From: Desulfobacterales bacterium
Lineage (GTDB): Bacteria > Desulfobacterota > Desulfobacteria > Desulfobacterales > Desulfobacteraceae
Direction: 5' to 3'
NCBI GenBank assembly: GCA_022361395.1
Contig: JAKSAX010000076.1
Span: forward strand, 1 to 64,000
DNA: 64,000 nucleotides
Below the pieces are notes generated by a model. It worked only from the letters and a program-made list of their open reading frames with translations. It was not told where the DNA came from and searched no databases. A program made the translations under genes and the position numbers. Of the stretch, positions 1 through 64,000 are shown piece after piece; within the stretch, counting starts at the first letter, position 1; each line of letters begins with the position of its first letter.

Positions 1-13
1 GGCGGAAAAACGG

Positions 14-1534
14 TTGCGTGACAGTGAGGAAAAGTACAGGAACCTGGTCGAAGCCTTACCCCAGGGTATATTCATAGAGCAGGAGGGCAGGGTTGTCCTC
101 TTTAATCCGGGACTTGAGCAACTGACCGGGATTACCCCGGACCGTCTGTCCGGAATGCCGGCCGCCAGCCTCTTTGCCGGGGGAGCAAAAGAAATCGGGG
201 GACACGGCCATGCCAGAATCACCAGGCCGGATAAATCAAGGCTCTATATTGAAAAACAATGGGTGGAAATCCGCTTTAACCGAAGACCTGCAAAGCTGTA
301 TACCGTGACTGACATAACGGAACGGGTAAATACCCGCCTGGAAAAGGAACGGCTGGAGTCCGAGCTTGAAAAGGCAAAGAAAATGGAGGCTCTCGGGCTG
401 CTTGCCGGCGGCGTGGCCCACGACCTGAACAATATATTGTCCGGTATTGTGTCCACCCCGGAGCTCCTGTTGATGGACCTGCCGGCTGACAGCCCAATGA
501 AAGCACCCATCGAGACCATTAAGGATTCGGGAAAACGGGCGGCTGTCATTGTTGATGAACTGCTCACCCTGGGCAAGGGGACAGCCAAGGTTATTGAACC
601 TGTGAATGTAAATGAGGTCATTGAGGATTATCTGGTCTCGCCCGAATTCCTTAAATGTTCGGATTTTCATCCCGGGGTCCGGGTAAAGACCTTTCTTGAC
701 GCCGGACTGCCCCTGTTGAACGCCTCCGGCCTCCACCTTCGCAAAGTCGTCATGAACCTGGTGACTAACGCCATGGAGGCCATCGGGAGCAAGGGTGAGA
801 TCCGGATAACCACCACCTGTAAAGATCATTCCAATTCCCGGCTTAAAGGGTATAAAAAGAGACTGAACGGAAAGTACGTGGGGGTGAGAATATCCGATAC
901 AGGCCCCGGTATTGCCCCGGAAGACCTTGACCGGATTTTTGAGCCCTTTTATACGAAAAAAATACTGGGCCGCAGCGGAACAGGCTTAGGCCTCTCAATC
1001 GTCTGGAATATCGTTCATGACCACAGGGGCTGCATCCGGGTGGGAAGCAAAGATTCCGGAACCGTGTTCGACCTTTACTTTCCTGTGGCAACCATATTGC
1101 GGGATACGGATAAACCCGCTAAGATATACACGCTTCACGATTATAAAGGCATGGGACAATCTGTCTTAGTGGTGGATGATGACGCTTCCCAGCAGAAGAT
1201 TTCCGCCAATATGCTCAAAAGACTGGAATATAAAGTCTCTGTGGTTGAATCCGGAGAGGCGGCCATTGAATACCTGAAGACCAACAGGGCGGACCTTGTC
1301 ATTCTGGATATGATAATGGCGCCGGGTATGGACGGCTTATCCGCCTTTAAAGCGCTTCGCTCTGTTGATCCCGGCATCAGGGCGGTGATTGCTTCGGGAT
1401 ATTCAAAAACCGGAGATGTGTTAAAGGCCCAGGCCCTCGGGGCCGGTCCGTTTATCAAAAAACCGTTTTCCCTGCAGACCCTGGGGCTTGCGGTGAAAGA
1501 AGAATTAGAAAGGTTAGATCATGACAACCATTGA
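14..1534 (+). CDS. PAS-domain hybrid sensor histidine kinase with C-terminal receiver domain (5' truncated by window edge)
   Basis: ORF open to window start (AEKRLRDSEEKYRNL is PAS-like); HisKA motif GVAHDLNNILSGI; HATPase motifs DTGPGIAPEDLDRIFEPFYTKK and GTGLGLSIV; C-terminal REC VLVVDDDASQ...DLVILDMIMAPGMDG. Confidence 0.92.
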   Translation: MRDSEEKYRNLVEALPQGIFIEQEGRVVLFNPGLEQLTGITPDRLSGMPAASLFAGGAKEIGGHGHARITRPDKSRLYIEKQWVEIRFNRRPAKLYTVTDITERVNTRLEKERLESELEKAKKMEALGLLAGGVAHDLNNILSGIVSTPELLLMDLPADSPMKAPIETIKDSGKRAAVIVDELLTLGKGTAKVIEPVNVNEVIEDYLVSPEFLKCSDFHPGVRVKTFLDAGLPLLNASGLHLRKVVMNLVTNAMEAIGSKGEIRITTTCKDHSNSRLKGYKKRLNGKYVGVRISDTGPGIAPEDLDRIFEPFYTKKILGRSGTGLGLSIVWNIVHDHRGCIRVGSKDSGTVFDLYFPVATILRDTDKPAKIYTLHDYKGMGQSVLVVDDDASQQKISANMLKRLEYKVSVVESGEAAIEYLKTNRADLVILDMIMAPGMDGLSAFKALRSVDPGIRAVIASGYSKTGDVLKAQALGAGPFIKKPFSLQTLGLAVKEELERLDHDNH

Positions 1535-2864
1535 CCCATTGACAGATGCACACCGCTTGTCAAGACGGAACTTCCTCCGCTATTCAGCACTTACTGCGCT
1601 GACAGGCATGATTTCCGGCTGTGCCATAGATCCGGTTACCGGAAGAAAACAGCTTATGCTCATGTCCCGCGAACAGGAAGTCGCCATTGACAGGCAGCAG
1701 TCTCCCTTTCAGTTTTCATCGGATTACGGGGTAACCCAGGATAAGGCCCTGAATCAATATATCAGCCGCGTGGGGAAATCAATGATGCCGGCGGTCCACA
1801 GGCCGGATATGCCCTATAACTTTCAATGTGTCAATGCCACCTATATAAATGCCTATGCCTTTCCGGGCGGGTCCATTGCCGTTACCCGGGGCATACTTTT
1901 GCAACTGGAAAATGAAGCGGAACTGGCAGCCCTGCTGGGACACGAACTGGGCCATGTCAATGCCCGCCACTCTGCGGAACAGGCTGCCAAAAGCACGGTT
2001 TCCGGACTGCTGATCGGCAGTCTTTCAGTGCTGGCATCCACCCAGGGGGCAGGGCTGGGAGAGCTTACCCAGCAACTCGGGAGCCTGGGGACGGGGTTGT
2101 ACCTGTCAAAGTACAGCAGGGCCAATGAAAGGGAGGCTGACAGCCTCGGTCATCAATACATGACATCTGCCAGGTACAGCTCAAGGGGATTTGTCGGTCT
2201 CATGGACATGCTCAACGGATTGAACAAGGCCCAATCCTCCAGTGTGCAGATGCTCTTTTCAACCCATCCCATGAGTTCCGAACGCTTAGAAGACGCCGTG
2301 AGGCGGGACAGTACCCAATATGCCGCCACAAGGGACCTCCCCCTTCACAGGGAGCGGTATATGGATTCAACTGCAGGGCTTCGCAAACAAAAGGAGGCCA
2401 TTCTTCTGCTGCAGGAGGGAGAAAAACACCTGGTCCGGGAATCCTATGACAAAGCGGCAACCGCTTTTAAATCAGCCATCAGAAAAGCGGACCGGGATTA
2501 TACCGCCCACCTGCTCATGGCAAAGTGCATGCTTATCCGGAAAAAGGCCGATGAGGCAGTATCCCATTCATCCAAAGCCAAACAACTCTACCCTTCAGAG
2601 TCCCAGGGACATTATATTTCCGGGCTGGCAAACCTGATGGCAAACAAGCCCGGGCAGGCAAACCAGGATTTTACACGTTGCGACCAGATCCTTCCCGGCA
2701 ATCCCCAGGTCACCTTTTACAGGGGATATGCCTCGGATAAGGACAACCGGAAAGAATCCGCAGCCAGCCTATATATTGCCTATCTGGAAGCCATCAACTA
2801 TGCCTCCAACAAATACAGCCAATATGCCTATAAGCGGCTGAAAGCGTGGGGGTATGCCAATTGA
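1521..2864 (+). CDS. M48-family metalloprotease, Tat-type lipoprotein with C-terminal TPR-like repeats
   Basis: RRNFLRYSALTALTGMISGC twin-Arg plus lipobox; LLGHELGHVNARH (HExxH); KYSRANEREADSLG. Confidence 0.9.
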   Translation: MTTIDPLTDAHRLSRRNFLRYSALTALTGMISGCAIDPVTGRKQLMLMSREQEVAIDRQQSPFQFSSDYGVTQDKALNQYISRVGKSMMPAVHRPDMPYNFQCVNATYINAYAFPGGSIAVTRGILLQLENEAELAALLGHELGHVNARHSAEQAAKSTVSGLLIGSLSVLASTQGAGLGELTQQLGSLGTGLYLSKYSRANEREADSLGHQYMTSARYSSRGFVGLMDMLNGLNKAQSSSVQMLFSTHPMSSERLEDAVRRDSTQYAATRDLPLHRERYMDSTAGLRKQKEAILLLQEGEKHLVRESYDKAATAFKSAIRKADRDYTAHLLMAKCMLIRKKADEAVSHSSKAKQLYPSESQGHYISGLANLMANKPGQANQDFTRCDQILPGNPQVTFYRGYASDKDNRKESAASLYIAYLEAINYASNKYSQYAYKRLKAWGYAN

Positions 2865-3324
2865 TGAAAAGGATATGGATCCGGTTCGCCGGGATTGTCT
2901 TGCCATGATCGCGGAGACCAGGGTGATAACGGTCTCCACCGGCAGAACAGCCCCGTGGGCGGCGCCGGTCTATTATCTGTATGACGGCGGGTCTTTTTAT
3001 TTTTTTTCAAACCCTGAAGCCAGGCACATCAGGGAAGGTGCGGGCCTCCCCTGTGCGGCTTCGGTCTTCAGGGACGCCTCCGACACCAGTCAGTTACAGG
3101 GCCTGCAGATGTCAGGGGGGATTGAAAAATGCCCCCTGGATGCTGGAACGGCGAAACTGGCGCTGGCCTATGCCGGACATTACGGCATCAAACCAACGGC
3201 AAACAAGGTATTGGACTATTTTAAACACCGGTTCCACGCAAGAATGTACCGGTTTACTCCGGACACCGCTTACTACATGGACAACAGAAGGGGAATAGGC
3301 TCCAGGACAGAAATCGACTTATGA
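2854..3324 (+). CDS. pyridoxamine 5'-phosphate oxidase (FMN-binding split-barrel) family protein
   Basis: ITVSTGRTAPWAAPVYYLYDGGSFYFFSNPEARH pattern typical of the PPOX family. Confidence 0.75.
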   Translation: MPIDEKDMDPVRRDCLAMIAETRVITVSTGRTAPWAAPVYYLYDGGSFYFFSNPEARHIREGAGLPCAASVFRDASDTSQLQGLQMSGGIEKCPLDAGTAKLALAYAGHYGIKPTANKVLDYFKHRFHARMYRFTPDTAYYMDNRRGIGSRTEIDL

Positions 3325-5153
3325 AATTTGCATCGCTAAAGGCAACTGCCAGGTATCTTGAAAAGCAAGGGGAGCTTGTGGTTATAGACCACGAGGTGGA
3401 CCCTTATCTTGAAATTGCTGAAATTACCCGCCGGGTCCACGAAGCCCGGGGACCGGCTTTATTATTCACCCGGGTTAAAAATGCCGGTTTCCCGGCGCTT
3501 TCAAACCTGTTCGGAACCTGGGAACGGACCCTGAAAATATTCGAACCCCAGTTGGACTATGTTAAAGCACTTGTCGATTTGAGATCTGATCCGGCACTGG
3601 CGGTGCGGTCGCCGGCTCTCGGGTTAAAGGCGGCCAAAGCACTGGTCCATGCACTGCCTGTACAGACACCTGTCTCCATGGGGCCACACCTTCAAACCGC
3701 CATAGGCCGCCTGCCCTTAATTCAATGCTGGCCTGAGGACGGCGGTGCGTTTGTACTCCTGCCCCAGGTATTTTCCAGGGAGCCGGGCCATGGTTCGATG
3801 CTCCGCTCCAACCTTGGCATGTACAGGGTCCAGCTCACCGGGAATGATTATGATCCCGGCAGGGAAGTAGGGCTTCACTACCAGATTCACAGGGGAATCG
3901 CCGTCCATCACAAGCGGGCGCTTGAGCTGGACCGGCCCCTGAAAGTATCCATCTTCATTGGGGGGCCGCCGGCCCATACCCTGGCCGCGGTCATGCCCCT
4001 GCCTGAGAATGTGCCTGAGGTAGCCTTTGCCGGCGCCTTGGCCGGAAGGAACTTCAGGTATTGCGACAGAAACGGGTTTATTCTCTCAAATGATGCGGAT
4101 TTTTGTATCACAGGGTATATCGTTCCAAACCGGACCAAGCCGGAAGGACCTTTTGGCGATCACCTGGGGTATTATTCCCTGGCCCACGGGTTTCCCTATC
4201 TCAAGGTGGTCTCGGTATGGCACAGGCCCGGGGCCATTTTCCCCTTTACGGTTGTGGGCCGTCCCCCTGCCGAAGACTCGAATTTCGGCCGCCTGATTCA
4301 CGAGATGACCCGGTCTGCCATCACAGATACCCTGCCGGGTGTCACAGCAGTAAACGCGGTTGATGATGCCGGCGTCCATCCCCTGCTTCTGGCCAAGGCC
4401 CACGAGCGGTATGTGCCTTATGAGGACCGCAGGCCAAGGGAACTGCATACCCATGCCAATGCCATTCTGGGAACCGGGCAGCTCTCCCTTGCAAAATACC
4501 TGTGCATCTGTGCCCATGAGGACAATCCCGGACTTGATGTGAACGATGAAAAAGCCTTTTTTACCCACCTGCTGGAACGGATGGATTTTTCAAGGGATCT
4601 TCATTTTATCACCCGCACAACAATCGATACCCTGGATTATTCCGGAACCGGTCTGAACAGCGGTTCCAAGGTTGTTATGGCAGCTGCGGGACCTAAATTG
4701 AGACAGCTGTCAACAGCTCTGCCCCCTGACTTTTCCCTGCCCGGAGGATTTCACAATCCAGTTCTGGCCGCACCGGGAATGGTGGCAGTGGAAGGGCCTG
4801 AATTCACGGATTATGCTGCGGCCCGGACCCAGATAGACCGCCTGAAAAGAGAATGGGAAAATATTCCCCCCCTTGACGGTTTACCCCTTGTCGTCATTGT
4901 GGATGACGCCGCCTTTACCGGAAAAACCTTTGCCAATTTTCTATGGGTGACTTTTTTACGCTCCAACCCCTCCCATGATATTTACGGCGTCGGTGAGACC
5001 CAGGTTCACAAGCATTGGGGATGCAGGGGGCCGATGATCATAGATGCCCGGATAAAGCCATTTCATGCAAGCCCCCTGGCACCGGACCCTGATGTTGCTG
5101 CCAGGGTTCAGGAGATGGCCAGGGCAGGGGGACCGTTATTCGGCCTTATTTAA
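3321..5153 (+). CDS. UbiD-family decarboxylase
   Basis: GREVGLHYQIHRGIAVHH, EGPFGDHLGYYS, and overall ~610-aa UbiD-like architecture; ATGA overlap with upstream gene. Confidence 0.88.
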   Translation: MKFASLKATARYLEKQGELVVIDHEVDPYLEIAEITRRVHEARGPALLFTRVKNAGFPALSNLFGTWERTLKIFEPQLDYVKALVDLRSDPALAVRSPALGLKAAKALVHALPVQTPVSMGPHLQTAIGRLPLIQCWPEDGGAFVLLPQVFSREPGHGSMLRSNLGMYRVQLTGNDYDPGREVGLHYQIHRGIAVHHKRALELDRPLKVSIFIGGPPAHTLAAVMPLPENVPEVAFAGALAGRNFRYCDRNGFILSNDADFCITGYIVPNRTKPEGPFGDHLGYYSLAHGFPYLKVVSVWHRPGAIFPFTVVGRPPAEDSNFGRLIHEMTRSAITDTLPGVTAVNAVDDAGVHPLLLAKAHERYVPYEDRRPRELHTHANAILGTGQLSLAKYLCICAHEDNPGLDVNDEKAFFTHLLERMDFSRDLHFITRTTIDTLDYSGTGLNSGSKVVMAAAGPKLRQLSTALPPDFSLPGGFHNPVLAAPGMVAVEGPEFTDYAAARTQIDRLKREWENIPPLDGLPLVVIVDDAAFTGKTFANFLWVTFLRSNPSHDIYGVGETQVHKHWGCRGPMIIDARIKPFHASPLAPDPDVAARVQEMARAGGPLFGLI

Positions 5154-5155
5154 CT

Positions 5156-8100
5156 TTGAATCGGGGAGAGATGATGAACAGGAAAATACCGGTAAAACCC
5201 ATTGCTTACGTTGTCACCGCAATTATACTTATCTATGCGTTCCTGGGATTTTTCCTGGTGCCCTATGCAGGCAGAAAGATTGCTGTAACAAATCTGAGCG
5301 GACTGCTTAACAGGCCGGTAAAAATAAAATCAATCAGGTTCAACCCTTTCACCCTTGCGGTAGCGGTTAACAACCTGTCGGTTGAAGACAGCGGCAACCG
5401 GCCCCTTCTCTCTGTGGAGGCAGTCAGGGCCAATCTCTCCCTGATGTCTCTTTTCAGGTTCGCACCTGTTTTGACTGAAATAAGGGTGGATTCCCCTCAA
5501 ATTTTTCTCGGCTTGAACCGTGAGAACCGGTTGAACATTTCAGATATTATAGAAGGATTTGCAGGGGAACCGGAAGTATCGGAGCCTGATAAGGAACCCT
5601 TTCAGTTTCAATTGTCCAACCTGAGCATAAACAAAGGCGGATTGATTTTTTCCGATCAGGTAAGAGGCGTTGATCATAAGCTGGAAAAATTCAACCTTGC
5701 CATTCCCCTGCTGACCAGCATGAAAGGAGAGACGGCTATACCGGTAAAACTCGACGCCGGCTTTTACCTGAATGGTGCAAAGATCACTGTAAGTGCGGAC
5801 AGCACCCCTTTTGATTCTGCCATGTCCACCAGGGTCCGTCTTTTCATACCTGAAATGAGCCTGAGCCCCTATACCCCTTACCTGCCGCTGCCAAAGGCTC
5901 TGGTACTCGAATCTGCCGGGCGTCTTTCCCTGGACCTTGATTTTGGCTTTGACGGGTCAGCTGAGAATTCACTGGCTGCTGAAGGGTTCGTGCGGCTGCA
6001 TGATCTTAATGTGACCACATCAGCCCGGGAACCCCTTTTCTCCAGCCCCTTGGTTGCAGTTGAGACAGATACCGCAAACCTGCTGGGAGATAAGATCAAT
6101 CTTGGGAAAATAATTGTGGAAAAACCGGAGCTTCATCTTTCACGGATGGCTGACGGACAACTCCGGATCATAACCCTCTTAGGGGGGGACGGCACACCGG
6201 AGAAAAATTCCGGAAATGTTCACGGGGGCGGTGAAAAAGGCGGCCGCCCGGCTCCCTTCGGGCTTGAACTGGCCAAAGGCATCATTAAAAATGCCAGGGT
6301 GACCTTCAGGGACATGGGGGTAACCCCTGAGTTCGGAACAACCGTTTCCGGACTTGATTTTATGGTTGAGAACCTGGTGGTGGATGATCAGGTATCTGCA
6401 GATTATGACCTGGGGTTTGTAACCGAATCTGATGAACGGGTTTCGTCTTCAGGACACCTGACAACGGGCTCCGGTGCCGCTATCAAGGGGCGGCTCTCTT
6501 TGAAACAGGTGGTGCCGGAAAAATATCTGGCTTATTACCGGCCCTTTATCGGGGACAGGGTGAATATTAACCGGATAGCGCTTGACACCGGGTTTGATCT
6601 CTCGGTTAACCAAAACGTTCCCGGGGGGAACATCGCTGTGAATCATCTAACCCTCTCTGATATCCGGTTAAAGGAAAAAGCCTCTGATAAACCTGCCGCC
6701 AGCCTAAAAGATATCCGTCTTGCCAATATCAAGGTGGATCTTGATAAACAGTATATTGCAATAGACAAGGTCAGGGCCGGCGGCCGGATTCTGCTGCACC
6801 GTGATAAAAACGGGAAAATTAACATGGCTGAAAGCCTGAAGACCTTTCCTGTCCTGGCGGAAAAAAACACAAAGAACGCCACACCTGCAGAACCTGATAA
6901 ATCCGAAAAGCCGGGCTGGGCATTTAACATCGGTGCGCTTTCCATTGAAGACAGTCACCTGGAATTCTCTGATCTCAGCAATGGTGAACCTGTTAATATA
7001 AAGCTTTCGGATATCAGCCTCAATACCGGAAACATCAGTACTGAGGCTTCGGAAAATGGACACCTGACCGCTGGTATGCAATGGCAGGACAAAGGTAAAA
7101 TATCGATAAAAGGGGAATTCAATATTGCCGAACCAGCCGGTATTTTTGACCTCAGCCTCCACGATATAGACATCCGGTCCTTTCAGCCGTATTTCACAAA
7201 CTATCTGAAACTCATAATAACCCGGGGAAGTATCCAGTCAAAGGGCAGACTTGCCTTCTCCCTGGAAAAACCGGATATGCCGGAGATATCATTTACAGGG
7301 CAGGGAAACCTGGTGGATTTTGCCACCAGGGATAAAATCACGAACAATGACTTTTTTAAATGCAGGTCTCTGTTTCTGTCCGGAATGGATGTCTCTGTTT
7401 TTCCGGTTAAGCTTGCCGTTGAAGAGATCGCATTAACGGATTTCTATAAAAGGGCAACCCTTACTGAAAACGGGAGGTTTAATGACAGGGAAATATTTGT
7501 CCGGAATGCGCCGGCGGATGCATCAGGCCAGTCTGAGGAAAATGATAAGCCGCTCCCTGACGGCGGCGGAATCGCAACGCCGGAGATTAACATTGGAACC
7601 ATAACCCTGCAGGGGGGGCATGTTAATTTTAACGATCATCTGGCCAGGCCCAATTACACGGCCAATATGACCGAAATTGCAGGACGCATATCAGGTCTGT
7701 CAACCACTGCTGCCGAACCTGCCGATATCGTACTGAAGGGGATTCACGGCCGCCACTCTCCCCTTGATATTTCCGGCAGGGTTGATCCTTTCAGCGAGAC
7801 CCGGCTTCTTGAGTTAGCCATTTCCTTTAAAAATATCGAGCTGCCTGAATTCAACACCTATTCAATGAAGTATCTCGGGTATGAGATTGAAAAGGGAAAA
7901 CTGATGCTGGACCTGAAATACAATATCAACGGAAACGATCTGTCATCCAGCAACAGGCTCTTTTTTGACCAGTTCACCCTGGGCAACCAGGTGGAAAGTG
8001 AAAACGCCACCTCACTGCCTCTGGAGCTTGCCATATCCCTGATGAAAAATTCCAGAGGAGAGATAGATCTTGACCTGCCTGTAGAGGGGAAACTGGATGA

Positions 8101-8752
8101 CCCTGAATTCAGCTATGGCAAGGTGCTGGCAACCACCTTTCAGAATCTGATACTCAACGTGATTAAGGCCCCGTTTAAGTTTCTGGGTTCTCTTTTCGGC
8201 AGCGGCATGGAAGAACTCGGATATGTGGAATTTTCTCCGGGCAGTGAGCAGTTGAATGATAAAAACAGGGAAAAACTGGATAGACTGATATCCATGCTTG
8301 AGGAAAAAGAGGACATTGACCTTGAAATCAGAGGGCAATATGACGCTGCAAAAGATGAAGACAACCTCCGGAAAACAAAATATGACGCCCTGATCGCGTC
8401 ATATCTGCCAGGGGACAATGGCGGCAATGCCGATACCGTTATATCCGAAGAGATGCGCATCTCATTGATCGAAACCGCATATGAGGCTGCGGAGTTTCCG
8501 AAACCAAGGAAAGAATCCGGCCGGGAAAAAGAGATCGGACTCCAGGAAAAGGAAAAACTGCTGTTCACCAGTATCGAAGTCCAGGACAGCGAACTTCGAC
8601 GCCTTGCAAAAAGCCGGAGTGAGAATATCAGGGATTATATCCTTGGATCGGGAAAGATCGAGCCTGCCCGCATTTTTATCCATGACCCGGACAGGATTGA
8701 ACAGGAGGCCGATGAGTCAACAGATGTCAAAACCCTGTTCAGGTTAAAATAA
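5156..8752 (+). CDS. DUF748/AsmA-like large envelope protein
   Basis: N-terminal TM segment; long repetitive beta-rich AsmA-like body; C-terminal EFSPGSEQLNDKNREKLDRL typical of DUF748 proteins. The first in-frame Met of a good RBS context is near 5171..5177 (ATGATGAAC). Confidence 0.8.
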   Translation: MNRGEMMNRKIPVKPIAYVVTAIILIYAFLGFFLVPYAGRKIAVTNLSGLLNRPVKIKSIRFNPFTLAVAVNNLSVEDSGNRPLLSVEAVRANLSLMSLFRFAPVLTEIRVDSPQIFLGLNRENRLNISDIIEGFAGEPEVSEPDKEPFQFQLSNLSINKGGLIFSDQVRGVDHKLEKFNLAIPLLTSMKGETAIPVKLDAGFYLNGAKITVSADSTPFDSAMSTRVRLFIPEMSLSPYTPYLPLPKALVLESAGRLSLDLDFGFDGSAENSLAAEGFVRLHDLNVTTSAREPLFSSPLVAVETDTANLLGDKINLGKIIVEKPELHLSRMADGQLRIITLLGGDGTPEKNSGNVHGGGEKGGRPAPFGLELAKGIIKNARVTFRDMGVTPEFGTTVSGLDFMVENLVVDDQVSADYDLGFVTESDERVSSSGHLTTGSGAAIKGRLSLKQVVPEKYLAYYRPFIGDRVNINRIALDTGFDLSVNQNVPGGNIAVNHLTLSDIRLKEKASDKPAASLKDIRLANIKVDLDKQYIAIDKVRAGGRILLHRDKNGKINMAESLKTFPVLAEKNTKNATPAEPDKSEKPGWAFNIGALSIEDSHLEFSDLSNGEPVNIKLSDISLNTGNISTEASENGHLTAGMQWQDKGKISIKGEFNIAEPAGIFDLSLHDIDIRSFQPYFTNYLKLIITRGSIQSKGRLAFSLEKPDMPEISFTGQGNLVDFATRDKITNNDFFKCRSLFLSGMDVSVFPVKLAVEEIALTDFYKRATLTENGRFNDREIFVRNAPADASGQSEENDKPLPDGGGIATPEINIGTITLQGGHVNFNDHLARPNYTANMTEIAGRISGLSTTAAEPADIVLKGIHGRHSPLDISGRVDPFSETRLLELAISFKNIELPEFNTYSMKYLGYEIEKGKLMLDLKYNINGNDLSSSNRLFFDQFTLGNQVESENATSLPLELAISLMKNSRGEIDLDLPVEGKLDDPEFSYGKVLATTFQNLILNVIKAPFKFLGSLFGSGMEELGYVEFSPGSEQLNDKNREKLDRLISMLEEKEDIDLEIRGQYDAAKDEDNLRKTKYDALIASYLPGDNGGNADTVISEEMRISLIETAYEAAEFPKPRKESGREKEIGLQEKEKLLFTSIEVQDSELRRLAKSRSENIRDYILGSGKIEPARIFIHDPDRIEQEADESTDVKTLFRLK

Positions 8753-8826
8753 AAAACGGAATTTCATTTTGATTTCCCCTTATAATCTGTTAAGGTTCAG
8801 CTCTTTGCCAACACGGGGGATCGAAA

Positions 8827-9474
8827 ATGTTGAAAAAGCTTAAATTTATAATATATACCCGGCCGTTTATATTTTTTGCCTATTACCTTATCCGGTTCTA
8901 CTCTCTGACTTTCAGACTGAAAGTTGAAAATGAAGCCCAATGGCAGAGACTGCTGGATGAAAATAAGACCGTCCTCCTCTGTACCTGGCACCAGCAGTTT
9001 TTCTCAGCCATCCGCCATTTTAAGACCTACGCCAGATTCAACCCCGGATTGATGATCAGCCAGAGCCGTGACGGGGATCTGATCTCCGGTGTTGCCAACA
9101 GAACAGGCTGGCATACGCCAAGGGGCAGCTCTTCCCGGGGCGGGAAACAGGCCATGGGTGCCATGATTGATCATATTAACACTTACAGGTTCGGCGCCCA
9201 TATCCTTGACGGCCCCAGGGGGCCCATCGGCAAGGTTAAACCCGGTGCCATAAAGATGGCCCTTGAAACCGGCGCCATCATCGTTCCTTTTTACGTAGTT
9301 GCCGATAATGCCTGGTTTTTCAACTCCTGGGACAGGTTTATGCTGCCCAGGCCCTTTTCCCGGGTAACCCTCTCTTTTGGCAACCCGATCCACCTGGATA
9401 CTGAAAAACTGCCCTTTGAAACCCTGCGCCTTGAACTTGAAAAGCAGATGACGCCGGGGCTTCATCTTGTATAG
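8827..9474 (+). CDS. lysophospholipid acyltransferase family protein (DUF374-like)
   Basis: LLCTWHQQFFSAIR; SQSRDGDLISGVANRTGWHTPRGSSSRGGKQA; DGPRGPIGKVKPGAI. Confidence 0.88.
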   Translation: MLKKLKFIIYTRPFIFFAYYLIRFYSLTFRLKVENEAQWQRLLDENKTVLLCTWHQQFFSAIRHFKTYARFNPGLMISQSRDGDLISGVANRTGWHTPRGSSSRGGKQAMGAMIDHINTYRFGAHILDGPRGPIGKVKPGAIKMALETGAIIVPFYVVADNAWFFNSWDRFMLPRPFSRVTLSFGNPIHLDTEKLPFETLRLELEKQMTPGLHLV

Positions 9475-9572
9475 AAAAAAGAAGCGGAATAAAGCAAAAG
9501 TAGATTGACTTAAGGAGGGATTTCAGGCCAAGATAGGCGAAAACAGCATATATTTAAAATGTTACACAACTA

Positions 9573-9671
9573 AGGGATCGCGTAAGGATAAGTTCACATT
9601 CTGATTGCAGAATACCCAATGCTTACGGGGTGTTGGAAACAGACCAGGTGACGTTACTTTGCGCTATCCAT
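9573..9671. repeat. MITE-like full-length imperfect palindrome, copy 1
   Basis: AGGGATCGCGTAAGGATAAGTTCACATTCTG...CAGACCAGGTGACGTTACTTTGCGCTATCC; clearly homologous to 53671..53771. Confidence 0.75.
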
Positions 9672-9687
9672 AAACCCGGAGGCTGCC

Positions 9688-10059
9688 ATGGATACCCCCC
9701 CTGAGAAGGCTGTGTTCTTTCATTTTAGGTTTAAATTTCTTGCGATCACCTCTATTGCTTTCCTGCTTTACATCATTCTGACCGGGGCATCCGAGCTTGA
9801 CCAGTTTGCCTCAAGCCCTCAGTTCAAACTTGTGGGGCCCTTTTTTCTCCTTGCCGGCTGTTTCTTCCTGATTTTCCGGCGGGTTCCCATAAAATGCCCC
9901 CATTGCTATAAACTGGTTTCCACACGAAAAGATTGGACGTGCTGCGAATGCGGCACCCCCCAGGGTAAAGAACGGTACCTGGTTGACAAATGCCTTCACT
10001 GCCGGCAGGTACAGGCAACCGCATCCTGCGATCATTGCAATAAAGACTTTAAATTATAG
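9688..10059 (+). CDS. small membrane protein with C-terminal zinc-ribbon-like Cys pairs, unknown function
   Basis: one to two TM segments then CPHC...CCEC...CLHC...CDHC. Confidence 0.65.
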   Translation: MDTPPEKAVFFHFRFKFLAITSIAFLLYIILTGASELDQFASSPQFKLVGPFFLLAGCFFLIFRRVPIKCPHCYKLVSTRKDWTCCECGTPQGKERYLVDKCLHCRQVQATASCDHCNKDFKL

Positions 10060-10062
10060 GAA

Positions 10063-11562
10063 TCAGGGTAGGTGGGTCTGGCTTGGCAGGCACAAGGTCA
10101 CGGTGGTTCCTTCGTTCACAGTGCTCTTTACCTTGATGTCCCCGCCGCAGCTTAAAATCACGCTCTTGGTAAAGGAGAGCCCAAGTCCTTTACCTTCTTC
10201 TTTATCCCATCCCGTGAAATAGGGAACAAAGATATGGCCAAGGGATTTTTCAGGAATACCAATGCCGATATCAGAGATTGTAATCAGAATATGGGGATCT
10301 TCATACCGGCTTGAAATGGATATGATGCCATGGGTGTCGACTGCTTTCAATGCATTGTCCACCACGTTCTGAAAAGCCCTGCCCAGATTCTTTTCAGGTA
10401 AATTTATCAGGGGCAGGTCCTGGAGGTCCAGCTGGAGATCTATCTTCTTATCCCCATAGCTCTGTTTGCCGGCAACGGCGCTGAGCAATCCGTTGATATC
10501 TGTTTTTTTCCAGTCTTCGTCATTGATGGCGACAAATATTTTAATGTCGTTGATAGCATTGGATATCTGCTCAATCCCTTTGAGGGAATCTTCAATTATC
10601 CCGGGATACTTTTTAAGAATGGCGTCCAGGTCGATTTCCGATTTATAGGCCTCAATCTCCTCAACGTTTGCCTTGGTGACTTCTGCCAGCTCCTTGCGTG
10701 ACCCTCTATGGGATGCAATGATGGCCTCAAGTGTGCTGTATTTCTCCAGTAAGAAGGTAATCTGATGCCTGTAGAGGCTCATCTTTTTGAGGTTACTGGC
10801 AATCATGGAGTTTGAAGCGGACAGGGTGTCCAGGGATATTTCAGAGAGATCAGACACGATGGCTGCTTTTTGAGTGACGAACAATTGTTTTTCAGTGGCT
10901 TCAAGGGAGGTTAAAGCCTCTTTTAACCTTTGGGTTTTGCTCTCGATCATCCGCTCAAGGCTTCTGTTGTACTTTGTAAGGTTGGACTCTGCTACGATTC
11001 TCCGTGCGATTTCCTCATTCAAACGGATATTTTTTGATTCGATTTCCTTATTCTTTTTATCCAGTTCAAGCAGATGGGTATAGGATCGAAGCGCCGTGGT
11101 AATGGTCGTGAACAATTTCTGGGTGGTCAGTTCGGTTTTCTCTTTGTAATCATTGATATCATAATTCAGGATTACCTGTTTTTCCGGGGCTTTTCCGGGC
11201 TGGCCGGTCCGCAGGACAATGCGGATTTTTGAGTTGCCTATGTCTTCCCTTATATATCTTGCCACTTCCAGCCCGGCATCTTTTGTCTCCATGACCACAT
11301 CCAGCAGGCAACAGGCAATATCAGGATTCTCCTTTAAAATGGTTTTTGCCTCCTGGCCGGAAAAAGCAGAGATAAAATCAAGTCCGTACTCATGGTATTG
11401 GTAATCGTTGAGAACCAGTTTGGTCATGACATGGATCTCATTTTCATCATCAACAATCAAAAGCTTAAAGGTTTTGTTGGGAGTTGAATTGGATTTGTCC
11501 GTTGCTTCCTTTGCAAAAGACAAAGTATCGTCTTTAAAAGACTGTTTTTCTGGACTGTTCAT
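10063..11562 (-). CDS. response-regulator/histidine kinase hybrid (REC N-terminal, HATPase C-terminal)
   Basis: LLIVDDENEIHVMTKLVL...CLLDVVM; coiled coil; NVVDNALKAVDTHG...ISDIGIGIPEKSLGHIFVPYFTG...GLGLSFTKSVI. Confidence 0.88.
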   Translation of the reverse strand: MNSPEKQSFKDDTLSFAKEATDKSNSTPNKTFKLLIVDDENEIHVMTKLVLNDYQYHEYGLDFISAFSGQEAKTILKENPDIACCLLDVVMETKDAGLEVARYIREDIGNSKIRIVLRTGQPGKAPEKQVILNYDINDYKEKTELTTQKLFTTITTALRSYTHLLELDKKNKEIESKNIRLNEEIARRIVAESNLTKYNRSLERMIESKTQRLKEALTSLEATEKQLFVTQKAAIVSDLSEISLDTLSASNSMIASNLKKMSLYRHQITFLLEKYSTLEAIIASHRGSRKELAEVTKANVEEIEAYKSEIDLDAILKKYPGIIEDSLKGIEQISNAINDIKIFVAINDEDWKKTDINGLLSAVAGKQSYGDKKIDLQLDLQDLPLINLPEKNLGRAFQNVVDNALKAVDTHGIISISSRYEDPHILITISDIGIGIPEKSLGHIFVPYFTGWDKEEGKGLGLSFTKSVILSCGGDIKVKSTVNEGTTVTLCLPSQTHLP

Positions 11563-11660
11563 ACTATCTCCGAAAAAGGCGAAATTAAGGTTTCGACGCG
11601 GGTATATGTATGGTATTCGATTTGCCCTTAGTTGTCAATGCGCTTGTTAGCGTGTGCTGA

Positions 11661-12548
11661 CTACCCCTGTGCAAGTTTTTTTAGCCTGTTCAGGTTCACC
11701 TGATCCATGGGTGTTCCATTATCATCCTTTGGGGTTTCAAGTATTTTAGGTATGGAGTGGAGTCTTTTATCCTGCATGATGGCACTGAACCCGGAGTCGC
11801 CGATCTGGCCTTTACCAATGTGCTGGTGGCGGTCCTTTTTACTTCCGAGACCTGGTTTGGAATCGTTAAGGTGGATCAGCTTCAATCTGGAAAGACCAAT
11901 GTGTTCATTGAATGCAAGAAGGGTTTCATCAAGTGCCTTCAGGCTTCTCAGATCATAGCCACCGGCAAAAATATGGCTGGTATCCATGCAGACACCAACG
12001 GCTTCCGGCCGGTCAAGGCTGTTGATAAGGGTCCCGATTTCTTCAAACCGGCTGCCGATGGAAGTACCTGTACCGGCAGTTGTTTCTATGAGCAGTTCCG
12101 GAAACAGGCCCCGGTCTATGGCAAGAACCCGGTTGATACTTTTCCGGGCTGTGTCAAGTCCCTTTTCCATTCCCTCCCCAAGGTGGGCTCCAGGATGGAG
12201 GACAACGCCGTCCAGTCCCAGGAGACCGGATCTCTCCATCTCGCTTGCCAGGGAATTCCGGGATTTTTCCAGTTTGTCACCGTCATTTGAAGCAATATTG
12301 ATCAGATAGGTGCAATGGGAGAATACCCATGAAATACCAGTCTCTTTTCTGGCGGCTTTAAAAGCACTGATCCGGGTCTGGTTTAACTCGGGTTCTTTCC
12401 AGGTTCTTGCATTCTTGGTAAAAATCTGGACTGCATCACAGTTGAGGTCGCGGGCTTTGAATAAAGCATTCTCAAGCCCGCCGGCAACTGAAAAATGGGC
12501 GCCCAAAGGGTGTGGTAAAGACATCTCAGGTAACTCCGGTAAATTCAA
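11661..12548 (-). CDS. nfo: deoxyribonuclease IV (AP endonuclease)
   Basis: LGAHFSVAGGLENA, LHPGAHLGEG, ETTAGTGTSIGSRFEEI, CMDTSHIFAGGYD, HLNDSKPGLGSKKDRHQHIGKGQIG. Confidence 0.95.
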   Translation of the reverse strand: MNLPELPEMSLPHPLGAHFSVAGGLENALFKARDLNCDAVQIFTKNARTWKEPELNQTRISAFKAARKETGISWVFSHCTYLINIASNDGDKLEKSRNSLASEMERSGLLGLDGVVLHPGAHLGEGMEKGLDTARKSINRVLAIDRGLFPELLIETTAGTGTSIGSRFEEIGTLINSLDRPEAVGVCMDTSHIFAGGYDLRSLKALDETLLAFNEHIGLSRLKLIHLNDSKPGLGSKKDRHQHIGKGQIGDSGFSAIMQDKRLHSIPKILETPKDDNGTPMDQVNLNRLKKLAQG

Positions 12549-14418
12549 TACTCAGTTGATGCTGAAGTTTTTCAATCAATTTAAAACTCTCCTTGAGCAT
12601 GATCTGGTCAAGGCTTGACAGGTTGGCGGGATTAATAAAATTATCAGGCTGTTCCCCTTCGTCCATTATAGTGGTGATCTGGCGTTTGAATCTTAATCCC
12701 ATAAGGAAATTATATGACTGAATAATGTTGGTATACTCCCTGGCGGTAAGTGCATGCCGGGTGTACAGCCTGAACAGGCGGGTCAGGGTGTTGGTTTGGG
12801 CAATTCCGTTTTTCAGGGCATAAATCCGTGAAAAATCGATAATCGGCAGCATGGCCAGCTTAATATCCAGGGCTCCTTTGTGATCTCCTTTAGTTTCCAC
12901 CATAAATTTACCGAACCGCCCTATGGGGGGCTTAAAATAAATTGCATTTTCACTCATATTGCGCAGGAAGCCCGGCCACCTGCTTATGGAAGTCAACAGG
13001 TGGTTTTTCAGCTCTGTGGCCAGGGACTGATCGCCATAGGTCCCTCTGAAGTCGAAAAAAATACTGGAGTACAGCAGATCCTCGGGTGATGCCGCCCGGA
13101 TCCATTTGCTGAACCGGGTTTTCCAGACATTCATAGGCTGGCACCAATCCGGGTTCCGGGCCATATTGTTTCCCTCACAGAACCGGTATCCGGCCCTGTC
13201 AAGCCGCCGGCAGATTCCCCGGGCCAGGGTGTCAAAGTATTGTTTGGCCATGTCTGCCTGCTCCGGGTCTTCCGTCCCCTCAAAGAGGATGGCGTTGTCC
13301 TGATCCGAAATCAGGGTCTGCTCCCCCCGGCCCTCGGATCCCATGGTCAGGAAGGCAAACCTGCAGGGAGGTGGGCCTGCGTCGGCAATGGAAAAATCCA
13401 TGACTTTATGGATAATGGCATCGGAAAATGTGGTGATCAACTGTGTGATATAATCTGCATTGACACCGTTACTGATGGGTTCCAGCAGCATTTTCTCAAG
13501 CCGGTCATGAATCCCGTCAATGTCCTCCATTTTCCGGGCTGATTTTACAGCTTTAATCAGTAAAAACGTAGACCGTGTCTGGGCCTCAATCAAATCCTTT
13601 TCACTGATAATACCTGAGACCTCACCGGATTTCCCGGTAACGGCAAGGTGGCGTTTGTCCTCATGTATCATCTTTAAAAAGGCCTCAAAGATCTGTGCCC
13701 CGGCGGGGATGGAGATCAAGGGGGAAGATAGGATTTCAGACACAGGAGAGAGAGGGGACCTGCCTTCTGAAACAACCCGGTTTTTTAAGTCCGCATCCGT
13801 TACGATTCCCTTAATCTGCCTGGTCTTTGACTTGACCAGAATGGCACTTGTTTTCTGCCGGTTCATTTTCAGGGCTGCGTCCCGCACAGGATCATCTTCA
13901 GAACAGGTGGCAATATTGGGCCTGAATATAGCCGAAACCGGCCGGTTAAAAAAGGGAAGGTTAAGGGATTTATCCTGAATCCGCCGGCCAAGTACACCCA
14001 TAAAGACTTTATTGGCCATGCATCGCCCGACTTCAAGGGCAAAGTAGTCGAAAAATTCGGAATTGCGGAGGCAGAGATCTTCAATGATTGAGGCATCAAC
14101 TGCAATGGCCCGGGTATCCTCAAGGGCTGCCACTGTATGGATGGCCATGTGATCGTTGAACAATACAGACAACCCGCCAAAGACCGCACCCGGGCTTAGC
14201 TGCCCCTGAATCAGCCGGTCACTGCCTTTTATATAGTAGAATTCAAGCCGGCCTTTTGTCAGGATATAAACCTGCTTTACCCTGGATATTTCCTGGGTAA
14301 AGAGCACATCTCCCTTTGACAGGTTCTTATAGGAGAAAGCGGTGTATAGATCTTTTTCCTGGGATTTGGACAGGAAGGAAAAAGGCTTGCCCGGAGCAGG
14401 TTTTGGATCAGGATGCAC
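12526..14418 (-). CDS. cyclic-nucleotide-binding/CBS domain/DUF294 putative nucleotidyltransferase
   Basis: N-terminal cNMP-binding-like region, two CBS repeats, FAFLTMGSEGRGEQTLISDQDNAILF nucleotidyltransferase motif. Confidence 0.92.
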   Translation of the reverse strand: MHPDPKPAPGKPFSFLSKSQEKDLYTAFSYKNLSKGDVLFTQEISRVKQVYILTKGRLEFYYIKGSDRLIQGQLSPGAVFGGLSVLFNDHMAIHTVAALEDTRAIAVDASIIEDLCLRNSEFFDYFALEVGRCMANKVFMGVLGRRIQDKSLNLPFFNRPVSAIFRPNIATCSEDDPVRDAALKMNRQKTSAILVKSKTRQIKGIVTDADLKNRVVSEGRSPLSPVSEILSSPLISIPAGAQIFEAFLKMIHEDKRHLAVTGKSGEVSGIISEKDLIEAQTRSTFLLIKAVKSARKMEDIDGIHDRLEKMLLEPISNGVNADYITQLITTFSDAIIHKVMDFSIADAGPPPCRFAFLTMGSEGRGEQTLISDQDNAILFEGTEDPEQADMAKQYFDTLARGICRRLDRAGYRFCEGNNMARNPDWCQPMNVWKTRFSKWIRAASPEDLLYSSIFFDFRGTYGDQSLATELKNHLLTSISRWPGFLRNMSENAIYFKPPIGRFGKFMVETKGDHKGALDIKLAMLPIIDFSRIYALKNGIAQTNTLTRLFRLYTRHALTAREYTNIIQSYNFLMGLRFKRQITTIMDEGEQPDNFINPANLSSLDQIMLKESFKLIEKLQHQLSIEFTGVT

Positions 14419-15022
14419 TGGATGATGCCTTTTCCCGGGAGGGTGCCAGCAGGTGAACGGCTATTTCCGGATAATGGATGTCATCCAGCCCGAAAAGAGG
14501 TGCAATGAGAAATCCGGGAAAGACCTTGGTTCTCGTATTAAAATACCGCGCCTCTTTGTTGTATCTTTTTCCCATAATAAATACCGCAAGCTCCAGTTCT
14601 TCCAGTCTCTTTTCCAGGGCGTCATAACTCTCGGGGCGCCGGATGCCGTCCCTGTGAATTTCCTTTACAAACCCGTCAACGGATTGGTTCAGATTGATCT
14701 GTGAGGCTTCGAACGCGGCAATCAATTCAGGATCAAAAACAGCGTCAGCCTGTTGGATACGGTTAAGAACAAGAGCGGTTGATGCTGCGGCATCTCTCAG
14801 TTCCCCTGACCTGGATCCGGCTGATTCAGGAGCCGCCAGTTCGGAAAAGTCGGATACAACACCCAATTGCTCCCGGCATTGGGCCACCAGATGCTCTTTT
14901 ACCGCCTGAACACGGTTCTGGGATCTTAACAGACTGCTGTATCCTCCAAAGACAACACAAAAAATAACAATGCCGAATACCAGGGAGCAGATACCTGCAA
15001 AGGTAAACCAGGGGGTTTTCAT
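14408..15022 (-). CDS. LemA-like membrane protein (divergent)
   Basis: single N-terminal TM; YNKEARYFNTRTKVFPGFLIAPLFGLDD resembles the LemA C-terminal signature. Confidence 0.6.
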   Translation of the reverse strand: MKTPWFTFAGICSLVFGIVIFCVVFGGYSSLLRSQNRVQAVKEHLVAQCREQLGVVSDFSELAAPESAGSRSGELRDAAASTALVLNRIQQADAVFDPELIAAFEASQINLNQSVDGFVKEIHRDGIRRPESYDALEKRLEELELAVFIMGKRYNKEARYFNTRTKVFPGFLIAPLFGLDDIHYPEIAVHLLAPSREKASSSAS

Positions 15023-15111
15023 GGGCAGATCCTCCGAAAAAAGATTTATTCACATCTATCATTGACCATGAGGGTTGATCAATAGCTTAAATGCAGCTGA
15101 CCAACTTTAGA

Positions 15112-17187
15112 TCAATATTTCAAACGGGCATAGTAGGTTTTTTTTGATGCATTCACCGCATCTTTTAAAGTCAGTATTCCGTTACTGTTTAATATGGGTA
15201 ATAATTTCAGAAATATTTCAGCCGTGGTTATGGCATCGCCAAGAGCCGTGTGCCTGCCGAGAATATTGACCCCGAGTCTGCGGGCTATATTTTCTAAATC
15301 ATGTTGCCGGTGGACCGGATGGAGAACTGCAGATAAAAGCAGGGTATCCAGAACCGGATTTTCAAACCTGATACGGGTGGACGCTTCCTTAACCTTGATC
15401 ATCTTCATGTCAAAGGCAAGATTATGACCTAAAAGCACAGTTTTGGCGGTGTATGATTTGAATTTCGGCAGGATGGTTTCAATGGGGGCTTTTTCTTCGA
15501 CCATTTCATAGCTGATACCATGTATTTTATAAGATTCAAGAGGGATATCCCGCCCGGGGTTGATGAGTTCTTCAAAATAATCCTGGTAGACCACCCGGCT
15601 GTTGACTATTCTTACCGCACCAATGGATATTATCTCATCGCCCCCGTCAGGATTTAAACCGGTGGTTTCCGTATCAAATACCGTATAGGTTAACTTTTGA
15701 AGGGGAACATCCAGTAAATTATCAGAGGGATCCAGGTTGAAAAGGTTGAAATCATAATATTCCGGCCTGGAGTCGGAAATCACTGGCGCACCGGTCTTTA
15801 AAACCCCCTCAGGCAGAACTCCGGCCTGGGTGGTTATATGGATGCCTGTGTACCTGTTCTTGTCACTTGACAGGGGGATAAGTCTTGCATTGTTGAATTT
15901 GAGTACATATCCGAGGCTGGGCAATCTTTCCGGTTTTGACCTGATGATTAAATCAATCTGGTCTCCGGTGCAAAACGGGCCGTCCCAGGACAGATCAAAT
16001 CCGATTATTTTTTCATTTTTCGATATGCAAAGATCAAACTCGTTCAATCCGGTAAATTCCGATAGTTTTGTAAATATAAAGAGAAATACCTGGGTCAGGG
16101 AGTAAGTATCTGCAAGAATTCTTGTGCCGGGGCAGGGGTTAAATATATTCACGCGGATATTTCTGCCGGCCCCGGTTTTTTTTTGAATCATGGGTAAAAA
16201 AGACTCAAGGGGCAGTGTGGTTAAGGGAAGGCTGGAAAAAGTGGTTTCCTTGATGGTTGACGCCATTTTGTCAAAGGAATCCAATATGATTTCAGGCCGG
16301 CTGGATACAGGGCCGTAAATCAGGGCCTTGAATTGCTTTAAACTCTTATCCACGGTCATATATTTACTTATATTTTCTGACACATCCTGAACTGCCAGGA
16401 TAAAGCCCGTGATCTGGTTTTCAGGGTCGAGAACGGGTATTGTTTCGGCGCTGATGAGAACACCGGAAGCGATGGGGGTAATAAAGAAGGAGCCCACCGG
16501 CATATGCGGACTGTTCATCTGTTCTAAAATCTCATCCATGGCATGGGCGATCAGCGCCTTGTCAATTAGATGAAAAATTGACCGGCCAAGGCCGAGGAAG
16601 AGTTCAGGTCTTTCTGAATTGTGATCGGGGCTGAAGAGTTTTTTTGCCAGGGAGTTGAAAAGGATAATCCGCCCGTTTTTATTGCAGACCACAATACCCT
16701 GGGGCAGTTCTCCCATAATTGCGGCTAAAAGATTTCTCTCTTTTTCCGTTTCTTTCCTTGCCGCCAGAATCTGTTCGGTGATTGTCTTGTTCAGATTCTC
16801 AAACATCTCTGCGAAATCATTTATGATCCCGGCCATCCGGAGGATATCCCGGCTACCCTTTGCATGGATTCTGTGGGACGGGTTTGATGTATATATCATC
16901 CCGGCTTCGGCAGACATCCGTTTCAATGGGAGGATATACCTGTGATAGGTGATATCAAACACAGCCCACAGGGCGCCGAAAACGATAAATACCAGGCTGA
17001 GAAGGGTATAGATGTTCTCCTGGCAGATCTGACCCAGGGTCTGTTTCTGGCCGGCAGAAAGGCTGAACCAGATATAAAACAGGAGCAAACTCCCAAGAAG
17101 GATGATACAGGTCAGGCTGATAAGAACGAATTTCCAGAATCTGTTTGTTTGCGTCATAGGATGAATAGTCGTGTCTGTAAAAGACAA
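15112..17187 (-). CDS. membrane PAS-sensor-like protein fused to DnaQ-like 3'-5' exonuclease
   Basis: two TM segments, HAMP/PAS-like region, then VFDTETTGLNPDGGDEIISIGAVRI...GHNLAFDMKMI...HTALGDAITTAEIF (DEDDh exonuclease motifs). Confidence 0.88.
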   Translation of the reverse strand: MSFTDTTIHPMTQTNRFWKFVLISLTCIILLGSLLLFYIWFSLSAGQKQTLGQICQENIYTLLSLVFIVFGALWAVFDITYHRYILPLKRMSAEAGMIYTSNPSHRIHAKGSRDILRMAGIINDFAEMFENLNKTITEQILAARKETEKERNLLAAIMGELPQGIVVCNKNGRIILFNSLAKKLFSPDHNSERPELFLGLGRSIFHLIDKALIAHAMDEILEQMNSPHMPVGSFFITPIASGVLISAETIPVLDPENQITGFILAVQDVSENISKYMTVDKSLKQFKALIYGPVSSRPEIILDSFDKMASTIKETTFSSLPLTTLPLESFLPMIQKKTGAGRNIRVNIFNPCPGTRILADTYSLTQVFLFIFTKLSEFTGLNEFDLCISKNEKIIGFDLSWDGPFCTGDQIDLIIRSKPERLPSLGYVLKFNNARLIPLSSDKNRYTGIHITTQAGVLPEGVLKTGAPVISDSRPEYYDFNLFNLDPSDNLLDVPLQKLTYTVFDTETTGLNPDGGDEIISIGAVRIVNSRVVYQDYFEELINPGRDIPLESYKIHGISYEMVEEKAPIETILPKFKSYTAKTVLLGHNLAFDMKMIKVKEASTRIRFENPVLDTLLLSAVLHPVHRQHDLENIARRLGVNILGRHTALGDAITTAEIFLKLLPILNSNGILTLKDAVNASKKTYYARLKY

Positions 17188-17189
17188 AG

Positions 17190-17223
17190 AAGAATTCCGG
17201 GGCCTGGCGGTCCCGGAATTCTT
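17190..17223 (-). terminator. Rho-independent-like terminator between symporter/microORF and sensor-exonuclease
   Basis: perfect 12-bp inverted repeat AAGAATTCCGGG-N10-CCCGGAATTCTT flanked by T-rich sequence on both strands. Confidence 0.75.
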
Positions 17224-17254
17224 CTTTTTTACCGTTTAATTTCCTTTTTTCTGA

Positions 17255-17341
17255 TTATCCCCACCATCCCCAGCCAAAAGAGGCCACAAAGACGACGCAG
17301 AAGATGAGGGTTGCAATGAGATATTTATCTTCAAGTGCCAT
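17255..17341 (-). CDS. 28-aa hydrophobic microprotein MALEDKYLIATLIFCVVFVASFGWGWWG (not in ORF track)
   Basis: ATG with AAGGAG-type RBS (ATATAAAGGAGAATATATTATGG), 24 nt after the symporter stop, followed by the strong hairpin at 17190..17223; single predicted TM helix. Confidence 0.65.
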   Translation of the reverse strand: MALEDKYLIATLIFCVVFVASFGWGWWG

Positions 17342-17365
17342 AATATATTCTCCTTTATATACGGA

Positions 17366-19147
17366 TCAGTCTGCTTCCTTGGTAACTTCAAGGGTTTCCT
17401 CGTCAGCCCTGCGGATCTGTTCATCAGATGTTGTCGACATCTCCGCTTTAAAACAGAGAGCCCACATCATGACAATACCGATGATCCACCATACGATCTG
17501 CCATGCCCAGATGGGCGGGAATCCGCAGAAGGTGAAGGCTGAGTTACCGATGAGAACACCGGGTCCGAGCGCCAGCAAATACCACGCAGGAACCATAATT
17601 TTCATCCGGGCACGCCACTTTTTACCGTTTTCACTGGGACCGTCAACGGAATCCAGCCACTCTCTGACCTCTTTCTGGCGGGCAATGGTCTCTTCGCTGT
17701 CTTTGATTCCAAGACCGCGGCAGAGATAGGCCACTGCAAGCCCTGTGAATATACCCCAGCCGGCCGTATGGATGGACAGAGGATATTTATAAATATAGTA
17801 GGTCACAAAGCAGGCGGCAATGGCGGCCAGAAGCCCGAGTACAACCCCAACGCTGGGGTATCTGAATCCCCAGTGAACCCCGAGCAGGCAAAGGTACATA
17901 ATGGTACCGAATGCTGTGGCAAACCCGCCGATCATAACAATGGCGTCAGATGAGGTCAGGGATACCACAACTGCGGCAACGGCAAGGATAGTGGCAAAAA
18001 TACGGTTGGTCCAGATCTGTTCCGAATGGGAGCCGCCCTGTTTTCTGACATACCGCCACCATACATCCCTCTGGATGATGGTGCCGCCTGTACCGATATA
18101 GGGTGCGGCCGTGGAGTGGATGGCTGCAATGGCGCCTAAAAATACCAGACCCAGAACCGGTCCGGGCAGGAATTTTGTCATCAGCATGGGAACCACGTCA
18201 CCATCAACCTTGGGTGCCAGTTCTCCGGCCATCATCAGTATTCTTGCACCGATACCCTGGAAAGCGGTGAAGAAGAAAAGGGCCAGACCGACTACAAAAG
18301 TGGACATGAAAACCTGCTGCCAGGCCAGGGGCTTGGGAGAGGAAAGACCGAAGTTCCACAGGGTAAAGGCGGGGGAAGACTGGATTCCCATGAGGGCAAA
18401 CATGTAGGTCAGAATCATGACCGCTGTCCAGCCGCCCGAACCAAGACCAAAGTGAATCAGTCCGGGAACCTGCATGTATTTTGTCTCAAGACCGCTCATG
18501 GATGATACGAATCCCGACCATCCGCCGAACAGCGGAGAGGTGATGGTGTAGAAGCCAAGGAGTACGATACCGCCGACCAGAAGACAGAACTGGAGTACAC
18601 CGACCCAGGTACTGGCTTTGAGCCCCCCGGTCACAACGTAGAACCAGACGATAAAGGCCATGAATATCAGGCCCGCGGTCTGGGGAACACCTGCCACCCA
18701 ATAGAACAGCTTGGCAGCTGCAATCAGCTGGAGACCTGAGTAAAAGATGGAGTAGAGGAAGGCTGCGATTACGGTGAGCCACCGTACTGCCTCGTTGTTG
18801 TAGTAGTAGGCGAACATATCACCGGGGGTGATAAATCCGTACCGTTTACCCAGGAGCCAGTTCCTCTTGGCAAAAAATGCCCCTGTAATGGGGATGGTTA
18901 ATACGTAAAAAGAGGCAAAGGCATAAACCAGTCCTGCTTTCCAGATCAAACCTGGATGACCGATAAACGTCCAGCCGGAAAAGGAAGCGGCAGTTGCCGC
19001 CATCAAGAACGCAATAAAAGGAATGGAGCGACCGGCAATGGCATAGCCGGAAGCCTTTTTCTCAGTGAAGAACCCTCGAAGTCCCCACCAAAAACAGTAA
19101 ATTATATATAACCCTAATAGGATATATACCCACATTTTTGGATCCAT
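17366..19147 (-). CDS. sodium:solute symporter (SSS) family, acetate/monocarboxylate-like
   Basis: many TM segments; ASGYAIAGRSIPFIAFLMAATAASFSGWTFIGHPG; located downstream of acyl-CoA synthetase genes. Confidence 0.88.
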   Translation of the reverse strand: MDPKMWVYILLGLYIIYCFWWGLRGFFTEKKASGYAIAGRSIPFIAFLMAATAASFSGWTFIGHPGLIWKAGLVYAFASFYVLTIPITGAFFAKRNWLLGKRYGFITPGDMFAYYYNNEAVRWLTVIAAFLYSIFYSGLQLIAAAKLFYWVAGVPQTAGLIFMAFIVWFYVVTGGLKASTWVGVLQFCLLVGGIVLLGFYTITSPLFGGWSGFVSSMSGLETKYMQVPGLIHFGLGSGGWTAVMILTYMFALMGIQSSPAFTLWNFGLSSPKPLAWQQVFMSTFVVGLALFFFTAFQGIGARILMMAGELAPKVDGDVVPMLMTKFLPGPVLGLVFLGAIAAIHSTAAPYIGTGGTIIQRDVWWRYVRKQGGSHSEQIWTNRIFATILAVAAVVVSLTSSDAIVMIGGFATAFGTIMYLCLLGVHWGFRYPSVGVVLGLLAAIAACFVTYYIYKYPLSIHTAGWGIFTGLAVAYLCRGLGIKDSEETIARQKEVREWLDSVDGPSENGKKWRARMKIMVPAWYLLALGPGVLIGNSAFTFCGFPPIWAWQIVWWIIGIVMMWALCFKAEMSTTSDEQIRRADEETLEVTKEAD

Positions 19148-19268
19148 ACTATGTTTCCTCCTGTTTGACCTTTTTATTGAGTTGATCGGATTTAGTAATG
19201 ATTATCTTGGGATAATCAGGACATAATGAACCACCCCCTTTCCTTTAAATATTCTTAATCTGCTTTTC

Positions 19269-21170
19269 TCATGCGTTTTTTCCATACCCGATCTTTCCTA
19301 AGGAGTCCTCGATTTCATCCAGGATGGTATAGTCGTCAATGGTTGCAGGTACTTTATATTCCTTTTTATCTGCGATGGACCGCATGGTCCCTCTCAATAT
19401 CTTGCCTGATCTTGTTTTTGGTAAACGTTTGACCACGGTGGCGGTTTTAAAGGCGGCGACCGGGCCGATTTTTTCACGGACCAGGGCAATCACCTCTTTA
19501 ACCACCTCATCTTCATCTCTGTCCACACCGGCATTGAGCACCATCATCCCTAAGGGGATCTGTCCTTTGAGCTGGTCTTCAACACCCATAACAGCACATT
19601 CTGCCACATCCGGGTGTCCAGCTATTGCCTCTTCCATGGCGCCGGTTGACAGTCTGTGCCCGGCAACGTTGATAATATCATCGGTACGGGCCATGACATA
19701 AACGTACCCCTCCTCGTCAATGTACCCTGCATCTGATGTTTCATAGTATCCGGGGAAGGCGGAGAGGTAAGCCTCTTTATACCGCTGGTCATTCTGCCAC
19801 AGGGTGGGCAGGGTGCCTGGCGGCAGGGGCAGCTTGACCACGATTGCACCGATCTCCCCCTTGGGAACGGGTTTGCCGTCACCGTCCAGTACATCCATGT
19901 TCCATCCGGGTGCAGCCTTAGTGGGAGAGCCCGGTTTTACCGGGAATTGTTCAATACCCATACAATTGGCTGCAATGGCCCAACCGGTTTCCGTCTGCCA
20001 CCAATGGTCGATTACCGGTACTTTGAGGCTGTTTTCAGCCCATGACAGGGTATCCGGATCTGTCCGTTCCCCGGCAAGGAACAGATAGTTGAATCCGGAC
20101 AAATCAAAATCCTTCATCATCTGGGCCGTGGGATCTTCCCGCTTAATTGCCCTGAAAGCTGTGGGAGCGGTAAACAGGGTTTTTACCTTATGTTCGGAAA
20201 TGATCCGCCAGAATACTGATGCATCAGGTGTTCCAACGGGTTTTCCTTCAAAAACAATTGTTGTACAGCCTTTGAGCAGCGGCCCATATACAATATAGGA
20301 GTGGCCTACCACCCAGCCGATATCCGAGGCCGCCCAGTAGACGTCTCCGGTATCGACTCCGTAAATGGCGCTCATGGTCCACTTCAGGGCAACCATGTGT
20401 CCGCCGTTATCCCTGACCACCCCCTTGGGCTGGCCCGTGGTTCCCGAGGTATACAGGATATAGAGCGGATCTGTGGCTTCAACGGGAACGCAATCGTGGG
20501 GACTTGCCTGGTACATGACATCTGCCCAGTCAAAGTCACGCCCGTCCTGCATTTCGGCCTGGGCCTGGGGGCGCTGGAGGATGATACATGCATCCGGTTT
20601 GGCTTCAGACAGGTCTATGGCCTCATCCAAAAGGGGTTTGTATTCAATCACCCGGGTCACCTCAATGCCGCAGGAAGCCGAGACAATGACCTTGGGTTTT
20701 GCATCGTTGATCCGGGTGGCCAGCTCATTTGCAGCAAACCCGCCGAACACAACGGAATGCACCGCACCAAGACGGGCACAGGCCAGCATGGCAAAGGTGG
20801 CCTCGGGGATCATGGGCATATAGATAATAACCCGGTCCCCTTTTTTAACCCCTTTGGCGGCAAGGGCGCCTGCAAACAATGAAACCTGTTCTTTCAGGTC
20901 ATTATAGGTGAATTTCTTTATTGTATCTGTAACCGGACTGTCGTAAATAATCGCGGTCTGATCTCCTCTGCCGTTTTCCACATGAAGGTCCACCGCATTG
21001 TAGCAGGTGTTTGTCCGGCCACCGGTGAACCAGCGGTAAAACGGTTTGTTGGAATCATCCAATACCTTGTCCCACTTTTTATACCAGAAACAGTCTTCAG
21101 CAACAGGGCCCCAGAATCCGTCAGGATCATTAATCGATTTGTCATAGGCTTCGGCATATGAATTGGACAT
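19269..21170 (-). CDS. prpE: propionyl/acetyl-CoA synthetase-type AMP-forming acyl-CoA ligase (PrpE-like)
   Basis: YILYTSGTTGQPKGVVRDNGGH; VIDHWWQTETGWAIAANCMG; KTRSGKILRGTMR; N-terminal YAEAYDKSINDPDGFWG as in PrpE/ACSS3. Confidence 0.85.
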   Translation of the reverse strand: MSNSYAEAYDKSINDPDGFWGPVAEDCFWYKKWDKVLDDSNKPFYRWFTGGRTNTCYNAVDLHVENGRGDQTAIIYDSPVTDTIKKFTYNDLKEQVSLFAGALAAKGVKKGDRVIIYMPMIPEATFAMLACARLGAVHSVVFGGFAANELATRINDAKPKVIVSASCGIEVTRVIEYKPLLDEAIDLSEAKPDACIILQRPQAQAEMQDGRDFDWADVMYQASPHDCVPVEATDPLYILYTSGTTGQPKGVVRDNGGHMVALKWTMSAIYGVDTGDVYWAASDIGWVVGHSYIVYGPLLKGCTTIVFEGKPVGTPDASVFWRIISEHKVKTLFTAPTAFRAIKREDPTAQMMKDFDLSGFNYLFLAGERTDPDTLSWAENSLKVPVIDHWWQTETGWAIAANCMGIEQFPVKPGSPTKAAPGWNMDVLDGDGKPVPKGEIGAIVVKLPLPPGTLPTLWQNDQRYKEAYLSAFPGYYETSDAGYIDEEGYVYVMARTDDIINVAGHRLSTGAMEEAIAGHPDVAECAVMGVEDQLKGQIPLGMMVLNAGVDRDEDEVVKEVIALVREKIGPVAAFKTATVVKRLPKTRSGKILRGTMRSIADKKEYKVPATIDDYTILDEIEDSLGKIGYGKNA

Positions 21171-21217
21171 GAATCTCCTCCTAGCGCAACACGTTAATTA
21201 TTAATAAGGGTTCAGAC

Positions 21218-23248
21218 CTACTTCTGAACCATGTTTCTTATTTCCTCGACCACTTCAGGGTTGGCAAGGGTCATGACATTACCCACATCACCCCTGTTTG
21301 AAATGGCTCCCAGAACACGTCTCATGATTTTACCCGAACGTGTTTTGGGCATATCAGGCACCAGCCACACCTTTCTTGGTTTGGCTATTTTACCGATCTG
21401 TTCGCATACGGCGGCGGAAATTTTCTGGGCCAGCTCTTCAGTGGGCTCAATACCGGTTTTAAGCGCAATATAAAGATCGGGTTCCTTACCTTTGATATCA
21501 TGAGCCACAGGCACCACTGCTGCTTCCGCAACCTCTTCCACAACCAGGGATGCGGATTCTATCTCCTTGGTTCCCAGGCGGTGGCCGGAGACGTTGATTA
21601 CATCGTCTATGCGGCCCAGGATCCTGAAATATCCGTCGTCGGCCATCATGGCGGCATCACCGGCCAGGTAGGGCCAGTCCCTCCAGTCCTTACTCTCCGG
21701 ATTCCTGCAGATGTCGGCAAAATAGGTATCAACAAAGCGCTGGCGGTCTCCCCAAACGGTCTGGAACTGTCCGGGCCACGGGTTGCGGATGCAGATATTG
21801 CCTGCGATACCGGTTTCGGTGATCTCATTTCCGTCATCATCCAGGATAAAGGGGTGGATACCAGGCACACCGGGGCCGGCACTTCCGGGTTTCATGGGTT
21901 TAAGTCCCGGCACTGTGGAACAGAGGAATCCGCCGGTTTCCGTCTGCCACCAGGTATCAACGATGATGGCCTCACCTTTGCCTACGGCAGCCTCATACCA
22001 TTTCCAGACTTCGGGTTCGATGGGCTCACCCACGGTGGTCATATGTTTGAAATGATAGTTATACTTGGCAGGTTCCTCCGGTCCCAGTTTTCTCAGGGCG
22101 CGAATGGCTGTGGGTGCGGTGTGGAAGATGTTTACATCAAGCTCCTGGGCAATCCGCCAGGACCGTCCGGCATCCGGGTAGGTGGGCACCCCCTCGTAAA
22201 TAACTGTGGAGGCGCAGAGGGCAAGGGGGCCGTAAACAATGAAGGAATGACCGGTTATCCAGCCGATATCCGCCATACACCAGTAGACATCTTCAGGATG
22301 GATGTCCTGGATATACTTGGACATGGCAGTTACATAGGAGAGGTAACCGCCGGTGCCGTGCTGGCACCCTTTAGGCTTGCCGGTTGTGCCGCTGGTATAC
22401 ATTAGAAACAAAGGGTCCTCTGACAGCATCTGCTCTGGCTCTATCCGTGCGCCGTAATGGTTCTTCAGATTATCGTTTACAAAGATGTCGCGATTGTCAA
22501 CCATCGGGGTGTCTGAAGAGTATTTTCCGGGGTACCGCTGCCATACCAGTACCGTATCAACCACCTGGCCCTGTTCGGCGGAGAGTTTGACAGCTTCATC
22601 CGCATTGACTTTATGGTTTAAAAGATTACCGGCACGGTAGTAAGCATCCATGGTAATCAATACCCTGGAGTTTGAATCAACGATGCGGTCCGCACAGGCG
22701 GAAGCTGAAAAACCGCCGAATACAACCGAGTGAATAACCCCGAGCCTTGCACAGGCCAGCATGGTAATGGGCAGTTCAGCAGACATGGGCATATGGATGG
22801 TAACCCGGTCTCCCCGTTTAAGTTTGGCGTCATTTTTCAACAGGGAGGCAAATTCATTCACCCTTACGTAAAGTTCCTGGTAGGTGATGTGGTCCACCCG
22901 TTCCTCTTCAAGTTCGGGCACAAAATGGATGGCTGTTTTGTTTTTATTGTCCTTGAGGTGTCGGTCTATGCAATTGTAGGATGCGTTGAGTTTTCCGCCT
23001 TTAAACCACTTATAGCAGGGGGCATCGCTTGTATCCAGCACTTCATCCCAATATTTGTACCAGGTGAGCAGTTCGGCATATTCAGTAAAGTAATCAGGGA
23101 AGTTGTCCAGACTGAACCTGTCGAAAATGTCAGGATCATTCAGGTTTGCCTGGCCGATAAACTTTGAGGAAGGGTAATAGTAATCCTCTTCTTTCCAATG
23201 GACTGCGATTTGGGCTTCCGTAGTTTCGACAACTTCTTTTTTGCTCAT
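21218..23248 (-). CDS. acs: acetyl-CoA synthetase (AMP-forming)
   Basis: LFLMYTSGTTGKPKGCQHGTGGY; IIVDTWWQTETGGF; KTRSGKIMRRVLGAI. Confidence 0.92.
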   Translation of the reverse strand: MSKKEVVETTEAQIAVHWKEEDYYYPSSKFIGQANLNDPDIFDRFSLDNFPDYFTEYAELLTWYKYWDEVLDTSDAPCYKWFKGGKLNASYNCIDRHLKDNKNKTAIHFVPELEEERVDHITYQELYVRVNEFASLLKNDAKLKRGDRVTIHMPMSAELPITMLACARLGVIHSVVFGGFSASACADRIVDSNSRVLITMDAYYRAGNLLNHKVNADEAVKLSAEQGQVVDTVLVWQRYPGKYSSDTPMVDNRDIFVNDNLKNHYGARIEPEQMLSEDPLFLMYTSGTTGKPKGCQHGTGGYLSYVTAMSKYIQDIHPEDVYWCMADIGWITGHSFIVYGPLALCASTVIYEGVPTYPDAGRSWRIAQELDVNIFHTAPTAIRALRKLGPEEPAKYNYHFKHMTTVGEPIEPEVWKWYEAAVGKGEAIIVDTWWQTETGGFLCSTVPGLKPMKPGSAGPGVPGIHPFILDDDGNEITETGIAGNICIRNPWPGQFQTVWGDRQRFVDTYFADICRNPESKDWRDWPYLAGDAAMMADDGYFRILGRIDDVINVSGHRLGTKEIESASLVVEEVAEAAVVPVAHDIKGKEPDLYIALKTGIEPTEELAQKISAAVCEQIGKIAKPRKVWLVPDMPKTRSGKIMRRVLGAISNRGDVGNVMTLANPEVVEEIRNMVQK

Positions 23249-23817
23249 CTGTCATCTCCTTTGGCTTTGATGATTAAACACTAATGTTATGGATGATTTT
23301 AAAGAATGCTGAAGTTTGAGCACCTCCCTATGGTTATGGCGTGACAAGATTACTGGCTAATCTTTTGTGTATATCGTTGTGCGTTTATACTTTAAGGCCT
23401 TGTCTTTTACTTAGGGCCGTACGTTGCAAAAACCCGAACAGATGGAGGCAGAGATTCAGATGAAGTGAAAAATCGTAGTCATTAGCTGAATCCGATTTAT
23501 AGCTTAGTCCTACCAATATTAAGATTAGAATGTGAAGTCAATAAAAAAGTTCAGTTTTTTCATAAATTCTTATTAATCCTTGCTTGATAAACATTTGATA
23601 ATTTATGACCAGGAAAGTAAAAGGCGCACAGTGGCGGAAACAGAGTGGATCAGACTATGTTTAAACCTTGTTTGGCCTGGATAAACAAAGCCCTGTTCGG
23701 GCGAAATCTCAGGTGATTTTGCATCAGAGTTAAGATCCTGATTACCGATTATGGGGTTATTGGATTTTATTGCTGGTTATCGGGAAAAATTCGTCAAATA
23801 GGAACGTCAAATAATCG

Positions 23818-23847
23818 TTGCAAGTGAAATCTTAACTCGGGTATAGT
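23818..23847 (+). promoter_or_regulatory. putative sigma70-type promoter of LUD-DUF166 operon
   Basis: TTGCAA-N18-TATAGT about 40 nt upstream of the 23886 ATG; tandem CGTCAAATA at 23792..23800 and 23805..23813 just upstream. Confidence 0.4.
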
Positions 23848-23885
23848 CTTTCTGGGACATGAACTTAAATACTTAAGGAGACGCC

Positions 23886-24539
23886 ATGAAAAACCCTATT
23901 GATAATTATTGGTTATTGAAACTTGAGGCGGTCAAGGAAAACCTTGAAAATAATAATTTTGAAGTGCATATATCTGAATCGGCAGAAGCGGCTAAAAACC
24001 TTGCCCTTGAGAAAATCATACCTCCCCTGGATGTTAAAAGCGTATCCTGGGGCGGTTCAATGTCTTTTATCGGTACCGGCCTGTTCCACGCCCTTAAGGA
24101 TAATCCTGATTTAGAGGTGCTGAACACATTTGACAAGAGCCTGTCTGTTGAAGATATGCTGGAACGCCGGCGGCAGTCCCTTATGGTGGACCTTTTTATC
24201 ACCGGAACAAATGCGGTGACTGAAGCCGGGCACCTGGTAAACCTTGATATGATCGGCAACCGGGTGGCGGCCATTATGTGGGGCCCTAAAAATGTTCTCC
24301 TGATCATCGGCCGGAACAAGATCTGCGGGGACCTTGAAGATGCCATGTTCAGGATTAAAAATTATGCAGCCCCTGTGAACACCATGAATCTTGATAAAAA
24401 GACGCCCTGCAGGAAAACAGGTATCTGCCACGATTGCTCCAGCCCGGACCGGATTTGCAATTATTGGACAATTACGGAAAAATGTTTTTCCAAAGGCAGG
24501 ATAAAGATCATCCTGGTAAATGAGGACTTGGGATTCTAA
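23886..24539 (+). CDS. LUD-domain (LutC/YkgG-like, DUF162) lactate utilization-type protein
   Basis: SVSWGGSMSFIGTGLFHAL; DLFITGTNAVTEAGHLVNLDMIGNRVAAIMWGPKNVLLIIGRNKI. Confidence 0.88.
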   Translation: MKNPIDNYWLLKLEAVKENLENNNFEVHISESAEAAKNLALEKIIPPLDVKSVSWGGSMSFIGTGLFHALKDNPDLEVLNTFDKSLSVEDMLERRRQSLMVDLFITGTNAVTEAGHLVNLDMIGNRVAAIMWGPKNVLLIIGRNKICGDLEDAMFRIKNYAAPVNTMNLDKKTPCRKTGICHDCSSPDRICNYWTITEKCFSKGRIKIILVNEDLGF

Positions 24540-24541
24540 AG

Positions 24542-25165
24542 ATGCAGACCATAGCCATTTTTCAGCAAAACGGTTCAGGTAAAAGCAAAATAGCCGGTAT
24601 TAACCAGTTCGGGGATAAGGAGTTCCGGCTTGAAATTTTTAATATAGATGAACAACTGCCTCTGGTCATTGATGACACCTCTGAGTACCTGCCGGAAGTT
24701 ATAGAGGCAGATCTTGTTCTGGATTACTTGAAACACCAGGATTTATCAGAGGACTTGAGCCTGATGTGCGAACGCCTGAACATTCCGGTGATCGCCTCCG
24801 GAAAAAAAATTACCTCTGGATGCGCTGTCTGCCCCCCTACCTGATGCACCCTTGCAGACCAGGATGGTCTGGGAGAGTATGGAGATCTTTTTGGAGCCCC
24901 TAAAAGCGATATAGAGGGTGAAGAGGAGAAGATCAAGGAGATCAAAGTGCACAGAGGTGCTGCCTGCGGCGCCACCTGGCTGGCAGCCGAAAAGATTCAG
25001 GATATGCCCGTTGAAGAAGCCAAGACCCGCTTCGGGCTGGAAGTTCAGTTTTTCTGTACGGCAAATCCTGCCGGATGGGATCCCATGTACGGTAAGAGTC
25101 CTGTTCACGTGGCCGCGGATATTCATACGGCTGTTTTAAAAGCATGTCTAAAGAAGAAAAAATAA
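24542..25165 (+). CDS. DUF166-family selenoprotein (Sec encoded by in-frame TGA at 24842..24844)
   Basis: Frame continues through TGA to TAA at 25163..25165 (track ORFs 24542..24844 and 24947..25165 are in the same frame); ...GCAVCPPT-U-CTLADQDGLGEYGDLFGAPK...; hairpin CAGACC-AGGAT-GGTCTG (24855..24871) 10 nt after TGA. Confidence 0.85.
24855..24871 (+). promoter_or_regulatory. putative bacterial SECIS element
   Basis: 6-bp perfect stem CAGACC/GGTCTG with 5-nt loop AGGAT (G at loop position 2), loop starts 17 nt after the TGA; extendable with CTT/GAG pairs across one mismatch. Confidence 0.7.
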
Positions 25166-25181
25166 GGACGGATTAAGAAAA

Positions 25182-25472
25182 TCAATACCGGATTTGAAAC
25201 CCTTTTATTTCCGGCTGAACGGCAACGGGCTGGGTGCTCACCCCTTCCACGTCTGAAAGGGGAGCCCCATCCCGGCACCATGCCACCATGTTTTCAACCT
25301 GCTCCCGGTTTCCCTGAAACAATGCCTGGACAGAACCGTCCGGCATGTTTTTAACATAACCGTCAACCTCTTCCAATTGTGCCGCTTTCCGGGTTTCCGC
25401 CCTGAAAAACACCCCCTGAACCCGGCCTGTCACCTTAACACTTACCGCTATTCGGGCTGTTTGTTTACTCAT
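25182..25472 (-). CDS. acyP: acylphosphatase
   Basis: VTGRVQGVFFRAETRKAA...GYVKNMPDGSVQALFQG. Confidence 0.93.
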   Translation of the reverse strand: MSKQTARIAVSVKVTGRVQGVFFRAETRKAAQLEEVDGYVKNMPDGSVQALFQGNREQVENMVAWCRDGAPLSDVEGVSTQPVAVQPEIKGFQIRY

Positions 25473-26653
25473 TTTTCCTCCCTGGTAGGTTTCTTTACTG
25501 GGTTTAAACTTGCCTTTTTTACCACATCAGTTCCGAACTTCTGCCAGATTGAATCCACAGCACGGTCTACACTTTTCCATTGCTTCTCGTGTATCTCATC
25601 AGGATCAGGAAGCAGTGACATCTGTACGGGTTCCGACTTGTGCTGAAAATCAGATACCCCGACACCTATAAGCCGGATTTTCTTTTTAAATTTCACCTTT
25701 TCAAAAAGCGAAACAGCTTCATCGAAGATCGAATTGGATGAGCTGATCCATGAGAGCGTCTTCTTCCCACGGGTAATCTGGGTAAAATCCGAAAATTTTA
25801 ATTTTATGGACACATGGCGGCATACCCAGTCCTTTTGCCGTAAATCGCGTCCCACCCGCTGGGCATGTGCCAGAAGGATCCTGCGTATCTCATCCGGGTT
25901 GCTGATATCTTCGGAAAGCGTTGTTTCACTGGAAATGGATTTCCGGATAGAGGTTGTCTCAATGGGTGTCTCATCAATCCCCCGGGCCAACTGGTATAGC
26001 CTTGCTCCCATTTTGCCGAATTTCCGGTCAAGCAGGGGACGGTCCAAACGGCGGAGGTCTCCCAGGGTATTTACCTGGAGGGCTGCCATGGCTTTCATTG
26101 CCTGCCGGCCGACGCCGGGTACGCTCCTTACGGGCAGGGTATTGAGTATCTCGTCCACCTTTTCCTCGGGGATAAAAGTCAATCCGTCCGGTTTATTCAT
26201 GTCCGATGCAATTTTTGCCAGAAACTTGACCGGTGCAATTCCTATTGAACAGGTTAATGAAAGATCCTGGTAAATAGCTGATTTTATCTTACCGGCAATG
26301 GACCGGGGGCTGCCGAACAGTTTTCCGCATCCGCTTATATCCATATAGGCCTCATCAATGGAAACCGGCTCGACCAGAGGGGAAAATTCCCTGAGAATCG
26401 TCATGATACGTCTAGAATCCGTCACGTATTTACGGCGGCTTCCGGGAAGGATAATCAAATGAGGGCACCGCTGTTTGGCCTGGAAAACAGGCATAGCCGA
26501 ATGAATGCCGAATTTTCGGGCCTCGTAACTGGCCGTGGAAACCACACTCCGTTTTGAATGCCCCGAAACCACGATAGGTTTGCCTTTTAAGCCTGGATTG
26601 TCCCTCTGTTCCACAGCAGCAAAAAAAGCATCCATATCCACATGGAGAATCAT
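25469..26653 (-). CDS. dinB: DNA polymerase IV (Y-family)
   Basis: MILHVDMDAFFAAVEQRDNP; VSIDEAYMDISG; SIGIAPVKFLAKIASDMNKPDG. Confidence 0.95.
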   Translation of the reverse strand: MILHVDMDAFFAAVEQRDNPGLKGKPIVVSGHSKRSVVSTASYEARKFGIHSAMPVFQAKQRCPHLIILPGSRRKYVTDSRRIMTILREFSPLVEPVSIDEAYMDISGCGKLFGSPRSIAGKIKSAIYQDLSLTCSIGIAPVKFLAKIASDMNKPDGLTFIPEEKVDEILNTLPVRSVPGVGRQAMKAMAALQVNTLGDLRRLDRPLLDRKFGKMGARLYQLARGIDETPIETTSIRKSISSETTLSEDISNPDEIRRILLAHAQRVGRDLRQKDWVCRHVSIKLKFSDFTQITRGKKTLSWISSSNSIFDEAVSLFEKVKFKKKIRLIGVGVSDFQHKSEPVQMSLLPDPDEIHEKQWKSVDRAVDSIWQKFGTDVVKKASLNPVKKPTREEK

Positions 26654-27045
26654 GGGGCCTGTCTTTTTAAATCCTGTTTTTGCATCTCAAGTACATATTT
26701 GTGAATAATCTCGTATTCGTCAACCGTGCAGTTTTCAAATATACAATGGCATTTATCATCCCGGGTTAAATGTAAAATCCTGACCTCGGCCTTCAAGACG
26801 GATTTTTCATCTTGATTCGGAACTTTCAGGTTAAGGGTAACCCGGTCAATATCATATTTTTTAAACCCCTTATCGGTGCAGGCCAGACCGCCGGCACTGA
26901 TATCGAGAATGGTGACTGCCCTGCCTTTAAAGGTCATTGACAATCTGTGTTCAGGCCGGAATACATACCTGAATGCAGACCGCTGATCATCAAGCTCACT
27001 GATCGATATAGGATCAGTTGGTTTTTTCTTTTTTTTCCAGAACAA
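26650..27045 (-). CDS. PilZ-domain protein
   Basis: RSAFRYVFRPEHRLSMTFKGRAVTILDISAGGLACTDKG (PilZ-like). Start uncertain: track ORF begins at 27114 but overlaps motB; TTG at 27045 (LFWKKKKKPTDP) is an alternative. Confidence 0.6.
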   Translation of the reverse strand: MFWKKKKKPTDPISISELDDQRSAFRYVFRPEHRLSMTFKGRAVTILDISAGGLACTDKGFKKYDIDRVTLNLKVPNQDEKSVLKAEVRILHLTRDDKCHCIFENCTVDEYEIIHKYVLEMQKQDLKRQAP

Positions 27046-27748
27046 ACTCAACTCTCCTGTTTTTTGCACGGTTTTCAGCTGTGGTGTTGGGAACCAGGGG
27101 AAGAATTTTCCCATATCCGGTAGCCGTAAGGCGGTCCGGGTTAATCCCCTGGGAAATCAAATATTTCAGGACGGTGGTTGCACGAATGGCGGATAACTCC
27201 CAGTTTGACGGAAAGGCTTTCGTTGCAATGGGGATATTATCCGTATGGCCTTTAATATTAATGTCGTATTCGGTAAATTCTTTAAACAGCCCGATCATCT
27301 GGTTTATTTCGGGGATGGCGGACGGATTGAGACTGGCTGATCCGGATTTGAAAAGTGCCTCGCCTGAAATGGTTATGACAAGTTTTCCACTGTGATCTTC
27401 CAGAGAAAGCTGCTCGGTTTTGGCAGAATTTTTTACCATACGATCCATGGACCTGTACAGGGCTGAGTCCCTGGTTCTTAATCCGGTTATCTCATCAATC
27501 CGGATTTTCTTGTCAAATCCGTCCGGCCTTCCCATGAATTTCATGATCCCTTCGATTTCGGGATTCTCTTTTATGGTCTCCTGAACAGTTGCAAGCTTAT
27601 CCTGGTATTGTTTTTTTTCAAAAGAGGCAAGGGTGTAGAGCAGCACAAAAAAAACCATAAGCAGGGTCATGAGATCGGCATAGGTGACCAGCCATGTGGC
27701 CTCGTCGTCATAGGTGATATACCCCTGGTTGTATCCGGTATCTTTCAT
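27014..27748 (-). CDS. motB: flagellar motor protein MotB (OmpA-like)
   Basis: WLVTYADLMTLLMVFFVLLYTLASF; C-terminal GHTDNIPIATKAFPSNWELSAIRATTVLKYL. Confidence 0.88.
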   Translation of the reverse strand: MKDTGYNQGYITYDDEATWLVTYADLMTLLMVFFVLLYTLASFEKKQYQDKLATVQETIKENPEIEGIMKFMGRPDGFDKKIRIDEITGLRTRDSALYRSMDRMVKNSAKTEQLSLEDHSGKLVITISGEALFKSGSASLNPSAIPEINQMIGLFKEFTEYDINIKGHTDNIPIATKAFPSNWELSAIRATTVLKYLISQGINPDRLTATGYGKILPLVPNTTAENRAKNRRVEFVLEKKEKTN

Positions 27749-28524
27749 GATGTTACCCTGACATCCATTGCTTCAAGGGGCTTGCGGAGCCTTGAGGAAA
27801 TAAAACTCGACAGCTTTTCGTAGATAATAATGGGGTTGTTGTTATTGATGATGGATATGGCACCCTCACGCATGATTTCGAGATTAATTATTTCGATCAC
27901 GGTACGGGACCTGAGCTTTCCGGCAACCGGCAGAAAGAAAAGGGTGGATAAAAAAGAGCCGTAAAATGTGGTCAGCAGTGCAGTGGCCATTGCAGGTCCG
28001 ATGTTTGAGGGATCCTGGAGGTGGGACAGCATCTGGACAAGGCCGATAAGGGTACCGAGCATCCCGAATGCCGGTGCGTAAATTCCCATCTTTCTGAATA
28101 CGTCCTGCACAATAAAGTGCCGCATCTGCAGAGATTGAATTTCCGTGGTCAGGGCCGCCCGGATCACCTCTTCGGATGAGCCGTCCGCCAGAAGGCCGCA
28201 GGCCTTTTTAAGGAAGGACGACCGGGTTTTCACCTTTGCAAGCTGCATAAGGCCCTGGCGGCGGCTGATCCGGCTGAGTTTTATCATTGTGGCCACGGCT
28301 TCGTTGGGATCCTCCTTGTCTTTTGAGAATACAAAATAGGCTGCTTTGAATGCTGCGAAAACATCCCTGAACTGAAAGGTGATCAGCGTGGTTGCCAGTG
28401 TGCCGCCAAACACAATCATCAATCCGGGAATATTGATGAAATTATAGGAATCCCCACCAAGAAAAATGGCGGAAATGATCAACGAGAGCCCGGAAATTAT
28501 GCCGATAAAAGAAGCTAGGTCCAT
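27745..28524 (-). CDS. motA: flagellar motor protein MotA/PomA (MotA/TolQ/ExbB family)
   Basis: GIYAPAFGMLGTLIGLVQMLSHLQDPSNIGPAMATALLTTFYGSFLSTLFFLPVAGKL. Confidence 0.9.
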   Translation of the reverse strand: MDLASFIGIISGLSLIISAIFLGGDSYNFINIPGLMIVFGGTLATTLITFQFRDVFAAFKAAYFVFSKDKEDPNEAVATMIKLSRISRRQGLMQLAKVKTRSSFLKKACGLLADGSSEEVIRAALTTEIQSLQMRHFIVQDVFRKMGIYAPAFGMLGTLIGLVQMLSHLQDPSNIGPAMATALLTTFYGSFLSTLFFLPVAGKLRSRTVIEIINLEIMREGAISIINNNNPIIIYEKLSSFISSRLRKPLEAMDVRVTS

Positions 28525-28666
28525 AGTGTCTCACTTAAAATTATTAACGTATTATGAGTTGATAACTGCCTCTGTGATTCAGGCCACATGCTATTATATT
28601 CCGCAATCAGGGTCAAGGCATTAGGGGAGAGAAGGCTGGCTGGTTTGATCAGGAAATTATGATTTT

Positions 28667-29881
28667 TTATTCTTCATACAGGTCCTTGATCGCCCGGATG
28701 ACATCCTGAATTTCGAAAAAGGCCTCAACGATTTCAGGATCAAAATGCCGGCCCGAATCTTTCCGAATTTGATCAAGTACCTTAATTTCAGGCCATGGCT
28801 CTTTGTAAACGCGTTTGGAACAGAGTGCATCGTAAACATCTGCCAGGGCGGTGATCCTGGCGGATAGAGGGATTTCCTTTCCCTTCCAGGGTTTTCCTGT
28901 GACAGGGGGGGATGCATCAATATCCTCTATTCTGCCGGGATACCCTGTTCCGTCCCATCGCTCGTGGTGATAAAGGCTGATATCCCGGCTCATTTTGTCC
29001 AGTTCCGAAGCGGGATTGGCAAAGAGTTTCGCACCATGGACAGGATGGAATTTCATGATGTCAAATTCTCTGGCGCTCAGCGGCCCGGGTTTTTTTAAGA
29101 TCATGTCTTCGATACCGACTTTACCGATATCATGAAGCATGGAGGCAAGGCGGATTAAATCTTTATAGTGCTTGATTTCATGGGTTGGGATTCCCCTTTT
29201 GACGGCCAGGCGATGGTAAATCTCCGCTGAGTATGCCCCGACCCGCTGTACATGGGGGCCGGTCTCCTTTGGATCCCGAAGTTCTGTCATCCGCATCATT
29301 CGCAGGATCAGTTCACGGTTCATCAGGCCTTTTTCAATGGCCAGGGTGGCATTATTGGCAAACAAGGGAACCAGCATCCGTGAAAATTCGGTAAACGGGA
29401 TAACCTTTCCCGCTGAATCCTTTGCATTGATTAACTGCATGACCCCCACAAGCCTGCCGTCAATTGTTTTAAGGGGCAGTGAGAAAATGGAACCGGTTTT
29501 ATATCCGGATTTTTTATCGAAACTGCTGTTGAAATTGCAGGAGGAGCTGTCAGGAATACCATAGGCGTCATCTATTAATATGGTTTCCCCCCCAAGGGCT
29601 GTATTCCCCACAATGGAATCCGGATCAATGGGAATACGGAAATCCGAATACTGTTCGGCCTGCCCGCTATTGTCCCCAAACAATGTATCGTTCTGAATAT
29701 AACTGAATATTAAATGCCGGTCTTCGATTAAATAGATGGAGCCGGCATCTGCACCGGAAATCCTGCGTGCTTCAAAGAGCAGCTTATCCAGAATTGAATC
29801 CACATCCTTGTAGATGTTCAATTCATCTATGGTGGTTAATATGCGTTGAAGATCGTCGTAGGGCAGATATTCGTTTTTCAT
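28667..29881 (-). CDS. GAF + HD-GYP domain putative c-di-GMP phosphodiesterase
   Basis: ADAGSIYLIEDRHL GAF-like; LASMLHDIGKVGI...HPVHGAKLF...HHERWDGTGYPGR HD-GYP. Confidence 0.92.
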   Translation of the reverse strand: MKNEYLPYDDLQRILTTIDELNIYKDVDSILDKLLFEARRISGADAGSIYLIEDRHLIFSYIQNDTLFGDNSGQAEQYSDFRIPIDPDSIVGNTALGGETILIDDAYGIPDSSSCNFNSSFDKKSGYKTGSIFSLPLKTIDGRLVGVMQLINAKDSAGKVIPFTEFSRMLVPLFANNATLAIEKGLMNRELILRMMRMTELRDPKETGPHVQRVGAYSAEIYHRLAVKRGIPTHEIKHYKDLIRLASMLHDIGKVGIEDMILKKPGPLSAREFDIMKFHPVHGAKLFANPASELDKMSRDISLYHHERWDGTGYPGRIEDIDASPPVTGKPWKGKEIPLSARITALADVYDALCSKRVYKEPWPEIKVLDQIRKDSGRHFDPEIVEAFFEIQDVIRAIKDLYEE

Positions 29882-30100
29882 ATGAATTTCGCCTTAACTT
29901 GTTAAACTGGTTGAGAGTATGAAAATATTAGCAGGATAGGATGCAGGGACACCGCTTGTCAAGATCTAGCTGTAATGTGTAATAAAAGAGGCAATTCAGC
30001 TCCGGTTTAACTGCTTTCTTTGCGGAACATATTTTTTGTCATTTGCTATGGAACAGGAATTTGATATGGTTCTTGTCAATTGCCGGGCAGAATTTACCCG

Positions 30101-30256
30101 GGGCAATCGCTTATAAATTTGCCAGGGTTATTATTTTTTTTAGGGTTTTGGACGTTAAACCGAATCCGGATTTTGCCTGCGATTGCCAGTACAAGAGTAA
30201 CCTGTTGGAATCGCCGGGTCTGAAAAGTTGCATACATTGACCCTGAGAACCTGCCC
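30101..30256 (+). repeat. ~155-bp conserved intergenic element, copy A (upstream of ABC substrate-binding gene)
   Basis: GGGCAATCGCTTATAAATTTGCC...CCGGATTTTGCCTGCGATTGCC..TACA..AGTAA..T..GGAATC...TGACCCTG; homologous to 49903..50058. Confidence 0.7.
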
Positions 30257-32162
30257 AAAAGGAGATTCCCTTAAAGTGAGCCAGAACCGTACGAAACATG
30301 ATCTTTTTTTAAAATTAATTGTGGTGATTTCGCTGGTTGTTTTGACGGCCTGCGACAGGCAAACACTGTCGGATAAAGATGCAGCATCTCCTCCGGAACC
30401 TGTCCTGCAGGAATTGACCTACCATTCCCTCCCGGACAATATCAACTGGCTTACCAATGACAGGGACCCTGTGTTCTCATGTCCCAAAGCAATCAAAGGC
30501 GGGATGGTCAGGTCGGCCCTGCCGAGCTTTCCCATGACGTTCAGAGTGGTGGGGCCGGATTCCAACGGCGGGTTCAGAAGCGCTATCCTGGACAACCAGC
30601 TGTCACTTATCAACATCCACCCGAATACGAGGAATATCATACCGGAGCTGGCCACACACTGGGCTTTTGACGGCGACAAGAAAACCATGTACTTCAAACT
30701 GGACCCAGATGCAAGATGGTCCGACGGCAGGCCCGTCACTGCCAGGGATTATATCTATACCCTGACTTTTATGCGTTCCGAGCATATCATTGCACCCTGG
30801 TACAATGATTATTATACCAGGGAAATCGAGGCTGTAATTGCCTATGACGATTATACCATAGGGGTGAAGAGCACCAAGGCTGTTCCGGATTTATACCTGA
30901 AACTGGGTATAGGTCCTATCCCGGAACACTACTTCGGCGTACTGGACAGCGAATTTATCACCCGGTACAACTGGGCTGTCGTACCGAACACGGGTGCCTA
31001 CCGGATTTCCGAATTTAAAAAGGGGCGGTTTATCCGGTTCAAACGGAAACAGGACTGGTGGGCAGCGGACAAGAAATACTTTAAAAACAGGTTTAATGTT
31101 GACACGGTCCAATTTACAGTGATCCGGGATTTGAACCTGCAGTGGGAATATTTTAAAAAGGGCAGGCTGGACACCTTCGATATAACCCTTCCGAAATACT
31201 GGCATGTAAAATCCAAAACCCCTGTGATTGAGAACGGTTACGTGGACCGGATATGGTTTTTCAACGATCAGGAACATCCTTCCAGGGGCATGTGGCTGAA
31301 TCAGGATAAAGAGATATTTAAGGACGAACGCCTCCGGCGCGCCTTTGCCCATGCCATGAATGTGGACAGGGTTATCAATAAAGTGCTGCGGGGGGATTAT
31401 TTCCGTTTGCCCCAGGCCTTTTACGGCTACGGAAAATATACCGATTATACCATCACCCCGCGGGAGTACGATATTTCCAGGGTAGAATCCCTGATGATTG
31501 AGGCCGGGTGGCAACGGGGGAATGACGGCGTCTGGAAAAAGGGGAATATGCGGTTTTCCGTTTTAGTCACCTATTACTCCGAAGAGCATATGCCCAGGCT
31601 TGTCGTGTTAAAGGAGGAGGCCTTAAAGGCGGGTATTGAACTTCGCCTGGAAAAACTCGATCCTTCGGCCATGTTCAAAAAAACCTTGGAGAAGCAGCAT
31701 GATGTGGCCTGGATGGGGTGGAGCACCAATATGAGACCATCCTATTGGCAGGGCTGGCACTCAGATAATGCCCATAAACCCCAGACCAATAATATTACCA
31801 ATACGGATGACCCGGAACTGGATGCCTTGATCGACCGCTACAGGGACAGTCTGGACGAAGACGAACGGATCCGCCTTTCTTTACGGATTCAAAACAAGAT
31901 ACACAGTATCAGTGCCTATGTGCCCACCTTTATGATTCCCTATGTCAGGATTGCGTACTGGCGGTGGATGAAACTTCCGGATTTCCACGGTACCCGTGCT
32001 TCGGACAGTCTTTTTGACCCGTTTTCATCAACCACGGGCGGTCTGTTCTGGATTGACCCGGATACCCGGCGGCAGACACTGGACGCCATGGACAGGGGGG
32101 AGACGTTTCCTCCGGTATTGATTATGGACAAACGTTATAAATATAAGGCTGATGAATCGTGA
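30228..32162 (+). CDS. extracellular solute-binding protein family 5 (peptide/YejA-like), lipoprotein
   Basis: lipobox LVVLTAC; PDARWSDGRPVTARDYIYTLTFMRS; likely true start GTG 30276 (VSQNRTKHDLFLKLIVV) with upstream AAAAGGAG. Confidence 0.88.
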   Translation: MHTLTLRTCPKGDSLKVSQNRTKHDLFLKLIVVISLVVLTACDRQTLSDKDAASPPEPVLQELTYHSLPDNINWLTNDRDPVFSCPKAIKGGMVRSALPSFPMTFRVVGPDSNGGFRSAILDNQLSLINIHPNTRNIIPELATHWAFDGDKKTMYFKLDPDARWSDGRPVTARDYIYTLTFMRSEHIIAPWYNDYYTREIEAVIAYDDYTIGVKSTKAVPDLYLKLGIGPIPEHYFGVLDSEFITRYNWAVVPNTGAYRISEFKKGRFIRFKRKQDWWAADKKYFKNRFNVDTVQFTVIRDLNLQWEYFKKGRLDTFDITLPKYWHVKSKTPVIENGYVDRIWFFNDQEHPSRGMWLNQDKEIFKDERLRRAFAHAMNVDRVINKVLRGDYFRLPQAFYGYGKYTDYTITPREYDISRVESLMIEAGWQRGNDGVWKKGNMRFSVLVTYYSEEHMPRLVVLKEEALKAGIELRLEKLDPSAMFKKTLEKQHDVAWMGWSTNMRPSYWQGWHSDNAHKPQTNNITNTDDPELDALIDRYRDSLDEDERIRLSLRIQNKIHSISAYVPTFMIPYVRIAYWRWMKLPDFHGTRASDSLFDPFSSTTGGLFWIDPDTRRQTLDAMDRGETFPPVLIMDKRYKYKADES

Positions 32163-33169
32163 CGGAAATAGTTGAAGATACTATCCTGGATGTGGAAAAT
32201 CTTGTGGTCTCCTTTGATACCGATCAGGGGCCGGTCCGGGCTGTGGATGACGTCAGTTTCAGCCTTAAACAGGGACAGGTGCTCGGAATCGCGGGCGAAT
32301 CCGGCTGCGGTAAAAGCGTGACCGCTCTCAGTATTATCCGGCTTTTGCCAAAGCCGGTGGCGGAAATTGTTAACGGAACCATAAGATTTTCCGGTAATGA
32401 CCTGGTGACACTTCCCATTGAGCAGATGCATGGGATCCGTGGGAAAAAGATCTCAATGATCTTCCAGGAACCCATGACTGCCCTGAATCCGGTACAATCC
32501 GTCGGGCGCCAGATGACAGAAGTATATGAACTGCATTTTCAAGAGATGTCTTCGGATCAAATGACCACCGAGTCGGTAAACATGCTTGACAGGGTCGGGA
32601 TTCCGGATCCGGGCCTGGTAATGAAAAAATATCCCCATCAGCTGTCAGGGGGCATGCGCCAGCGGGTGATGATCGCCATGGCCCTGGCCTGTGAACCTGA
32701 TATACTCATTGCAGACGAACCCACCACTGCCCTGGATGTGACGGTTCAGGCCCAGATCCTGGATTTGATTCTGACGCTTAAGAAGAAAAACAGGATGTCC
32801 GTGATCCTGATCACCCATGATTTAGGTGTGATTGCGGAGAATTGTGACGAAGTGGTGGTCATGTATGCAGGCAGAATTGCTGAAACAGCGAAAGTAAGAC
32901 AACTTTTTGAGAATCCGCTACATCCCTATACCCAGGGACTGCTGTCATCCATTCCTTCACGGGCGCACACGGCGAAAACCCGTTTACCCACCATAAAGGG
33001 TAATGTGCCCTCGCTGCTGAAAATGCCCCATGGGTGCAGGTTTGCAGATCGTTGCCCCCTTGCCCGGGACCGGTGCAGGAACGAGACGCCAATGCAACGG
33101 TCAGTGGGTAAAGATCGTTCAGCGGCCTGCCTTTTGGTCAGACCAATGAAAAAAAAGGTAGGTTTTTAA
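32159..33169 (+). CDS. oligopeptide-type ABC transporter ATP-binding protein (OppD/DppD-like)
   Basis: [54 protein letters not shown]-terminal oligo_HPY region. Confidence 0.93.
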
Positions 33170-33329
33170 AAAAATCCTTGATTTTTAAGTAAAAGCTAAT
33201 AATATACAACCAAAGCTTGGCAGTGCAGGGCTTTACAGTTTCGTTCTAAAGGCTGGACCCATTTGTTGAAGTGGCGGGACCTGAGGTTTGAAACTACAAA
33301 TATTCACTTAAAGTAAGGAGAGAGTCACA

Positions 33330-33530
33330 ATGGCAAATGGGATCGTAAAATGGTTTAATGATGCAAAGGGTTATGGATTTATCGAGCAGGAAGAGGGACC
33401 TGACGTATTTGTTCATCACACAGGCATCAACGCAACTGGTTTCAAATCCTTGAACGAAGGCGACAGAGTCACATTTGATGTTGAAGACGGACAGAAAGGA
33501 CCCGCAGCGGTCAACGTCACTGTTCAATAG
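33330..33530 (+). CDS. cold-shock protein (CspA family)
   Basis: [33 protein letters not shown]. Confidence 0.96.
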
Positions 33531-33538
33531 CGTTTTTT

Positions 33539-33576
33539 AAAAGGGTTTTTGGCTTCTATCGTTTAAAAACCCTTTT
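33539..33576 (+). terminator. Rho-independent terminator of csp
   Basis: AAAAGGGTTTTT-N14-AAAAACCCTTTTTTT. Confidence 0.8.
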
Positions 33577-33679
33577 TTTATGGTCGAAAAAATCCGGTAC
33601 TGGAATCGTAAATCCGGTTTTAAATTGAATTCAATAACTTTTATCCATACTCAGTACTGATCCTGAAATTCGTTTAGCA

Positions 33680-34933
33680 TCAAGTTCCGAACCTGGTAAT
33701 CCGATACGGTGTAGCGGAGATCTCCGTTTTCTTTTCAAGGAGCATATCAGACACCAATTTACCTGTGCCCGTGGCAAGCGTCAGCCCAAGCATTCCGTGC
33801 CCTGTGGCTATCACGAGATTATCGTGATCCGGAGACCTGTCGATTATCGGCATGTCATCGTAGGTCATAGGCCGGAGACTGGCCCACTCTTCGAGGCAAA
33901 GATCTCCTGCAGGCGCTTTCATATAGGCCCCGGCACCGTCCAGCAGCTTTTTCAAACGCCGGGGATTTAACCCGGTGCCATAACCTGAAAACTCCATGGT
34001 CCCGCCCAGCCGGTAGCCGCTTTTCCACGGGGTTACAACCATATTCCTTTCGTAAAGCATGCAGGGAATTTCAGGACAGGGATCCGGCCTGTCCATGGTA
34101 ATGCTGTATCCCTTGCCCGGCTGGACCGGCAACAAAAGGTTCAGGTGCTCAGCAACAGGGGCAGACCAGGCTCCTGCTGCCAGAACAAAAGCGTCTGATG
34201 CGAATTGCCCCTGTGAGGTACGGATCGTTTTTACCTTGCGGTTATGAATGTGAAAACCCGATACTTCGCAGTTCTCGACAATGACCAGCCCCTTTGCGAC
34301 AAGTTTATCCTTCCAGGCCTTTACCAGGCGGTCAGGTTTCAGATGCTGGTCAATTTCATTGTACCAGGATCCGGCTATATCCGCTGAAAGAGCGGGTTCC
34401 AGATCAAGGGTATCGTCGCGGTCAAGCCGTTTGTAACCGAGGTTAAACCGGGACAGGAAATCATTGGTCGCCTGGAATCCGTCCAGGTTTTTTGGGTTTT
34501 TAAATACAGATAAAATTCCTTTTTTTTCAAAATCGCATTGAATATCGCCGGCTGCAAAAATCTGGTCAAACAGATTGAGTGAATAGGTCAATATTTCATA
34601 TTTTTCAATGGACGCTTTTCGATAATGGGTGTACCGGCAGTGTGATGCAAATTTCAGCAGCCAGAAAAACCGGTTAAAATCCATCTCAGGTTTTATGTAC
34701 AACGGAGAGGTTCCGCAAAGGGTTCTTAGGATCTCTTTTGATACAGCCCCTGGCGAGCAAAGGGGGATGATATCGGTAAAGTATAACAGGCCGCAGTTCC
34801 CGTGGGACGCACCGCTTCCGACCTCATTTTTTTCAATGATTCTGACCCTGGCTCCCTCGTTCATAAGATAGTGGGCGCAGGCCAGTCCGATTATACCGCC
34901 GCCGATAATGGTAATATTTTTCGAATCTGCCAT
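33680..34933 (-). CDS. FAD-dependent oxidoreductase, D-amino-acid dehydrogenase-like
   Basis: ITIIGGGIIGLACAHYLMNEGARVRIIEKNEVGSGASHGNCGLL; C-terminal ATGHGMLGLTLATGTGKLVSD. Confidence 0.85.
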   Translation of the reverse strand: MADSKNITIIGGGIIGLACAHYLMNEGARVRIIEKNEVGSGASHGNCGLLYFTDIIPLCSPGAVSKEILRTLCGTSPLYIKPEMDFNRFFWLLKFASHCRYTHYRKASIEKYEILTYSLNLFDQIFAAGDIQCDFEKKGILSVFKNPKNLDGFQATNDFLSRFNLGYKRLDRDDTLDLEPALSADIAGSWYNEIDQHLKPDRLVKAWKDKLVAKGLVIVENCEVSGFHIHNRKVKTIRTSQGQFASDAFVLAAGAWSAPVAEHLNLLLPVQPGKGYSITMDRPDPCPEIPCMLYERNMVVTPWKSGYRLGGTMEFSGYGTGLNPRRLKKLLDGAGAYMKAPAGDLCLEEWASLRPMTYDDMPIIDRSPDHDNLVIATGHGMLGLTLATGTGKLVSDMLLEKKTEISATPYRITRFGT

Positions 34934-35138
34934 TGATTATATACCTTAACTTGGTTGGTCCATTTGCAAATGAGGTAGATTAGGCTAATTTTTTTTTAAT
35001 TTCAATTGGTATTTGGAAAAAAAGGATTTTACTCTTTCTACTGTTGCCGTAACCGGGCAATCGGGTATAAGATAATTTGCCGGCAAGGTATTTAACATTA
35101 TACCCAGTAACCAGATTAAAGAGATTTGCATCATAATT

Positions 35139-36104
35139 ATGCCGATTCTAGAAGTCAATCAACTCAAAAAGTACTTTCCTGTGACCAGCGGTGTCCTGTT
35201 GAGACAGACCGGGTCCATTCATGCGGTGGATGATGTCTCCTTCAGTGTTTCCAAGGGTGAAACCCTGGGTATCGTAGGAGAATCCGGTTGCGGTAAAACC
35301 ACCCTGGGAAGATGTATCATGGGGTTGTATCCGCTGACTCAAGGCAGCATTACACTGGACGGCCTTTCCCTGACACGTATGAATTCAGCCCAGCGCAAGG
35401 ATTTTTCAACCCGGGTTCAGATGATATTTCAGGATCCTTATGAATCGCTGAACCCCAGACAGACGGTTCGGCAGATCCTTGAAGAAAAGTACATCATCCA
35501 CGGTAAGAATAAAAAGAATCTCGGCTCTACCCTGGAAACCCTGCTTTCCCAGGTAGGGCTTGGGCCTGAGAGCCTCTTAAAATACCCCCATGAATTTTCA
35601 GGGGGACAGCGTCAGCGGATCGGGATTGCACGGGCAGTAAGCATGTCACCGGAGATCATAGTCTGTGACGAACCTGTATCAGCACTGGATGTTTCAGTGC
35701 AGTCAAAGATTTTAAACCTGTTGCTGGACCTTCAGGAAAACCTGGGACTCACATATTTATTCATCTCCCATGACCTGTCCGTGGTCCGTCATATGTCAGA
35801 CCGGATAATTGTCATGTATTTAGGCAAGCTTATGGAAGTGGCAGATGCCCAGACACTTTATACTTCTTCCTGCCATCCCTATACAAAAGCCTTGCTCGAT
35901 GCCGTTCCCAAACCGGAGCCGGGTGCTGCTGCCCGCAGGACTCCCCTGACAGGAGAAGTCCCCTCTGCGGAGCACCCCCCACTAGGGTGCAGGTTTAACA
36001 CCCGCTGTCCCCATGCGGATCAGATCTGCTTTGACAAAGAACCCGTGTTGACTCCCAATCAGGATGATGAAGATCATCTGACGGCCTGCCATTTTTTTTA
36101 TTAA
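35139..36104 (+). CDS. oligopeptide-type ABC transporter ATP-binding protein (OppF/DppF-like)
   Basis: [52 protein letters not shown]. Confidence 0.93.
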
Positions 36105-36228
36105 ATGCATTGACCCTGTTTCCGGCCCTGAATAAACTTGCGAAAATACCTTTGGAATGTTAATGTTCCTGATTTGTTGACAGGGGAGAGTGTGACAGGC
36201 GGCAACCCAAAAAAAATTAGGATACCTT

Positions 36229-36924
36229 GTGAAGAAAATCTGCCGGTATTTAAAGATGTTTCTGGCCGTGGCCGCGGTGGTTGTTAATCTAACCGGTTGC
36301 GGCGGGGACAAGCCTGAACCCAAATCCCCCGACTTTATAATCAGGGCCGGAACAATAAGCATCTCCCCGGTCGAATTTTCAGATGAGCTGGATTTGAAAT
36401 TGACTGCCTATCCATATGACCTGAAAAACCAGCCCCAAGCTTATAACCGTATGGTTTTGGATCTGGTATCGACCTTGTCGGATGAGACCATACTGATGGC
36501 TGCTGCTGACGAGAAAGGGGTCACTGTCACTTCAGAAGAGGTCGGGCTGGTTGAAAAAAAAAAAAAAAAAGACTATCCGGATGACAGTTTTGACCAGATG
36601 CTGCTTGAAAACGCAATCTCGTACGGGGTCTGGAAAAAAAAAAAAAAAAAAGATATGGTCATCAACAAATTGGTCCGACAGGAGTTGATCGATACCCAGG
36701 AGATTACCCCGGATGATATGATTGGATTTTACAATCAGTATCAGAAAAAAAAGGGAAGCTCTTCTGATGCTGCAGAAGGCCTGGATGAAACAACCCTTGT
36801 CGAACAACTGCGTATGGAAAAAAGCCAAGCCACCTACGGAGAGTGGATAAACGGTTTGAAAACCCGCTTTCCGGTTGAAATTAACAAAAAGGCCCTGGCT
36901 GTTTTTTTTATGAATCAGGAATAG
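36229..36924 (+). CDS. lipoprotein with SurA-N/PpiC-N-like helical region, containing two poly-A/poly-Lys tracts
   Basis: lipobox VVNLTGCGG; position upstream of surA-like gene; 17-A run 36554..36570 and 18-A run 36634..36651. Confidence 0.7.
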   Translation: MKKICRYLKMFLAVAAVVVNLTGCGGDKPEPKSPDFIIRAGTISISPVEFSDELDLKLTAYPYDLKNQPQAYNRMVLDLVSTLSDETILMAAADEKGVTVTSEEVGLVEKKKKKDYPDDSFDQMLLENAISYGVWKKKKKKDMVINKLVRQELIDTQEITPDDMIGFYNQYQKKKGSSSDAAEGLDETTLVEQLRMEKSQATYGEWINGLKTRFPVEINKKALAVFFMNQE

Positions 36925-36937
36925 AAAGGACAAATTA

Positions 36938-37879
36938 ATGTTAAGGACCCGGAATGTTATTTTCCTTGGGATGGTAATGATTGCCGCGGGCATATTTTCC
37001 CAGGCAGGAGCCGAAGTTGTCGACCGGATCGTGGCCGTTGTCAACAACGAGATCATTACTCTTTCAGAATTGAATAAAGCAACGGCAATGTACAAGTCGA
37101 AAATCCAGGCTTCCCAGAATTCCGAAGCAAGGAAAAAAGAAATGATTGCCGAGCTTGAAACCGAAATGCTTAACAAACTTGTTGACGCCTCCCTTACAAT
37201 CCAGGAAGCTGTGAAATACGGTATAAAAGTAACGGACAAAGATGTTGACACGGCCCTTGAAAATTTTAAAAAGCAAAATAAGCTGGATGACGAAGCCCTT
37301 AAGCAGGGCCTTGCTGCGGCAGGCCGCACGGTTGAAGACTACCGGGAGCAGATGAAAGAGCAGATTCTTCAATCCATGCTTGTCAACCGGGCGGTCCGGT
37401 CAAAGGTCATTATTACCGACGCAGATATTCAGACTTACTATGATGCCCATAAGGATGACTTTTCAGGTGTTAAAAAATACAGGTTAAAAAATATTCTTAC
37501 CCCGAGCAGTGAAGAGATTGAAAAAATAGAGAAACAGCTTCAAAAGAATGCCTCATTCTCCGCGCTGGCCAAAGAATATTCCATCGGTTCCAATGCATCC
37601 CAGGGAGGGGATCTCGGACTGTTTGACATCTCAAGTTTCAGCGAGGAGATCCGTACCGCACTGGCTGATCTTAAAAAGGGCGAGCATACCCCTGTCATTC
37701 AGACCGGCAGCGCCTATCAGATTATCTATGTGGATGATGTGGTCATGGAAGGACAGCTGACCATGGACCAGGCCCAGGATAAGATCCGGGATATCCTATA
37801 CAAAGACCAGGTAGAGACGCAATTTAAAGCGTGGATTCAGTCCCTCAAAGAGAGTGCCCATATAGAGCTGATGCTCTAA
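36938..37879 (+). CDS. SurA-like periplasmic chaperone/PpiC-type peptidyl-prolyl isomerase
   Basis: VDRIVAVVNNEIITLSELNKA; YRLKNILTP...FSALAKEYSIGSNASQGGDLGLF. Confidence 0.88.
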   Translation: MLRTRNVIFLGMVMIAAGIFSQAGAEVVDRIVAVVNNEIITLSELNKATAMYKSKIQASQNSEARKKEMIAELETEMLNKLVDASLTIQEAVKYGIKVTDKDVDTALENFKKQNKLDDEALKQGLAAAGRTVEDYREQMKEQILQSMLVNRAVRSKVIITDADIQTYYDAHKDDFSGVKKYRLKNILTPSSEEIEKIEKQLQKNASFSALAKEYSIGSNASQGGDLGLFDISSFSEEIRTALADLKKGEHTPVIQTGSAYQIIYVDDVVMEGQLTMDQAQDKIRDILYKDQVETQFKAWIQSLKESAHIELML

Positions 37880-37914
37880 TTTCAACTTAGGTATCCGATA
37901 CCGGGAAAAAACAG

Positions 37915-39279
37915 ATGCAGAAAGAACAGATACAGATACTGAAAGTCAGCATTAAAAGGCTGCTGCGCCGGGGAGCAAATAAGCAATTGCTCAACATCAT
38001 AAATAAAACCCATATGGCAGACCTTTCAATCGTATTTCAGGAACTGACGCTGATCAATCAGCAGAAATTGTTTAATCTCCTGGAGGATCCCGAAGAGATC
38101 GGCATTCTTTTTTCCAAGCTTGATGAAGCGACTTTTGTTGAATTTATAAAAAACGTGAATTTCAATAAACTTGTTGAAATTTTTGACCATATGCCTTCGG
38201 ATGATGCTGCTGAATTGCTCGGTCTTCTGGATGAAGAGCTTTCAGATAAGATATTGTCCAAGATGAAAAAAGAGGAGTCGGACAATGTCGAGCAGATCAT
38301 GAGCTATGACGAAGACACTGCCGGCAGCCTTATGGTCAAAGACTATGTTGCACTGGAAGAGGATGTTAATGCAAAACAGGTCATTGAATCATTGCAGAAT
38401 AAGTATCTGGATGTTGAAATGCCCTTCTATATTTATGTAATTGACGCCTATGGCAAACTGGTTGGGGTCAGTTCCCTGCGGCAACTGGTTGTTGAGTCAC
38501 CTGACCGTCCCCTGAAAGAGTTCATGGCAACGGACATCGTTTCGGTCAAGCCATATACTGACCGGGAAGAGGTGGCCCGGCTGGTATCGCTTTATGACTA
38601 CCTTGCCATTCCCGTTGTGGATGACGACAACCGCATTGTGGGTATTGTAACGGTTGACGACGTTATAGATATCCTCCATGAGGCAGCTACGGAAGATATG
38701 CTTAAGATGGCCGGTGTGGGTGAAGAGTACGTGGAAACCCAGACCATAATCAAAGGAACGAGGATACGTCTTCCCTGGCTGTTTGCCAGTTGCCTGGGGG
38801 GAGTGGCCGCCTTTTTCATCATTGGCGGTTTTGAGGACACACTGGTGCAATTTGCCGGACTTGCGGCCTTTATCCCGGTGATCATGGGAATGGGCGGTAA
38901 TATCGGCACCCAGAGTTCCACTATTGTGGTCCGTGGAATTGCCACGGGCAGGGTGGATGTCAGGGATTTTACACAGGTTGTTTCCAAAGAACTGGCAGTC
39001 GGCCTCATCCTGGGGGTTGTCTACGGGCTGCTTATCGGTATGGTGGCAAAAATCAGTTTTTTTGACCAGCCCTTTTCCTGGGCACTGGCAGTTGCAGTGG
39101 GGCTGGCCATTGTCTCTTCCATGTCCGTTGCCGCCCTGGTCGGTTCTATGGTCCCGCTGATCTTTCAGCGTCTGAACATTGACCCGGCTGTGGCCACAGG
39201 CCCTTTTGTGACCACCTCAATCGATATCGTCAGTGTGTACTGCTACTTTATGATTGCCCGGTTCCTGCTCGGCTTTTGA
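37915..39279 (+). CDS. mgtE: magnesium transporter MgtE
   Basis: MgtE N-domain, EQIMSYDEDTAGSLM, CBS pair, MGGNIGTQSSTIVVRGIATGRV. Confidence 0.94.
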   Translation: MQKEQIQILKVSIKRLLRRGANKQLLNIINKTHMADLSIVFQELTLINQQKLFNLLEDPEEIGILFSKLDEATFVEFIKNVNFNKLVEIFDHMPSDDAAELLGLLDEELSDKILSKMKKEESDNVEQIMSYDEDTAGSLMVKDYVALEEDVNAKQVIESLQNKYLDVEMPFYIYVIDAYGKLVGVSSLRQLVVESPDRPLKEFMATDIVSVKPYTDREEVARLVSLYDYLAIPVVDDDNRIVGIVTVDDVIDILHEAATEDMLKMAGVGEEYVETQTIIKGTRIRLPWLFASCLGGVAAFFIIGGFEDTLVQFAGLAAFIPVIMGMGGNIGTQSSTIVVRGIATGRVDVRDFTQVVSKELAVGLILGVVYGLLIGMVAKISFFDQPFSWALAVAVGLAIVSSMSVAALVGSMVPLIFQRLNIDPAVATGPFVTTSIDIVSVYCYFMIARFLLGF

Positions 39280-39288
39280 AGGTATTAA

Positions 39289-40068
39289 ATGGCGGATTTC
39301 AGCACAGATGCCATCCTGCTGCGTAAGATTGAGTACGGGGATCATGACCTTATCATCACATTTCTGACCCGTGACCGCGGAAAAATCGCAGTCATTGCCA
39401 AGAATGCCAAACAGAGTGTCAGACGGTTTTCAGGCTCGCTGGATCTTTTTTCAGCAAACAGTATCCAGTGCACATTCCCAAAAAAAAATAAGGACGGATT
39501 GATTATTCTGGCCCAGTCCGACCTGGACAACGGGTTTGCCAACATTCGTTATGATGTTATCAAGACAGGCTATGCCTGCTATTGGGTTGAGATCCTGACC
39601 CTGTGGCTTGAGGAGGGGAAACCCCAGCAGGAGCTGTTTGACCTGCTCTACTTTTCCCTGGACGCGCTGAACAGGTCAGATATTAGAACCCAGGTGGTCA
39701 GCCTGCTGTTCCAGATACGGTTCATGGGAATTTCCGGCTTTGCGCCCAACCTGGAATTTTGCGATTCGTGCGGTAAGGATCTGGATACCATTACCAGGGG
39801 GACGCTGCGGTTTGATTTCAAAGAGGGGCAGGTGATCTGTCCGGGATGCCGGCCCAACGCCTCAAAATACGGCATGGAGGTCTCTAAAGGCACTTTGAAG
39901 CAGCTGGCCTGGATAAATGCGACTGAGATGGACCGGGCGGACCGGATTAAATTTTCTCCCCTTGCCATACGTGAGGGAGAGGTTTTACTTGAATCTTTTA
40001 TACCTTTTCATATCGGAAGGGAGTTCAAAAGCCTTGGTTTTTTACGCAGGATGAAACGGGAAAGATGA
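39289..40068 (+). CDS. recO: DNA repair protein RecO
   Basis: DAILLRKIEYGDHDLIITFLTRDRGKIAVIAKNAKQSVRRF; Cys motif CDSCGKDL. Confidence 0.93.
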   Translation: MADFSTDAILLRKIEYGDHDLIITFLTRDRGKIAVIAKNAKQSVRRFSGSLDLFSANSIQCTFPKKNKDGLIILAQSDLDNGFANIRYDVIKTGYACYWVEILTLWLEEGKPQQELFDLLYFSLDALNRSDIRTQVVSLLFQIRFMGISGFAPNLEFCDSCGKDLDTITRGTLRFDFKEGQVICPGCRPNASKYGMEVSKGTLKQLAWINATEMDRADRIKFSPLAIREGEVLLESFIPFHIGREFKSLGFLRRMKRER

Positions 40069-41108
40069 ACTTTAAGCCTATACTTGACAGCAACCTAATT
40101 AAAACCTCAGTGCCCTGCCGGGTGGATTTTGGCGGAACACTGGATATTTCGACATTTTACCTGCCCCTTTCCCATCTGGAACCGGCTACCTTGAACCTGG
40201 CGCTGGATATGCGGACCTACGTGACCCTGTCACCCTGGAAAAAGGGGCGAATTAAAATCTCTTCAAAAGGATTTGAATCCATGGAAAGGGGCCGTGAAGA
40301 GTCAGGCGTGGACAATCCAATGGGCCTGATGTTTGCCATTGCCGGATATTTCAATGCCCATGGGGTTCATATTCATATCGAATCAACCTCTCCGCCGCGC
40401 AGTGCCCTTGGCGGTTCTTCCTCTGCTGCAGTGGCCGTTATTGCAGCCTTTTATGCAGCAATGGACGAAGTAAAAGAACCTGAGCATATTGCCTGGCTGG
40501 CCCACTATATTGAATCTTCGGTTGCCGGGATACCCTGCGGAGGACAGGATCAGACAGCCGCCGCTTTCGGCGGGGTTAATCTCTGGGAGTGGGGCTTTGG
40601 TGATGAAGGCCCAAGGTTTACCCGGAAACCGCTCTATGAAGACGAAGAAGAGAGGCAAATGCTGAATCAGAGGATACTTGTGGCCTATTGCGGTATACCC
40701 CATGAATCAAAAGATATCAACGGTCAATGGGTTGCCGCATTCAAGTCAGGAAAAGCGGTTCACCATTTTAAGGAAATAGTCGCCATTACAAAAAAATTTT
40801 CAAGCGCCCTCCAGGCTAAAAACTTCAGTTTTGCAGGGGAGTTGATGAACCGGGAGACAGAGATCCGGTGTGAAATTACCCCTGAGGTCCTTGACAAGAC
40901 AGGTAAAAAGTTGTTTGAAAGAGCAAAGGCTGTTCAATGCGGTGCCAGGTTTACCGGTGCCGGCGGGGGCGGATGTCTCTGGGCAGTTGGAGAGCAGGAA
41001 AATATTCAGGCGCTTTCAGGTTCCTGGCAAAAGGTTCTGGACACGGTTGAAAACGGCAGGATACTGGACACATCTATTGATCCCAAAGGAATCCTGATTC
41101 ATAGATGA
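40065..41108 (+). CDS. GHMP kinase family protein
   Basis: SPPRSALGGSSSAAVAVIAAF; CGARFTGAGGGGCLWAV. Confidence 0.9.
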   Translation: MNFKPILDSNLIKTSVPCRVDFGGTLDISTFYLPLSHLEPATLNLALDMRTYVTLSPWKKGRIKISSKGFESMERGREESGVDNPMGLMFAIAGYFNAHGVHIHIESTSPPRSALGGSSSAAVAVIAAFYAAMDEVKEPEHIAWLAHYIESSVAGIPCGGQDQTAAAFGGVNLWEWGFGDEGPRFTRKPLYEDEEERQMLNQRILVAYCGIPHESKDINGQWVAAFKSGKAVHHFKEIVAITKKFSSALQAKNFSFAGELMNRETEIRCEITPEVLDKTGKKLFERAKAVQCGARFTGAGGGGCLWAVGEQENIQALSGSWQKVLDTVENGRILDTSIDPKGILIHR

Positions 41109-41433
41109 CCGGGTGCGATTTTTGTTTGCTCTGATCCCTGAACCACAGTGTAAGAAATATCAGCCGAAAAATACAAATACGACGATAAAACAGAAAAGGA
41201 GATCCCCATGGCAGGTTATGACCCTGAAAAGGATAAAAAAGTAGCAGAGTGGAAGAACGAGGAAACCGGATTACTGATTTCCATCCAGCAATACGGAGAA
41301 GGAGAACCCAAGGTTCAGATCGGCCCCAGAATCCTTAAGAAAAAAGACGGCAGCGACAGGGCGCCCTCAAAAGCAGGACGGCTTTCTGTCGAGGATATCA
41401 TGTGGCTCTACGATATTATAGATGAGGTAAAGG

Positions 41434-44237
<2,804 letters not shown>

Positions 44238-44368
44238 CCCGAGGGGCATCTGTTTATACTATGGGAGATCCTGCAATTCGGGGGATTCATGTAATGGTGC
44301 CCATAAAATGTTCCCGCTGTTAAGATTCTTGATGCAAACCTGTAATTAGGGTATTATTCCCTACTTAA

Positions 44369-44386
44369 AGATTCAGATCTAAATCT
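44369..44386. promoter_or_regulatory. candidate operator palindrome upstream of ars-like operon
   Basis: AGATTCAGATCTAAATCT, 18-bp palindrome with one mismatched pair, just upstream of RBS. Confidence 0.35.
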
Positions 44387-44405
44387 ATCATAAGGAGACG
44401 TTTCC

Positions 44406-44738
44406 ATGGAGACTTACTATAATCCTGAAGACCTGCCCAAGTTTGAAGAGGTCGGTAAGGATGCACCTGAGCTTGCGCAGAAATTTTTTGAATACTATGG
44501 CCAGGTTTTCTCAGAAGGGGAGCTGACTGAACGGGAAAAAGCGTTGATCGCCCTGGCAGTTGCCCAGACCATCCAGTGCCCCTATTGCATTGATGCATAC
44601 ACCCGTGCATGTCTTGAAAAAGGATCTAACCTGGCGGAAATGACAGAGGCACTTCATGTGGCAACCGCAATACGGGGAGGCGCATCCCTGGTCCATGGGG
44701 TCCAGATGAGGAAAATCGCTGAAAAAATGTCAATGTAA
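44406..44738 (+). CDS. carboxymuconolactone decarboxylase/AhpD-like protein (arsenosugar-associated peroxidase-like)
   Basis: LTEREKALIALAVAQTIQCPYCIDAYTRACLEKG; immediately upstream of ArsS-like radical SAM gene. Confidence 0.85.
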   Translation: METYYNPEDLPKFEEVGKDAPELAQKFFEYYGQVFSEGELTEREKALIALAVAQTIQCPYCIDAYTRACLEKGSNLAEMTEALHVATAIRGGASLVHGVQMRKIAEKMSM

Positions 44739-44808
44739 CCCCTGTCGGAAGCATCCGGGGGGCAGATACCTCCGAAGTACCTGACCCCGGATGCAAAAGG
44801 AGCCAAAA

Positions 44809-45792
44809 GTGTCATCGGAAAATGCACATACCGTCCCGGATTTCAGCGCGACATTGTCCTTTGAAGGACTGGAACTGAAGCGGGATAAACTAACCACCTG
44901 CCAGGTAAATCTGGGACTTGTCTGCAACCAGGCCTGCAGGCACTGCCACCTGTCTGCAGGGCCGGGCCGCAAGGAGTTGATGGACCTGGCAACTATCCGC
45001 CAGGTGGTCAATTTTGTGAAGGACACTGATATAACAACAGTTGACATCACAGGCGGGGCACCTGAAATGAATCCCAATCTTCCTGAGCTCATGGATCTTG
45101 TGGCGGAACTGGGTAAAAAAATGATTCTAAGGTGCAATTTATCCGCGTTGTACGATCAGGACACCGGCAATATCCAAGAGCGGCTCGTAAGACACCGGGT
45201 CAATGTGACGGCCTCTCTTCCCTCCATGAATAAGAATCAGACCGACGGTCAGCGGGGAGACGGGATTTTCAACAAGAGCATGGATGCATTGAAACGGCTC
45301 AATGATCTTGGATATGGCGACCCTGAGTCCGGTCTTGAACTGGATCTGGTATCCAACCCGGCCGGGGCGTTTATGCCCAGCCCTCAAGCCTCAACAGAAA
45401 AAAGATTTAAGCAGATTCTCAGGGAAAAACAGGGAATAGGTTTTAACCGGCTCTTTACCTTTGCCAATATGCCCCTTGGACGCTTTGAGAACTGGCTTAA
45501 AAAATCCGGCAACTATGAGGGGTATATGACCATGCTCTATAAGGGGTTCAATCCCTGCACCCTCCCGGGACTGATGTGCAGAAACCTGGTATCGGTCGGC
45601 TGGAACGGATATTTATATGATTGTGATTTTAACCTGGCAGCAGATATTCCCCTGGGTAACTCGCCCACTCATATCAGCACGGCCGCTCCTGAAAATTTTC
45701 TAAACAGGGAAGTGGCAGTGGGCACCCATTGTTATGCCTGTACTGCAGGATCCGGATTTACATGAGGGGGGGCCATTGACGTTCCCGGTTAG
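44809..45792 (+). CDS. arsS: ArsS-like radical SAM protein (arsenosugar biosynthesis type), putative selenoprotein with C-terminal Sec at TGA 45763..45765
   Basis: CNQACRHCHLSAGP radical SAM motif; C-terminal HCYACTAGSGFT-U-GGAIDVPG to TAG 45790..45792; hairpin GTTCCC-GGTTA-GGGAAC after TGA. Start taken as GTG 44809 preceded by AAAAGGAG (track start 44791). Confidence 0.8.
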
Positions 45793-45797
45793 GGAAC
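45781..45797 (+). promoter_or_regulatory. putative bacterial SECIS element (overlaps arsS stop codon)
   Basis: perfect 6-bp stem GTTCCC/GGGAAC, loop GGTTA (GG at start), loop starts 22 nt after TGA. Confidence 0.7.
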
Positions 45798-45811
45798 TAA
45801 ATCAAATGGGA

Positions 45812-46714
45812 TCAGGCCTCCGTATCTGATTCAAGCCGTTTGCTGAGGACCAGAACAGGATCATCCCCGTAGCCTGCGGTTTTGTAAAATTGAATAACCC
45901 CTGTATTGCTTTTCCGCACCATAAGGTTGATTTTCGGGCAGCCCAACTGCCCGAGCAATTTCTCCCCGTGCTTAACCAATTGGCCGGCCACGCCTTTTTT
46001 TCTGAATTCAGGGGCAACACCCAGATAGTAAAACCAGCCCCTGTGGCCGTCATACCCAGCCATGCATGAGCCAATGACCTGGTCGTCCAGCAGGGCAAGA
46101 TAAAAAAGATCGGGGGAATCATCCAGCTTTCGTTGAATATCCTTTTGGGGGTCATTCCACGGCACGGTCAGTCCGCACCTGTTCCACAGGTCAATCACCC
46201 GGTTCCTGTACTGATCCGTATAGGTTGATATGGATAGCGCCTCTTCCAGGGAAGGGAGCTTCTTTTTCATAAAAACGCTTAAAGGGTCTTCTTTATAATC
46301 GCCAAAGGGGCGGGTTTCCATAAACCCTGCTTCCCGGTAAAAGGAGATGGCTGCTGCCTGATGAATACCTGTTTCCAGCCGGGCCACAGGAAGATCCCTG
46401 CTCAACGCAAGGTGCTCCAGTGCACGGAGAATTATGCCGGCCATACCCTTTCTTCTATGGGTCTCAGGGATGTACATCCGTTTGATTTCAGCATACCCTT
46501 CCATAAACTTTACCGCACCGATTCCGGCAAGAGCGTTGTTGTCCCTGACACCGATCATAACGACATTGTCCCGCATCAGGGTGTCGATTCCGTCCAGGTG
46601 GTTGCTCTCCGGAGGATAAAGGGATTCCTGGTAAGTATCCAGGGCCGCAATCAGGTTCCGGACATCTTCAGCATCAGGAGTTACTTGTTCAACGGTTATA
46701 TCTGAGAGTTGCAT
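45812..46714 (-). CDS. tandem GNAT acetyltransferase (two GNAT domains)
   Basis: KRMYIPETHRRKGMAGIILRALEHL and FYYLGVAPEFRKKGVAGQLVKHGEKLL. Confidence 0.87.
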   Translation of the reverse strand: MQLSDITVEQVTPDAEDVRNLIAALDTYQESLYPPESNHLDGIDTLMRDNVVMIGVRDNNALAGIGAVKFMEGYAEIKRMYIPETHRRKGMAGIILRALEHLALSRDLPVARLETGIHQAAAISFYREAGFMETRPFGDYKEDPLSVFMKKKLPSLEEALSISTYTDQYRNRVIDLWNRCGLTVPWNDPQKDIQRKLDDSPDLFYLALLDDQVIGSCMAGYDGHRGWFYYLGVAPEFRKKGVAGQLVKHGEKLLGQLGCPKINLMVRKSNTGVIQFYKTAGYGDDPVLVLSKRLESDTEA

Positions 46715-46744
46715 GTCTGTCTTCCACTGTTAGGAACAAATTAT

Positions 46745-47302
46745 TTAATAATCAACGCCCGGCTGGGGCACAATGCCTTTACGGTAGGCGTGCTTGATTT
46801 CCCTGACCTCACTCACCGTGTCTGCCATATCGATAATATCGGAATGGGCATCCCGTCCGGTCAGAATCATATGGAGCCTGTCAGGCCTTAGAGACAATAT
46901 CTCTTTAACTTGCTCAAGATCAACCAGATTCAGGGCAAGGGCGTTGTTGATTTCGTCCAGAATAATAAGGTCAAAGGCATTGGAGGCGAGTTTTGATTTG
47001 ACGAGGTCAATAGCCTCCTGGGCATTTTTCCTGTGTTCGCTGTGGGGATACGGGTTCCCTTCAATGCCGCAAAACCCTTTACCTGTATGAAAAAGTTCAA
47101 CATATTTTCCAAGATGGGTGACCCCGTCCCACTCACCCGAGTAGAGGTCGCCTTTCATAAACTGAATGATGCAGACCTTCATTTCGTGGCCGGCGGCCCT
47201 TAGGGCCATACCCATGGCAGAGGTGGTCTTTCCTTTGCCGTTCCCGGTGATCACCACCACCAGGCCCTGTTCTTTTTCCGGGGTGAGGCGTTTTATTTCC
47301 AT
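46745..47302 (-). CDS. cobO: cob(I)yrinic acid a,c-diamide adenosyltransferase
   Basis: VVITGNGKGKTTSAMGMALRAAGHEMKVCIIQFMKG; DLIILDEINNAL. Confidence 0.94.
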   Translation of the reverse strand: MEIKRLTPEKEQGLVVVITGNGKGKTTSAMGMALRAAGHEMKVCIIQFMKGDLYSGEWDGVTHLGKYVELFHTGKGFCGIEGNPYPHSEHRKNAQEAIDLVKSKLASNAFDLIILDEINNALALNLVDLEQVKEILSLRPDRLHMILTGRDAHSDIIDMADTVSEVREIKHAYRKGIVPQPGVDY

Positions 47303-47310
47303 GTCGTCTC

Positions 47311-48786
47311 CTATACCTCAGATAGGTTTTTTGCTGTAACAACCAGATTTCTGCCCCTTGCCTTCGCCTGGTAAAGGGCCTTATCAGCTCTCATTAAAAA
47401 TTCATCCAGGGTTTGTCCGGATTGATATTCGGCAATACCGCAGCTGACTGATATCATGTTCATGACATCGGGTAAAACCGTGGCATCGTCGAACTCATGG
47501 GAGGCAACCGCCATCCTCAATCTCTCTGCAACCTTACGGGTTGCTTCAAGATCATTTTGCACCAGCAGGATAAACTCATCGCCTCCCCACCTCACCAGCA
47601 TATCCTGTCCTCTTACGGCCCGGGAGGCGAGACGGGCAATATCCCTGATCACGCGGTCTCCCATAAGGTGTCCCATGGTATCGTTTATGGTTTTCAAATG
47701 ATCGATATCAAAGAGAATCAGGCACATGGGGCTGTTCGTGCGCCGGTTAACCTGGGTCATATACCTGAACCGCTGCTCAAATTCATTCCTGTTAAATGCC
47801 TGTGTCAGCGGGTCTACCATGGCCATCTCTTCAAGCTTCTTCTGAAAAAAGTTAATCACCAGGGTGGCAAAAATCAAGGTGACAACCGTGATGAGAATAC
47901 TGAAGCAGATGTTTTTGTAAAAGGTTGATTCAATGCTTTTCATGGCTGCAGTCTCATCCTGCTCCACCATGAGAAACCAGCCCAGTTCACTTACAAACCT
48001 TGAAGTAAGTAGGATATGCCGCCCCTCATTGTCATATTCAAACAACGCCGGGTTGTGAATGTTCTCAAGAATCTTCGGGGCAATGCCGGTAAGTCCCGGG
48101 ATTTGATGAATGGACAGGGTTTCTATCTTTGTTTTATCCGTGTGAACCTGGATCACCCCGCCCGGGTCCACCATGTATACATTCCGATTGTATTTTTCCC
48201 GGTAATCATGGAGCAGGGTGGCGATCCGGTTGTAATCCAGTCCAACCCCCACAACCCCGAGAAACTGCCCTTCATAGCCGGTCAGCCTGTGGTTTATGAA
48301 GACGGTTAAAAGATTCAGCGCAGCTTCATTGGTATCAACATCAAGTGCGTAGTCCACCCCTGTATTTTTAAATTTGTAATACCAGACATCATGGTCATCC
48401 TCAGGTGATATCCGTTTTACTATCCCGTTGAAATGGTAATAATTCCCACTGGTTTCCGAAACAAAAAAGACGGTTGAAAACCCGTATTTTTCTCTGATTT
48501 GCTCAAGGTACTTCCGGATCAGCGGTATCTTTTTTTCACCGCCCAATACCCAGTCTTTCACAAAGGTATCGTTGGCCATGAGTGAAGATACAAAGATAGG
48601 ACGGGCCAGATCCTTCTGTATTCCCGAGTAGATATTGTCCCTGGAGAGGGGAAGGCTGCTCTCAATGATGCTGGCCCGTACGGATTTTTTTGAAGCTGAA
48701 TAGGAAAAAAAGTTAATCAGGAAAAAGCCTGACATCAGGATGATACTCAAACTGAGGATGAGTTTGGTTCGAATGGAGATCATCAA
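47311..48786 (-). CDS. Cache-type sensor diguanylate cyclase
   Basis: two TM segments flanking extracellular Cache-like domain; DPLTQAFNRNEFEQRF; RWGGDEFILLV. Confidence 0.9.
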   Translation of the reverse strand: MMISIRTKLILSLSIILMSGFFLINFFSYSASKKSVRASIIESSLPLSRDNIYSGIQKDLARPIFVSSLMANDTFVKDWVLGGEKKIPLIRKYLEQIREKYGFSTVFFVSETSGNYYHFNGIVKRISPEDDHDVWYYKFKNTGVDYALDVDTNEAALNLLTVFINHRLTGYEGQFLGVVGVGLDYNRIATLLHDYREKYNRNVYMVDPGGVIQVHTDKTKIETLSIHQIPGLTGIAPKILENIHNPALFEYDNEGRHILLTSRFVSELGWFLMVEQDETAAMKSIESTFYKNICFSILITVVTLIFATLVINFFQKKLEEMAMVDPLTQAFNRNEFEQRFRYMTQVNRRTNSPMCLILFDIDHLKTINDTMGHLMGDRVIRDIARLASRAVRGQDMLVRWGGDEFILLVQNDLEATRKVAERLRMAVASHEFDDATVLPDVMNMISVSCGIAEYQSGQTLDEFLMRADKALYQAKARGRNLVVTAKNLSEV

Positions 48787-48840
48787 TTTTCCCTGAATTT
48801 ATCAGTTTTCAAAATTCCCTTCCGGTTTCAGTTTTCTGCC

Positions 48841-49818
48841 TTAATCAAAAAGGGCATCAATAAATCTTTTGGCATTAAAATCCTGAAGGTCTTCTATGCC
48901 TTCACCAACCCCGATGTGAGAGATCGGAACATTCATGATGGAGGAGACTGCCGCAACGATACCGCCTTTGGCAGTGCCGTCCAGTTTGGTAACAGCTATC
49001 CGGGTAAGCCCCACGGCATCGTTAAAGATCTTTGCCTGGGAAATGGCATTCTGACCGGTGGTGGCGTCAATGACCAGCATAACTTCATGGGGGGCGCCCT
49101 TAAGTTTTTTATCGACAGAGCGTTTTATTTTTTTCAACTCCTCCATGAGGTTTTTCTGGGTGTGAAGCCGTCCTGCAGTGTCGATCAACACCACATCTAC
49201 ATCACGGGCAATGGAGGCTTCCACGGCATCATAGGCTACTGCTGCAGGATCTGCCCCTTCTTTGTGCTTGACAATACCGGCATTGGCGCGGTCCGCCCAG
49301 ATTTCCACCTGTTCAATTGCCGCAGCCCGGAAGGTGTCGGCAGCGGCAATCAATACTTTTTTACCCTCTTTTACATACCGTGTGGCAAGTTTTCCAAGGG
49401 TGGTGGTTTTGCCTGTCCCGTTTACGCCCACCATCATGATAATGTGCGGTTTTGTCTGTTTTACAGGTTCCGGGTCTGCAGGGAACAATCCGAGAAGCTC
49501 TTCTTTAAGTACTGCCTTAAGCTGTTCTCCGGTTTCAAGTTTCTTCGCTTTTTTCCGGATGCGCTCCATCATGTCCATGGTGATATCGACACCGAGATCT
49601 GAAGTCACCAGCAATTCCTCAAGCTCATCAAACAATTCGTCGTTGATAGCGGTTGCACCGGCAAATAGTTCAGTAACATCCGTGTTCAGGACTTTCCTGG
49701 TTTTGGAAAGTCCTGATTTCAGTTTTGAAAACAGGCCGTTATCGTTTGGTACTTCAGGTTTGGCAGCTTCGGTGGGTTCCGGTTTGGTTTCTTTTTTCTT
49801 GAAAAAATTAAAGGCCAC
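48841..49818 (-). CDS. ftsY: signal recognition particle receptor FtsY
   Basis: VGVNGTGKTTTLGKLATRYVKEGKKVLIAAADTFRAAAIEQVEIWADR; DTAGRLHTQKNLMEELKKI; TKLDGTAKGG. Confidence 0.96.
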   Translation of the reverse strand: MAFNFFKKKETKPEPTEAAKPEVPNDNGLFSKLKSGLSKTRKVLNTDVTELFAGATAINDELFDELEELLVTSDLGVDITMDMMERIRKKAKKLETGEQLKAVLKEELLGLFPADPEPVKQTKPHIIMMVGVNGTGKTTTLGKLATRYVKEGKKVLIAAADTFRAAAIEQVEIWADRANAGIVKHKEGADPAAVAYDAVEASIARDVDVVLIDTAGRLHTQKNLMEELKKIKRSVDKKLKGAPHEVMLVIDATTGQNAISQAKIFNDAVGLTRIAVTKLDGTAKGGIVAAVSSIMNVPISHIGVGEGIEDLQDFNAKRFIDALFD

Positions 49819-49902
49819 GCCTTATATCTCCTTAAACGTCATTTTATATATCAAGTGTATGGTCTTTTACATTTTTATTGGCCATGAATCAAGGAAAGAC
49901 CC

Positions 49903-50058
49903 AAGGCAATCGTGTATAAACTTGGCACTGTTTTTAATTTATTAAAGGTTTTGGGTACTTATGCCTGATCCGGATTTTGCCTGCGATTGCCTGTACACAA
50001 GTAAGTTACTGGAATCATTGGATCTGGGAAGCTATATCCGCTGACCCTGTGGAAAGAC
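49903..50058 (+). repeat. ~155-bp conserved intergenic element, copy B (upstream of diguanylate cyclase)
   Basis: AAGGCAATCGTGTATAAACTTGGCA...CCGGATTTTGCCTGCGATTGCCTGTACACAAGTAAGTTACTGGAATC...CTGACCCTG; homologous to 30101..30256. Confidence 0.7.
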
Positions 50059-50136
50059 CGTTAAATTGACTTTACTTTCTCACTGCCAACCGATAAAAAT
50101 AGGACAGTCAATGATCCACATCACGGGGACGAGATT

Positions 50137-51549
50137 ATGTCAGGACAATTAGAAGAGAAAATCGTTGTACTGCAGGACCAGGTCAAGAAGCTTCAATCCC
50201 AGAAGGACAGCTTGCTGAAGGAACTGGATGCGGTTGAAGAAAAATACGAAAATCAGGACAGGCTCTACAGAAAATATTTTCCCATTATCATCGATATGGT
50301 GGCAAAGGGAGAGACCCCATTTGCCAAAGCCTGTAAGGAGTTGAGCAATGCCTTGAAGAAAAAGGCGACTTCAACCAAAATCGCCTATATTTTCGAGCAG
50401 CTGAAGACGGCCATGATAAAAGAGGACATCGGTCCGGTAAGCCTTAAAAAGAAAAAGGGGATGTTTTCCTCGTTTTTAAAAACCTCCGCAGATACATTTC
50501 TTGAGGATTTCAAGCAGAGCTATCATGAGGTTGTCAACTCCCTGAAATCCACCCTGGATAAAAAATATGCCCCCAAACTGGACAGTATGACCGCAAGGAT
50601 ACTCAAGGTCCAGGACACGGCAGATATCAACGATATAAGGGAGACGGTGTTTTCCCTTATTTTCCTTTACATCTCCGAGACGAGCCAGGACAGGGAAAAG
50701 GTAAATGCCTTTATCCAGGAAATCGTAGCCAAGATTCTTGATATCGAGACCAAGCTGGCCACCTCATATGAGCAGACCCGTTCCATGTTTACCTCCAACC
50801 AGGGGTTTGAAAAGGTGTTAAGCTCTGAAATGGGGGGACTGAAAGAATCATCTGACGTTGCAGCAAGCCTTGATGACCTGAAAGTCCAGATTACCCAGCG
50901 CCTGACCTCCATTGAAAAGGCCCTCCATAAGAAGAAAACCGTTGATCAGGCCATCAACAAGCTTGCCGAAAAAAACAGGACCTCCTTTAAATCAGGATTT
51001 GCAAAACTGAAACAGGAGCTTCAGGAAGCCACGAAATACTCTGAGCAACTGGAGAAAAAACTGAACCAGGACCAGCTGACAGGCGCTTTTAACAGGCGGG
51101 CCTATGATAAGAAGATGGTCGATGAAATGGACCGGTTTCTCAGGTATGGAACCATATTTTCGCTGCTGCTGATTGACGCTGACAAGTTTAAACGGATCAA
51201 TGACCGGTATGGTCATGCCATAGGTGACCGCTGCCTTCAGGAAATCATAAAAAGAACGCAGCCTTTATTGAGGAAAAATGATATGCTGGCCCGTTACGGC
51301 GGTGAGGAATTTGTTGTCATCATGCCGGAGACAGACGCTCCCGGCGGGGAGCAGGCTGCTGAAAAGATAAGGAAGACCATCGAAAAAATAGAGTTTTTAT
51401 ACAAAAATGAAAAAGTTAGAGTAACCGTTAGCATAGGGGTTTCCTGCGTACAGGAGGGAGACCAGAACAGTGAACAGGTTTTTGAACGGGCGGATATGGC
51501 CGTTTACAAAGCCAAGGAAAACGGACGGAACCAGGTAATGGTTCAGTAG
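50137..51549 (+). CDS. diguanylate cyclase with N-terminal coiled-coil regulatory region (cytoplasmic)
   Basis: DQLTGAFNRRAYDKKM; ARYGGEEFVVIMPETD. Confidence 0.92.
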   Translation: MSGQLEEKIVVLQDQVKKLQSQKDSLLKELDAVEEKYENQDRLYRKYFPIIIDMVAKGETPFAKACKELSNALKKKATSTKIAYIFEQLKTAMIKEDIGPVSLKKKKGMFSSFLKTSADTFLEDFKQSYHEVVNSLKSTLDKKYAPKLDSMTARILKVQDTADINDIRETVFSLIFLYISETSQDREKVNAFIQEIVAKILDIETKLATSYEQTRSMFTSNQGFEKVLSSEMGGLKESSDVAASLDDLKVQITQRLTSIEKALHKKKTVDQAINKLAEKNRTSFKSGFAKLKQELQEATKYSEQLEKKLNQDQLTGAFNRRAYDKKMVDEMDRFLRYGTIFSLLLIDADKFKRINDRYGHAIGDRCLQEIIKRTQPLLRKNDMLARYGGEEFVVIMPETDAPGGEQAAEKIRKTIEKIEFLYKNEKVRVTVSIGVSCVQEGDQNSEQVFERADMAVYKAKENGRNQVMVQ

Positions 51550-51573
51550 AATCAGCCACGAACAGGAGTTTTA

Positions 51574-53652
51574 ATGGGATCTCACACAGAGATGGAATCA
51601 CAGGCGCTGTTAAAGGCAGCCTGCCATGCCATGTCGGACGACAGCATGGAAACATTGGCCAGAAGATCATTTTCCCCTAAAAAGATAGAGATTTATAACG
51701 ATAGATACTCATCACTGGAATCCAGGGATCAGTATCATTTTATCAAAGATACCGAAGCCGAGCGCATGCTCCCCGGCATAATCAACAATCCGGTCCAGCA
51801 GATTGTGGCGGCTTCCGGCCTCTCCGATGATGAAAAGGCGGAATTTTCAAAAAAGCGGAATGTCGGTGTGGTATTTTCCGGCGGACCTGCCCCGGGCGGT
51901 CACAACGTAATTGCCGGGCTTTTTGATGAAATTAAGAAATACAACCCGGAATCCAGGATCTTCGGATTTCTCCAGGGACCGGACGGTTTACTGGAAGCCC
52001 GGTACATTGAAATCACCCTGGAACTGGTGGACAGGTACCGGAACATGGGCGGGTTTACCATGATTAAGACCGGACGGACAAAAATTGACTCCGGGGAAAA
52101 GATGGAAAAAGCCCTGACCACCTGCAAAGGGCTTGATCTTGATGCCCTGGTCATCATCGGCGGTGATGATTCAAACACAAATGCCGCTTTCCTGGCCCAG
52201 CATTTCAAATCTTCGGGAATCAAGGTTATCGGCATTCCCAAGACCATTGACGGGGATATTCAGGTTAAAACCGATGACGGCCAGACCCTGTGCGCGATTT
52301 CATTCGGCTTTCACTCTGCGGCCAGGTCATTTGCCAGAAATATATCAAACCTGTCAAATGACGGAAGTTCGGATATAAAATACTGGCACGTATGCAAGGT
52401 CATGGGCAGGGTGGCAAGCCATCTCACCCTTGAAAGCGCCCTGCAGACCCACGTCAACCTCTCTTTGATCGGTGAGGAACTGGCAGATTATATTGATAAA
52501 GAACGGCTGGAAAAGGCCAAGGGGGAGGGAGGGACCGATTATAATGCCTATGGAATTACCTTGAGGCACCTGTCCAGGGTGATCTGTGATATCATAGTAA
52601 GACGTGCCTCATTTGGAAAAAATTACGGCGTTATGATCATTCCTGAAGGTATCCTTGAATTTATCAATGAGATCCAGGTCTTTATCATCAAGCTTAACAA
52701 GATAATCGCAGATTACAACAATATCCATGACCTGGATTTTCACAGGGCCTTTCCCGGATTGAACGAAAAACTGGACTACCTGCGGCGGATCAGCCAGGGT
52801 ATGATCGACAAGGGGGAGTTTCCGATCTGGAATATGCGGGATGACGAACTCTTTACCCAGCTGCCTGCTTTTTTTAAAGAGGGGTTGCTGGTGGAGCGGG
52901 ACTTTCACGGCAACTTTCAGTTTTCCCAGGTTAAGACGGAAAAAATCGTCATGGATATGGTTAAAGAGTATCTGGATGTCTTAAAAGAGCAGGGCGTTTA
53001 TAAAGTCGGCATCAACCGGGAGGATTACGCTACCTTCATGGAGGCAGCCAGAATGGATCCCGAGCTTTATGCCCCGGCCCTGTTTAAAAATCCCCACGAT
53101 AAATATGTTCTGGTGAAACCTGAAATCATCTCTTTAAAAACACTTAAGCAGGCCCTTGTCAATGACGGCATGCTTGATGCGGAAGATGAGCTCCCGGAGG
53201 CGCTTGTGGGTATATTTAAGAAGTCCGAACCCGACTTTAAAACCCAGACCCACTTTTACGGGTATGACGGCAGGGGATCGGATCCGACCAATTTTGACTG
53301 CAACTATACCTACAATCTCGGGTTAACCGCATTTCATTTAATTGCGGGTAATGCAACAGGCCAGATGGCTGCCATACTCAACGTGGAAAAAGATTTTGAC
53401 CAATGGGAGCCCATAGGCATTCCCATTGCCAAACTCATGCATCTTGAAGAGAGAAAAGGGCGGCTCGAACTTGTGATTGAAAAGAGCATCGTGGATCTTC
53501 AGTCCAATGCGTTTAAGGTATTCAAGGCGTTGCGGGAAAACTGGGTGGCTGCGGGTCCGGGACCCGACAGGTTCAGAAACCCGGGGCCGGTGACCTTTGA
53601 CGGCTGCACAGAAGAGGACAGGCCCCTGATGCTGAAGCTGAACTCGTTATAG
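51574..53652 (+). CDS. pfp: diphosphate--fructose-6-phosphate 1-phosphotransferase (PPi-PFK)
   Basis: VVFSGGPAPGGHNVIAGLFD; IIGGDDSNTNAAFLAQHF; GIPKTIDGDIQ. Confidence 0.94.
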   Translation: MGSHTEMESQALLKAACHAMSDDSMETLARRSFSPKKIEIYNDRYSSLESRDQYHFIKDTEAERMLPGIINNPVQQIVAASGLSDDEKAEFSKKRNVGVVFSGGPAPGGHNVIAGLFDEIKKYNPESRIFGFLQGPDGLLEARYIEITLELVDRYRNMGGFTMIKTGRTKIDSGEKMEKALTTCKGLDLDALVIIGGDDSNTNAAFLAQHFKSSGIKVIGIPKTIDGDIQVKTDDGQTLCAISFGFHSAARSFARNISNLSNDGSSDIKYWHVCKVMGRVASHLTLESALQTHVNLSLIGEELADYIDKERLEKAKGEGGTDYNAYGITLRHLSRVICDIIVRRASFGKNYGVMIIPEGILEFINEIQVFIIKLNKIIADYNNIHDLDFHRAFPGLNEKLDYLRRISQGMIDKGEFPIWNMRDDELFTQLPAFFKEGLLVERDFHGNFQFSQVKTEKIVMDMVKEYLDVLKEQGVYKVGINREDYATFMEAARMDPELYAPALFKNPHDKYVLVKPEIISLKTLKQALVNDGMLDAEDELPEALVGIFKKSEPDFKTQTHFYGYDGRGSDPTNFDCNYTYNLGLTAFHLIAGNATGQMAAILNVEKDFDQWEPIGIPIAKLMHLEERKGRLELVIEKSIVDLQSNAFKVFKALRENWVAAGPGPDRFRNPGPVTFDGCTEEDRPLMLKLNSL

Positions 53653-53670
53653 ATTTCAGGCAAGAGCACT

Positions 53671-53771
53671 AGGGGTCGCGTAAGAATTAGTTCACATTCT
53701 GTTTGCAAAATACCCAATGTTTTGAGGGTTTTTATAAACAGACTAGGTGAAGTTATTTTTGCGCGATCCCT
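53671..53771. repeat. MITE-like full-length imperfect palindrome, copy 2
   Basis: AGGGGTCGCGTAAGAATTAGTTCACATTCTGTTTGCAAAATACCC...GGGTTTTTATAAACAGACTAGGTGAAGTTATTTTTGCGCGATCCCT; arms are reverse complements with few mismatches. Confidence 0.78.
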
Positions 53772-53777
53772 GAATGC

Positions 53778-53816
53778 AAAAAGCCCGTTTGAGCGATATG
53801 CTCAAACGGGCTTTTT
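53778..53816. terminator. bidirectional Rho-independent terminator between convergent pfp and ahbD
   Basis: perfect 17-bp stem AAAAAGCCCGTTTGAGC-GATAT-GCTCAAACGGGCTTTTT. Confidence 0.92.
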
Positions 53817-53828
53817 CATTAATAAACC

Positions 53829-54950
53829 TTATTTTTTTCGTTTAGGCTGGTAAGAGCAAAGGGGTTCTTCTTCTAGATAGGATCCGGTGGCCTCATACGC
53901 CCGTGCCCTGCATCCCCCGCACACCCGCTTGAACTCGCAGATACCGCATTTGTTTTCCAGGTTATTCATATCCCGGAGTTCATTGAAAACCGGGGAATTT
54001 TCCCATACTTCCTTAAAGCTCTGTTTTGTGATGTCCCCGCAGGTCACATCAAGGAAACCGCAGGTCTGAACCCTGCCCACATGCGAAATGAAGCAAAACC
54101 CGGTGCCTGCAAGACATCCGCGGGTAACGGCGTCCAGTCCGTGGGTTTCAAAGGTCACCTTCTTTCCCTCTGCTTTGGCCCGCTGTCTCAGTATTCTATA
54201 ATAATGCGGGGCGCAGGTGGCTTTGAGCTGGAGACTGGTTTTGGACTGCTGGTCATAAAACCAGTTAAGGGTTTCCTCGTATTCCCGGGCATCAATGGCT
54301 GAATCCAGGATATACTTGCCGCGACCGGTGGGCACCAGAAGGAAAATATGAAGGGCCACAGCGCCGAGTTTCTCGGCAAGGGCAAGAATTTTCGGGATCT
54401 CATCAAGATTTGCCTTGGTGATGGTGGTGTTTATCTGGAAGTCAAGGCCTGCTGCCTTGACAATTTCAATGCCCCTGAGTGCATCATCAAAGGCGTTGGG
54501 AAGTCCCCTGAAGTCATCATGGGTTTCAGGACTCGCTCCGTCCAGGCTGACTGAAACCCGTTTGATACCGGCTGCTTTGATGCGTGCGGCATTTTCCTCG
54601 GTGACCAGGGTGCCGTTGAAAGCCATGACCATCCGGAGCCCGATCTTGTCACCATAGGCGGCAATATCGTAAATATCATCCCTTACCAGGGGTTCTCCGC
54701 CGGTAAGAATAATAATCGGCCGGCCCACTTCCCGGATCTGGTCAAGAAGCCTGTATGAAGCTTCGGTATCCAGTTCATTATCATAGGGGTGGTCTTCTGC
54801 AAATGCCCTGCAGTGTTTGCAGGCCAGGTTGCACCTCCGGGTAGTCTCCCAGGCAACCAGCCTCAGCGCATTAGGATCGGTTGATCCGGGGTGTCCTGCG
54901 GGATGCCCGCCGGGATGGCCGCCGCCTGTTTTTCCGTGTGGGTGATTCAT
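53829..54950 (-). CDS. ahbD: heme b synthase AhbD-like radical SAM/SPASM protein with His/Gly-rich N-terminus
   Basis: TTRRCNLACKHCRAFAEDHPYDNELDTEAS; C-terminal SPASM cysteines; operon with hemB and ahbC; N-terminus MNHPHGKTGGGHPGGHPAGHPG. Confidence 0.86.
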   Translation of the reverse strand: MNHPHGKTGGGHPGGHPAGHPGSTDPNALRLVAWETTRRCNLACKHCRAFAEDHPYDNELDTEASYRLLDQIREVGRPIIILTGGEPLVRDDIYDIAAYGDKIGLRMVMAFNGTLVTEENAARIKAAGIKRVSVSLDGASPETHDDFRGLPNAFDDALRGIEIVKAAGLDFQINTTITKANLDEIPKILALAEKLGAVALHIFLLVPTGRGKYILDSAIDAREYEETLNWFYDQQSKTSLQLKATCAPHYYRILRQRAKAEGKKVTFETHGLDAVTRGCLAGTGFCFISHVGRVQTCGFLDVTCGDITKQSFKEVWENSPVFNELRDMNNLENKCGICEFKRVCGGCRARAYEATGSYLEEEPLCSYQPKRKK

Positions 54951-55924
54951 CAGGCGTTCAACTCCTTTGCCACGTCAATGGCGGAATAGGTCAAAATCAG
55001 ATCTGCACCGGCCCGTTTGATGGAGAGCAGTGTTTCCATAACAAGGGCTTTGGCGTCAACCCAGCCCATCATTTCACCGGCCTTCATGATGGAGTACTCT
55101 CCGGACACATTATATGCGGCAAGGGGAAGGTCGATTTCATCCCTGAGGCGGCAGATAATGTCCAGATAGGGGAGGGCGGGCTTAACCATGATAATGTCTG
55201 CACCCTCTTCAATATCCATGGTGGCCTCCCTGATTGCCTCCAGGGCGTTTGCAGGGTCCATCTGGTAGGTTCTCCTGTCTCCGAACTGGGGGGCGGACTC
55301 CGCTGCCTCACGGAAAGGGCCGTAAAAGGCTGAGGCATATTTAACTGCATAAGACATCACCGGGATGTGGGTAAACCCTTCGTCGTCAAGCAGTCCCCGG
55401 ATTTCACCGACACGGCCGTCCATCATATCGGAAGGCGCTACCATATCTGCGCCGGCCTCGGCGTGGGACAGGGCGGTTCTTGCAAGAAGGTCCAAAGAGG
55501 CGTCATTGTCGATAATCCCCTTGTCAATCACCCCGCAATGACCGTGATCGGTATACCCGCACAAGCAGACATCCGTGATCACGGAGATTTCCGGTACACG
55601 ACTTTTTACTTCGGCAATTGCCTTTTGAACGATCCCGTCAGCAGCATAGGCCCGGGTCCCCAGTTCATCCTTAGTGTCGGGAACGCCGAAAAGAATGATT
55701 GCGGGAATTCCGGCTTCCTTTGCCTCTTCGGCTTTGGTAACAATATGGTCACAGGAAAGCTGAAAATGGCCCGGCATGGAGTCAATGGGCTTTTTAACGG
55801 ATTTACCTTCAACGGCAAACAGCGGTAGAATGAGGTCGTCTCTGGACAGTTTGGTTTCCCTTATCATCCGCCTGAAATTGCCGGATGCCCTGAGCCGTCT
55901 GCCTCTGAAATCAGGAAACAGCAT
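54950..55924 (-). CDS. hemB: delta-aminolevulinic acid dehydratase (porphobilinogen synthase)
   Basis: DVCLCGYTDHGHCGVID; GADMVAPSDMMDGRV; YNVSGEYSMI-like (YNVSGEYSIMKAG). Confidence 0.96.
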   Translation of the reverse strand: MLFPDFRGRRLRASGNFRRMIRETKLSRDDLILPLFAVEGKSVKKPIDSMPGHFQLSCDHIVTKAEEAKEAGIPAIILFGVPDTKDELGTRAYAADGIVQKAIAEVKSRVPEISVITDVCLCGYTDHGHCGVIDKGIIDNDASLDLLARTALSHAEAGADMVAPSDMMDGRVGEIRGLLDDEGFTHIPVMSYAVKYASAFYGPFREAAESAPQFGDRRTYQMDPANALEAIREATMDIEEGADIIMVKPALPYLDIICRLRDEIDLPLAAYNVSGEYSIMKAGEMMGWVDAKALVMETLLSIKRAGADLILTYSAIDVAKELNA

Positions 55925-57114
55925 TAGCTTTCCTCCTTTTTGATCTCTTCGTCTGTAAGATAGCAGGCAGGATCGGAATCCCAGGGATCATTGTCCACGG
56001 ATTCCGCCCTGGCGCGGAAATTCCCTGCGCAGATGTCCAGCCAGCGGCATTCTGCGCACCGGCCTTTTACATGTTTTTTCTTTTCCTTCATCTTCATCAG
56101 AAATTCATTTTCAGGATCTGTCCAGATTTTGGAAAAGGGTTTGTCTTTTACGTTGCCGAAACTGATCTCTCGCCAGAACTGATCCGGATGCACCTCTCCG
56201 TCCCAGGAAACGCAGCCGATTCCTCTTCCGGAGTTGTTGCCCTCATTCATCTCAAGAAGTTCAAGTACCTCGGCAGCCCGTTCCGGATCTTCATCCAGAA
56301 GCCGCTGGTAGAGATAAGGGCCGTCAGCGTGGTTATCTACTGTAAGAATCTCTTTGGCCTTATTTCTGTTATGGAGATCCTTGGTCCGGTCCATGATCAG
56401 GTCAAGTACCTGCCGGGTCTCTTCATGGGTTAGATCTTCCTTGGCAATTTCCGACCCCCTGCCGGAATAGACCAGGTGATAAAAACAGGCCCTGGGGATG
56501 TTCTTTGCTTCAAGCAGGTCAAAGATACCGGGAATATCTTCAACATTGCGTTTATTGATGGTGAATCTCACCCCGACTTTTATACCGGCTTCCTGGCAGT
56601 TATCCACTGCCTGCATGGCCCGTTTAAACGATCCTGGAACCCCCCTGAACATGTCATGGGTCTCTTCGAGCCCGTCAAGGCTGATACCGACATAGGAAAG
56701 ACCGATCTCCTTGAGCTGTTTTGCCTTTTCCTTTGTAATCAGGGTGCCGTTTGTGGAGATAACCGCCCGCATGCCCTTGGATACCGCATATTGCGCATAT
56801 TCAACCAGGCGGGGATGAATCAGGGGTTCTCCGCCGGAAAAAAGCAGAACAGGCACGCCGAATTCGGCAAGATCATCTATCATGGCAATGCTCTGTTCAT
56901 GGGTAAGCTCATTGTCATATGAGATATCTTCCGATTTTGCATAGCAGTGAACACATTTGAGGTTGCACCTGCGGGTCATGTTCCAGACCACTACCGGTTT
57001 TTTGTCCTTTGAAAACTGTAACAGGTGGGAGGGCAGTTTCCCGGACTCCCGTGAGTACCTCAGGGTATCGGATGGTTCGACAGTGGCACAATAAAGTTTT
57101 GAAATTCCAATCAT
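55924..57114 (-). CDS. ahbC: 12,18-didecarboxysiroheme deacetylase AhbC-like radical SAM protein
   Basis: NMTRRCNLKCVHCYAKSEDISYDNELTHEQS; operon with hemB/ahbD; C-terminal Cys cluster CAECRWLDICAGNFRARAES. Confidence 0.87.
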   Translation of the reverse strand: MIGISKLYCATVEPSDTLRYSRESGKLPSHLLQFSKDKKPVVVWNMTRRCNLKCVHCYAKSEDISYDNELTHEQSIAMIDDLAEFGVPVLLFSGGEPLIHPRLVEYAQYAVSKGMRAVISTNGTLITKEKAKQLKEIGLSYVGISLDGLEETHDMFRGVPGSFKRAMQAVDNCQEAGIKVGVRFTINKRNVEDIPGIFDLLEAKNIPRACFYHLVYSGRGSEIAKEDLTHEETRQVLDLIMDRTKDLHNRNKAKEILTVDNHADGPYLYQRLLDEDPERAAEVLELLEMNEGNNSGRGIGCVSWDGEVHPDQFWREISFGNVKDKPFSKIWTDPENEFLMKMKEKKKHVKGRCAECRWLDICAGNFRARAESVDNDPWDSDPACYLTDEEIKKEES

Positions 57115-58886
57115 CTTAGTTCTTTCCTGATAAGATCGTTAAGGTAACTTTCATGGTCGATCAGAGCGTTTTTGGAAAGAAAGAATCGTGACTTTCCAGT
57201 CTTCTCGCGGACCAGATTGAAACCGTCATAAAAATCGGTGTATATCTTAGATAAAATCTCTTCGGTGGTGGCACTATGGTCAATAAACTGCTGAATCAGA
57301 AAATCGGTTGCATCTTCTTCAAACACAATATTGAGATCATAGCTTTTGGAAACTTCCACTTCAATTTCCTTAATGGCGTCATGGAACCTTTTAATCTGCT
57401 GAACCGAATCCTCTATTTCCATAACGTGGGTTGCGTAGTACTGGGCAACCATCCGGCTGCGTATTTCGGTGAGGGTCAGTCCGTGGCGGATAGAAAATAC
57501 TTTCCAGTTCTCTTTAACATAGTCTGTAATATAATTCATATGATCGGCAAGGGCTAGATTATATTCCTGTTCAAACCGGTTTTTCTCTTCACCGCCAAGC
57601 AGCCTGTCAAGAACATAGTCCGGCCTGTTTAGGAGGTCCGGGGTAACGGTGAACGCCTTTATCCGGGTTGAGGGCAGCTTTTCTTCAAAATTGAGCAACC
57701 CGTCTTCCACCACACTGACGAGTCCCCTGGCCCCTGTATTTTCCTGAAATGCCCTTTTTGCAAGAATTTTTAAGGCATCATCGGAAAAAACAATACTGAT
57801 ACCGTAGGAAAGGAAATCAAGGCGCTTGCTCAGTATTACCGGATTGTTCGGCATCTTGAGAATCGCGTAAAGGTCGTCTTCACTCAGTTCGTCCAGAATA
57901 CAGCGGACCGGAACCCTGCCGATGAATTCAGATTCAAACCCGTAGGATACCAGGTCTTCGGAACGGGTCTCTTTCAGCAGCTCAATCTCCTTCTGCTTTT
58001 GATTGAGTGAGGCACCGAACCCGATGGACTGTTTGGTCAGGCGTTTTTTTACAACCTCGGTGAGACCTGAAAATGCACCGGAGAGAATAAAGAGGATGTT
58101 GGCTGTATTTACCCGCTTCCGGCTCCGTTTCCCCGTCCGTTGAAAAGATTCAAGTTCCTGCATCATGGAAACGGGATCATGGGGAACCTTGAGATCAACT
58201 TCAGTCTCTTCCATGGGTTTTAAAAGCGCCCGTTGAACACCTGTTCGTGATACCTGGGCACCGATCACATTGGGGCTTGCGGCAATTTTGTCGATTTCGT
58301 CAATGTAGACAATACCGCACTCCGCAAGCTCGATATCCTCATTGGCCTCTTTCACAAGATCACGGATAAGATCTTCAACATCACCGCCTACATACCCGGT
58401 CTCGGAAAATTTCGTGGCATCGGCCTTAACAAAGGGGACCCCTATTTTTTTTGCTATAAGTTTAATCAGATAGGTTTTCCCGATACCGGTGGGACCGAGC
58501 ATGAGAATGTTGGACTTAATGTTGCCGGTGATTTTTGAAATACCGTCCTCAGTGGACTCCTGGTGACGAATCCGGTTAAAGTGGGTGCAGATCTTTGTGG
58601 ACAGGACGGATTTGGCCCTGTCCTGCTTAACCACGTACTGGTCCAGATAGGAGATAAGCTCAGCCGGCTTGATGGTAAAGTCTATCAGCTCTTTCTTGCC
58701 CTTTGAGGGCGGCGCGCCTGTTACGGCATCTTGCTGGGGCTGGACGGAAGGGGAGAGAATTTTCACGTTACCGCCGAATTTTTTGTTTAAAAATTCTCCC
58801 AACTCTTTTTCTATTTTGCGGGGATCCTGCCCCGTGATGTCAAAAGTCATAATAGGGTAATATAAGCTGGCTTTGGCAGAATTCAA
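57111..58886 (-). CDS. ClpX-like AAA+ ATPase lacking the N-terminal zinc domain, with long C-terminal extension
   Basis: YLDQYVVKQDRAKSVLSTKICTHFNRI; LMLGPTGIGKTYLIKLIAKKIGVPFVKADATKFSETGYVGGDVEDLIRDLV; IVYIDEIDKIA; SIGFGA. Confidence 0.85.
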   Translation of the reverse strand: MNSAKASLYYPIMTFDITGQDPRKIEKELGEFLNKKFGGNVKILSPSVQPQQDAVTGAPPSKGKKELIDFTIKPAELISYLDQYVVKQDRAKSVLSTKICTHFNRIRHQESTEDGISKITGNIKSNILMLGPTGIGKTYLIKLIAKKIGVPFVKADATKFSETGYVGGDVEDLIRDLVKEANEDIELAECGIVYIDEIDKIAASPNVIGAQVSRTGVQRALLKPMEETEVDLKVPHDPVSMMQELESFQRTGKRSRKRVNTANILFILSGAFSGLTEVVKKRLTKQSIGFGASLNQKQKEIELLKETRSEDLVSYGFESEFIGRVPVRCILDELSEDDLYAILKMPNNPVILSKRLDFLSYGISIVFSDDALKILAKRAFQENTGARGLVSVVEDGLLNFEEKLPSTRIKAFTVTPDLLNRPDYVLDRLLGGEEKNRFEQEYNLALADHMNYITDYVKENWKVFSIRHGLTLTEIRSRMVAQYYATHVMEIEDSVQQIKRFHDAIKEIEVEVSKSYDLNIVFEEDATDFLIQQFIDHSATTEEILSKIYTDFYDGFNLVREKTGKSRFFLSKNALIDHESYLNDLIRKELR

Positions 58887-59077
58887 GATCGTCCGGGGTC
58901 TTTGCTCTTTTTTTCCGTAAATAGTGCACAGGGCTTTCCGGAGGACTGATACACAACAATGCTGGGCAGTTGTTTGCTTTTAAAACCCATGGCGCGGCAT
59001 CCGTTGGGATGGGCGGGTTCCCAGGTGACGTAGAAGAATTTGCATTTATAACAATTAATTTTATAATCTTCGGTCAT
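58883..59077 (-). CDS. small Cys-containing hypothetical protein
   Basis: 64-aa ORF, CYKCKFFYVTWEPAHPNGCRAMGFKSKQLPS, overlaps start of ClpX-like gene. Confidence 0.6.
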   Translation of the reverse strand: MTEDYKINCYKCKFFYVTWEPAHPNGCRAMGFKSKQLPSIVVYQSSGKPCALFTEKKSKDPGRS

Positions 59078-59093
59078 AACAGCCTCAAATTTA

Positions 59094-59126
59094 AAAAGGC
59101 CACGAGCAAACTGCCCGTGGCCTTTT
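59094..59126 (-). terminator. terminator downstream of tRNA-Leu
   Basis: AAAAGGCCACG-N11-CGTGGCCTTTT, 11-bp stem. Confidence 0.8.
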
Positions 59127-59133
59127 ATTGTTG

Positions 59134-59218
59134 TGGTGCCGAAGGGGAGATTTGAACTCCCACGGGTCGCCCCACACGCCCCTCAAGCGTGCGTGTCTAC
59201 CAATTCCACCACTTCGGC
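59134..59218 (-). tRNA. tRNA-Leu (anticodon GAG), CCA encoded
   Basis: GCCGAAG...GTGGAATTGGTAGACACG...CACGC TTGAGGG GCGTG...variable arm...GGGAG TTCAAAT CTCCC CTTCGGC ACCA cloverleaf. Confidence 0.95.
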
Positions 59219-59240
59219 ATTTTTTTCTATGTCAGGTCTG

Positions 59241-59528
59241 CTATTCGCTCTTCTGTTCTACAGGTGCGCTGTTGCCTTTCATCACGCTGCTCTCTGACTG
59301 CTGCCCGGACATGTATGCGAGGCTGAGAGAGGTGATCATGAAAATGATGGCGACTCCGGTGGTGATCTTGGTCAGGATGCTGGCCGGCCCTGCTGCACCG
59401 AAAAGTGCCTGACTTCCTCCCCCACCTATGGACGCTCCCATTTCAGCGCCTTTACCTGTTTGAAGCAGAACAATGAGGATCAGGAGGATACAAACTGTAA
59501 CGTGTAATGCGACTACGATAGTTGTCAT
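59241..59528 (-). CDS. secG: preprotein translocase subunit SecG
   Basis: LLILIVLLQTGKGAEMGASIGGGGSQALFGAAGPASILTKITT. Confidence 0.94.
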   Translation of the reverse strand: MTTIVVALHVTVCILLILIVLLQTGKGAEMGASIGGGGSQALFGAAGPASILTKITTGVAIIFMITSLSLAYMSGQQSESSVMKGNSAPVEQKSE

Positions 59529-59537
59529 AATAATATT

Positions 59538-60293
59538 TTACTCGTACCTTATTATGTTTATAAATTTGTCTGCATCCAGGCTTGCCCCGCCAACCAGGGC
59601 GCCGTCCACATCCTCTACGCTCATCAGGTCCTTTACATTGTCCGGATTTACCGATCCGCCGTAAAGTATCCTTGTTCTTTCAGCCAGATCTTTGGAGAAC
59701 TTCTCTTCAAGGATTTTCCGCAGAAACCTGTGAACCTCTTCAACCTGTTCCACGCTGGCTGTCTTGCCTGTGCCTATGGCCCATACCGGTTCGTAGGCAA
59801 GGACCAAGGTCTTAAGTTCGTCAAGACCAGAGCCTTTTAACCCATCTGTGACCTGTTTGTCAAGGACAAAAAAGGTTTTTTCTTCATCCCGGTCTTTTTC
59901 TGTTTCACCGATACAGACCACAGGGATCAGATCAGACTCAACAGCAGCCCTGGTTTTTTGACAAACCCACTCATCCGTGTCACCGAAAAACTGCCTGCGC
60001 TCGGAGTGGCCGATGAGCACATAATCGGCCCCGGCGGCTTTAAGCATATCTCCGGACACCTCTCCTGTAAAAGCGCCCTGTTTTTCAAAATAGAGGTTCT
60101 GAGCCCCCAGTTTAACGGCTGTGTCCTCAACTGCCTTTGCAACCAGGGGCAGGGACAGATTTGTAGGGGCAATCATGATATCTGTCCCCTCAACATCCGT
60201 ACAGAGTTCTGCAAGCTTTTTGGCTTCTGCCACAGCCTCGGCCCCGGATTTATGCATTTTCCAGTTGCCGGCTATCAATGGTGTTCTACTCAT
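59538..60293 (-). CDS. tpiA: triose-phosphate isomerase
   Basis: PLIAGNWKMHKSGAEA; YVLIGHSERRQFFGDTD; VLAYEPVWAIGTGKTAS; ILYGGSVNPDN. Confidence 0.98.
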   Translation of the reverse strand: MSRTPLIAGNWKMHKSGAEAVAEAKKLAELCTDVEGTDIMIAPTNLSLPLVAKAVEDTAVKLGAQNLYFEKQGAFTGEVSGDMLKAAGADYVLIGHSERRQFFGDTDEWVCQKTRAAVESDLIPVVCIGETEKDRDEEKTFFVLDKQVTDGLKGSGLDELKTLVLAYEPVWAIGTGKTASVEQVEEVHRFLRKILEEKFSKDLAERTRILYGGSVNPDNVKDLMSVEDVDGALVGGASLDADKFINIIRYE

Positions 60294-60308
60294 CTCTTTC
60301 CTCCGGTA

Positions 60309-61316
60309 TTAAAGCGATTTACCGACCATGGTTGCAAGATCGATCATCCTGTGGGAATAACCGGCTTCATTGTCATACCATGAATAAATTTTAACCATGT
60401 CCCCGTTGATGACATCCGTGCAAGAGGCATCAACTATGGAGGACAGGGGGCATGAGTTGTAGTCAATGGAAACCAGGGGAATATCACTATACCCCAGGTA
60501 TCCTGAAAGATTTGTGTCTGCAGCCTTTTTCAGGGCCTGGTTCACATCCTCCGGTGTCAGGTCTTTTTTCTCTGTGGTGACGACCAGGTCCACCATGGAA
60601 ACGTTAGGAGTGGGTACCCTGACGGCCAGCCCGTTGAGCTTGCCGGAAAGTTCGGGAAGAACAAGTGACACAGCCTTGGCTGCGCCTGTCGTGGTCGGTA
60701 TCATGGAGAGGGCTGCCGCCCTGGATCTGCGGAGGTCCTTGTGCGGAAAGTCAAGCAGCCGCTGATCCCCGGTATAGGCATGAATAGTGGTCATCAGGCC
60801 GCATACAATACCAAAGTTTTCCAGAAGCACCTTTGCCACCGGGGCAAGGCAGTTGGTTGTGCAGGATGCATTGGAAATAATATGGTGGGAAGCCGGGTCG
60901 TAATCCTCATGGTTAACGCCCATGACAACGGTAATATCCGGATCGGCGGCCGGGGCTGAAATAATGACTTTTTTAGCGCCGCCTTCGATGTGCTTGGAGG
61001 CGGTTTCCTTGTTCCGGAACAGGCCCGTGCACTCGAGAACGATATCTACTTCGGCATCGGCCCACGCGATCTGCCCCGGATCCTTCAGGGCGGTAACCGC
61101 AATTTTATCACCGTCAACGATAATTGCTCCCTCTTCGGCAGTTATCGTGTTACTGAGCCTGCCGTGAACGGAATCATACTGAAGCAAATGGGCAATGGTT
61201 TTGGTATCTGACAAGTCGTTTATTGCCTTAACCTTTACTTCCGGATTATCCTGGGCCGCCCGGAATACCATTCTTCCGATTCTTCCAAATCCGTTTATTC
61301 CTATATTTATCGTCAT
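60309..61316 (-). CDS. gap: type I glyceraldehyde-3-phosphate dehydrogenase
   Basis: INIGINGFGRIGRMVFRAA; SNASCTTNCLAPVAKVL. Confidence 0.98.
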   Translation of the reverse strand: MTINIGINGFGRIGRMVFRAAQDNPEVKVKAINDLSDTKTIAHLLQYDSVHGRLSNTITAEEGAIIVDGDKIAVTALKDPGQIAWADAEVDIVLECTGLFRNKETASKHIEGGAKKVIISAPAADPDITVVMGVNHEDYDPASHHIISNASCTTNCLAPVAKVLLENFGIVCGLMTTIHAYTGDQRLLDFPHKDLRRSRAAALSMIPTTTGAAKAVSLVLPELSGKLNGLAVRVPTPNVSMVDLVVTTEKKDLTPEDVNQALKKAADTNLSGYLGYSDIPLVSIDYNSCPLSSIVDASCTDVINGDMVKIYSWYDNEAGYSHRMIDLATMVGKSL

Positions 61317-61385
61317 TATATCTTCTCCTTTCGTGGCAGATCGCCGGCCTGTAAAGACGGCCGGGCAGTGGACTGCCGTTAGAAT

Positions 61386-61799
61386 TTAGGACCGTTTGGT
61401 CCCTTTGAGAATATCGCTGGCCAGAGAAATGCTTCTTTTACCGTGTTCCACCAGGGAAGATGTGAGTTTATCCATCGGCATTTTATCCCGGGCGGTAACC
61501 GCTTTCATGAGAATCGGCAGGTTTACCCCGGAGATAACCTCAACCTGTCCTTCTTCAAGAAAGGAGTAGGAGAGGTTTGAAGGGGTGCCGCCGAACATAT
61601 CGGTTAAAATCAGGACGCCGTTGTCCGACCGGACCTCTTTTATCCCGGTCTTGATTTTCTTTCTCAGGTTGTCCGGATCCTGCTTTATATCAATGGATAT
61701 GGAAATCAGATCTTTCTGGGGTTTGCCCAGAATGAATTCAAGGGTATCTATCAGAGTGGCGCCCAGTTGGGCGTGGGTAACGATTAAAATACCAGTCAT
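61386..61799 (-). CDS. PTS mannose/fructose-type EIIA component
   Basis: MTGILIVTHAQLGATLIDTLEFI; ILTDMFGGTPSNLS. Confidence 0.92.
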   Translation of the reverse strand: MTGILIVTHAQLGATLIDTLEFILGKPQKDLISISIDIKQDPDNLRKKIKTGIKEVRSDNGVLILTDMFGGTPSNLSYSFLEEGQVEVISGVNLPILMKAVTARDKMPMDKLTSSLVEHGKRSISLASDILKGTKRS

Positions 61800-62677
61800 A
61801 GTTCTTTATTATCCCTGTCAATGTCCCTGTGCATAATGCTGGGGTTCAGGCCGTTCTGAACCAGTCGTTCAAAAACAGCCCGGGCAATTGCCACGCTCCT
61901 GTGCCGGCCGCCGGTACACCCCAGAGCCAGGGTCAGATATGCTTTGTTTTCTTTTTTGTACATCGGAATCAGGTAATCAATAAGATCGTAGTACTTGTCC
62001 AGAAATCGGGTGGTCTCCGGGTTTGCCAGCACGTAGGATTTTACAGCTTCGGATTCCCCGTCCAGAGGTTTGAGTTCCGGCACAAAATAGGGGTTGGCCA
62101 AAAACCTCAAGTCCATTACAAGATCCGCATCAAGGGGAATGCCGTACTTATAACCAAAAGATAAAATATTAATTTTCATCAGGTTAACAGATGCTTTCCG
62201 GTCAAGAATCATGTCCAGGATAACGGATTTGAGCTGATGAACATTATAGTTACTGGTATCTATGATGTGGTGGGCAACCTGACGAATTGACTGCATGGTT
62301 TGCTGTTCGGACCGTATACTGTCCAGCAGCCTGTTTTTACTGTCCAGCGGATGGTGACGCCTGGTCTGGCTGTACCTTTTGACCAGGGTTTTGGTATCTG
62401 CTTCAAGGAAAAGGATGGTCGGCGTGATTCCCATTTCCTCTAAGGCTGAAATGCCGGACACAAAATTTTTAATAAAGGTTTTAGACCGCAGATCCATGAC
62501 AAATGCCGCCCCCTTAACCTGGGGGTGATCCTTGAAGGGCAGTTCAAGCACTTTGGGCACAAGTTCCATGGGCATATTGTCGATGCAGTAGAAAGAGGCA
62601 TCTTCAAATGCCTGGACCACTGTGGTCTTTCCGGATCCTGAGATACCGGTGATGATATAAACCTTTAGGTTATCCAT
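61796..62677 (-). CDS. rapZ: RNase adapter protein RapZ
   Basis: IITGISGSGKTTVVQAFEDASFYCIDNMP; LALGCTGGRHRSVAIA. Confidence 0.96.
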   Translation of the reverse strand: MDNLKVYIITGISGSGKTTVVQAFEDASFYCIDNMPMELVPKVLELPFKDHPQVKGAAFVMDLRSKTFIKNFVSGISALEEMGITPTILFLEADTKTLVKRYSQTRRHHPLDSKNRLLDSIRSEQQTMQSIRQVAHHIIDTSNYNVHQLKSVILDMILDRKASVNLMKINILSFGYKYGIPLDADLVMDLRFLANPYFVPELKPLDGESEAVKSYVLANPETTRFLDKYYDLIDYLIPMYKKENKAYLTLALGCTGGRHRSVAIARAVFERLVQNGLNPSIMHRDIDRDNKEL

Positions 62678-62679
62678 GG

Positions 62680-63138
62680 TTAGAATTCTTCATCCTGCTC
62701 CATGATGATTTCATAAATCTCATTAACCGAACCTGCGGATTTAAGCCTCTCTTTAAAATGATCCATCTTTAATAGTTTGGAGATCTGGGCTAAAACCTTT
62801 AGATGCCCTCCTGTGCTGTTCTCAGGGGTCAACAGGAGAAAAAAGATATGCACCGGTCTGTCATCAAGGGAATCGTATTCAATCCCTTTCCTGCTCAGCC
62901 CAAAGCCGACGGTTACAGATTCAACACTGTCAAGTTTTCCATGGGGGATTGCAATACCGCCGCCTATGCCGGTTGACCCCAGGGCCTCCCTTTCTTTTAA
63001 AACTGCGGCAATTTCATTGGGAGTTGCACTGGTGGACTGAGCCACGGCATCGGCCAGTTCCTGGAGTACGCCTGTTTTATTGTCAGCTGCAAGATCTGCG
63101 ATAATAGATTCTTTGATGAGTATGTCGCTGATTTTCAT
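62680..63138 (-). CDS. ptsN: PTS nitrogen-regulatory EIIA (PtsN-like)
   Basis: ALGSTGIGGGIAIPHGKLDSVESVTVGFGLSRKGIEYDSLDDRPVHIFFLLLTPENSTGGHLKVLAQISKLL. Confidence 0.94.
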   Translation of the reverse strand: MKISDILIKESIIADLAADNKTGVLQELADAVAQSTSATPNEIAAVLKEREALGSTGIGGGIAIPHGKLDSVESVTVGFGLSRKGIEYDSLDDRPVHIFFLLLTPENSTGGHLKVLAQISKLLKMDHFKERLKSAGSVNEIYEIIMEQDEEF

Positions 63139-63146
63139 TGGTTAGA

Positions 63147-63686
63147 CTATCCCCTGGGCTGGATCAGGCCCAGCTTTCCATTGTTGTGTTTGTAAAGAAC
63201 ATTCAATTGTTCCGTCCGTGCGTTGTTAAAGGCAAAAAATGCTCTTCTGCCTGAGTTCAGCTCTACCACTGCGTCCTCAACATCCATGGGTTTTGAATCC
63301 ACCGGTTCAATTACGATTTCCGATACAGGATCAACCATAGTATCGGTGTTTACCTGGTTAAATTCCCGGGTGTCATTCAGGCTTGTCTTATCACCGGACA
63401 TATGCCGTTTGACTTTTTCCTTGTGCTTGTTAATCTGTGCTTTAACCTTATCTGCCAGGGCGTCGATAGAAGAGTACATATTCTCGGATTTTTCTTTGGC
63501 GTGAATGTTCAATCTGTCACAGGTTAAAGTGATTTCGGCAATATGCCTTATTTTTTCAACAGATAAAACCACGTGGGCTTCGGCAGGACTGTCAAGCATC
63601 TTATCAAATCTGCCCAGCTTTTTTTGGACATAGGCTTTCAAGGAGTCAGAGGAGTCTATTTTTTTAAATGTCACAGTGGTTTGCAT
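63147..63686 (-). CDS. hpf: ribosome hibernation promoting factor (long form)
   Basis: MQTTVTFKKIDSSDSLKAYVQKKLGRFDKML...; start at ATG 63686 with AAGGAG RBS rather than track start 63815. Confidence 0.92.
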   Translation of the reverse strand: MQTTVTFKKIDSSDSLKAYVQKKLGRFDKMLDSPAEAHVVLSVEKIRHIAEITLTCDRLNIHAKEKSENMYSSIDALADKVKAQINKHKEKVKRHMSGDKTSLNDTREFNQVNTDTMVDPVSEIVIEPVDSKPMDVEDAVVELNSGRRAFFAFNNARTEQLNVLYKHNNGKLGLIQPRG

Positions 63687-63696
63687 ATATATCTCC

Positions 63697-64000
63697 TTAA
63701 AGTTGTTTCCGTTTGTTTGAAGGCAGAATATTGAGTACCTTCCGGTATTTGGCAACGGTTCTCCGTGCAATCTGGATGTCTGATTCCTGAAGAATGGCGG
63801 CAATTCGATCATCACTTAAAGGGGCGTTGGGATCCTCGGCTTCTATCAATTGCCGGATACGCTCTTTTACACTGGCCGATGCCATGGACGCCCCGCCGGT
63901 CCTTTCAATGGAGCTGTTGAAAAAATATTTAAGCTCAAACAGTCCCTGGGGGGTGTATGCGTATTTGTTCGTTGTTACCCGGCTGATAGTGGACTCGTGC
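63697..64000 (-). CDS. rpoN: RNA polymerase sigma-54 factor, C-terminal part (truncated by window edge)
   Basis: HESTISRVTTNKYAYTPQGLFELKYFFNSS; RpoN box ARRTVAKYRKVL; ORF open to window end. Confidence 0.95.
   Translation of the reverse strand, partial: HESTISRVTTNKYAYTPQGLFELKYFFNSSIERTGGASMASASVKERIRQLIEAEDPNAPLSDDRIAAILQESDIQIARRTVAKYRKVLNILPSNKRKQL

Follow-up and report, generated by a model that had tools for sequence, protein, structure and literature searches.

The nearest described concept to the gene considered here is the model NF045580, the "symporter small accessory protein" (symport_access, 33 positions), which likewise stands for a small single-helix membrane protein encoded beside an SSS-family symporter. 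A likeness on the level of functional analogy only is offered by MAP17 (PDZK1IP1), the single-helix auxiliary subunit of the human SSS-fold transporters SGLT2 and SGLT1. In SGLT2, the MAP17 helix packs on the peripheral TM13; robust activity or surface expression of SGLT2 depends on MAP17, for which a stabilising effect on the fixed scaffold of the transporter has been proposed (PMC10803289). Further small hydrophobic proteins, i.e., KdpF, AcrZ, MgtS, and MntS, are known to bind, assemble, or tune larger transporters (PMC11539335). The product of yjcH, a gene of the acs-yjcH-actP operon, is described as a hypothetical membrane protein (PMC6498577). YjcH (DUF485) resembles the present case in that a small membrane protein is encoded alongside acs and an SSS carboxylate symporter. 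The TIGR03647/DUF4212 small subunit pairs with the TIGR03648 (VC_2705-type) SSS symporter, and the DUF4212 and YjcH partners are larger proteins with more than one helix. MetS serves the MetPS importer of the NSS family. The description of MetS as a very small protein co-encoded with a LeuT-fold symporter, in the methionine/alanine importer MetPS, goes back to Trotschel 2008, as cited in PMC5105988. Literature searches found neither a described small subunit of the symporter type treated below nor anything under the name of NF045580.

The window analysed here, i.e., the whole stretch of 64,000 nucleotides of contig JAKSAX010000076.1 from a Desulfobacterales bacterium (GCA_022361395.1), carries on its minus strand the genes acs, prpE-like, SSS, and a microORF in this order, separated by spacers of 47, 121, and 24 nt, and thereby confirms the gene order of the acs-prpE-symporter-microORF unit of the original prediction. 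The unit consists of an acetyl-CoA synthetase Acs (21218–23248, above the cut-off of TIGR02188), a PrpE-like propionyl/acetyl-CoA synthetase (19269–21170, best match NF007815 with an E-value of 1e-226 but below the cut-off of this model), an SSS/SSF-family symporter of 593 aa (17366–19147), and the microORF (17255–17341), whose translation MALEDKYLIATLIFCVVFVASFGWGWWG* is a 28-aa single-helix membrane microprotein. The symporter stop is a TGA (17366–17368), the ATG of the microORF follows exactly 24 nt on, and the ribosome-binding site AAAGGAG is located in between (17350–17356); the earlier description of a minus-strand 28-codon ORF with this site, start, and distance was exact in the sequence. 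Downstream of the microORF, a perfect hairpin with an A-rich left and a T-rich right flank (17186–17227, minus strand) is likely the terminator of the unit. It had been announced with arms of 12 bp, and while the hairpin itself is present, its arms measure 16 bp. Strong hairpins 3′ of the microORF were also found in most of the relatives folded, and a promoter scan gave no excess over shuffles. After the symporter unit come genes for a PAS-exonuclease, a LemA-like protein, and a cNMP/CBS/DUF294 protein (12526–17187, minus strand). The listed ORF of 691 aa at 15112–17187 (minus strand), in whose product a PAS domain is fused to a DnaQ-like exonuclease, begins at a TTG within the hairpin; its true start is probably an ATG near 17157, because homologues of the product align from residue 10–11. 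The exonuclease gene is found near the microORF in many relatives too, which hints at a linked signalling module.

The assignment of the partner, a sodium-type carboxylate symporter, is based on its SSF domain (PF00474, 107.1 bits against a cut-off of 22.8, E-value 1.2e-30) and on sequence matches as well as fold matches of its structural model in the PDB, which comprise SiaT, vSGLT, SGLT1/2, and SMCT1; the fold is also close to the human SGLT1-MAP17 and SGLT2-MAP17 structures, the latter among the best matches. With 57.5 bits it stays far below the cut-off of TIGR03648 (VC_2705-type, 320.75), and likewise far below that of ActP. Because the acs and prpE-like genes adjoin, its substrate is probably acetate or propionate.

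Relatives of the microORF were sought in 40 related genomes, a sample of the phylum, a sample of the order, and a set of named genomes. The order sample of 292 Desulfobacterales genomes contained 76 with a relative. Overall, relatives were detected in Desulfobacterales, including Desulfospira, Desulfobacula, Desulfotignum, Desulfatitalea, and others, plus some other Desulfobacterota, among them Desulfofustis, a record labelled Desulfobulbaceae, and the more diverged relatives L051 and L053 in another family of this phylum. Cultured carriers include Desulfospira joergensenii DSM 10085, which has two copies, Desulfofustis glycolicus DSM 9705, and Desulfatitalea alkaliphila. Identity to the window peptide ranges from 96% in the nearest relatives to 29–57% in distant ones. 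The intact copies read, among them each of 47 further copies that were parsed, all encode 28 residues; an ATG start and a GGAG- or AGGAG-type ribosome-binding site are nearly always present. Across 70 unique microprotein sequences, M1, G23, G25, and G28 are invariant, E4, D5, F14, and F22 are nearly so, and W or F occupies position 27 in all but two sequences; the C-terminal signature G-x-G-x-[W/F]-G is fixed. Between the window and its closest relative L002, five of 18 synonymous sites and one of 63 non-synonymous sites differ (Fisher p 0.0017); against L080, the corresponding numbers are 10 of 18 and two of 63 (p 1e-6). The pooled pN/pS over all usable pairs is 0.37, with many of the pairs saturated. 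Relative to the two nearest relatives, the ORF is 92–93% identical and the spacers 34–53%.

On these sequence comparisons, the microORF is a real coding gene under purifying selection. Open reading frames of 28 codons are common by chance, and a single one might be accidental; the alternatives to a gene are a chance ORF and a conserved non-coding sequence. A chance ORF is ruled out because sequence, length, start, ribosome-binding site, and position are conserved across dozens of genomes, and the substitution pattern, in which amino acids are kept and synonymous sites diverge while length, start, and ribosome-binding site stay fixed across families, refutes the non-coding reading as well; together these retain a negligible probability. 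The original prediction had named a lack of conservation at the locus in relatives, or a non-coding substitution pattern, as findings that would speak against it; what was found is conservation at the same locus in relatives and a substitution pattern of the coding type. Matches in Lysobacter and Anaerolineae (L124, L126) were discarded as chance matches inside other ORFs with no symporter.

Searches against Pfam and NCBIfam gave no match for the window peptide, and no relative reached a curated cut-off. NF045580, for which 34 of the 395 Desulfobacterota genomes have a match above the cut-off, had no match at its curated cut-off of 35 bits for the window peptide or any of 41 relatives, and no match at E ≤ 0.001 in the genome of the window. 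An hhalign comparison of the two families aligned a single column at a probability of 2%, the profiles being so short that this is no strong negative. The NF045580 members read are about 50–60 aa long with a charged tail and are mostly encoded upstream of an SSS symporter of roughly 470 aa from another subfamily, whereas the window microprotein has 28 aa and its gene is located 3′ of its SSS gene; membership in NF045580 is rejected on sequence, gene order, and symporter type. The models DUF4212, TIGR03647, and YjcH did not match the window peptide, and DUF4212 and TIGR03647 did not match its family either. Matches of a few relatives to NGO_0222 (14–19 bits against 38) and to CbdX (E-value 0.05) are sub-threshold; they were rejected and probably reflect the composition of a single helix. 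MetS belongs to another transporter family, KdpF, AcrZ, MgtS, and MntS serve other transporters, and none of them matches the microprotein in sequence (Pfam/NCBIfam for the latter four). MAP17 differs in being longer and in having flexible extracellular and intracellular regions, and no relevant match that would indicate homology to it emerged when all PDB chains were searched with a profile. The microORF family is new and unannotated, although small transporter partners of this kind are known.

Linkage was surveyed in the 292 Desulfobacterales genomes at all symporter loci with at least 60% identity to the window symporter (n = 89). An HMM match to the microORF was located directly 3′ and on the same strand in 79 of these loci, the median gap to the symporter match being 39 nt, counted from where that match ends. 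One further symporter (G476:C16) is followed by a divergent copy, MKIEDRYLLVVVGFIIGWITLMGMGVLG, recognised by eye, and seven loci end at a contig edge, so that the microORF is directly 3′ in 80 of 82 assessable loci. The two true exceptions are G622:C103, whose genome has a second SSS-microORF pair with one stop in the symporter frame of that pair, and G446:C929, whose genome holds a detached microORF copy elsewhere, possibly a natural case of action in trans. The microORF was absent beside all eight symporter paralogues at 40–43% identity in the 292 genomes (three of them read by eye) and beside two more symporters of 43% identity from other Desulfobacterota families.

The arrangement of the neighbouring genes is far less constant. 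In five loci (L083, L086, L087, L088, L100), the pair is situated apart from the acs, prpE-like, and exonuclease genes, and such paralogous stand-alone pairs occur in Desulfospira, Desulfobacula, and relatives. Five others (L099, L103, L107, L109, L123) have the order acs-SSS-microORF-prpE, and a prpE-like gene is also located 3′ of the microORF in L117. The designation "last cistron" is therefore true for the window but not for these relatives. In L108, a tandem duplication has produced the order SSS-microORF-SSS-microORF. The position of prpE relative to the pair varies while the SSS-microORF arrangement is constant: the microORF follows the symporter, not the enzymes. Type I toxins were also considered as an identity for the peptide, and the fixed linkage to the symporter argues against it.

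Six detached microORF copies were recorded (G466:C144, G446:C605, G500:C228, G517:C1, G481:C116, G540:C67), two of which are apparently located at sites of symporter loss or breakage. On G517:C1 (L191, about 4078–4161, minus-strand reading), a solitary microORF without D5 comes after acs, and no symporter gene separates the two, an apparent case of a lost symporter whose microORF was left behind. The copy on G540:C67 comes after an apparent symporter remnant. On G446:C605 (L104/L187, 481–567), a microORF with the consensus sequence occurs on its own next to what appears to be a locus for a B12-type ABC transporter.

As a translated membrane protein of the operon, the microORF product could act elsewhere than on the symporter, for example on the membrane, on the CoA ligases, or on the downstream PAS-exonuclease and DUF294 signalling genes. 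The consensus copies detached from any symporter (G500:C228, G466:C144, G446:C605) and the exonuclease gene near the microORF in many genomes are what such a role would lead one to expect. Yet the pairing with the symporter is kept where acs, prpE-like, or exonuclease genes are absent or reordered (L083, L086–L088, L100, L106, L117), the tandem duplication in L108 preserves it, and in G446 the detached copy together with a symporter that has no adjacent copy fits action in trans on that symporter; we therefore consider a role elsewhere unlikely. The peptide could also be a leader or attenuator, whose translation ahead of the hairpin would control read-through into the downstream gene, with the Trp codons or the nascent chain as the sensor. 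A short ORF with three Trp codons and a strong hairpin within about 30 nt would suit this arrangement, as would the position of the microORF ahead of prpE in some relatives. What the tail keeps, however, is glycine and aromatic character and not Trp codons, W24 being replaced by M, V, A, I, or L and W27 by F in relatives; moreover, the downstream gene varies (exonuclease, prpE-like, response regulator, or unrelated) while the upstream gene is constant, conservation of the E-D pair and of the entire helix is at the protein level, and Rfam gave no match. With the Trp codons replaced, the downstream gene variable, and the upstream gene constant, a leader peptide is a rather improbable explanation.

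A C-terminal segment of the symporter, appended by read-through of its stop codon, would be conceivable in the window, where the microORF is in the symporter frame and no further stop occurs if TGA is read as W. In most relatives, however, the spacer length is not divisible by three, any of TAA, TAG, and TGA serves to end the symporter, and every microORF comes with a ribosome-binding site and a start codon of its own. The variation in frame and stop codon refutes the fusion as a natural product, to which hardly any probability can be assigned.

We therefore favour the reading that the 28-aa single-pass inner-membrane protein is a dedicated accessory subunit of the upstream SSS-family carboxylate symporter, which we consider probable. 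Its near-exclusive pairing, fixed length, and conserved key residues point to a probable missing small subunit of this symporter, and the fact that it accompanies a single symporter subfamily, tandem and relocated copies included, is strong support for a function connected with the symporter. The accessory-subunit reading of the original prediction is partly supported; the subunit role itself is one we infer, the helix being only weakly placed in the models described below. The two symporters that lack an adjacent copy and the six detached copies count against a dedicated subunit. Genetic linkage alone would fit a subunit and a regulator of the same operon alike. In the arrangement we envisage, the E-D pair would remain on the cytoplasmic side, a single helix of some 18 residues would span the bilayer, and the glycine/aromatic end would reach the outer interface. 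By analogy with MAP17 and KdpF, the helix may pack on the periphery of the symporter, and the microprotein may be needed for folding, stability, or tuning of the symporter, as MAP17 is for SGLT2 and KdpF for Kdp. The effect could be on assembly or stability, or could be activation or inhibition.

For structure prediction, the symporter and the microORF, which are in frame here, were joined to one chain by reading TGA as W; this fusion served as a modelling device, and read-through is not proposed. AlphaFold runs on the fusion with eight paired rows gave pLDDT values of 51/53/34 for the microprotein blocks, and runs with 20 paired rows gave 54/69/61, with a helix at microprotein residues 3–23. 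For the helix (fusion residues 611–630), the confidence was thus 53/34 with the smaller and 69/61 with the larger number of paired rows, an increase that is suggestive in favour of a subunit, although a deeper alignment could also produce it. In both fusion runs, the helix was never placed with high confidence on the symporter. The helix showed no significant bias of its conservation to one side (permutation p 0.75 with 41 sequences and 0.11 with 70 sequences).

The microORF is a gene below the usual annotation length limits and is probably part of the acetate/propionate uptake machinery of sulfate reducers, a central step in the carbon flow of anoxic sediments. A more far-reaching proposal, which we put forward tentatively as possible, is that it represents a new family of obligate subunits, 28 residues long, that serve an SSS-fold symporter for acetate/propionate; these would be among the smallest known transporter subunits and a bacterial functional counterpart of MAP17 that evolved independently of NF045580. 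If true, the single-helix partners recruited by SSS symporters would differ from lineage to lineage. Since the microproteins are short enough to synthesise, carry an invariant signature that can be mutated, and come with natural experiments in the form of tandem copies, detached copies, and relics after symporter loss, the question why SSS symporters keep small helical partners becomes directly testable in bacteria.

Two minor observations were made at further symporter loci. A symporter fragment 92% identical to the window symporter (L176, G014:C1; residues 18–148) is not accompanied by a microORF and is apparently a broken remnant. The 40–42% paralogues in L194 (G570:C227) and L196 (G611:C1506) are followed instead by an unannotated ORF of roughly 80–100 aa that apparently contains two hydrophobic segments, matches nothing in Pfam, and is possibly a different small partner.
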